This document shows, in pieces, positions 1-34,666 of a DNA stretch of 34,666 nucleotides. A model generated the notes under the pieces. The model was not told the origin of the DNA and searched no databases. It saw only the letters and a program-made list of their open reading frames with translations. The translations under genes and the position numbers were made by a program. The first letter of the stretch is position 1; each line of letters begins with the position of its first letter. The stretch is from Nautiliaceae bacterium (GTDB taxonomy: Bacteria > Campylobacterota > Campylobacteria > Campylobacterales > Nautiliaceae). The stretch spans positions 1-34,666 of the forward strand of contig JAMOTL010000055.1 in the NCBI GenBank assembly GCA_027062285.1, given 5' to 3'.

Positions 1-270
1 ACGATACTTATTCGAAATCTTTTTGGCAATATAGAGTATAATTTATTAGAAAAAATTGAAAAAGAAATAAGAAATATACTTTTTCCAAAAAAATCAAAAG
101 AAAAAGATATATATGGATTTATTTCCTCATATTCTACTGGCATTGATATGGAAGAAATTTTTGTAAAAGTAGCATTTGGAGATATTAAAAAATCAATTGA
201 TATGGAAAAATTAACTAACGAAATTTTAACATTAAAGAAAATAATTAATAAATTGAAAGTAGGGCAATGA
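1..270 (+). CDS. C-terminal part of an unknown protein (cut by window edge)
   Basis: The frame is open from the first base to a TGA at 268-270 and encodes the last 89 residues of a protein whose start lies outside the window. The fragment is lysine- and isoleucine-rich, with charged helical stretches at both ends. I recognise no domain. Its stop overlaps the next gene's ATG by four bases (ATGA), so the two genes are probably one operon and translationally coupled. Base composition is as extremely AT-rich as the following gene and poorer in GC than the housekeeping genes right of 2300, which fits an accessory region. The function cannot be called from this piece. Confidence 0.7.
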   Translation, partial: TILIRNLFGNIEYNLLEKIEKEIRNILFPKKSKEKDIYGFISSYSTGIDMEEIFVKVAFGDIKKSIDMEKLTNEILTLKKIINKLKVGQ

Positions 271-1121
271 ATTATAAATATCAACCAAAAGATTATAATG
301 AATTAATGAAAAATATTGAAAATGAAATATATAATATTCAAGGAACTCCAAATAACCCAAATTGGGAAGCAGATTTAAATTGTATTGATACTTCACAGAT
401 TAATAGAATGTTTGGAGTGTTTTCTATTTTGTATAATAATTTTAATGGAGATATCAGCAGGTGGAATGTAGAAAAGGTAGTAGGTTTTGATAAGATGTTT
501 GAAAATAGTGAATTTGATGGAGATATAGGGGCTTGGAAAAATAAATATTTGAGAAAACAATTTGAAACAAAAAGAAAGTTTATTTATTTAATTACACAAA
601 CATTTCCCCATAATTTCAGTACGTATGTTTTTTTTAGAAATAATAATCTTCCAGTTTATTATGATTCAACAAAAAATGTAATTATTCTTAAAAAAGATGA
701 AAATAATATCTTTGAATTTAAAGAATTTATAAAACTTCCTGCAAAAATTCAGACATTTGAAACTTTATCTATGGCTATTAAATATAGTGATGATTTTAAT
801 TTTACATATAAAAAAATTGTACAATCAGTGGATTCTAAATATTTTACAAAAATGGAGGTTAATGATATTTATTTTTTACTTGGAAAAATTAATGAATTAG
901 ATAAAAAAGAATTAAAAATTTTTAAAGATTCATTAAAAACAATGATGGACAAGACTATATCTTTAAAAGATAGAACGAAAATTTTGGCATATTATAATAT
1001 TATGGCTAAAAATATTGATTCATTAGCTAAATATAAAGAAATTTTAGAAATAAAAGATTATAAAATAAAAAAAGTTTTAAAAATTTTCCTTTTTAAGGAA
1101 GTTTTGAAAAATAAAAAATAG
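267..1121 (+). CDS. Unknown protein with a BspA-like (DUF285) repeat patch
   Basis: A 284-residue protein. Residues about 48-90 contain two turns of the pattern seen in BspA/DUF285 leucine-rich-type repeats: MFG..., then NGDISRWNVEKV, then MFENSEFDGDIGAW, with the typical spacing of Met-Phe, Asp-Ile and Trp. The rest, about 95-284, is charged and mostly helical in character and matches nothing I know. There is no signal peptide, lipobox or membrane segment, which is unusual because BspA-type repeats are best known from surface proteins. The ATG overlaps the stop of the preceding gene (ATGA). The gene ends about 180 bases before the 3' end of a tRNA-Leu, a classic integration point, and is very AT-rich. 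Only the repeat patch is a confident call; function is unknown. Confidence 0.6.
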   Translation: MNYKYQPKDYNELMKNIENEIYNIQGTPNNPNWEADLNCIDTSQINRMFGVFSILYNNFNGDISRWNVEKVVGFDKMFENSEFDGDIGAWKNKYLRKQFETKRKFIYLITQTFPHNFSTYVFFRNNNLPVYYDSTKNVIILKKDENNIFEFKEFIKLPAKIQTFETLSMAIKYSDDFNFTYKKIVQSVDSKYFTKMEVNDIYFLLGKINELDKKELKIFKDSLKTMMDKTISLKDRTKILAYYNIMAKNIDSLAKYKEILEIKDYKIKKVLKIFLFKEVLKNKK

Positions 1122-1162
1122 TATAGTTACAAGTTTAAAAAAATTTAATTTTCTAAATTTTA

Positions 1163-1302
1163 GGGTAGGTTTTTAAAAAATATATTCTGTATAAAAAAAT
1201 GATTTGCAATTACTTTTGTTCAAGGGTAGGTTTTGCGGGTAGGTTTTCAATGGTTAAAATTGCTTGGAATGCCCGAAAATACATTGATTTGAAGTAGGTT
1301 TT
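1163..1302. repeat. Four short direct repeats, GGGTAGGTTTT
   Basis: The 182-base gap between the BspA-like gene and tRNA-Leu holds GGGTAGGTTTT at 1163, 1224 and 1237, and a shortened GTAGGTTTT at 1294, right beside the tRNA CCA end. Spacings are irregular (61, 13 and about 57 bases), so it is not a CRISPR array. The G-rich motif stands out against an almost pure A/T background. No gene or strong terminator is visible in this gap. The role is unknown; iterated protein-binding sites or scars of repeated insertion next to the tRNA are possibilities. Confidence 0.6.
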
Positions 1303-1303
1303 A

Positions 1304-1391
1304 TGGTGCGGTGGGAGGGACTCGAACCCTCACGGGCTTATCGCCCACAAGGCCCTCAACCTTGCGTGTCTACCAATTCCACCACCACCGC
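1304..1391 (-). tRNA. tRNA-Leu (anticodon GAG)
   Basis: Read on the minus strand, the acceptor arms GCGGTGG (1385-1391) and CCACCGC (1308-1314) pair perfectly, and CCA is encoded at 1304-1306. The anticodon stem CAAGG/CCTTG closes a seven-base loop TTGAGGG, giving anticodon GAG, which reads CUC/CUU leucine codons. A long variable arm and a T-loop with GGTTCGAGTCC are present, as expected for a class II tRNA-Leu. A TATAAT box at 1406-1411 (minus) is the probable promoter. The 3' end faces the AT-rich accessory genes at 1-1121. Confidence 0.95.
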
Positions 1392-1405
1392 GTTTGTGGG
1401 ATAAA

Positions 1406-1411
1406 ATTATA
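1406..1411 (-). promoter_or_regulatory. -10 box of the tRNA-Leu gene
   Basis: TATAAT on the minus strand ends 15 bases before the mature tRNA 5' end. It lies just past the stop codon of the coiled-coil gene (1413). No clear -35 is visible, as is common for promoters in this group of bacteria. Confidence 0.5.
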
Positions 1412-1412
1412 T

Positions 1413-2309
1413 CTAAAAATTATATTTTTTTAAAGTATCTCTTAAATTTTTTACAATTTTTTGTATTTCTTCTTCCGTCACATGTAGCTGTATATAATTA
1501 AGAATTCTATTTACTACGTTTATTATACCCCTTGAATTCTTTATTTCATCCAGTTCTTCATCAATTCTTTCAAGTAAAGCTAAAATAAAAGGTATGTTTC
1601 TTATTTCTCTTTTTAATTTAAGTTCCAAATCCGGATAACTCTCTTCGTAAATATAAGAATATTTATTCTTTTCTTTCAGACTCTCTTCAATTTCAAAATC
1701 AACAATCTTATCTTTATCAAAGGAATAGACAATAAAATGTTTTTTTCTAAGACTCGGTCTTTTATAAAGTTCATCAAATTTTAGAAAAATCTTATTAATA
1801 ATAAACATATCAATATTTTCTGCCATAAAAATAACTTTAAAAAGTTCTATTTCATCAAAATCTTCGTTTTGCGGATTATAAAAAGGTAGTTTGTTTAATT
1901 GTTTTATTTTCGAAATGTCATTTTTGCTAATAAGTCCTATTAAAATATCATCTTTTATAGTAAAAAAAGGACTAATTTTTTTTGTAAAATATCCATAAAG
2001 ATATCTGTTCTTTTGTTTATCATCAAATAATTTCACTGTCAATAAGGCACTGTTTTCAATATCATTCAAAAATTCCAGGAACGCTTCAAAACCGAGTATT
2101 CCGTCATGAAAAGTTTTTTTAAATTCGATATTTTGTAAAAGGGTTAAATTTTTTTTGAAATTTTGTTTGAATTTTTCTTTTTTGTCTTTTTCGATTTTAC
2201 ATTCATTAAATAATTTTTTTAAATTTTTTGAAACAATTTCATTGTTTTGTTTCACTTCTTCAAGTTCATTTTCCAAATATTTTATTTTTTCCAGTAGTTT
2301 GTTATACAT
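1413..2309 (-). CDS. Unknown protein with N-terminal coiled coil, next to recN
   Basis: About 298 residues. The first 60 or so are a strongly charged, Lys/Glu-rich helix with heptad character (coiled coil). The remainder is a mixed alpha/beta-looking region containing FHDGILGFEAFLEFLNDIEN, with a helical C-terminus. I do not recognise the family, and no catalytic motif or membrane segment is visible. I chose ATG 2309 over an in-frame GTG at 2315: the Shine-Dalgarno AAGAGGTG sits 4-5 bases before the ATG and overlaps the GTG. The start lies inside the end of recN (8-base overlap), so it is translated with recN. A GGDEF-like or other signalling fold is possible, but I see no signature. Confidence 0.7.
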   Translation of the reverse strand: MYNKLLEKIKYLENELEEVKQNNEIVSKNLKKLFNECKIEKDKKEKFKQNFKKNLTLLQNIEFKKTFHDGILGFEAFLEFLNDIENSALLTVKLFDDKQKNRYLYGYFTKKISPFFTIKDDILIGLISKNDISKIKQLNKLPFYNPQNEDFDEIELFKVIFMAENIDMFIINKIFLKFDELYKRPSLRKKHFIVYSFDKDKIVDFEIEESLKEKNKYSYIYEESYPDLELKLKREIRNIPFILALLERIDEELDEIKNSRGIINVVNRILNYIQLHVTEEEIQKIVKNLRDTLKKYNF

Positions 2310-3855
2310 TTTCACCTCTTAAAAGTTCTTTTGCGTATTCAAGCGCTTTTTGAGATTTTTCTTTCCCGCCTATAATTCTTGCTATTTCCTCAATTCTTTC
2401 TTTATTACTAAGCTCTTTTACAAAAGATTTGTTTTTGTCTTTTGTTACTAAAAAATGCTTATCAGCTTTACTTGCTAGTTGCGGCTGATGTGATATAGCA
2501 AAAATTTGATATTTTTGACTTAAATATTTTAAAACATTTGCCACACTCATACTCTCTTCTCCGCTCAAATTCGCATCAATTTCATCTAAAAACAGTGTTT
2601 TCTCTTCATCATCATATTCTAATTTACTTGCTAAAAGCGCTACTCTTAATCTGTTAAATTCCCCTGTTGAAATCGTATTTATATCTATATCGTTAACAAC
2701 GATTTCCGCTCTATTTTTTCCTGATTCAAAAAATTCATCGACTAATTCTAATTTTACTTTAGCATCGGGCATATATAATTTTGATAAATAAAGATTTAAT
2801 TTTTCTTCGAAGCGCTTTGCTGCTTTTTTTCTTTCTTCATGCAAATACACGGCTATTTCATTTAATTTAGAAGTTATTTCTTTCAATTCTTTTTCTAAAT
2901 TTTCTTTTTCGAAAGTTAAATTTTCAAGTTTTTCAAGTTCTTTTTTCTTTTCGTTATAATATCTCAAACTTTCTTCCAGAGAACCGAATCTTCTTATTAA
3001 TTCTTGTAAATCAGATAATCTGTTTAAAATTTCCTCAATATCTATTGTTTGTAAATATTCGGCTTTTTCATTTGCTTTATCGATAGCTATTCTAAGTTCG
3101 TTCATAGCATTTGAAAAAAATTCGCTATCCTCTTCAATCATGTCAAGAAATTCATATACGGAATTTTCAAAATCAAATATTCTTTCTGTTTCAGCTGCTT
3201 TTTCTTTTATTTTTTCTATTCGGCTTAAATCTTTTTTTATTTTCATCAATTCTTCAAACTCACCCTCTTTTGGATTAATCGTTTCAATTTTATTTAACTC
3301 GTATTTTAAAAACTCCATTCTTTCAATAGCATTTTTTTCTTTTTCTTTTAGATTTTTTAATTCGTTTTTTATAAGATTGTATTTTTTAAAAAGGTTTTTG
3401 TATTCTAATAACTTAACATAATAATCTTTCTCTTTGATCATCTCATCCAAAACTTTTATAATATTTTCACTCTCAAACTCTTTTATTTCCCTTAAAGACA
3501 AATAATCTATAAAAGTATCCGCAATAGTTCTGACAATTTTTTTACTTACGGCCTGATTGTTTATAAAATATCTGTTTTTATTTTTTTTAATTTGCTTGAA
3601 AATGATAACTTCATCGTTTTCAATACCGTACTCTTCAAGATTTATATCATTATCGACCACCGCTTCGCTGATTTTGGCATTTACGTCAAAGTATCCGAAA
3701 ATAGAAAGTATTCCTCTCATAAGCACAGACTTCCCTGCCCCGCTTGGCCCGGTAAATACTATCAAGCCTTTACTAAATTCCATCTCCACTTCACTAAATT
3801 CCAACTCAACTTCTTCGAAAGTCACATATTCTTTAAGATAAACCCTCTCTATCAC
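2302..3855 (-). CDS. recN: DNA repair protein RecN (SMC-like ATPase)
   Basis: RecN is an SMC-like ATPase that acts at DNA double-strand breaks during recombinational repair. The N-terminal ATPase half has Walker A GPSGAGKS at residues 36-43. A long central coiled coil (about 150-350) follows. The C-terminal half has the signature region ISTGEFNRLRVALLASK, Walker B LFLDEIDANLSGEES and the His-containing AISHQPQLASKAD. The frame stays open to a TTG at 3870, but I prefer GTG 3855: it overlaps the nadK stop as GTGA and gives the usual RecN N-terminus (IERVYLKEY). At 517 residues it is slightly short for the family (about 550), mainly in the coiled coil. nadK lies directly upstream, as in many bacteria. 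Confidence 0.95.
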   Translation of the reverse strand: MIERVYLKEYVTFEEVELEFSEVEMEFSKGLIVFTGPSGAGKSVLMRGILSIFGYFDVNAKISEAVVDNDINLEEYGIENDEVIIFKQIKKNKNRYFINNQAVSKKIVRTIADTFIDYLSLREIKEFESENIIKVLDEMIKEKDYYVKLLEYKNLFKKYNLIKNELKNLKEKEKNAIERMEFLKYELNKIETINPKEGEFEELMKIKKDLSRIEKIKEKAAETERIFDFENSVYEFLDMIEEDSEFFSNAMNELRIAIDKANEKAEYLQTIDIEEILNRLSDLQELIRRFGSLEESLRYYNEKKKELEKLENLTFEKENLEKELKEITSKLNEIAVYLHEERKKAAKRFEEKLNLYLSKLYMPDAKVKLELVDEFFESGKNRAEIVVNDIDINTISTGEFNRLRVALLASKLEYDDEEKTLFLDEIDANLSGEESMSVANVLKYLSQKYQIFAISHQPQLASKADKHFLVTKDKNKSFVKELSNKERIEEIARIIGGKEKSQKALEYAKELLRGENV

Positions 3856-4679
3856 TTCACTTCTCCCCAATTTAATTTCTCTCTTAAAACGTCAAAATAA
3901 TTTCTCTCAAGTCTATGGATAAGTTTGGCAGGTTTTTGTGCTTTTTTTATTTTTATTTTACTTGTCATATCATATATCTCCTGACCGTCTATTATTAATT
4001 TTGCCGTTTTTTCCTTTACTTCTGCTTCAAGTTCGAAATTACTCGGAAGTATCAAGGGTCTTTGAGTTAAAGAATGCGGACATATCGGTGTCAAAATAAA
4101 TCCTTCCGTCAATGGATATACCACTGGACCGCCTGCACTTAAATTATATGCCGTAGATCCTGTAGGAGTGGAAATTATAAGTCCGTCACCGTGATAAGTA
4201 TTTAAAAAACTTTCATTTGTATCGATTTTTATATGTATCATTGAAGAAATAACATCTTTGCTAATGACTACATCATTAAAAGCATAAAGTTTTTTACCCT
4301 GATAGTCAATTTCTATTACCATTCTTTCATCGATTCTATACTCGCCTTTTAAAAACTTATCGAGAAATTCCGCTATGTTTTCAGGATTAATATCTGTAAG
4401 AAAGCCCAAATTTCCAGCGTTTATACCGAGAACCGGTTTATCGTATTTATACGCTCTTCTAGCTAAAGAAATCAAAGTCCCATCACCTCCTAAAGCAACT
4501 AAAAAATCAACTTCTTTACACATTTCATCAAATTCCACTCCCAAAAGACCTATAGCTTTAGCTGAAACACTCTCAAGCAATACGTCTATTCCCTTTTTTT
4601 CGAATATCGATTTTATTTTTAAAAAAACCTCTTTTAATGCAATAGTATTTTTAGGTTTTAGTACAAATCCGGCTTTCAT
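3852..4679 (-). CDS. nadK: NAD kinase
   Basis: ATP- or polyphosphate-dependent kinase that converts NAD to NADP in the cytosol. Hallmarks are GGDGTLISLARRA (the GGDGT motif) with GINAGNLGFLTD after it, NDVVISK, and the substrate-binding HGDGLIISTPTGSTAYNLSA followed by GGP and a proline-rich PICPHSLTQRP loop. At 275 residues it is of normal length. The start is ATG with AAGG upstream; a TATAAT box at 4700-4705 (minus) is its likely promoter. Its stop overlaps the recN start by four bases, so nadK, recN and the coiled-coil gene form one leftward operon. Confidence 0.97.
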   Translation of the reverse strand: MKAGFVLKPKNTIALKEVFLKIKSIFEKKGIDVLLESVSAKAIGLLGVEFDEMCKEVDFLVALGGDGTLISLARRAYKYDKPVLGINAGNLGFLTDINPENIAEFLDKFLKGEYRIDERMVIEIDYQGKKLYAFNDVVISKDVISSMIHIKIDTNESFLNTYHGDGLIISTPTGSTAYNLSAGGPVVYPLTEGFILTPICPHSLTQRPLILPSNFELEAEVKEKTAKLIIDGQEIYDMTSKIKIKKAQKPAKLIHRLERNYFDVLREKLNWGEVK

Positions 4680-4699
4680 TATCGGCCTTTTTTATAATA

Positions 4700-4705
4700 A
4701 TTATA
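4700..4705 (-). promoter_or_regulatory. -10 box for nadK-recN operon
   Basis: TATAAT on the minus strand (within TTGATATAATT), 21 bases before the nadK ATG. The TTGATATAATT context recurs in front of several other genes here. Confidence 0.45.
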
Positions 4706-4764
4706 TCAAGTTATTATATTTTCTTATAAATGGAAAAATTTTATTATCTGCTAATTTTTTGTGA

Positions 4765-4770
4765 TATAAT
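4765..4770 (+). promoter_or_regulatory. -10 box for cytochrome-bacterioferritin operon
   Basis: TATAAT within TTTTTTGTGATATAATTTTT, followed by the Shine-Dalgarno AAAGGAGAAG and the ATG at 4788, so the leader is only about ten bases long. The T-rich upstream tract replaces a -35, as in Campylobacter-type promoters. Confidence 0.5.
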
Positions 4771-4787
4771 TTTTTAAAGGAGAAGAA

Positions 4788-5021
4788 ATGAAAAAACTTA
4801 TGATTTTTATTGCGGGTTTGGCTTTTGGGTATCCAAGCTGTAATATGTGCCACAACGGAAGAGTAGCACCCAAAATTGATTCGATGAATGCTGCTGAACT
4901 TAAACAAAAGCTGCTCGAAATGAAAAAATCTAACAACATTAATCCAAAAATGGCGTTTATAAAAAATTATTCGGACAAAGAAATAGAAAAAATGATAAAA
5001 AACTTTAAGGAAAGAAAATGA
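4788..5021 (+). CDS. Small periplasmic monohaem cytochrome c
   Basis: A 77-residue protein with a short Lys-Lys start and hydrophobic signal (about residues 1-15), then a single CxxCH haem-binding motif CNMCH around residues 18-22, directly after the signal. A Met in the C-terminal half (for example in NPKMAFIKNYSD) could be the second axial ligand, and the closing helix is typical of small class I cytochromes. At about 60 mature residues it is near the lower size limit for the family. The start is supported by AAAGGAG. Its stop overlaps the bacterioferritin start (ATGA), so the two are co-translated; an electron-transfer partnership is inference. Confidence 0.8.
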   Translation: MKKLMIFIAGLAFGYPSCNMCHNGRVAPKIDSMNAAELKQKLLEMKKSNNINPKMAFIKNYSDKEIEKMIKNFKERK

Positions 5022-5515
5022 ACAAACAAAAATCAATCGAATTATTAAATAAAGCCATTTCTGAAGAATTAAGTGCAATACATCAGTACATGTATTTTCA
5101 TTTTATTTTAGACGATTTAGGTTATGACCTTTTGGCATCTATTTTTAAAAAAACGGCAATAGACGAAATGTTACATACCGAAAAATTTGCCGAAAGAATT
5201 TTGTTTTTAGGCGGAGAAATAGAAATGAAACCTTCACATGAAGTTGAACATATCAGAGATGTGGAAGAGATGCTAAAATGGGCTATGAAAAGTGAAGAAG
5301 AAGCTATGGAAATGTATAACGATTTCGCAATAGAAGCAGCAAATGCCAGAGATAGCGGCACAAAACAGATTTTTGAACAAATTATCGCCGATGAAGAGAG
5401 ACACTTTGAGACATTTGAAACGGAATATGAAAACCTACAAAAATTCGGTGACAGATATCTGGCCCAGCAGGCAATGGAGAGAAGTAAAAAAATGGGAATC
5501 AACCCTGTAGAGTAA
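5018..5515 (+). CDS. bfr: Bacterioferritin-like iron storage protein
   Basis: Four-helix ferritin-like protein of 165 residues that oxidises Fe(II) and stores it as mineral in a cytoplasmic 24-mer. By alignment with E. coli Bfr (offset of one) the ferroxidase ligands are all visible: E17, E50, H53, E93 or E94, E126 and H129. The inter-subunit haem ligand Met52 corresponds to M51 in DEMLHTEKF, so haem binding is plausible. It follows the small cytochrome c with an ATGA overlap. Its 3' end overlaps the convergent CHAD gene by 17 bases. A Dps or plain ferritin is less likely because of the DEMLH haem-site motif. Confidence 0.92.
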   Translation: MNKQKSIELLNKAISEELSAIHQYMYFHFILDDLGYDLLASIFKKTAIDEMLHTEKFAERILFLGGEIEMKPSHEVEHIRDVEEMLKWAMKSEEEAMEMYNDFAIEAANARDSGTKQIFEQIIADEERHFETFETEYENLQKFGDRYLAQQAMERSKKMGINPVE

Positions 5516-6071
5516 GTCTTACTTTTTCCGCTTTTCTTATGTATTTAAGTTTTTTTCTAACTGCTTTTTTCGGATTTTTTCCAAATTTTATCAACAATTT
5601 TTCACAATTATAATAATCATGAGCTTTTCCTAAATAATCCTGAATTTTTTTTAATTTATCTTCAAGCTTTGGATTTGTATATCTACATTTTTTTACCAAA
5701 ATTCTTAGTTTGTGTAAAGTTTTGTCATCCTTACCGATAAAAGAAGTATTAAAAATTTCTTCACAGTTAAAATCATTTTTCTTTTCAAAAAGTACAATTT
5801 TTCTCTTAAATTTTTTTATATATTTTAAAAACTTTTGTCTTAGTTTTTTATGTTTTTTCTTTAAATATTTCCGTACCTTTTTATCTTTGCAAATTTCCAG
5901 CAAAACATCCGTGTCTCTTAATTTTGAAGACTTTTTCAAAAGTTTTTTAAGGCCTAAATCCGTCTTGCCCTCTTTTTCTAAAATACTAAGTTCTTTTCGT
6001 GCCCAGACTCTCAGGTCATGTAAAACATCCGGATCGTCTTTTTTTATGTATCTTCGAATGAGTCTTTCCAT
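5499..6071 (-). CDS. CHAD domain protein (polyphosphate-binding type)
   Basis: CHAD domains are helical, histidine- and lysine/arginine-rich modules known to bind polyphosphate. Here the two repeats are visible: LHDLRVWARKEL with LRDTDVLLE in the first half, and LHKLRILVKKCRY with IQDYLGKAHDYYNCEKLL in the second. The protein is extremely basic, with long Lys tracts. At 190 residues it is a compact stand-alone CHAD without the CYTH domain often fused to it. It overlaps the end of the upstream mechanosensitive channel gene by 28 bases, so both are probably one transcript. Confidence 0.85.
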   Translation of the reverse strand: MERLIRRYIKKDDPDVLHDLRVWARKELSILEKEGKTDLGLKKLLKKSSKLRDTDVLLEICKDKKVRKYLKKKHKKLRQKFLKYIKKFKRKIVLFEKKNDFNCEEIFNTSFIGKDDKTLHKLRILVKKCRYTNPKLEDKLKKIQDYLGKAHDYYNCEKLLIKFGKNPKKAVRKKLKYIRKAEKVRLTLQG

Positions 6072-7159
6072 AAATTTTTCCTTTCGTCATAAAAAATGAC
6101 ACTGGTCGGATAAGCCAGTTCAAGTTTTGAGTTTTTAATGATTTCAAGAATCTTAAACATTACGTCTTGTTTTACTTTTAGCCACTCTTCCCAGTCAATA
6201 GTCACAGAAAAAGCATATACTAAAATATCCATCGAATAATCATCGAACTTATCCAAATAAACTAAAAGAGTTTTTCTAACCCCATATTTATCTTCTATTA
6301 AAAACAGAGTGTTTTTTTTCATTTTTTTCATCAAATAAGAGTTTATTTTCTCATTTGTTACGATTTTAGGATGGGATAAAAGCATATTTCTTATTTCATT
6401 TATCACACGCTCAAGTTCTTGCGTGTCAGTGGTGTATTTTATTTTTATCCAAAACTTTATTCTCCTGCCTATCATTCTTCTTGACCAGTTTTTAACCCAT
6501 TCGTTTGCCAATTTTGAATTGGGTATAGTTATCAAAGCATTATCAAAAGTTCTTATTTGAGTAGCGGTAAGGCCTATTTCAGTTACAAAACCTTCAAAAT
6601 CTTTTGTCTCAATCCAGTCGCCCACATGAAAAGCGTCTTCACTTACCAGTCTTATAGAATCAAAAAAATTACCTAATGTTTCTTTTGCCGCAAGTCCGAT
6701 AATAACACCACCGATTCCCAATGATGTAATGATAGCTGTGATATTCACTCCCATATGCGAGAGTATTATTACAAATATAACTAATACTATAAATACTTTT
6801 GTCAAGTTTATCGCCAACGCAAAAAGTTCTCTTCTAACCGTTTCTTTTTTTGAGATCTTTATTGAAATTGAAGTATAGATAATGTATTTAATAACTTCAT
6901 AAAAAAGCCATGAAATTATTATTACATTTAAAAAAAATTTAATATTGGCAATTCCGTTTAATCTATTTTCGAAAACATAAAATAAGCCGTTTATATCTAT
7001 TAAAAGTAAAAGAGGAATACCTATTTTATAAACACGAGAATAAAGAAGCTTTAAAATTATATTTTTTCTCTTTTTAAATAAAAAAAATTTCACCCATCTG
7101 GCTATAAAGTAAAAAAGTATATTAAAAAGAATTAAACTTATTAAAATATACGTTTTCAT
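6044..7159 (-). CDS. mscS: MscS-family mechanosensitive channel
   Basis: Inner-membrane small-conductance channel that opens under osmotic downshock. Three to four hydrophobic segments occupy residues 1-145. The pore helix and start of the beta domain follow at about 146-200: ITSLGIGGVIIGLAAKETLG, then LVSEDAFHVGDWIE, and further on IRTFDNALITIPNSKLANEW, which is the standard MscS signature. The C-terminal cytoplasmic domain (about 215-371) is complete. At 371 residues it is a little longer than E. coli MscS (286) because of extra N-terminal membrane segments. It is divergent from aspS across a shared symmetric promoter region and runs into the CHAD gene. Confidence 0.93.
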   Translation of the reverse strand: MKTYILISLILFNILFYFIARWVKFFLFKKRKNIILKLLYSRVYKIGIPLLLLIDINGLFYVFENRLNGIANIKFFLNVIIISWLFYEVIKYIIYTSISIKISKKETVRRELFALAINLTKVFIVLVIFVIILSHMGVNITAIITSLGIGGVIIGLAAKETLGNFFDSIRLVSEDAFHVGDWIETKDFEGFVTEIGLTATQIRTFDNALITIPNSKLANEWVKNWSRRMIGRRIKFWIKIKYTTDTQELERVINEIRNMLLSHPKIVTNEKINSYLMKKMKKNTLFLIEDKYGVRKTLLVYLDKFDDYSMDILVYAFSVTIDWEEWLKVKQDVMFKILEIIKNSKLELAYPTSVIFYDERKNLWKDSFEDT

Positions 7160-7175
7160 TTCTTCGCCTTTTTTG

Positions 7176-7200
7176 AATTATATCACAATTTGATATAATT
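7176..7200. promoter_or_regulatory. Back-to-back mscS / aspS promoters in a palindrome
   Basis: AATTATATCA (7176-7185) and TGATATAATT (7191-7200) are perfect inverted repeats separated by five bases. Each arm contains a TATAAT: minus strand 7177-7182 for mscS and plus strand 7194-7199 for aspS. The two -10 boxes are only 11 bases apart, so polymerase bound at one should exclude the other. No consensus -35 is seen for either. Confidence 0.55.
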
Positions 7201-7219
7201 GCGCCAAAAAAGGAAATTA

Positions 7220-8986
7220 ATGAGAAGCCATTACTGCGCGGATTTAAATGAAATGAATGTTGGCGAAGAAGTAGAACTTGTCGGATGGGTTAATTCACAC
7301 AGAGACCACGGTGGAGTTATTTTCATCGACCTAAGAGACAGAAGCGGAATAATTCAAGTGGTAGCGGATCCGGCAGACAGTAAAAAAGCACATGAAATTG
7401 CGGAAAAAGTAAAAGACGAATACGTAATTAAAGTAAAAGGAAAAGTAAGACTCAGAGGTGAAGGATTAGAAAATCCAAAACTCAAAACCGGAAAAATAGA
7501 AGTGGTTGCGGATAAAATCGAAATAGAAAATACAAGCGAAACCCTTCCTTTTCAAATAGGTGACAAATCGGTAAATGAAGAACTTAGACTTAAATACAGA
7601 TACTTAGACCTCAGAGATAAAGATATGCTCGATACTTTTATATTAAGAAGCAAAGTAACAAAAGCCATCAGAGATTATTTTGATAAACACGGATTTATCG
7701 ATGTAGAAACTCCGATTCTTACAAAATCTACTCCAGAAGGAGCAAGAGATTATCTGGTACCGAGTAGAATTCATCCCGGGGAATTTTACGCACTTCCTCA
7801 ATCCCCTCAGCTTTTTAAACAAATTTTAATGGTGGCAGGTTTTGACAAATACTATCAAATCGCAAAATGTTTTAGAGACGAAGACCTTAGAGCCGACAGA
7901 CAGCCTGAATTTACCCAGGTGGATGTTGAGATGAGTTTCGTAGAAGAAGACGACGTAATAGAAGCTATCGAAGGCATGATAAAAGAAGCATTTGAAGTGG
8001 CTGGAATTAAAGTAAATTTACCGATTGAAAGAATTTCTTATAATGAAGCAATGGAAAAATATGGAAGTGACAAGCCTGATTTAAGATTTGATTTGGCAAT
8101 GGTGGATGTAATTGACGAATTTGTGGATTCAAACAATGAAATTTTCGCTGAAATTGCTAAAGACAAAAAAAACAACCGCTTTAAAGCTCTGAAAGTTCCG
8201 GGAGGAGATAATTTTTACAGTAGAAAAAAATTAAAAGAACTTGAAAACTTCGTTAAAAAATTTGGAGCAAAAGGGCTTGCTTATATTCAGGTAAAAGAAG
8301 AAGGACTAAAGGGACCTATTCTTAAATTTATGAGCGAAGAGTCTCTAAACAAAATGATAGAAAAATTAAAACCGCAAATCGGAGATATTATTTTCTTCGG
8401 TGCGGGAGATAAAAAGACCGTTCTTGATTATATGGGAAGACTTAGACAAAAAATAGCAAAAGATATGGGATTAATTAATGAAAACGAATATAAATTCGTA
8501 TGGGTAGTGGATTTTCCTATGTTTGAAAAAGACGAAAACGGAAATCCAACTCCTCTACACCATCCGTTTACTATGCCTGATATGGATACATGGGATGAAG
8601 AAAATTTTGAAGATATCCAATCAATCGCATATGACTTGGTATGTAACGGATATGAAATAGGAGGAGGAAGTATCAGGATACATAAAGAAGAAATCCAGGA
8701 AAAAGTATTTAAACTTCTTGGAATCGACGAAATGGACGCAAGGGAGAAATTTGGATTCCTGCTTGACGCTTTAAAATTCGGAGCACCACCTCATGGAGGA
8801 TTTGCTCTTGGACTTGACAGGGTAATTATGCTTATGAGAAAAACAGATAATATCAGAGACGTAATAGCATTCCCTAAAACTCAAAAAGCCCAGTGTCTGC
8901 TTACCGGAGCACCGGGAGAAGTTGACAAATCTCAATTAAAAGAATTACATATCAGAGTAAAAAAGCCAAAAGCGGATAATGAATAA
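7220..8986 (+). CDS. aspS: Aspartyl-tRNA synthetase (probably non-discriminating)
   Basis: Class II synthetase of bacterial type, 588 residues from ATG 7220 (AAGGAAATTAATG; an upstream TTG is not needed). It has an N-terminal OB-fold anticodon domain (1-105), motif 2 [20 protein letters not shown], the central GAD insertion (about 280-410), and motif 3 with [14 protein letters not shown] near the C-terminus. Aligning with E. coli AspRS, the positions of Asn82 and Met87 are Leu83 and Leu88. Leucines at these places are the reported mark of the Helicobacter non-discriminating enzyme, which charges both tRNA-Asp and tRNA-Asn, the latter then amidated by GatCAB. It leads the aspS-feoA-adk operon, an order similar to that in Campylobacter. 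Confidence 0.97.
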
Positions 8987-9227
8987 GTATAGACTTATCG
9001 ATTTAAAAAGCGGTGATGTTTTTAAAATTGTAGATTTTGATGAAAGTTGCAAAAATTTTAGACAGAGGTTACACGATTTAGGAATTCATAAAGGACAATT
9101 AGGACAAATTATTAACAAATCCTTTTTCGGTCCTTTGGAAATAGATGTAGACGGAAGAAAATTAGCCATAGGGAGAGGTATGGCAAAAAAAATTTATGTA
9201 AAAAAATTCGAATGTCCAATCTTATAA
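8979..9227 (+). CDS. feoA: FeoA-domain protein
   Basis: An 82-residue SH3-like beta-barrel of the FeoA family. Visible are [15 protein letters not shown], the conserved [17 protein letters not shown] and a closing [16 protein letters not shown]. FeoA normally modulates the FeoB ferrous-iron transporter, but no feoB is near. Stand-alone FeoA domains also occur as small accessory or regulatory proteins, so the iron role is by family only. It overlaps the end of aspS by eight bases and precedes adk, within one operon. Confidence 0.82.
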
Positions 9228-9241
9228 AAAAAGGAGATACA

Positions 9242-9823
9242 ATGAAGAAAAAACTATTCTTAATTATAGGTGCACCTGGAAGTGGAAAAACTACAGATGC
9301 CCAGCTTATTGCTGAAAGAAATCCTGATTTGGTAGTTCATTATTCAACAGGAGATTTACTAAGAGCCGAAGTTGCAAGCGGAAGCGATCTTGGAAAAGAA
9401 ATAAAAAGTTATATCGACAACGGAAAGCTTGTTCCTCTTGAGATTGTTATTAACACAATCAAAAGCGCAATAGAAAAAGCTGACAAACCTATCGTATTAA
9501 TAGACGGATTCCCAAGAAGTGTAGAACAGATGAAAGCTCTTGATGAGATGTTAAAAAACAGTGATGATATTGAACTGGTAAGCGTAATAGAAGTAGAAGT
9601 TAGCGAAGAGGTGGCAAAAGACAGGGTTCTTGGCAGAGCAAGAGGTGCGGATGATAACGTCGAAGTGTTCAACAACAGAATGAAAGTATATTTAGAACCT
9701 TTAGCTGATATAGAAAAATTTTATGAATCTCAGGGAAAACTTATTAAAATAAACGGTGAGAGAACAATTGAAGAAATAGTAGATGAAATGGAAAAAGTAA
9801 TTAAAGAAAAAGCAGGAGTTTAA
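9242..9823 (+). CDS. adk: Adenylate kinase (short, LID-less type)
   Basis: Catalyses ATP + AMP to 2 ADP in the cytosol. The P-loop [13 protein letters not shown] lies near residues 10-22. [18 protein letters not shown] (AMP site) and [13 protein letters not shown] follow. [17 protein letters not shown] replaces the usual long LID insertion, as in short adenylate kinases of Campylobacterota. I chose ATG 9242 because AAAGGAGATACA immediately precedes it; the frame is open 30 bases further, but that part overlaps feoA and has no ribosome site. Length 193 residues. It sits 15 bases after feoA, and its stop overlaps the next start (TAATG). Confidence 0.96.
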
Positions 9824-10545
9824 TGAAAAAAATTTTTCAAATCATTATAGGCAGCGAAATTCTACAAAACAGACGAAAAGATAAACATTTTGAATTTTTA
9901 AAAAATCTTCTTTTAGAAAGAGGCTACGAACTTTTCGCCTCTTTTATTATCAAAGACGATCCTAAACTTATGGAAGATACATTTAATTTAATCAAAAACA
10001 CTGAAAATTCATATCTTTTCTGTTATGGAGGAATCGGAGCCACACCTGATGATTATACTAGAGAAATAGCTGCTAGAGTTTTCACTAATTCCCAAATGGA
10101 ATATAATGAAGAATTCAAACAGTTAATAGACCAAAAATTTCCTAACGAAGACAACACAAAAAAATATCTTTTGGCTTACTGGCCTAAAAATTCCAAACCC
10201 ATCTGGAATAATCCGATAAACGGTTATCCCGGATTTATGATTGACGAGAGATATTTTTTTATGCCCGGATTTCCGCAGATGTCTCATCCTATGACAGAAT
10301 GGATTATAAAAAAATATTTTCCCATAAAAGAAATCAAAAAAAGATATACTTTAATAGCTTATGCTAAAGAATCGGAAATGCTGGATATTATGAAAAAAAT
10401 TCCAAAAGAAGTGGAATTTTCTACACTTCCGAAGCTAGATTATACTTCTGAAATATCTTTTGCCGGTAAAAAAGCAAAAGAAACTTTCGAATGGTTTAAA
10501 GAAGAATTAAAGAAAAATTCAATAAAATTTAAAGAGTTAACATGA
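9823..10545 (+). CDS. MoaB/CinA-type molybdopterin-binding domain protein
   Basis: A 240-residue protein whose first about 165 residues resemble the molybdopterin-binding (MoCF) fold shared by MogA, MoaB, MoeA and CinA. The N-terminus has IIIGSEILQNRRKDKHFEFL, and the diagnostic loop GGIGATPDDYTREIAA corresponds to the GG(L/I)GPT.DD motif. FFMPGFPQMSHPM resembles the CinA-type PGVP.EM loop. The C-terminal about 70 residues look like a small alpha/beta domain. Whether it acts on nucleotides (as CinA does) or on molybdopterin cannot be told. The start overlaps the adk stop by one base. Confidence 0.8.
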   Translation: MKKIFQIIIGSEILQNRRKDKHFEFLKNLLLERGYELFASFIIKDDPKLMEDTFNLIKNTENSYLFCYGGIGATPDDYTREIAARVFTNSQMEYNEEFKQLIDQKFPNEDNTKKYLLAYWPKNSKPIWNNPINGYPGFMIDERYFFMPGFPQMSHPMTEWIIKKYFPIKEIKKRYTLIAYAKESEMLDIMKKIPKEVEFSTLPKLDYTSEISFAGKKAKETFEWFKEELKKNSIKFKELT

Positions 10546-11003
10546 TTTTATATTACGGATTAATTTTTGTCGGAATTATTTTGACTTTAATGGCTGTTTA
10601 TAATTTATATTCTGCCACTAAAATAGAAAAAAATTTGGATAATTATTTATTTATTATTACTTCTCAAAAAGGTTATTTCATAGGAACCACCCTATTCGCT
10701 CTAGCAATTTTAGCAATCGTTTCTTATCAGGCCAGCGGATATATTTTCGATATAAAAGTATTTTCTATTGTTTTTTTCTTTTTGAGTCTTTTCTTTTTAG
10801 CTTTATCTCATTTGATATATTATTTAAGCGCAGAAAAAAAACTTTCTGATTATGAAAAATTTTTTAAAGATTTTGATATTGATTTAAATAATAAATGCCA
10901 AAAATTAATGCTAAAACATATCTATTTAAAAGAAAAAGATTTAAAAAAAGTTAAAAAAATATTTAAAATGAATAAAGAATTATGTAAGAAAAAAGAAAAT
11001 TAA
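10542..11003 (+). CDS. Unknown small membrane protein
   Basis: 153 residues with three hydrophobic segments, about 3-24, 47-66 and 73-95, followed by a Lys-rich cytoplasmic tail of about 55 residues. No known motif. The ATG overlaps the stop of the molybdopterin-domain gene (ATGA), so it is the last gene of the aspS-adk operon. Its 3' end overlaps the convergent coiled-coil gene by four bases. Function unknown. Confidence 0.7.
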   Translation: MILYYGLIFVGIILTLMAVYNLYSATKIEKNLDNYLFIITSQKGYFIGTTLFALAILAIVSYQASGYIFDIKVFSIVFFFLSLFFLALSHLIYYLSAEKKLSDYEKFFKDFDIDLNNKCQKLMLKHIYLKEKDLKKVKKIFKMNKELCKKKEN

Positions 11004-11012
11004 TCTTTTTTC
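10988..11012. terminator. Possible weak two-way terminator at the convergent gene ends
   Basis: GAAAAAAGA (10988-10996) and TCTTTTTTC (11004-11012) are perfect inverted repeats with a seven-base loop, centred where the membrane-protein gene and the opposing coiled-coil gene meet. The stem is AT-rich, but each strand ends in a U-rich arm, so weak termination both ways is possible. Confidence 0.3.
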
Positions 11013-11254
11013 TCTTGATTTTCTTTCAATTTACATCTTTGAACTTCAAGTTCTTTTATTTTTTCAACTCTTTTTATAAGCTGATCGAGTTCATTTAACT
11101 GCTCTTCACATTTCTTTTGGAGTTCTTCTTTTTTTTCTTGAAGTATTTTTAATTGTTTTTCAATTTCTTCCATCGGTATAGCACACTGTTTTGCCGCTTC
11201 TTCTTCTTTTTCTAAAGCCCACTCAGTAATTTTTTTAATTATTTCTTTTAGCAT
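11000..11254 (-). CDS. Small coiled-coil protein
   Basis: 84 residues, almost entirely Glu/Lys/Leu with clear heptads from about residue 27 to the end (MEEIEKQLKILQEKKEELQ and beyond), so a long coiled coil. Three Cys residues (about 23, 49 and 73) are scattered along it. No signal peptide or known domain. It has a good ribosome site (AAAAAAGGAGAG before the ATG) and a TATAAT at 11274-11279 (minus), so it looks like a real single-gene unit. Function unknown. Confidence 0.65.
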   Translation of the reverse strand: MLKEIIKKITEWALEKEEEAAKQCAIPMEEIEKQLKILQEKKEELQKKCEEQLNELDQLIKRVEKIKELEVQRCKLKENQEKKD

Positions 11255-11273
11255 TTTCTCTCCTTTTTTGAAA

Positions 11274-11305
11274 ATTATATCTTAATATTAAAAAAATAGT
11301 ATAAT
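11274..11305. promoter_or_regulatory. Divergent -10 boxes, coiled-coil gene (-) and NifX-like gene (+)
   Basis: A minus-strand TATAAT at 11274-11279 faces away from a plus-strand TATAAT at 11300-11305. Each is followed within 20-27 bases by a strong Shine-Dalgarno (AAGGAGAG and AAGGAGAA) and an ATG (11254 and 11332). Confidence 0.5.
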
Positions 11306-11331
11306 AATTTATTATTTTTAAGGAGAAAAAA

Positions 11332-11694
11332 ATGAAAATAGCCTTCCCTACTAACGATAAAAAAACACTTGCGCCTAAAATAGGTCTGGCAAAAGGTTTT
11401 TTGATTATTGACACGGAATCACAAGAAGAAATATATTTAGAAAATGAAAGACTAAACAAAATAATAAAAAATCACGGAAAATTAAAAGGTGACTGCGGAG
11501 AACACGGCCTGGGAATCGGTCAAGTTATTCCCAAAAAATTAAAAGAATTAGGAGTTGAAATTTTTATAGCAAAATTCTTCGGGGAAGGAATGCTCGGTAA
11601 TCTTGATTTTTATCAAATCAATACTTATGTATCAAAAAAACATTATATAAAAGATATTTTAAACGACTTAAAGGAGCACAATGGAAATCAATAA
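11332..11694 (+). CDS. NifX/NifB-C-terminal-like protein (Fe-Mo-co biosynthesis fold)
   Basis: 120 residues of the ribonuclease-H-like fold that in nitrogen fixers binds the iron-molybdenum cofactor (NifX, NafY, NifB C-terminus). It begins MKIAFPTNDKKTLAPKIGLA, and the late VEIFIAKFFGEGMLGNL matches the conserved G.G....L region. No nitrogenase genes are present, so it belongs to the broad stand-alone group of unknown role. It is clearly paralogous to the N-terminal domain of the gene at 18593 (same opening IAFPTN, GLAKGFLIIDT and FGEGM). A TATAAT and AAGGAGAAAAAA support the start. The 3' end overlaps the sirtuin gene by 14 bases. Confidence 0.82.
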   Translation: MKIAFPTNDKKTLAPKIGLAKGFLIIDTESQEEIYLENERLNKIIKNHGKLKGDCGEHGLGIGQVIPKKLKELGVEIFIAKFFGEGMLGNLDFYQINTYVSKKHYIKDILNDLKEHNGNQ

Positions 11695-12430
11695 TTACAA
11701 AAAAGCCGCTGATATTATAAAAAATTCTAAATTTCCCGTAGCATTTACGGGAGCTGGGATATCAGTTGAGAGCGGTATTCCACCATTTAGAGGGCCTACA
11801 GGGCTTTGGAGTAAATACGATCCGAAAATTTTAGATATCGATTTTTTTATACAAAATCCAGCTGAGAGTTGGAAATATATAAAAAAGATTTTTTATGATT
11901 ATATGGGGAACACGCAGCCAAATGACGCTCATAAATTTTTAGCCTGGCTTGAAAATATCGGTAAATTAAGAGGTATAATCACCCAAAACATCGACAATCT
12001 ACATCAAAAAGCGGGAAGTAAAAATGTAATTGAATTTCACGGCACGGCAAGTCAAATGGAATGTATCGACTGCAAAAGAAAATTTCCTTCGGATTCAATT
12101 TCTCTTGAAAATTTACCTCCTTTATGTCCTGAATGTCAGGGAATATTAAAACCGGACTTCGTATTTTTCGGCGAACCGATTCCTCCAAAAGCATTTGAAG
12201 AATCAATAAAACTCTGTGAAAATGCCGATTGCCTTATTGTAGTTGGTACAACAGGGGAAATTATGCCGGCAAGCCAACTACCGATACTCGCAAAACAAAA
12301 CGGAGCAAAAATCATCGAAATAAACATCGAACCGTCCAACTATACAAATACTATTACTGACATATTCCTAAACGACAAAGCAACAGTCGCCAGCAATAAA
12401 CTAAAAGAAAAGCTGGAAAAAATTATATAA
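11681..12430 (+). CDS. cobB: Sir2-family NAD-dependent protein deacylase
   Basis: Removes acyl groups from lysines using NAD+, yielding nicotinamide and O-acyl-ADP-ribose. 249 residues. GAGISVESGIPPFRGPTGLW at 24-43, TQNIDNLH near 101-108, the catalytic His in EFHGTA (about 119), and a structural zinc site with CIDC (127/130) and CPEC (149/152). The NAD loop reads VGTTGEIMPAS (Thr in place of the usual Ser), then INIE. The SGIPPFRGP...DIDFF region resembles Thermotoga/archaeal-type Sir2 more than E. coli CobB, whose desuccinylase Tyr/Arg pair is not evident, so deacetylation is the better guess. It overlaps the NifX-like gene. Its end overlaps the convergent HNH gene by eight bases. Confidence 0.93.
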   Translation: MEINNYKKAADIIKNSKFPVAFTGAGISVESGIPPFRGPTGLWSKYDPKILDIDFFIQNPAESWKYIKKIFYDYMGNTQPNDAHKFLAWLENIGKLRGIITQNIDNLHQKAGSKNVIEFHGTASQMECIDCKRKFPSDSISLENLPPLCPECQGILKPDFVFFGEPIPPKAFEESIKLCENADCLIVVGTTGEIMPASQLPILAKQNGAKIIEINIEPSNYTNTITDIFLNDKATVASNKLKEKLEKII

Positions 12431-13340
12431 GTCCCAGTTCTTCTGATATATCTTTTATCAGTTTTGAAAGTGGTCGTTTGTTTATTTCACTTTCATTTAT
12501 ATATCCATCACTGACTAATCTCATTAAATCTTCCAAATTTCTAAAAAAAGTACCTTCATATTTTTTAAAAAGTGATTCTAAATAATCCTCATTATACATA
12601 TATTTTTTTTGAATAAGTTCTAGGATTATGTCTTTTAAATAACTATATCTTTCCTCAAGTTTAAATATATTATTATGATTTACTGCTTTTTGTGATAAAT
12701 AATCTATCTCCAACTTAAACCCGTCAATTGAATGATAAAATTTTGCATTAATTATTTTTATTTTAAATTTTATATGTTTATCTATATTATCAATATATGG
12801 ATGTAAATAATTCCCTAAATCAAATTTTTCTTTCCCTTTTAGATTTGAATTACATTGATGACAAGATGGAATAAGATTGTATAACGATAGTGCCAATATA
12901 GGATAAGTTGCTTTATCAAAAAAATGGTCAAATTCTGGACGAATAATTTTTTCATTATTTTCATCAATAACAGTATAAATAGAATTAATATTACAATAGG
13001 GACATGTATTTACATTAAGACTCTTTGCCAAATCATATGCATTATACTCTTGTTTCTTTTTTGTGAAATTATTGTATAAATCATTAATGAAATTAAAATT
13101 TATATTAAAAAAGGTATATCTTTCAGAATGTTTGTACTCATTTTTTAAAGGAATAAAATATATTTTCTTCTTACTCCATTGAGCTATTTCGTATAATTTA
13201 TAAGGCTTTGCCAACAAAACATCATTTAATGAATAAGGAGCTTTTATTTTTTTTAACAATTTTTCTAACTTTTTTAACTTATCTTTCAATTCATTAAAAT
13301 GTCTATTTTTTGTATCTTCAGTTATTATTATTTTTTTCAT
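12423..13340 (-). CDS. ptuB: HNH endonuclease, Septu PtuB-like
   Basis: 305 residues. A zinc-supported HNH nuclease core lies at about 110-170: CPYC (C113, C116), then DH (D138, H139) in PEFDHFFDKATYP, N155 in SLYNLIPSCHQCN, and C160/C163. Flanking helical regions are specific to this family. It is the second gene of a two-gene operon: its ATG lies within the last 23 bases of the AAA ATPase gene, with only a weak ribosome site, so translation is probably coupled. An OLD-type/AAA ATPase plus HNH nuclease in this order is the Septu (PtuA-PtuB) arrangement. The gene is markedly more AT-rich than cobB, suggesting acquisition. Function is inferred from family and pairing. Confidence 0.8.
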   Translation of the reverse strand: MKKIIITEDTKNRHFNELKDKLKKLEKLLKKIKAPYSLNDVLLAKPYKLYEIAQWSKKKIYFIPLKNEYKHSERYTFFNINFNFINDLYNNFTKKKQEYNAYDLAKSLNVNTCPYCNINSIYTVIDENNEKIIRPEFDHFFDKATYPILALSLYNLIPSCHQCNSNLKGKEKFDLGNYLHPYIDNIDKHIKFKIKIINAKFYHSIDGFKLEIDYLSQKAVNHNNIFKLEERYSYLKDIILELIQKKYMYNEDYLESLFKKYEGTFFRNLEDLMRLVSDGYINESEINKRPLSKLIKDISEELGLI

Positions 13341-15381
13341 TTTCTAAATATTCCATCATTTTTTGTAAAAGCCTTATTTGTTCTTTAATATCATCTATTT
13401 GTTTACATTTATTCAATTTTTTACTATCAAGTCTTCTTTGAAGTTCTTTTTTAATTATAGGCTCTCCTATAATATTTATAATTTTTTGTGCTTCTTCATT
13501 AGATTTAATTTCAGAATCTTCATCATTTAAATATTTAATTACTTCATCAATTTTACTTTTAGCATATTCACCCATAAGCCCGTCTTCCATAAAAAATCCG
13601 TGAGTCAAAAGTGTATGAATATTCGCTCCAAAAGTTTTGATATCTACTTCATCACTAACGTTTTTGCCCTCTTTCATAAAAATAATATTTTCTTTTGGAA
13701 GGTCTGAGAGAATGAATGGAGAATGGGTAAGTAAAATAAAATCAAGTTTTATCTCAAAATTTCCATACTCTTTAAAAGATTTAAGAGAAAAAAGTAAATC
13801 ACTTATAAAATTTTTTTGCCATTCTGGATGCAAACCTAATTCAATTTCATCTAAAATTAAATACACTGATTTATATTTACTAACTTTATTTATGTTTGAA
13901 AGTTGATATAATAAACTAATTATAAATAAAAATTTATATTTCTCACCTGTGCTTAAAGAATTTAATGATTTTTCATTTTCATAAAAATGTACTTCAAGCC
14001 AACCAGGAAAATAATTAACAATATTATTTTCTGGTAAATTGTTTAAATCAATTTTATTTGTATTATTGGGTAATTTATTAAACAAAGAATTCTTATGAAA
14101 ATTTATTGCTATTTTTAATTTTAACAAATTATAATTTTTTTCATCAATAAAATCGAAATTATTTGAATCAATAAATCTTTCAAATTCTTTAATTAATTTT
14201 TCAAAGTTATCTTTATAATTTTTTTCTATTTTTATAAGCTTTTGCTCAAAATAATCAATTTTATCAGCGATTTTATTTAAATATTGTTTTTTTTCTATCA
14301 TTTTAAAATATATATATAATAAATTTAATTCTTTGTAATTTTTATTTTGATAAAAATTAATAATTTTGTCAACTATTAATAAGTTATCAATATCAAAAGT
14401 TTTGAATAATTTTATATATTTGTAAATAATTTTATATTTAATGCTTTTAAACTTATTAAATATTGGTTGATATTCGGCCCCGTATTGGGCTGTTTCATAA
14501 TCACTAAAAAAATCATTTATTTGATTTTCTAATTCTTTTAATAAAACCATATCTTTTTCACTATTTGCATATTCAAATCTTATTTGGTTGGGATTAAAAA
14601 AGTTAGTTATTTTATTTTTAATTAATTTTTCTTTAAAAAATGAATAAAATAATAATATACGTTGATTATTTATTGTAATTAATAAATCAATATCAATTTT
14701 TCTATTTTTTTTATAAGGTTCAATTAATAGTGGAAATTCATAATCATCTTTTCTATGATATAAGTATTCTTGCCATTGAAACAATTTTTCATTCCAAGTA
14801 TCAATAGTAAAATTATAATAAATAAAAAAACTATCAATAATACCATTAAAATTATCAATACATTTATTACTTTTTATATTAAATTCAAAATGTACGTTAT
14901 TTTTCAATCCTAAAACATTTAAATTATTTTGTTGTAAATAATTTTTTAACTCCTCAGAGTCAATTTTATAAAATTTATTTCCAAAATTTAATATTAAAAA
15001 AAAAGAGTTTTTTTCTTCAGTCATTGACATAAGTGACATTATTATTATTAAATCATTAACATTCTCATCCTCAATTTCCGATTCCAAATAAAAGTTTTTT
15101 TTGTCTTTATTTAAAAATAAAAAAGTTAATTCATAAATAGCTTTAATTAAATTACTTTTCCCCGCTCCGTTTTTCCCAACTATTGCTGTTATATTGATAT
15201 TATCCGGAAATATATTAACATAATCTTTTTTCTCTTCTATAATTAATTCGCTCTCATCTGGAATCAATTCATCATTTTCGTTATATTTTGGCTTAAATTC
15301 ACAATCAAATCTTGGAGAAAAAGTAAATCCTTGACGTTTTATATTTTTATATTTTTCTATCCATAAATAAACAAGCTCCAT
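13318..15381 (-). CDS. ptuA: AAA ATPase, Septu PtuA-like
   Basis: 687 residues. SMC/ABC-like ATPase with Walker A GKNGAGKS at 69-76, a long Lys/Asn-rich helical insert (about 150-450), the signature LSTGEKYKF near 475, Walker B VYLILDEIELGLHPEW near 507 and the H-loop LTHSPFILSDLP. Next comes TFGANIHTLLTHGFFM with GLMGEYAKSKIDEVI, a C-terminal part I associate with ATPases paired with HNH nucleases. In Septu the ATPase complexes with and licenses the HNH nuclease against phage. It is longer than the first-described PtuA proteins, so a subtype is possible. The start is ATG with AGAGGA; its promoter and leader hairpin are at 15412-15440. Base composition is strongly AT-rich. Confidence 0.82.
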   Translation of the reverse strand: MELVYLWIEKYKNIKRQGFTFSPRFDCEFKPKYNENDELIPDESELIIEEKKDYVNIFPDNINITAIVGKNGAGKSNLIKAIYELTFLFLNKDKKNFYLESEIEDENVNDLIIIMSLMSMTEEKNSFFLILNFGNKFYKIDSEELKNYLQQNNLNVLGLKNNVHFEFNIKSNKCIDNFNGIIDSFFIYYNFTIDTWNEKLFQWQEYLYHRKDDYEFPLLIEPYKKNRKIDIDLLITINNQRILLFYSFFKEKLIKNKITNFFNPNQIRFEYANSEKDMVLLKELENQINDFFSDYETAQYGAEYQPIFNKFKSIKYKIIYKYIKLFKTFDIDNLLIVDKIINFYQNKNYKELNLLYIYFKMIEKKQYLNKIADKIDYFEQKLIKIEKNYKDNFEKLIKEFERFIDSNNFDFIDEKNYNLLKLKIAINFHKNSLFNKLPNNTNKIDLNNLPENNIVNYFPGWLEVHFYENEKSLNSLSTGEKYKFLFIISLLYQLSNINKVSKYKSVYLILDEIELGLHPEWQKNFISDLLFSLKSFKEYGNFEIKLDFILLTHSPFILSDLPKENIIFMKEGKNVSDEVDIKTFGANIHTLLTHGFFMEDGLMGEYAKSKIDEVIKYLNDEDSEIKSNEEAQKIINIIGEPIIKKELQRRLDSKKLNKCKQIDDIKEQIRLLQKMMEYLENEKNNNN

Positions 15382-15411
15382 TTTATTTCCTCTGACACTT
15401 TTGATTTTTAT

Positions 15412-15440
15412 AAGGGCAAAAGCCCTTTTGAAAAATTATA
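15412..15440 (-). promoter_or_regulatory. Promoter and leader hairpin of the Septu-like operon
   Basis: On the minus strand a TATAAT (15435-15440, in TTTGATATAATTTTT) is followed at once by a perfect hairpin AAGGGC-loop TTTT-GCCCTT (15412-15427). It then runs about 30 bases to the Shine-Dalgarno AGAGGA and ATG of the ATPase gene. The hairpin would form the first bases of the mRNA. It also lies just after the SQR gene stop (15446), but lacks a T-tract in that direction, so it is a poor terminator for SQR. Confidence 0.5.
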
Positions 15441-15445
15441 TCAAA

Positions 15446-16642
15446 TTACATCCCGGGGATTCTTGGGATTTTATTGAGTTTTGAGTTTTTAAAATACCAG
15501 CCCCAACCTTTTTTCATCCAGTGTCCAATAACAGGCAGTGGAATTAAGATAGCTCTTTTATTGTCTCTATATACGAAAGCTGCGCCATCACCACTATCCA
15601 TCAGACATAAAATATTTATATGAGAGATGTATTCTTTTCTAGCTTCCTTGCCTTCTTCCATCATTTTAATATTGTATGCCGTAACTCTTGCCATTACTTC
15701 AGCTAAGTGTCCCTGTTTTGCTCTCCAGTCAGGTCCGTCGATTGCCGCACTGTCACCTATCGCAAAAATAGGAAACTTATCCGAACTTGTTTCATCAAAA
15801 TCATGCATAACTTCGCAGTATTCGTTAATTTTGATAAATCCTGCTTCATTTAACGGAAGCCCGGTATCTTTAAAAAGTTCAGGCCCGTTACCAGCCGGGA
15901 TAAACATAGTCAAATCACTCTCAAGCTTGCTTCCGTCTTCAAAAATCACGCCGTCTTTTACAAATTCGGTAATTTTTTTACCCTTAATTTGTTTAATATT
16001 TAATCTATCAAACCACGCATCCATTATTTTTAAGGCTTTTTGACCCATTCTGGCGCCCGGTTTTGGCATAGGAGCAAAGAAAGTTATCTCAAAATTATCC
16101 CTAAGTCCTAATTTTTTTAATTTATGATGAACGTTAAACATTACTTCAAAAGCAGGTCCCCCTCTTACGTTGCTCGGGTCTTTTGGATTTCCACCAAACC
16201 CGAATGCCAGTTTGCCATGCCCTCTTTTTATAAGCTCGTCAAGTTTTTCTTTTATTTTTAAGGACTCCTCAGGAGCGCCGCAGATCGAAAGAAAATGCTC
16301 GCTTCCTTTGTGTTTTACTTTATCCGCCCCGATTGCGATTATTAGATAATCAAAATCACATCTTGATTCATCATTTTCGCATTCTACTTTTTTATTTTTA
16401 ATATCAATTTTTTTAACTTTATTAAATTTTAGCTCAAATCCGTGAACACGGCTGAGTTCTTTCCAGTCAATTATACAATCTTCAAACTTGTATTCACCCG
16501 TAGGTATCCAAATAGAAATAGGATACACATACATATATTCTCTATTCGTTACAACCGTTACGTCAAAGCCGTATTTTTTTAGCCATATAGCACTCTCAAG
16601 AGCGGCAAATCCTCCACCTAAAATCAATACTTTTTTAGCCAT
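15446..16642 (-). CDS. sqr: Sulfide:quinone oxidoreductase-type FAD protein
   Basis: 398 residues, two-dinucleotide-binding-domain flavoprotein of the SQR/FCSD/NDH-2 group. Features are the FAD-binding N-terminus MAKKVLILGGGFAALESAIW, YLIIAIGAD, and the FAD pyrophosphate motif FAIGDSAAIDGPDWRAKQGH. The C-terminus ends WYFKNSKLNKIPRIPGM, a membrane-attachment-type region. Of the three Cys of classical SQR (Aquifex 124, 156, 347), C121 and C346 are in place, but the middle one is missing: GFGGNPKDP...GGPAFE has none. It therefore may oxidise sulfide by a variant route or use another reductant. Last gene of the TDT channel-DUF302 operon; start supported by AAAGGA. Confidence 0.82.
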   Translation of the reverse strand: MAKKVLILGGGFAALESAIWLKKYGFDVTVVTNREYMYVYPISIWIPTGEYKFEDCIIDWKELSRVHGFELKFNKVKKIDIKNKKVECENDESRCDFDYLIIAIGADKVKHKGSEHFLSICGAPEESLKIKEKLDELIKRGHGKLAFGFGGNPKDPSNVRGGPAFEVMFNVHHKLKKLGLRDNFEITFFAPMPKPGARMGQKALKIMDAWFDRLNIKQIKGKKITEFVKDGVIFEDGSKLESDLTMFIPAGNGPELFKDTGLPLNEAGFIKINEYCEVMHDFDETSSDKFPIFAIGDSAAIDGPDWRAKQGHLAEVMARVTAYNIKMMEEGKEARKEYISHINILCLMDSGDGAAFVYRDNKRAILIPLPVIGHWMKKGWGWYFKNSKLNKIPRIPGM

Positions 16643-16651
16643 TCAAATCCT

Positions 16652-17158
16652 TTAAAATATAGAATATCTAAAATGAACAAAACTTAAAATATTTTGAATA
16701 TCTCTAACAACCTTTTCCATAATTTTTGATTCTGGCGTTAAGCTTAACATTCTCGTCAAAAGATATCCGTTCATAAGAGAAATATAAACTCTTCCCATAC
16801 TGTCTTCGTATATGGCAATGCTAAGAGGCATTTTAACAGCCATAAATTTTGTTCTGTCATCTTTTAACATCTCTCCCGCATATTTTGCGTTACAGAATTT
16901 TATAATTTTAACAGGACCAACATCCGGTCCTCCGTATTTTTTTATTTCTTCTTCCTGATTAATTACTGTAACAACATGCCATCCTGGCTGTTTATTGATT
17001 CTGTTTACTAAAACCTGAACGGTTTTCTCAAAATCATACGGACTTTTTACCTGTTTAAACAGCATATCTTCAGCTGCAATTTTAAACATTAAAGGAATTA
17101 TAAAAACTGCCACAACAAATCCCAAAATAATTCCACCGATTAAACTTCTTTTATTCAT
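16652..17158 (-). CDS. DUF302 protein with N-terminal membrane anchor
   Basis: 168 residues. An N-terminal hydrophobic segment (about 6-28, IGGIILGFVVAVFIIPLMF) is an uncleaved anchor or signal. It is followed by a DUF302 domain: FEKTVQVLVNRINKQPGWHV, then VKIIKFCNAKYAGEMLKDD, and PLSIAIYEDSMGRVYISLMN. DUF302 proteins are of unknown biochemical role and are often found with sulfur or copper/redox genes. ATG 17158 was chosen for its very strong ribosome site GAGGAGGAATAAA; upstream codons lie in the preceding gene. It lies between the TDT channel (one-base gap) and SQR genes. Confidence 0.83.
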   Translation of the reverse strand: MNKRSLIGGIILGFVVAVFIIPLMFKIAAEDMLFKQVKSPYDFEKTVQVLVNRINKQPGWHVVTVINQEEEIKKYGGPDVGPVKIIKFCNAKYAGEMLKDDRTKFMAVKMPLSIAIYEDSMGRVYISLMNGYLLTRMLSLTPESKIMEKVVRDIQNILSFVHFRYSIF

Positions 17159-17159
17159 T

Positions 17160-18119
17160 TTATTCCTCCTCAGGTACACAGATTTTTTGATTTTTGATAG
17201 CAAGATATGTTTTATAACTCACATATCCAACCACTACGGTTGTTAAAGCTAATAAAAACAGAGCAAATGCTTTTATAAACCACTTATGATATACACTATC
17301 CATTAGGATAGTTGCTATTGTTATTGCAGCCAATGGGAACGTATATGCCCACCATGATATAAAAAACTGCAGTTTAAGAAAATTTTTAAGCATAATAAGC
17401 AGTAAAAACAGAATAAAAAATGCTATTAAATATAAAAAGAGACTAAAAAAATCCACTATTCCAAAAGTTATTCTAAAATAACTGATAAATCCTACAGCCG
17501 GGGGTGCTATAAGAATAAAAAAAGTAGGAATCAGTCTTTTACCAAGAGGTAAATGGAATATCATCCTGTACATTACGATAGTAATTAATATTATCCAAAA
17601 GAAAATACCTATACTAAAATAAAAATGATTTACCACTTCATCACAAACATCAACACCTACTATAGGTACCAATACGTTACCAACAATAGGGATAAACCAG
17701 GCAGGATTTATATGTTTAACTTCAAGTTTGTCATGCTCTATCCAAAATTTAATGACTTTGTATGTAAAAAAGAGATGAAGCACAGCTCCTATAAACCAAA
17801 AAGTAACGGATACAGGCGGTGCAAAATCGCTTATTGCAATGGAAACAAGCAAGAAACTAATTGAAATAGCCGCACCAAAAGAACTTTTGATTGGATGAGC
17901 AAACTCTTTTTTTACGGCATCAGGATATTTTATCCATTTTATCATATAAGCACCGAATATTACGAAAAAAAGCATAACATCAATAAAAAGTAAAATTAAA
18001 TAAGGCCAATACGGAAAATTTAAAAAATGATATGCTTTCGCAAAAGCGATAGTAAGACCAGAAAATCCCATAATAACTGCAAACAGTTGGACAGGAAAAT
18101 ATTTTAGGCTTCTCTCCAT
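17160..18119 (-). CDS. TDT/SLAC1-family anion channel or exporter
   Basis: 319 residues with about ten hydrophobic segments across the whole length, in the pattern of TehA/SLAC1/Mae1 proteins: the opening YFPVQLFAVIMGFSGLTIAF, then NPAWFIPIVGNVLVPIVG and WWAYTFPLAAITIAT. The family carries anions such as dicarboxylate, sulfite (fungal Ssu1), tellurite-linked TehA, chloride or nitrate. Being the first gene of an operon with DUF302 and SQR makes a sulfur anion (hydrosulfide, sulfite, thiosulfate) an attractive but unproven substrate. The start has GGAGGGGCT before ATG. A large palindrome overlaps its promoter. Confidence 0.87.
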   Translation of the reverse strand: MERSLKYFPVQLFAVIMGFSGLTIAFAKAYHFLNFPYWPYLILLFIDVMLFFVIFGAYMIKWIKYPDAVKKEFAHPIKSSFGAAISISFLLVSIAISDFAPPVSVTFWFIGAVLHLFFTYKVIKFWIEHDKLEVKHINPAWFIPIVGNVLVPIVGVDVCDEVVNHFYFSIGIFFWIILITIVMYRMIFHLPLGKRLIPTFFILIAPPAVGFISYFRITFGIVDFFSLFLYLIAFFILFLLLIMLKNFLKLQFFISWWAYTFPLAAITIATILMDSVYHKWFIKAFALFLLALTTVVVGYVSYKTYLAIKNQKICVPEEE

Positions 18120-18141
18120 AGCCCCTCCTTCATTTTTTGGA

Positions 18142-18190
18142 AGTATACCACAAATAAGTTTTAATTATAGTAGTTATAATTAAAACTTAT
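18142..18190 (-). promoter_or_regulatory. TDT-DUF302-SQR promoter with 16-base inverted repeat
   Basis: Perfect 16-base inverted repeats (18154-18169 and 18175-18190, spacer GTAGT) lie upstream of the TDT gene. On the minus strand a TATACT box (18142-18147) sits about 23 bases from the gene. The -35 position falls inside the palindrome and does not match consensus, so the repeat is well placed for an activator, or for a repressor blocking polymerase. Confidence 0.5.
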
Positions 18191-18242
18191 AACTAAATTT
18201 TCTTTTTATATTTTACTTAATTTTAATATGAAATGAAATTTA

Positions 18243-18290
18243 TTGACATATGTTCATAAATATGCTATAATTTTATTGAACATATGTCAA
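18243..18290 (+). promoter_or_regulatory. Sigma-70 promoter flanked by perfect inverted repeats (operator)
   Basis: TTGACA (18243-18248) and TATAAT (18266-18271) with an ideal 17-base spacer form the best promoter in the window. TTGACATATGTTCA (18243-18256) and its exact reverse complement TGAACATATGTCAA (18277-18290) bracket it: one copy covers the -35, the other the start point and the Shine-Dalgarno edge. Each copy itself holds the palindrome ACATATGT. Two dimers bound here would shut the promoter. It drives the DUF134 and NifX-RG genes. Confidence 0.7.
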
Positions 18291-18299
18291 GGAGCTCAA

Positions 18300-18572
18300 A
18301 TGCCTAGAAGGATTAGAAGAAGAATAAGGGGAAAATTTAATCATATATGTTTTAAACCATGCGGTATCCCATCTCATTCTCTTGAAAGAGTCTTTTTAAC
18401 AAAAGACGAGATGGAAGCTATAAGACTTATGGATTTTGAAGGACTTTATCAAGAGGATGTGGCAAAAGAAATGGGAGTATCTCGCCCGACAATAAGCCGC
18501 ATTCTTAAAAATGCCAGGGCAAAAATAGCAGATGCCCTGATGCACGGAAAAATAATAGAAATCGAAGAATAA
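18300..18572 (+). CDS. DUF134 helix-turn-helix protein
   Basis: 90 residues from ATG 18300 (AAGGAGCTCAA upstream; the frame runs further up, but through the promoter). It has a basic MPRRIRRRIRGK start, a Cys-containing HICFKPCGIPSH region, then a sigma-70 region-4-like helix-turn-helix LYQEDVAKEMGVSRPTISRI at about 52-71. DUF134 proteins are small DNA-binding proteins often found beside NifX/NifB-like genes, as here (20 bases to the next gene). The Cys pair and His may sense metal or redox state. It is a candidate to bind the inverted repeats in its own promoter, which is inference. Confidence 0.88.
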   Translation: MPRRIRRRIRGKFNHICFKPCGIPSHSLERVFLTKDEMEAIRLMDFEGLYQEDVAKEMGVSRPTISRILKNARAKIADALMHGKIIEIEE

Positions 18573-18592
18573 CAACTTTTAAGGAGGGAAAA

Positions 18593-19132
18593 ATGAGAAT
18601 AGCATTTCCAACAAACAATCAAAAAACAATAGCAAACCACATAGGTTTGGCAAAAGGATTTTTAATTATTGACACAGATACAGGTGAAAAATTTTATATT
18701 CAAAATCCTGTTCTTGAAAGAATACAAGAAGAAAACATCAATCTAAAAAATCTTCCTGAAGGCCAAAGAGGTTTAGGCACGGGAAGAGTAATACCGCCTT
18801 TACTTAAAGAAGCAGGCGTTGATATATTCGTAGCAAGAGATTTTGGAGAAGGAATGATAAGAAATTTGGAATTTGAAGGTATTCAGGCTATGGAAACAGA
18901 TGAAAAAGATATTGAAAAAGTACTTGAAAATTTTGAAGATTTTACACATCCTGTAAATTATGAAGGAGGATACGAAATGAGAGGGAGAGGCTTTGGATAT
19001 GGCAGAGGATTAGGATATGGTCGTGGTAGAGGTTTTGGCAGAGGCTTTGGTCATGGTAGAGGCTATGGAAGAGGTATGGGATACGGAAGAGGTTTTGGCA
19101 GAGGATTCGGTAGAAGATGGGAATGGGAATAA
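18593..19132 (+). CDS. NifX-like protein with RG-rich C-terminal tail
   Basis: 179 residues. Residues 1-115 are a NifX/NifB-C-type domain (MRIAFPTNNQKTIANHIGLA, VDIFVARDFGEGMIRNLEFE), close to the protein at 11332. A short acidic linker (about 116-128) leads to a 51-residue tail built of RGxG units (RGFG, RGYG, RGLG), ending RRWEWE. The tail begins with Met129, which has its own perfect ribosome site, so it may also be made as a separate small protein. No nitrogenase genes are present. It is in an operon with DUF134 (AAGGAGGGAAAA before ATG) and is followed by a terminator. The tail might bind nucleic acid or metal; neither is shown. Confidence 0.82.
   Translation: MRIAFPTNNQKTIANHIGLAKGFLIIDTDTGEKFYIQNPVLERIQEENINLKNLPEGQRGLGTGRVIPPLLKEAGVDIFVARDFGEGMIRNLEFEGIQAMETDEKDIEKVLENFEDFTHPVNYEGGYEMRGRGFGYGRGLGYGRGRGFGRGFGHGRGYGRGMGYGRGFGRGFGRRWEWE
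18964..18979 (+). promoter_or_regulatory. Internal Shine-Dalgarno and in-frame ATG before the RG tail
   Basis: AAGGAGGA (18964-18971 region) stands six to seven bases before ATG 18977-18979, which is codon 129 of the NifX-like gene, in frame. Translation from here would give a 51-residue RG-rich protein ending at 19132. The site is as strong as any gene-start site in the window, although it lies within a coding sequence. Confidence 0.5.
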
Positions 19133-19150
19133 ATCCATTCCTATTTTTTT
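19120..19150 (+). terminator. Rho-independent terminator of the DUF134 operon
   Basis: GGAATGG (19120-19126) pairs perfectly with CCATTCC (19135-19141) across an eight-base loop and is followed by TATTTTTTT. The stem includes the stop codon of the NifX-RG gene, and the T-tract encodes the last Lys codons of the convergent dedA gene. Confidence 0.75.
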
Positions 19151-19713
19151 AATTTTAAATAAATAAAAGTAAAAACAGTTATAAAAATTAAAGTAAATAT
19201 TGTTATTTCTTTTATATATTTATGAATAAGCTCACTGTTTTCTCCTATAAAATATCCAAGAAAAGTCAAAATTAATATCCAAACACCGGCACCTAACGCA
19301 GTAAAAACGGTAAATTTCACAGGATGCATCTTAGCAAGTCCGGCAGGAAAAGAAATATATTGGCGAATACCAGGAATCAATCTTCCGTTAAATGTAGAAA
19401 TTTCTCCGTGTATTTCGAAAAACTTTTCTAATTTTTCCAGATGATGTTCTTTTAAAAATTTCAAAAGTGCCGCCCTTCCCCATTTGTAAGCAAGAAGATA
19501 ATTAAACCAAGCCCCGGCAATACTTCCGGCAATACCGCTTAGAATTGCCAAAAAAAGATTCATTTCACCTTTACTTGCCAAATAACCGGCAGGAATCATT
19601 ACCACTTCACTTGGAAAAGGAAAAAAACTGCTTTCCAAAAACATCATAATAAAAATTCCTATATAACCTAAACCCCCTACACTATCTACAATAAAATCAA
19701 TAATTCCTTCCAT
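19141..19713 (-). CDS. dedA: DedA-family membrane protein
   Basis: 190 residues with five to six hydrophobic segments and the family signature: [20 protein letters not shown] near residues 26-45, and the basic [20 protein letters not shown] near 111-130 with the re-entrant Arg/Pro motif. DedA/DUF-SNARE-associated proteins are now linked to lipid-carrier (undecaprenyl phosphate) recycling and proton-motive-force homeostasis, though single members differ. The ATG overlaps the stop of the MFS gene (TAATG), so both are expressed together. Confidence 0.92.
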
Positions 19714-20924
19714 TATTCAGCCTTTAATTTTGTAGCGAAAAACAGCCCCACAAGCAACATAAAAATTGTAAAGAGATATAAAACATCATAACTGAAAGCT
19801 TTTAATATAAGTCCTCCCGGAATAGCAAAAAAGAGACCTATTGAAGTGAGATTATTTTGTAAAGCGACATATATCGGTCTTTTGTCCTCCGGAGCTATTT
19901 CAAACAAAAGATTCATACCGGCTATTTTAAACCCGTCCATTGCAAAACCTATTAAAAAAAACACAAGAGCATATTGCCATGAATTCGAGGCGAAATAAGC
20001 TACAATAAAAGCTAAAATCATCGAAAGATAAGCTAAAATTATTATAAGTTTATATTTTGGTGCTAGTTTTTTCCATACTAAATTACCAAGCAACGCCCCT
20101 ATCATCTGAACCGTCACAAATCCTCCCACAAGCCAACCGGTTAAATGAATTGTCTGATTTGCTTTTAAAATTACAAAAGGAAACGCGAATAAAAATGAAT
20201 AACTGAAAAGAATAGTTAATATCTGAATCTGAAGGGCTTTATCTTCTTTTAAAAATTTAAAAGCGTTTTTCAAAAATTCCAAAAAGCTCTTTTCTTTAAT
20301 TCTCACGTTTTCTTTTACCGGTTCTTTTATCGTAGAAAAAGCCCAAAGTCCGAGACCAAGTAAAAAAGCGCTAATCATAAAAAGATACGCATAGCTTTTT
20401 GGAGGTTCGAAAGTAGCTAAAACCCATCCTGCAATCCCGCCGCTTATTATCGAACCTATTGCGGCAAAAAACTGTCTGTTAGCCATAGATTTTCCGCGCT
20501 CTTCTTTATTAAAAACTTTAGCGATTATCTCACTAAAATAAATACTCCCAAATCCTGCGGAAAAAGAGAAAATAAAAAGCCCTATACCGAATATCCATAA
20601 AGTAAGGGTCGGATTTTTATCCCCTATAAGCAAAATAGCAAGACCTATGGCAAACCATGAAAGAAATCTCGCCAAAAAAACTTTTTTAAGATAAGGCATT
20701 ACCCTTTTGTAACCCTGGGCGTAAAAAGCGGCAAAAAGCTGAACGGCAATGGCCCCTCCTCTTAAAAGAGAGGCAAAAACCCCAACAAGCACCACGCTCT
20801 CGCTAAAGTGATGTACAATAAGAGGCAAAATGGTGGAAGGTTCGGCTATAGTCATAGCTATTGCCAGAAAAAAACCGTGTAAAACATTTTTAAGATTATT
20901 TTCTTTATAATTAAGACTCAACAA
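19713..20924 (-). CDS. Major facilitator superfamily transporter
   Basis: 403 residues with about 12 membrane segments. It has a central basic loop after segment six (about 200-215, [15 protein letters not shown]), a two-times-six layout, and a motif-A-like RG-K region ([14 protein letters not shown]) between early segments. Substrate unknown. The reading frame has no ATG before residue 24, so initiation is at TTG 20924 (AAAAAGGCGAA upstream) or the adjacent TTG 20921. The start lies in a 12-base-pair hairpin. Downstream dedA is translationally linked. Confidence 0.85.
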
Positions 20925-20947
20925 TTCGCCTTTTTAAAGCGAATTGT
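20921..20947 (-). promoter_or_regulatory. Hairpin sequestering the MFS gene ribosome site and TTG start
   Basis: On the minus strand ACAATTCGCTTT, loop AAA, AAGGCGAATTGT forms a 12-pair stem with a single G.U pair. The 3' arm contains the AAGG Shine-Dalgarno and the TTG start. A TACAAT -10-like box overlaps the 5' arm. It is not followed by a T-tract, so it is unlikely to be a terminator of the upstream chemoreceptor gene. Confidence 0.5.
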
Positions 20948-20958
20948 ATCATAAAAGT

Positions 20959-23124
20959 TTATATTTTTTTATTGGAGATTTCTTTTTTAATTTTACTGGA
21001 AATTTCTTTTATTTCCTCGCTTGTTTCTGAAAGTTCTTTTACAATTTCTATATTTTTATTATCTATCTCCTCTATCTCTTTCATAGAATCATTAATTTTA
21101 TTAATTTCTTCTGTATTTTCTTCGATGTTCTTTACAATTTCGCTGATAGACTGAACAAGCGTATGTATCGTCGTATCGATTTCGGCTAAGGATTTTTGAG
21201 TTCTCTCAGCCAGTTTTCTGACCTCATCCGCAACTACGGCAAATCCCCTTCCGTGCTCACCGGCCCTTGCAGCTTCTATTGCGGCATTAAGAGCTAAGAG
21301 ATTTGTCTGGTCTGCAATTTCTCTAATAACGGATACTACATTTTGAATTTCTTCTGCCTGGGAGGCAACCATATGAGCTTTTTGTGAATTCTCATTAAGA
21401 CCGACTGTCGTACTTTCAACTAAATTTGTAATTCTATCTATTAAAGATTTTAACTCTCTCATAGACCCGTCTAAAGATTCCACATCTTTGCTTAATTTAC
21501 TGCTAACCTCATCAAGTTCTTCTGAATTTTGAATACTTATTTTAATCATTGTAGCTATAACGTTTCTAAGTTCGTTAATCATTTTTTCGACTTCACCCAC
21601 AGGCTTTTCAATTTTAGCGCTGAAATCATAATTGGCATATCTTTCTAAAACTCTGTGAATTTCGTTTAAATCGGTACCGATTTTCTGATTTAAAACGTCA
21701 AGCATCTGATTAAGCGCAATTTTCAGTTTATTAAGTTCGGGATTACTGGTATTTAACGTAATTCTTTTATCCAGATATCCGTCTTTTACCCTGTTTGCTA
21801 TTTGAATGGAATTATTTACGAGTGCTTTTTCCTCTTCAATATTTTTATGGACATTTTCAATACTTTCGTTTATCAACTGCGCCATCTGTCCGATTTCATC
21901 TTTTGTATCCACATCTATTTTACTGAAATCATTTCTTTTTCTTGATAAAAATTCAAAAAATTCAACAAGACCTTTTTCTATTTTCTGAAGAGGCTCGATT
22001 ATGTATCTGTTGCTTACAAAATAACTGATAAATACAATAATTGCAATCAGAATTATATTAATACCCACTATTTCTAATATCGCATTTAAAACTTCTTTTT
22101 TAGCATCCTGTTTCATTTTTTCGATAGTATTATACATATCCTGAAGATAAGTTCCCGTTCCTATGACCCATCCCCATGGTTTAAAAAGTCGAACAATTGA
22201 GAGTTTTTCTTCATATTGTTCTGTTTTCGGATTATAAAACTTGTATTTAATATATGCATAATCTTTACCTGATTTTTTAAGGGCGTCCACGCCAAGCTGA
22301 ACAAAAGGCACTTTAGGAGTATTAACAAAAATTTTTCCTTCCAGCTCGGGCTTAATAGGATGCATTACCATTTTATAATTCATATCGTTTACCCAGAAAT
22401 ATCCGCTTTTTCCAAATCTTACTTTTCTAATACTCTCAAGTGCTTCTTTCTTAATCTGAGGCGTTACATCACTTAGATATTTTCCAGTTCCTATTATCCA
22501 GTGAAACGGTTTAAATTCCCTAACAAGAGAGACTTTAAATTCATATTTTTTGCTGGCAGGGTTATAAAACTGATATTTAATATATGTGGCGTCGCAGTTG
22601 CATTTTTTAAGGGCGTTTACTCCAAGTTCTACAAATGGAACTTTTGGAGTATTGATAAACGTTTTTCCGTCAAACTGAGGTTTTATAGGATGCATTACCA
22701 TTTTATAGTTAAAATCATTTATCCAAAAATAACCGCTTTTTCCGTATCTTGCGGATTTTACAAGCTCTTTTATACGTTCTTTAAGTTCACTTTCGCTTAA
22801 TTTGTTTTTATTTTCCTGATAATAAGTATTTATTATGTGAAAAAGGATATCCATTCGCTGAGCCAAATCTTCTTTGGCGTTTTTTTCAATGGATTCCGGT
22901 TTTGTCCTGTCATAATAAGACAGAACAATTTTTTCGATAATTTCACTTTTATCCATCAGCTCTTTTTTCTTCTGAGCCATAATAGTATTTTTAAAATTTT
23001 CTATATTTTTATTGGTTACCTGATAAATATTGTTTACGGCAACCATCGTTGAAACAATACTCACAAGAATCACCGAGGATATTACAATAAGCAAAATTTT
23101 ATTTTTTACCGATAAATTTTTCAT
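20959..23124 (-). CDS. Methyl-accepting chemotaxis protein with two Cache domains
   Basis: About 721 residues. TM1 near the N-terminus, then two near-identical Cache_2-type sensor modules about 110 residues apart (each with [23 protein letters not shown] and a closing IGTG). TM2 ([17 protein letters not shown]) is followed by HAMP and a cytoplasmic helical hairpin whose conserved tip [20 protein letters not shown] lies about 110 residues from the C-terminus. No CheR/CheB-binding pentapeptide is present. I prefer ATG 23124, which gives MKNLSVKNK before TM1 with AAGGG upstream; an ATG at 23145 is also possible. Cache_2 domains of this type usually bind small carboxylates. The first module has a unique CNC pair. 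Confidence 0.93.
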
Positions 23125-23191
23125 CCCTACCCTTTTTAGCTCCATTTTAGCACACCTATCCCCCTATGTCAATTGAACAATTATTCAAAAC

Positions 23192-25243
23192 TCAGTTTAT
23201 ACGATATCCAGCCTCAGTTAAAAATCTACTAGGTTCATACTCCTGATTTCTAATTCTGTCGCGATTGGCTAAAGCAAAAAAAAGCTTGTCTTTAGCACGA
23301 GTTACAGCTACGTAAAAAAGACGCCTCTCCTCCTCAATTCCACCGGCAGGTTTTGAAAGTTTGATATTCGGAAATCTTCCTTCCATCATATCTACAATAT
23401 ACACCTCTTCAAACTCAAGCCCTTTACTAGCATGGACAGTTAATAGATTTACACCCTTGCCTTCGCTCATTTCACTCGCACCAAGCACCATAGCATTTAA
23501 AAATCTTTCAAGTTCCGTATAGTTTCTTAAAAGATTACCGAGTACTTTTACTTTATTTTGAATTTTATCTTTTGCTTCTTCAAATCTATCTTCGTCTATT
23601 TTTCCATTCTTATCTTTTGCTCTTTCCCTTGCCAGACTCATAACAATAATTTGAAACATTTTAGAATTTATAAGTTCGTTAAAAATCGACATCGGATTTT
23701 TCAATCTCTTAACTCGTTTTAAAAATTGATAAAAATAGTGTAAAAATTCCGCACCTTCTGTGGAAAGTTTCGGATGTCTCAAAATCGGATTTGATAAAAA
23801 CTCCTCTTCAAATCCCAAATCCTTAAACTTACTTACACTTCCAAGAGTTACAAAATCATCAAAAAGTCCCAATTGATAAGATGTTCTTTTTTTAGTGAAA
23901 ATTTTTTTTGTTGTATCAGGATTTAAAAAACCCTCTATTGCGTTACCGTCGCCAAGAATATTAAGTGCTTCAAATATTTCTCCTGCTATAGCACTGCCAA
24001 CGCCCTTGGCATATTCGAAAATATGAATGAATGCCATTATATCTTTTGGATTTATCAAAAAAGTAAGTATATCCAATGTAATTTTAATTTCTCTTGAATC
24101 AAAAAAACTGACTCCTCCCTTTCTTCTACACTCAATTCCTTTTTCCCTAAGCATTGCTTCAATCGCATCGGCACTTGAATTGTTTCTAAAAAGTACGGCA
24201 ATTTCATCTCTTTTTGTAGTTGATGTTAAAATTCTACTGGCAATATCCCTATATTCTTCAAAAGTATCGTTGTAAATAAGTACTTTTGGAAATTCTCCGC
24301 AATATCCTCTCGTAACTTCAAGAGTTTTAGGGTAAATTCTGGGGTTATTTTTTATAACTTTATTCGCTATATCTAAAATTTCTCCATAACTTCTGTAATT
24401 TTTTTTCAGAGTGTAAACTTTAGCGTTTTCATATCTTTTATCAAACGTAGAAATTATTGAAATATCAGCACCGTTAAAAGCGTAAATGCTTTGGTCGTAA
24501 TCACCTACACAAAAAAGACTGTTTTTTTTGACCGATTCTATGAATTCGTTTTGTAAAGGATTAGTGTCTTGGTACTCATCAACCAAAATTTCCTTATAAG
24601 GATTTTGAATTCCTGATTTTAACGCGTTAATCATTTCAATCAAAAGAGAATTGAAATCAACTAAATTATGTTCTTTTTTAACCATTTCGTATTCATCAAA
24701 AATATCTTCATAAATTATTGCGTATTCTTCTTGAGCGGGAGCTCTTGAAATCAGCCACTCTTCAAAACTTGGAGCATTCGAATTTAGATATAAAGAATAT
24801 AAATCAAAAAGATAATTAGCAGAATACGGTTTTTCTTCAATACCTAAACGTGAAAAATCTCTTTTATCATAAATCGATTTAAAAAGAATTCTTAAATCTT
24901 TCGGTTGTTTTAATACTAAATTTTTATTAAGTTTTTTAAGCCATTTATAACTGACTGAATGAAATGTCCCGGCTTCTATGTTTTTTGCCTGAGGCAAAAC
25001 ATTAGCAACTCTCTCTTTCATTTCGGCCGCCGCTTTATTCGTAAAAGTCAAAAGAAGTATCTCTTCTGGCTTTAAGCCTTCTTCCAAAAGATACGCAATT
25101 CTTCCGACTATTGTAGAAGTTTTGCCTGTCCCGGCACTCGCTATGACAAGATTGTGTCCAAGCGGCGCGGTTGCGGCTTGTAGTTGTTCGGTGTTTAATT
25201 TACTAAGAGGCAACTCCACCCTTTTTGGGTGGAATTGTATCAT
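23192..25243 (-). CDS. uvrD: UvrD/Rep-family ATP-dependent DNA helicase
   Basis: 683-residue superfamily 1A 3'-5' helicase. Q-motif LNTEQLQAAT, Walker A ASAGTGKTSTIV (about 35-46), motif Ia LTFTNKAAAEMKER, motif II VDEYQDTN, motif III GDYDQSIYAFNGAD, motif IV region LKKNYRS, motif V LLTVHASKGLEFEEVYI and motif VI EERRLFYVAVTRAKDKL. Involved in repair or replication restart; UvrD, Rep and PcrA cannot be separated by eye. The ATG overlaps the fliW stop (TAATG). However, a TTG at 25211-25213 with AAAGGGTGGAG in front would give the more usual short N-terminus MPLSKLNTEQ and lies at the foot of an 11-pair hairpin (25211-25237). Confidence 0.95.
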   Translation of the reverse strand: MIQFHPKRVELPLSKLNTEQLQAATAPLGHNLVIASAGTGKTSTIVGRIAYLLEEGLKPEEILLLTFTNKAAAEMKERVANVLPQAKNIEAGTFHSVSYKWLKKLNKNLVLKQPKDLRILFKSIYDKRDFSRLGIEEKPYSANYLFDLYSLYLNSNAPSFEEWLISRAPAQEEYAIIYEDIFDEYEMVKKEHNLVDFNSLLIEMINALKSGIQNPYKEILVDEYQDTNPLQNEFIESVKKNSLFCVGDYDQSIYAFNGADISIISTFDKRYENAKVYTLKKNYRSYGEILDIANKVIKNNPRIYPKTLEVTRGYCGEFPKVLIYNDTFEEYRDIASRILTSTTKRDEIAVLFRNNSSADAIEAMLREKGIECRRKGGVSFFDSREIKITLDILTFLINPKDIMAFIHIFEYAKGVGSAIAGEIFEALNILGDGNAIEGFLNPDTTKKIFTKKRTSYQLGLFDDFVTLGSVSKFKDLGFEEEFLSNPILRHPKLSTEGAEFLHYFYQFLKRVKRLKNPMSIFNELINSKMFQIIVMSLARERAKDKNGKIDEDRFEEAKDKIQNKVKVLGNLLRNYTELERFLNAMVLGASEMSEGKGVNLLTVHASKGLEFEEVYIVDMMEGRFPNIKLSKPAGGIEEERRLFYVAVTRAKDKLFFALANRDRIRNQEYEPSRFLTEAGYRIN
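25211..25237 (-). promoter_or_regulatory. Hairpin in the first codons of the helicase gene
   Basis: On the minus strand CAATTCCACCC, loop AAAAA, GGGTGGAGTTG gives 11 pairs (one G.U). It covers codons 3-11 and holds a possible secondary ribosome site and TTG start. The preceding ATGATACAATTC is identical to the sequence in front of the MFS gene hairpin. Confidence 0.45.
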
Positions 25244-25602
25244 TATTCTTTTATAAATTCCTTAAGTGGAGCATATCCATAATTATCCAAAATAACCTGG
25301 GCTACAGTATTGTTTTTAGGATTTATTAAAATTGGAGCTTTAAAATTAACTATCGATTCTTCAAAGGGATCTTTTTTGACTAAGTTACAATATACTAACG
25401 GAAGATTCTTTTCATTAATATCCAGCAGTACTTTTACATCACTCGGAACTTCAAAAGAATAATCTTTCATCAAAGAAAACGGATTTATTAAAATAAAACT
25501 GACATTTCCCAATCCTAAAATAGCGAAATTTTCGTCAATTTGTTTAAAAACCGCTTTGTTTTCTTTTTCAAATCCCGGAATTGGTTTTTTAATCTCTAAC
25601 AT
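25243..25602 (-). CDS. fliW: Flagellar assembly factor FliW
   Basis: 119 residues. FliW binds flagellin and the translational regulator CsrA, coupling flagellin supply to its translation. Visible family marks are the opening IPGFE, FAILGLGNVSFILINPF, VLLDINEKNLPLVYCNLV, FKAPILINPKNNTVAQVIL and the closing YAPLKEF. Length is slightly below the usual 130-150. The start codon is preceded by AAAAAGGAGAG, which can be hidden in a hairpin. It follows the antiporter gene and overlaps the helicase start by one base. No csrA is in the window. Confidence 0.93.
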   Translation of the reverse strand: MLEIKKPIPGFEKENKAVFKQIDENFAILGLGNVSFILINPFSLMKDYSFEVPSDVKVLLDINEKNLPLVYCNLVKKDPFEESIVNFKAPILINPKNNTVAQVILDNYGYAPLKEFIKE

Positions 25603-25603
25603 T

Positions 25604-25626
25604 TTCTCTCCTTTTTAAGGAGAAAA
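25604..25626 (-). promoter_or_regulatory. Hairpin pairing with the fliW Shine-Dalgarno
   Basis: On the minus strand TTTTCTCCTT, loop AAA, AAGGAGAGAA forms about ten pairs (one G.U). It completely hides the AAGGAG ribosome site two to three bases before the fliW ATG. It lies in the short gap after the antiporter stop (25634). AAGGAG contains the GGA core of CsrA sites. Confidence 0.5.
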
Positions 25627-25633
25627 GCAAAAA

Positions 25634-26842
25634 CTATTCCCGTTCGTATATAGGTTTAAACCATTTTAATAAAAGAGGAACGGAAATATTAAGTAAAAAA
25701 GTGGTAAACATAAGTGTATAAAACTCTTCTTTTGAGATAAGATGATTTTGGACGTATGCTATATTTATAACTATAAAAGCAAGCTCGGAGCGTCCTAACA
25801 TCCCTAAACCTATTAAGAAACTATCTTTATTGGAATACCCTCCCGTATATTTAGCCGCACTCGCAGCAGACAGTACTTGTAAAACCAATACACTTAAAAA
25901 AAGTACCAATGTAGAAAAAATTACATCTTTTATTACACTAAGTTCAAATAATATTTTACTACCTAAAAGTATAAAAAATACAGGACCAAATACAGTATAT
26001 GCCATTGTGTCAGTGATTTTTTCTATCTCTTTTGCTCTGTTTTGATTGCCTACTTCAAAATATTCTGCTTTTAATATCAGTCCTGCAAAATACGCACCGA
26101 TTGCCGGATGAAATCCAAGAATATGCGCCACATCCCCAAACATAAACACCAAAATGAAAACACCAAGAACTGCGTAATTCCCATTATCCACTATAAATAA
26201 ATATCTTATGCCTTTTTTATGAGGTACGATAAACTTTCCGACAAGATACACAAACCCGAAAAATGCCAAAACATCGAAAATAGTGTATAAGAGTTTTTCA
26301 AAATCTATTGTCAACTCTCCTCCGCTTGAGCCGCTGTTTAAGATAATTGGCAACAATACGGCAAGCCCTATTAAACTTAATACGTCATCGACAACGGCAC
26401 TGGTCATAATTCCCATAGCAGCGGGGGTTTTCTCGAGCCCTAAAGATTTTAGACTTACCATTGTAAGAGACACTGCGGTAGCGGTCATTGTAAGTCCCCA
26501 TATAAGAGCCGAAGTTGTTGAATAACCAAAAAGTTTAGCGGTAAAATACCCGGCCAAAAACGGGAAAATAGCCCCTATTACCGCTATTCCCCAAGCTTTT
26601 TTTAATCCTTTTATAAATTCGCTTAAATTTTCTTCAAATCCAAGAGCAAACATTACCAAGATAATACCAATTTCGCCTAAAAACTCTATTCTTTCATCTT
26701 CAGGCAAAAGTCCTAAATTTCCAAGAAACGCCCCTAAAATTATATACCATAAAACATCAACAGTATTTGTTTTTTTAGCAAGTATTTTTGCTATAAAAAC
26801 AGTTAAAAAAAGAATAAACATTTCAGTCCAGATGTAATGCAT
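25634..26842 (-). CDS. CPA2-family cation/proton antiporter (NapA/Kef type)
   Basis: 402 residues with 12-13 hydrophobic segments and no C-terminal TrkA-N domain, so only the membrane exchanger is present. The core region has MTATAVSLTM and, in the helix after it, MTSAVVDDVLSLIGL with the adjacent Asp-Asp pair typical of electrogenic Na+/H+ antiporters such as NapA (KefB/C have Gln-Asp). Conserved HPAIGAYFAGLI and GRSELAFIVINIAY are also seen. Likely sodium or pH homeostasis. The ATG overlaps the argB stop (TAATG). Confidence 0.9.
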   Translation of the reverse strand: MHYIWTEMFILFLTVFIAKILAKKTNTVDVLWYIILGAFLGNLGLLPEDERIEFLGEIGIILVMFALGFEENLSEFIKGLKKAWGIAVIGAIFPFLAGYFTAKLFGYSTTSALIWGLTMTATAVSLTMVSLKSLGLEKTPAAMGIMTSAVVDDVLSLIGLAVLLPIILNSGSSGGELTIDFEKLLYTIFDVLAFFGFVYLVGKFIVPHKKGIRYLFIVDNGNYAVLGVFILVFMFGDVAHILGFHPAIGAYFAGLILKAEYFEVGNQNRAKEIEKITDTMAYTVFGPVFFILLGSKILFELSVIKDVIFSTLVLFLSVLVLQVLSAASAAKYTGGYSNKDSFLIGLGMLGRSELAFIVINIAYVQNHLISKEEFYTLMFTTFLLNISVPLLLKWFKPIYERE

Positions 26843-27684
26843 TATTTTTCCTTGATTTCAGTACCGATACCTTCGCTTGTTAATAATTCCAAAAGTATGG
26901 AATGCTCTACTCTTCCATCAATAATATGAGCTTTTTCCACTCCTTTTTTAACAGCGTTTAATGCTGCGTCTACTTTTGGGATCATACCTCCGGCTATAGT
27001 TCCGTCATTTTTTAATTTTTCTATTTCGTCACTGCTGAGTGAGCTTAAAAGATTTCCTTCTTTATCTAAAACACCCGGCGTATCGGTTAAAAATATAACT
27101 CTTTTGGCATCAATTGCCACTGCTATTTCGCTTGCCGCAGTATCCGCATTTATATTGTATCCCGGATGAGTCGGTGAATCACCGGCTGCTATGGGAGCAA
27201 TTACAGGAATTAGATTCTCGCTTAAAAGTTTATTAATAAAAACTCCATCTATTGAAGTAATCTCACCGGTATAACCTATTAATGATTTTGCTTTCATAAA
27301 GCTCATATCTTTTCCGTTAATCCCTATGGCTTTTGCACCGTGCTGATTTAACATATTCACTATTTCTTTATTTATCTCTCCGCTTAAAACCATTTCGGCA
27401 ATTTTTATTGACTCTTCAGTCGTTACCCTCACCCCGTCTTTAAATTCCGTTTTGACGTTAAGGGCTTTTAAAATTTCCGTAATTCTTTTTCCTCCCCCGT
27501 GCACTATTACAGGCTTAATCCCGACCATATAAAGCATTAAAATATCCACAGCAAAACTCTCTTTTAGTTTTTCGTCAATCTGAGCGCTTCCCCCGTATTT
27601 TATCACTATGGTTTTACCGTAAAATTTTCTTATAAACGGAAGTGAATCAAGAAGGGTTTTTACCGTTTGAATTTTCTTTTGCAT
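26842..27684 (-). CDS. argB: Acetylglutamate kinase
   Basis: Phosphorylates N-acetylglutamate in arginine biosynthesis. 280 residues of the amino acid kinase fold. KTIVIKYGGSAQ (Lys/Gly phosphate loop), VHGGGKRITEIL (substrate loop), NINADTAASEIAVAI and FLTDTPGVLDKEGNL (ATP site), then GTIAGGMIPKVDAAL. The N-terminal TVKTLLDSLPFIRKF helix is the segment found in hexameric, arginine-inhibitable enzymes (those of the Thermotoga and Pseudomonas type), so feedback control by arginine is likely. It overlaps both neighbours by one base, embedded in a mixed-function operon. Confidence 0.97.
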   Translation of the reverse strand: MQKKIQTVKTLLDSLPFIRKFYGKTIVIKYGGSAQIDEKLKESFAVDILMLYMVGIKPVIVHGGGKRITEILKALNVKTEFKDGVRVTTEESIKIAEMVLSGEINKEIVNMLNQHGAKAIGINGKDMSFMKAKSLIGYTGEITSIDGVFINKLLSENLIPVIAPIAAGDSPTHPGYNINADTAASEIAVAIDAKRVIFLTDTPGVLDKEGNLLSSLSSDEIEKLKNDGTIAGGMIPKVDAALNAVKKGVEKAHIIDGRVEHSILLELLTSEGIGTEIKEK

Positions 27685-30617
27685 TATTCTCCTTTTTTAT
27701 GTGGTTTTGAATAAAAATATCCCTGAGCGCAGTCAATGCCAAGTTCTTTTAATATATTGTCTATTTCTTCATTTTCCACAAATTCTGCAATAACTTCAAT
27801 ATTGAGTTTATGAGCAAAATATACAATAGATTCAACAAGAATACGCGATTTTTTATTACGGTATATGTTTTTGATAAATTTAGCGTCAATTTTAACATAA
27901 TCTATCTCCAAATCCGCAATTTTTTCAAAATTACTGTTTTCCACCCCGAAATCGTCAATTGCTATTTTGTATCCTAGTTTCTTTAAGGTTTTAAGTTTAT
28001 AGTTAATTGCATTCATCTGTTTGTTTGCAATATTCTCAAGTATTTCAAATGTTACAGACGAAGGGTTTAACCCGTATTTTTTTGTTCTATTACAGATAAA
28101 ATCTATTAAATCATCCCTTAAAAAATCCTCTTCGGTCAGATTAATCGATACGTCAAAGCCGTATTCCTTAGCGGCTTTCATGCTTTTTTCTATCATTATA
28201 TTGGTCAAATCCGTAATAAATCCTGAAGTTTTGGCAATATCAATAAAATAATACGGAGTATATACCCTCTCTTTTACTATAAGTCTTGCGAGTGCTTCGT
28301 ATTTTACTATTTTTTTGTTTTTATAAGAATAAATCCCCTGAAAATACGGTTCAATTGAATATCCTTCTTCATTATGAATTGCTTTTAATAAATAATCATT
28401 AAATTTAAAAAAATCTTTAAGTTCTTTTTCCTCTTCTTTTTTAAATACAAAATATTCCGAGAGGTTCTTTTTTGCTGTTTTCAAAGCAATCGTCAAATGC
28501 CTGAGTATATCTTCATTATTTTCCGCTACACCGAAATAAAACGAGAGTTTAAAATAGAGATTGTTAATTTTTATTTCTTTATTAAAAGCTTCCTTTATTT
28601 TCTCAATATCTTTTTTATAGTCATTGCTAAAAATTATAAACTCATCCGCATCAAGCCTGTAGACGTTTTGTTTTATTTCTTTTAATTTTTTACATACAGC
28701 TCTTAATACCTCATCACCTACAGAAAAACCGTAAATTGAATTGATTTTGCTAAAATTTTTAATATTTGTAATAATTGCGTATTTTTCAGGGTTTTTATCA
28801 TCAACCATTTTCGCTATCGTATAACACCCAGCAACATTATCCACATAAATCGCTTTTAATTTTTCCGACACTGCCTTTTTAACTTCATCTTTTAGGCGTT
28901 TATTCATTTTTTTAAGCAATATATGTCTGTAATAAAAAAATACAGCTATTATAAAAAAAGATACAATTACACCTATCACAAGTTTATAATCAATTTTTGA
29001 AATAACCGCATACATATATTTTTTGGTAATGGAGTTTATTTCATTTGGCTCTATTGTATCAAGCGCTTTTGAGAGGGCATTGTAAAGATAAGGATATTTT
29101 TTATTTACAGCCATTGAGATATTGTAATTTATATCGCTATACCCAGAAACTTGCAAATTTAAAAGATATTTATAGTTTATATAACTTGCAACCGGCAGTA
29201 TGGCTAACGTATAATATGCCCTTCCCTCAGCCACCGCTTTAAAAGCATCAAGGGTCGTCTCAGTCTTTAATATCTTAATATTAGGATATTTTTGCTTTAA
29301 TATTTCAATCAGCGCACTGCTTTTCTGCCTGGCTAACGTTTTATTCAAAACTTCCTCTATAGAATTTATAAAAGGCGTGCCTTGACGCGTAATAAAAGCC
29401 ATTTTATATGTTAAATAAGGTTTGGTAAAGTAGGCAAATTTTTCACGTTCTTTTGTCTTAACAGCTTCAGCCAACAGCTGACATTTACCCTCTTTAAAGA
29501 GTTTCATACTCTCTTTCCAAGACCTGGTTTTTATTACGTTAAATTTTACGTTTAATTTATTTGCCGCTATTTTTAAAACATCCTGGGCAATTCCTTTGGG
29601 TTTTCCATCCTCAACATACTCAATCGGAGGCCAGTTAGGGTCTATGCATACATTAAAGACTTTATGTTGTTGCAAATACTCTTTTTCTTTTTCAGATAAA
29701 TATACTTTGCCGGGGTCATAAATAAAATTTTTAACGTCTTTTTTAACCTTCAATCCCAAAATTTTATAATAATTGCTGATTTCCTCTAGTCTGTTTAGAG
29801 ATATTTCGCCTATATTCTCACCTGCCAGTTTTTTTAAAACGTTTGCTTCATATTTTAAAGCCTCTTTTGACTTATGTAAAAGATTATATTTGTTATAAAT
29901 TAAATCAACCGTTTCGTCTATATGCGAAAAAGCCCATTTCCAGCCTTTTATTGTGGCTTTTAAAAATTTTTGCACCGTCTTTGGATTTTTAACAAAATAT
30001 TCTTTTGTAGTAAATATAATTCCGGAATAAAAATGAAAACCGTAATCTTTAGGCGAAAAAATTACAGGGGTGTAGCCTTTTTGTTTTAATAAAAACGGCT
30101 CATTTGAAATATAAACAGTAATGGCGTCATATTTTTTGTTTATCAAATCATTAATATTAAATGTTACGGGATAAAGTTTAAAATCACTCAGCTTTAAACC
30201 ATTACTTAAGAGCATAAGTTGAATACCGACCGGTATTTTTTTACCGTATTTTAATGCAAGTCTTTTATGTTTTAAATCATTTAAATCGGTAATATTGTAT
30301 TCCCTGATAGCCATCAGTGCATGGGGAGAATCCTGAAAAATCGCAGCTATTGCCTTAAACGGCTCGCCTTTTAAATATTTTTCAAATACGTCGATTTCTT
30401 CTATTCCGAAATCAGCCTTTTTTGATTTTACCGCATTCATTACGGTAATTTTAGGATTATAATACAAAAATTTTACATTAAGGCCCTCTTTTTGATAAAA
30501 CCCTTTTTCCTTTGCAACTATATATCCGGCAAATTCAAACTGCGGGAGCCAGTTAAACTGCAAGGTTACGTCTTTTGCAAAAAGCATTGCGGCAATTAAA
30601 AGAATTAAAAAACGCAT
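27684..30617 (-). CDS. Periplasmic-sensor GGDEF-EAL protein (c-di-GMP phosphodiesterase)
   Basis: 977 residues. A signal sequence (1-14) is followed by an NMT1/Thi5-like substrate-binding domain (about 17-290, LQFNWLPQFEFAGYIVAKEK) and a family 3 solute-binding domain (about 310-540, VCIDPNWPPIEYVEDGKPKG). One TM (about 544-565), a GGDEF-like domain (590-725) and an EAL domain (735-970) complete it. GGDEF is degenerate (LDADEF), so no cyclase activity is expected. The EAL catalytic set is complete: YEALARL, SINLTEEDF, FEILEN, IDDFG, YVKID, AEFVEN and QGY. It should degrade c-di-GMP in response to one or two periplasmic ligands. One base separates it from queC. Confidence 0.92.
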   Translation of the reverse strand: MRFLILLIAAMLFAKDVTLQFNWLPQFEFAGYIVAKEKGFYQKEGLNVKFLYYNPKITVMNAVKSKKADFGIEEIDVFEKYLKGEPFKAIAAIFQDSPHALMAIREYNITDLNDLKHKRLALKYGKKIPVGIQLMLLSNGLKLSDFKLYPVTFNINDLINKKYDAITVYISNEPFLLKQKGYTPVIFSPKDYGFHFYSGIIFTTKEYFVKNPKTVQKFLKATIKGWKWAFSHIDETVDLIYNKYNLLHKSKEALKYEANVLKKLAGENIGEISLNRLEEISNYYKILGLKVKKDVKNFIYDPGKVYLSEKEKEYLQQHKVFNVCIDPNWPPIEYVEDGKPKGIAQDVLKIAANKLNVKFNVIKTRSWKESMKLFKEGKCQLLAEAVKTKEREKFAYFTKPYLTYKMAFITRQGTPFINSIEEVLNKTLARQKSSALIEILKQKYPNIKILKTETTLDAFKAVAEGRAYYTLAILPVASYINYKYLLNLQVSGYSDINYNISMAVNKKYPYLYNALSKALDTIEPNEINSITKKYMYAVISKIDYKLVIGVIVSFFIIAVFFYYRHILLKKMNKRLKDEVKKAVSEKLKAIYVDNVAGCYTIAKMVDDKNPEKYAIITNIKNFSKINSIYGFSVGDEVLRAVCKKLKEIKQNVYRLDADEFIIFSNDYKKDIEKIKEAFNKEIKINNLYFKLSFYFGVAENNEDILRHLTIALKTAKKNLSEYFVFKKEEEKELKDFFKFNDYLLKAIHNEEGYSIEPYFQGIYSYKNKKIVKYEALARLIVKERVYTPYYFIDIAKTSGFITDLTNIMIEKSMKAAKEYGFDVSINLTEEDFLRDDLIDFICNRTKKYGLNPSSVTFEILENIANKQMNAINYKLKTLKKLGYKIAIDDFGVENSNFEKIADLEIDYVKIDAKFIKNIYRNKKSRILVESIVYFAHKLNIEVIAEFVENEEIDNILKELGIDCAQGYFYSKPHKKGE

Positions 30618-30618
30618 A

Positions 30619-31290
30619 CTAACCCTTGTACGGAATTTTATCTCTTATACCTGCTTTTTCAAACCCTTTTAGTCTAAGTCTACAGCTGTCACAAACACCA
30701 CACGCCGCATCTTCTTCTTTATAACAGCTCCATGTAAGTCCAAGAGGCACTCCGACTTCTATGGCTTTTTTTACTATATCTTCTTTTTTTAAATGAATTA
30801 AAGGAGTCTTTATTTGAATATTTGTTTCAGGTTTTGTACCGGCATTTATAGCTTTTTCCATGTAATTAATAAATTCCTCACGACAGTCAGGATATCCGCT
30901 GCTATCTTCCTCAACCACTCCGATATAAATTGCTTTGGCTTCTTCTTTTTCCGCAACAGCCGCGGCAATAGATAAAAAAATTCCGTTTCTAAACGGCACA
31001 TATGTAACAGGAACCCCGGGTTTCACTCCATCTGTCGGTACTTCTATATTTTCATCAGTAAGTGCTGAAGCACCTATTTGTTTAAAAAAAGGAATATCAA
31101 TTATATATCTTTTATTATCAGGAATTTTTAGATATTCACAAATATCATTAAAGGCTTTTAATTCTCTTTTTTCAGTTCTTTGCCCGTAATTAAAATGAAC
31201 GGGAACAATATCATAACCTTCATTTTTTGCGATAAAAGCGGTCGTTGTAGAATCCATTCCACCGCTTAATATGACTACAGCTTTTTTCAT
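30619..31290 (-). CDS. queC: 7-cyano-7-deazaguanine synthase QueC
   Basis: ATP-dependent conversion of 7-carboxy-7-deazaguanine to preQ0 in queuosine biosynthesis. 223 residues. PP-loop [15 protein letters not shown] at the N-terminus, [41 protein letters not shown], and the C-terminal zinc-binding Cys cluster [15 protein letters not shown]. The start is ATG with AAAAAGGC. It is the first gene of the long leftward operon and is divergent from ybeY. Confidence 0.97.
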
Positions 31291-31304
31291 TTATAGCCTT
31301 TTTG

Positions 31305-31310
31305 TATAAT
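31305..31310 (+). promoter_or_regulatory. -10 box of ybeY
   Basis: TATAAT in TTTTTGTATAATTTTAC, 21 bases before ATG 31332. AGCCTTTTT (31275-31303 region) and AAAAAGGCC (31318-31327 region) are partial inverted repeats because both divergent genes use an AAAAAGGC ribosome site. Confidence 0.45.
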
Positions 31311-31331
31311 TTTACTAAAAAAGGCCTTAAA

Positions 31332-31748
31332 ATGATAGATTTTGACAACAGAAGCGAATTTGAGTTTGATATTGATTTACTACAAGAGATATATGAAAGT
31401 CTTACGGATAAAGACATAGAACTGGTTCTTACTACGGATAAAGAGATACAAGAACTTAATAAAATATACAGAAATAAAGACAAACCTACAGACGTATTAA
31501 GTTTTCCTCTTGAAGAAATGCCAGGAATGCCTCTTGGAAGTATCATAATATCAGTAGATACGGCTAAAAGAGTAGCTAATGAATTGGGTCATTCGATAGA
31601 GGATGAAATAAAACTTCTTTTTATTCACGGTCTTTTACATCTATTGGGATACGATCATGAAACAGATAATGGGGAAATGAGAGAAAAAGAAGCTGAGATT
31701 ATAAAAAAATTTAATTTGCCGGAAAGCTTAATAATCAGAAATGAATAA
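31332..31748 (+). CDS. ybeY: Endoribonuclease YbeY (rRNA maturation)
   Basis: 138-residue zinc-dependent endoribonuclease for 16S rRNA 3'-end maturation and ribosome quality control. The metal site [11 protein letters not shown] is intact near the C-terminus, preceded by the conserved [14 protein letters not shown] and [12 protein letters not shown] chose ATG 31332 (AAGGCCTTAAA upstream), although the frame is open to a TTG 30 bases earlier that would overlap the -10 box. Confidence 0.96.
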
Positions 31749-31767
31749 TTTTAAAATTTAGATAACA

Positions 31768-32988
31768 TTACCTGTTTTCCAATTTATACAGTCGTTTTCT
31801 TTCACGGCTGCTCGGAATTTTTAACGCTTCTCTGTATTTTGTGATAGTTCGTCGCACAAGTTTTAAATTATATTTATTATTTATAATCTCACAAATTTTT
31901 TCATCGCTTAGAGGTTTTTGTTTATTTTCTTGTTTTATTATATTTTTTATTTCTTCTTTTATCTGATTTGCTGAAACATCTTCATCAAGAGCCGTTGAGA
32001 AGAAGTTTTTTAAAGGAATTATTCCTCTGTCACAAAGCAGATATTTATTTGCTATGGCGCGGCTTATGGTAGAAGGCGCGAATTCAAGCTCATCTGCTAT
32101 ATCTTTTATTTTCATAGGTCTAATTACCCCGCCTTTAAAAAAGTCGTACTGAAGCTCCACTATCATTAAAGCTATTTTTTTTAATGTGGCTTTTCTCATT
32201 TCAAGAGCATCAACTAAACTTCTTGCCTCTTTTAATTTTTCTTTTGAATACTTATCATCTCCGCACTCTTTTATATATATTTCAGGATAATATTCTTCAT
32301 TTAATCTTATTTCCAATTCTCCGTCATTATTTAAAACAATAATTTCAGGAATAATTTCTTCTGAAACCGAATATTCTATAGCAGGGGTTATATTAAAATC
32401 TTTTATTATTTTTATCGCCTCTCCAAATCTCGGATGATTATAAAATTTTTCAATATCAGAAAGATTTTTAATTATATTTTCTGTTAATTTATAAAGTTCT
32501 TCATCGATATCCATACTTTCAAGCTGAAATAAGAAAGCCTCTTGCATATTTTTAGCACCAACCCCTTTAGGCTCAAGATATTTAAATCTTTCTCTTATTT
32601 TTTTAACTTTTTCCACATCCACACCTATTGATGCTGCTATCTCTTCCTCATTACCTTCAAAATATCCTTCCGGAGAAATATCCTCAGCTATGAGTAAAGC
32701 GATAAATCTCGATTTTTCCGTAGGAAAATAATGAGAGTTTTCTATTTGCTCTACAAGTTCTTCATAAAAACTTTTTTTCGAAAGACTCAGTGCTTCAATT
32801 TCATCAGTAATGGCATTTTTTAAATTTCCAAAGGTTACAATTTTTTTATTTTTAATTTCCACCAGGGGATTTTCGAACGAAACTTCTTTTAAATAATCAT
32901 AAAGTTCGTCAATTCCAGCTTTTAATACAGGTAAAAATCCAATAAGTTTAGTTGATATTTTATTAGTAACTTTTGTTTTTAATTTCAT
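31768..32988 (-). CDS. rpoN: RNA polymerase sigma-54 factor
   Basis: Alternative sigma factor for -24/-12 promoters. In Campylobacterota it serves the flagellar hook and basal-body class. 406 residues. Region I (about 1-45) is recognisable but diverged from the Gln-rich consensus (ISTKLIGFLPVLKAGIDELY, then ENPLVEI). Core-binding and helix-turn-helix parts follow (KIKDIADELEFAPSTISRAI), and the RpoN box VRRTITKYREALKIPSSRER is near the C-terminus. Its start overlaps lptB by four bases (ATGA). The tsaE-lptB-rpoN order is conserved in related bacteria. Confidence 0.96.
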   Translation of the reverse strand: MKLKTKVTNKISTKLIGFLPVLKAGIDELYDYLKEVSFENPLVEIKNKKIVTFGNLKNAITDEIEALSLSKKSFYEELVEQIENSHYFPTEKSRFIALLIAEDISPEGYFEGNEEEIAASIGVDVEKVKKIRERFKYLEPKGVGAKNMQEAFLFQLESMDIDEELYKLTENIIKNLSDIEKFYNHPRFGEAIKIIKDFNITPAIEYSVSEEIIPEIIVLNNDGELEIRLNEEYYPEIYIKECGDDKYSKEKLKEARSLVDALEMRKATLKKIALMIVELQYDFFKGGVIRPMKIKDIADELEFAPSTISRAIANKYLLCDRGIIPLKNFFSTALDEDVSANQIKEEIKNIIKQENKQKPLSDEKICEIINNKYNLKLVRRTITKYREALKIPSSRERKRLYKLENR

Positions 32989-33704
32989 AGTCTGAAATCT
33001 TCTCCCAAATAGTATTTTCTAACTTCGGAATGTGAAACAATATGTTCCGCATTTCCTTCGGTTAAAATTTTTCCGTCTTTTAAAACATACGCCCTGTCGC
33101 ATATAGATAAAGTCTCCCTTACATTATGATCGGTAATTATTACACCTATGCCTTCTTTACTTAATAAACTTACCAATTCTTTAATTTCATTGACATTAAC
33201 AGGATCAACTCCTGCAAAAGGCTCATCTAAAAACAAAAATTTAGGATTCGGCACTAATGCTCTGGCTATTTCAACCCTTCTTCTCTCTCCCCCGCTTAAA
33301 TTAATTCCTTTTCTTTTTCTTATAGGCTCAATATTAAACTTTTCCAATAAATCTTCAACTTTTTTTTTCTGTGTTTCCTTATCATAATATTCTTCCGCCA
33401 CAAGATATAAATTATCTTCTACGCTCAAATCCCTAAAAATAGAACTTTCCTGCGGAAGATATCCTATTCCCAGTCTTGCTTTTTTATGAAGCGGATATTT
33501 TGTAATATCTTTTTCATCTAAATCCACTCTGCCCTCATCAGGTGTTAAAAGACCGCAAATCAAATAAAAAGTCGTAGTCTTTCCTGCTCCGTTCGGTCCT
33601 AAAAGCCCTACTACTTCTCCCGTTTTTACGTATAATGACACTCCTTTTATAATAAGAATATTTTTAAAAGATTTTTTTAAGTTCTTAGCTTCTAATTTTG
33701 ACAT
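32985..33704 (-). CDS. lptB: LPS export ABC transporter ATPase LptB
   Basis: Cytoplasmic ATPase that powers LptFG-driven extraction of lipopolysaccharide from the inner membrane. 239 residues. Walker A GPNGAGKTT, Q-loop GYLPQESSIFRDLSVEDNL, signature LSGGERRRVEIARAL, Walker B FLFLDEPFAGVDP and H-loop ITDHNVRETLSICDRAYVL. The LSGGERRR and EPFAGVDP variants are typical of LptB. The start overlaps tsaE by 13 bases, and the stop overlaps rpoN. Confidence 0.96.
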   Translation of the reverse strand: MSKLEAKNLKKSFKNILIIKGVSLYVKTGEVVGLLGPNGAGKTTTFYLICGLLTPDEGRVDLDEKDITKYPLHKKARLGIGYLPQESSIFRDLSVEDNLYLVAEEYYDKETQKKKVEDLLEKFNIEPIRKRKGINLSGGERRRVEIARALVPNPKFLFLDEPFAGVDPVNVNEIKELVSLLSKEGIGVIITDHNVRETLSICDRAYVLKDGKILTEGNAEHIVSHSEVRKYYLGEDFRL

Positions 33705-34090
33705 TCAAACTGCCTTTTATTTTCATCGATATTTATTTTTATTTTCAAAAAATCAAATCCATATGTTTTTAAAATATCTTCTAAATCTTCTCCCCATTCT
33801 ATAAAATGATATCCTTCTTTTTCGAGCTCTTCCAACATACCAAGACCCAAAAACTCATCTGTCCCTTTATTGTAAAGATCATAATGATATATTTTATTCC
33901 CATAAATATTTTGTATAGCAAAAGTAGGAGAAGTAACAGTTTCATTCAAACCTTCATTTTTAGCAAATTCTTTTACCAAAGTTGTTTTTCCGCTCCCTAA
34001 TGTACCGCTCAATATAATTATTTTTTTTCCGCTTTTTTTTATACAATTGATAACTTTTTTTAAATCTTTTATATTTTTTACCTCTATCAT
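33692..34090 (-). CDS. tsaE: tRNA t6A biosynthesis ATPase TsaE
   Basis: 132-residue P-loop ATPase needed with TsaB and TsaD for the t6A37 modification of ANN-decoding tRNAs. Walker A LSGTLGSGKTTLVKEFAK, switch TSPTFAIQN, Walker B-like YHYDLYN and the C-terminal HFIEWGE are all visible. First gene of the tsaE-lptB-rpoN operon. The roughly 100-base AT-rich gap upstream should hold its promoter, but I see no clear consensus. Confidence 0.95.
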   Translation of the reverse strand: MIEVKNIKDLKKVINCIKKSGKKIIILSGTLGSGKTTLVKEFAKNEGLNETVTSPTFAIQNIYGNKIYHYDLYNKGTDEFLGLGMLEELEKEGYHFIEWGEDLEDILKTYGFDFLKIKINIDENKRQFECQN

Positions 34091-34193
34091 TATCCAACTT
34101 TTTAAGTTAATTTTAACACAAAATAAGTCATTCTTCTTTAGAAGAGAATATAAAATATAAAAAGTTTTAATAAATTAACATAAAAATTCTCTT

Positions 34194-34628
34194 TTAAACC
34201 AATTCACGCAATTTTTTTTCAATCTCTTTAATCTCATTTTCACTTAAGACTTCTCTGATTTGTTGTAAAAAAAGTCCTTCTTCTTTCTTCAAATAAGCTT
34301 TTAAAATTTCTTCGAAATCATCAAATTTTATAAAAGCATCAGGTGAATTTTCCACAGCTTTTGCCTTAATAATATCAAGCATTCTAAATAACATATCTCT
34401 AACAAGTTTATTTTCCATAACAAATTTTTTAGTTTTTTCATTTTCACCTACAGAATAAAACTGTAAATTAAAATGATAATCGAGTTCATTTCTCATATCT
34501 TTTACCAAATCATAAAGTTCCTCATAAAATGCTTTAAGATTTCCAAAGTCAAAATTGTCTCTTAAAAATTCCATCTTTTTAAAAATTTCTTTTATCTCTT
34601 TTTGATGGTTAATTATCGGTTCTAACAT
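34194..34628 (-). CDS. Hemerythrin-like helical protein with incomplete metal site
   Basis: 144 residues in four predicted helices, spaced like a hemerythrin (HHE) domain: INHQKEIKEIF, then ELDYHFNLQFYSVGE, ENKLVRDMLFRML and LKAYLKKEEGLFLQQIREVL. The last resembles the HxxxEExxLFP helix. Only two His of the usual five remain (in NHQKE and DYHFN), others being Asn or Tyr, so a di-iron site is unlikely. It may be a degenerate relative or simply a similar helical bundle. The start has GGAGGA upstream. No partner genes are visible before the window ends. Confidence 0.55.
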   Translation of the reverse strand: MLEPIINHQKEIKEIFKKMEFLRDNFDFGNLKAFYEELYDLVKDMRNELDYHFNLQFYSVGENEKTKKFVMENKLVRDMLFRMLDIIKAKAVENSPDAFIKFDDFEEILKAYLKKEEGLFLQQIREVLSENEIKEIEKKLRELV

Positions 34629-34666
34629 ATATCCTCCATATTATTAAACTTACAACAATTCCTAAA

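Follow-up and report, generated by a model that had tools for sequence, protein, structure and literature searches.

Cassette-like exchange of the inner parts of a Septu-like (PDC-M62) ATPase–HNH gene pair in a Nautiliaceae bacterium and its relatives

We analysed a 34,666-nucleotide stretch of DNA (the window) from a Nautiliaceae bacterium, in which two reverse-strand genes, for a PtuA-like ATPase and a PtuB-like HNH protein, lie exactly between cobB and an sqr-like gene (Table 1). The gene coordinates, protein lengths (687 and 305 residues) and 23-base overlap given in the original prediction, made from the letters alone, were all reproduced, as were the placement between the two flanking genes and the AT-richness of the block (20.1% GC in the ATPase gene and 22.0% in the HNH gene, versus 35.7% in cobB, 37.0% in sqr and 30.2% in the window). 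The contig belongs to a 111-contig assembly, and the focal genome (G000), like many of those carrying homologues, is a draft or metagenome-assembled genome (MAG). Both reading frames are coding, since homologues occur in 50/298 genomes of the class and, of 80 loci with the ATPase gene, nearly all have the HNH gene directly downstream; those lacking a directly adjoining HNH gene are at contig ends or hold an inserted gene or transposon. In two loci (L140 and L146), MNT-HEPN modules were found inside the operon.

Table 1. Features of the gene pair and its flanks (positions in the window)
Feature	Position	Strand	Remarks
cobB (SIR2 family), flank	11681..12430	+	Pfam SIR2, 7.9e-49
Palindrome TTATATAA	12423..12430		stop codons of cobB (+) and HNH gene (-), one per strand
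HNH gene (PDC-M62B, PtuB-like)	12423..13340	-	305 aa
Conserved HNH tail, aa 241-305, ...INKRPLSKLIKDISEELGLI	12426..12620	-	88% aa / 87% nt to G001
Exchangeable HNH body, aa 1-240, HNH core included	12621..13340	-	60% aa to L102/G016
HNH core CPYC...DH...N...CHQCN, aa 113-164	12849..13004	-	
Overlap, ATPase end / HNH start	13318..13340	-	23 bp
ATPase gene (PDC-M62A, PtuA-like)	13318..15381	-	687 aa, SMC/ABC-type
Conserved ATPase C-end, aa 553-655: H-loop HSPFILSD ... TFGANIHTLL ... FFMEDGLMGEYA	13417..13725	-	
Exchangeable ATPase middle, aa 77-552	13726..15153	-	contains helical insert, signature and Walker B
Walker B LILDE, aa 508-512	13846..13860	-	D511, E512 invariant (58 homologues)
Signature LSTGE, aa 476-480	13942..13956	-	L476, S477, G479 invariant (58 homologues)
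Helical insert in the middle, aa ~231-436	14074..14691	-	predicted helices H231-255 to H433-436
Walker A GKNGAGKS, aa 69-76 (G69-S76)	15154..15177	-	near-invariant (58 homologues)
Conserved ATPase N-end, aa 1-76, MELVYLW... to Walker A	15154..15381	-	93% aa / 87% nt to same-site G001
Leader, sqr stop to ATPase start	15382..15445	-	64 bp; 60/64 identical in congener G001, same site
sqr-like FAD oxidoreductase, flank	15446..16642	-	Pfam Pyr_redox_2, 6.8e-21

The leader holds a Shine-Dalgarno-like AGAGGAAATAAA ahead of the ATPase ATG and a hairpin, AAGGGC-AAAA-GCCCTT, which is perhaps the terminator of sqr. We found no support for the single shared promoter that had been proposed for the pair: promoter-like matches in the region were about as many as chance would give (28 against an expectation of 28.9), none of them convincing. 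A search of Rfam families at 11000-17500 returned no match, and the focal locus has no typical mobile-element or defence-island context.

The pair lies exactly between convergent cobB and sqr genes in G000 and in its congener G001, and adjoins cobB in G013. In four relatives (G005, G004, G012 and G008) the site is empty, with cobB and sqr abutting or nearly so. The 8-bp overlap of cobB and the HNH gene, TTATATAA, is the same in G001 and G013 and missing from the empty sites; this palindrome is one insertion junction. Across the class the distribution is patchy, extending to 24/58 genera, and the pair is scattered rather than fixed at this interval. We found no evidence that phages carry close relatives, since searches with the HNH profile yielded none in IMG/VR, one weak match in phages and, in plasmids, 35 matches of which the best-covering ones stood at 28-46%. 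In E. coli, considered for a view of swapping at population level, only 10/5,426 genomes carried most of the query, a distant PDC-M62 relative, and a search of G000 itself for silent cassettes gave one match per gene only.

The ATPase and HNH motifs first read from the letters are present, nearly all of them invariant or near-invariant among 58 and 75 homologues, respectively: in the HNH core, C113, C116, H139, N155, C160, C163 and N164 are invariant and D138 nearly so, and in the HNH tail K288, R289, S292, K293, L294, D297 and I298 are invariant or near-invariant. Among PADLOC models, the best match of the ATPase was PDC-M62A (PDLC04737, E=2.3e-129, residues 1-678 on model positions 1-596/601) and that of the HNH protein PDC-M62B (PDLC04743, E=9.2e-74, residues 15-303). 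Judged by this near-full-length M62A match and the adjoining M62B match, in the gene order of the PADLOC system, the focal pair is a member of PDC-M62 (phage defence candidate M62; Payne et al., unpublished candidate). The profile search that had been suggested as a check thus returned a defence candidate, but the Septu models PtuA1 (2.1e-21) and PtuB1 (1.7e-7) followed far behind. Scores against the NCBIfam PtuA and PtuB equivalogs, which model the retron Ec78 effectors, reached 58 of the 500 bits and 15 of the 150 bits set as cutoffs, and the partial matches to TIGR04435 and TIGR02646 (restriction/retron-associated AAA ATPase and HNH; 8.5e-21 and 9e-5) also fell far below the curated cutoffs.

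The best structural matches of both proteins were to PtuA and PtuB. Ranks 1-19 of the Foldseek search of the PDB with the ATPase were PtuA structures from retron or Septu complexes, from a model of moderate quality (pLDDT 74, pTM 0.66) and with low TM-scores (0.12-0.29 of the query); PtuA was also the best match of the ATPase profile against the PDB (2.5e-21). For the HNH protein (pLDDT 90.9), the three best matches were retron PtuB HNH proteins, at probabilities of 0.97-0.99 but E-values of only 0.008-0.02 and TM-scores of 0.31-0.37 of the query; a single-sequence phmmer search of the PDB gave no match. Since these searches put PtuA and PtuB first, 'Septu-like' is the right description, and the pair has Septu's layout, with an ABC/SMC-type ATPase bearing Walker A, signature and Walker B joined in one operon to an HNH nuclease of PtuB fold. 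The pair proposed as Septu-like is best named a PDC-M62 pair related to Septu, probably with an anti-phage role, and the suggestion of a possible distinct subtype stands: the ATPase has 687 residues, including the large, predicted helical, exchangeable insert, against 465 for E. coli PtuA in structure 8ee4, and the HNH protein differs from that of Septu by additional helices at its N-terminus and by a C-terminal tail that is conserved. The SMC-like ATPases of PARIS (AriA) and Lamassu share the superfamily but have a different partner and match more weakly. DefenseFinder often labels PDC-M62 loci as Septu, with 203 duplicate M62/Septu calls in the B. cereus group (PMC11811056).

The nearest solved folds of both proteins are effectors of retrons I-A (Ec78/Eco7 and Ec83), which could suggest a degenerate retron effector whose reverse transcriptase (RT) has been lost. 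We judge this very unlikely: retrons I-A have an RT gene and an msDNA RNA while the focal locus, flanked by cobB and sqr, has neither RT gene nor Rfam RNA, the relatives are two-gene units, and PDC-M62 models outscore those of retrons.

The pair itself was already known as a candidate; the new part is the mosaic exchange of its cores. In a per-segment comparison, the focal ATPase ends (82-90% aa identity to G001/G013 over C-end residues 561-640) and the HNH tail were closest to same-site G001 and G013, and the ATPase middle and HNH body were closest to L102, which lies at another site, and G016. The middle could not be aligned with G001 or G013 (G001 ranks 19th of 59), nor could the HNH body with its same-site relatives (G001 ranks 19th of 62). 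Across the family, the middle was not alignable in 28/29 locus pairs with conserved ATPase ends, and 82 middles fell into 41 sequence clusters. L133 and L144 share 95/92/93/96% nucleotide identity in ATPase N-end, C-end, HNH body and tail around unrelated middles; conversely, L112, L149 and L168 have middles of 90-93% identity beside unrelated HNH bodies. The swap also appears at orthologous sites between single-contig genomes (G325/G140, G264/G277 and G039/G277), where one break falls within about 30 nt of Walker A and the other some 120-220 nt ahead of the H-loop; right-hand breakpoints in general lie between signature and H-loop, in the signature/Walker B region. In 40-column windows, control genes near the site never fell below 0.47 and the ATPase dropped to 0.03-0.07. 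Between G000 and G013, same-amino-acid codon differences numbered 36/135 in the ATPase ends versus 84/172 in cobB (p=9e-5). Judged from these alignments, the N-end up to Walker A bounds the exchange on its left, the ATPase middle and HNH body are exchanged independently, and bacteria have repeatedly replaced the inner parts (the Walker A-to-Walker B region and the nuclease body) while keeping the ends.

Could the middle of an ordinary Septu/PDC-M62 pair simply diverge very fast, by point mutations and indels in an arms race? Weak homology within middle clusters (e.g., 38% aa between G000 and L102) and the strong constraint on the ATPase ends would fit, but we reject point-mutation divergence as quite unlikely because the DNA breakpoints are sharp: L133 and L144 pass from 91-98% identity to unalignable at abrupt boundaries, near-identical middles stand beside unrelated HNH bodies, and the nearest neighbour changes by segment inside the focal gene. 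Chimeric assembly of metagenome bins at conserved blocks is more improbable still and is likewise rejected, because closed genomes show the pattern, between single-contig genomes at orthologous sites and with G013 itself a single-contig genome, even though several striking pairs (L133, L144) come from short MAG contigs.

A selfish or toxin-antitoxin-like unit, in which the ATPase restrains the HNH protein and addiction maintains the pair at its site, has a small chance of being correct. Expression of retron Eco7 PtuAB in the absence of its RT-msDNA restraint is toxic (PMC11555353), presence at the site is specific and brings no other cargo, and the MNT-HEPN modules of L140 and L146 would suit such a unit. 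Module exchange between conserved ends and the homology to Septu-, retron- and PARIS-type ATPases, however, favour defence, and PDC-M62 pairs are found at other sites too.

Our preferred reading, to which we assign a probability of about 0.72, is that the pair is an anti-phage unit of Septu type (PDC-M62), made of two genes, which has spread horizontally and evolves through the exchange of cassettes. We know of no experiment demonstrating phage defence by any PDC-M62 pair, and in the literature searched, from which bioRxiv preprints and most subscription journals were absent, we found neither a description of PDC-M62 function or modular exchange nor a report that Septu systems recombine or exchange modules. 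In the mechanism we propose, ATPase and HNH nuclease would form one complex, inactive before infection, and ATPase-controlled activation would allow the HNH protein to cleave nucleic acid, either DNA or tRNA, so that infection is aborted. This chemistry is drawn by analogy with Septu, of which Ec-B88 depends on residues of its Walker and HNH motifs and has tRNA-Tyr as its substrate (PMC13096335), and the target differs between the Septu of ATCC 25922 and retron Eco7 (PMC11555353). Both conserved ends of the ATPase, together with the HNH tail, itself near-invariant, would make up the chassis, most likely an ATP switch and HNH docking surface; the region from Walker A to Walker B/H-loop, with its helical insert, may sense the trigger and the HNH body act as effector, each as a replaceable module exchanged by recombination in conserved blocks. 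It is only from its turnover that we infer phage sensing by the ATPase middle, which might just as well determine the form of the oligomer or serve to escape phage inhibitors.

In the HsdS subunit of type I restriction systems, conserved blocks flank swappable target-recognition (specificity) cassettes. The likeness is one of evolutionary mode, an analogy and not membership, and in the focal pair, whose proteins are different ones, the swapped parts are the interior of the ATPase and the body of the nuclease. More broadly, PDC-M62 and Septu-like systems may be modular immune receptors, an idea we consider evenly balanced: the Walker A-to-Walker B/H-loop region would be an interchangeable recognition cassette deciding which phages are recognised, while the HNH body would independently serve as a second cassette, for the effector, and both would be swapped at fixed genomic sites through recombination within conserved blocks of the ATPase and the tail.

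The trigger of Septu-type systems is poorly understood. Near-identical chassis and nucleases with unrelated middles at the same site, and the converse with near-identical middles, constitute a natural domain swap that points to a candidate sensing part and a candidate docking part (the HNH tail with the ATPase C-end). With exact chimera boundaries, at Walker A and in the Walker B/H-loop region, matched natural pairs make the trigger directly testable. The exchange also suggests that the diversity of defence systems is undercounted when it is counted by conserved motifs only.

The pair under study, a PtuA-like ATPase (PDC-M62A) and a PtuB-like HNH protein (PDC-M62B), lies between cobB and sqr on a contig drawn from an assembly in 111 contigs, and re-reading the ORFs in the window returned the same coordinates, lengths and overlap (23 bp in common) as the original prediction. 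Its description of an AT-rich block between two ordinary genes also stood, with GC contents of 20.1% (ATPase) and 22.0% (HNH) versus 35.7% (cobB) and 37.0% (sqr). A single promoter common to the two genes, which it had also proposed, was not demonstrated by a search for promoter-like matches at the locus.

Features of the focal locus (window coordinates)
Feature	Position	Strand	Note
ATPase gene, 687 aa	13318-15381	-	ORF
HNH gene, 305 aa	12423-13340	-	ORF
Palindrome TTATATAA, cobB/HNH overlap in the focal genome	12423-12430	both	each strand gives one gene's stop codon

The proposal that the pair is inserted between cobB and sqr was borne out by comparing this interval across relatives, where the pair is not fixed. 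The site is empty in G005, G004 and G012, where cobB and sqr are convergent and abutting (in G005, cobB ends at 2247 and sqr at 2248), and in G008, a relative from the same family with a 17-bp gap and no pair between the genes; in the focal genome and a congener, G001, the pair fills the gap exactly. The 8-bp cobB/HNH overlap is also present in G001, with which the leader upstream of the ATPase is identical at 60 of 64 positions, and an identical overlap joins the pair to cobB in G013, which belongs to another genus. Across the class the HNH gene is patchy (50/298 genomes, 24/58 genera), and it directly follows the ATPase gene in nearly all of 80 named loci, mostly from Campylobacterota. Two further observations concern this site: in another congener, sqr resembles a pseudogene with several stops (G003:C38:1008-1550), and G001 carries, upstream of cobB, a three-gene insertion absent from the window (L082:2344-7286), which encodes a histidine kinase with a sensor domain, a response regulator-GGDEF protein and a 598-aa protein without a match.

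We found that the pair is a mosaic of conserved ends and divergent interiors. Between the focal genome and the two genomes sharing its site (G001 and G013), ATPase residues 1-80 and 561-640 are 78-93% identical in amino acids and 82-89% in nucleotides, and HNH residues 241-305 are 84-90% and 84-87% identical to G001; the HNH protein of G013 aligns well only over residues 281-305 (72% aa). Between these conserved ends, identity to G001 and G013 is mostly 13-50% in amino acids and about 40-60% in nucleotides, and the minimum per 40-column window is 0.03-0.07 in the ATPase versus 0.47 in control genes near the site. When segments were compared separately, the nearest relatives of the focal ATPase N-end (aa 1-76, to Walker A) and C-end (aa 553-655, H-loop onward) were G001 and G013, and that of the HNH tail (aa 241-305) was G001. 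For the ATPase middle (aa 77-552) and the HNH body (aa 1-240, holding the HNH core), the nearest were the G008 pair at another site (L102) and G016, the latter for the HNH body only, as no middle was available from it; G001 ranked 19th. Relative to G013, 36 of 135 same-amino-acid codons differ in the ATPase ends versus 84 of 172 in adjacent cobB (p=9e-5), so the ends were shared by the two genomes more recently than the flanking gene.

The same pattern recurs across the family. Loci L133 and L144 are 95%, 92%, 93% and 96% identical in nucleotides over the N-end, C-end, HNH body and tail, with unalignable middles, and conversely L112, L149 and L168 have middles that are 90-93% identical in nucleotides and unrelated HNH bodies. 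An alignable middle is missing in 28 of 29 locus pairs with conserved ATPase ends (nucleotide identity of at least 0.83 for N and at least 0.78 for C), though these pairs do not represent independent events. This end/middle pattern is also seen between single-contig genomes at orthologous sites (G325/G140, G264/G277 and G039/G277), with left breaks no more than about 30 nt from the end of Walker A and right breaks mostly 120-220 nt ahead of the H-loop, in the signature/Walker B stretch. G264, G277 and G039 have HNH bodies 89-90% identical in nucleotides yet fall in three different middle clusters, out of 41 clusters formed at E<1e-6 by 82 middles, a few of which are one genome counted twice. 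Middles are AT-richer than ends (GC 0.229 versus 0.31) in 97% of 77 loci. No earlier report of such exchange was found in the literature searched, which covered part of the papers. Some loci are also interrupted: in two different genera the ATPase and HNH genes are separated by a toxin-antitoxin pair of the MNT-HEPN type, with Pfam matches to NTP_transf_2 and HepT-like (L140:7683-8349 and L146:7704-8373), L139 holds the MNT gene without its HEPN partner, and a transposase-like gene breaks the operon in a Sulfurovum MAG (L129:7655-9160).

The identification as a Septu pair held at the level of fold but not of best-matching family. The top PADLOC models are PDC-M62A (2.3e-129) and PDC-M62B (9.2e-74), a defence candidate class of putative function, with PtuA1 and PtuB1 matching more weakly (2.1e-21 and 1.7e-7), and all matches to NCBIfam PtuA/PtuB and TIGR04435/TIGR02646 fell far under cutoff. 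Conversely, PtuA is the top PDB match to a profile built from 58 ATPases (2.5e-21), and the HNH model (pLDDT 90.9) has retron PtuB HNH proteins as its top Foldseek matches; the ATPase model (pLDDT 74) matches PtuA chains first, with low TM-scores, and the PtuA match is therefore support at the superfamily level. Many PDC-M62 loci are called Septu by DefenseFinder (PMC11811056). Unlike retron systems with PtuA/PtuB, the focal locus has no linked reverse transcriptase among the neighbouring genes and no RNA found by an Rfam search. On a conjugative plasmid of Enterobacter roggenkampii (L247:2440-4603, NZ_AP023449.1), a PDC-M62-like ATPase and HNH pair has mcr-10.1 and a tyrosine integrase as neighbours, and the HNH match is repeated on several Enterobacter/Klebsiella plasmids.

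The possible mechanism of the focal pair is modelled on characterized systems. Septu Ec-B88 is a tRNA-Tyr-cleaving system that depends on its Walker and HNH residues (PMC13096335), the reported target of the Septu of E. coli ATCC 25922 is DNA, which it cuts, and that of retron Eco7 is tRNA-Tyr, which it depletes (PMC11555353), and a solved Septu complex has a PtuA:PtuB ratio of 6:2 (PMC12948488). By analogy, the pair has a putative anti-phage role, in which the HNH nuclease would be kept inactive by a PtuA-like ATPase complex until infection. Since the middle and the HNH body are swapped independently, neither need match the other. The constant parts (ATPase ends and HNH tail) would likely serve as switch and docking surfaces and the ATPase middle as the sensor, while the HNH body would be the effector and may set the target.
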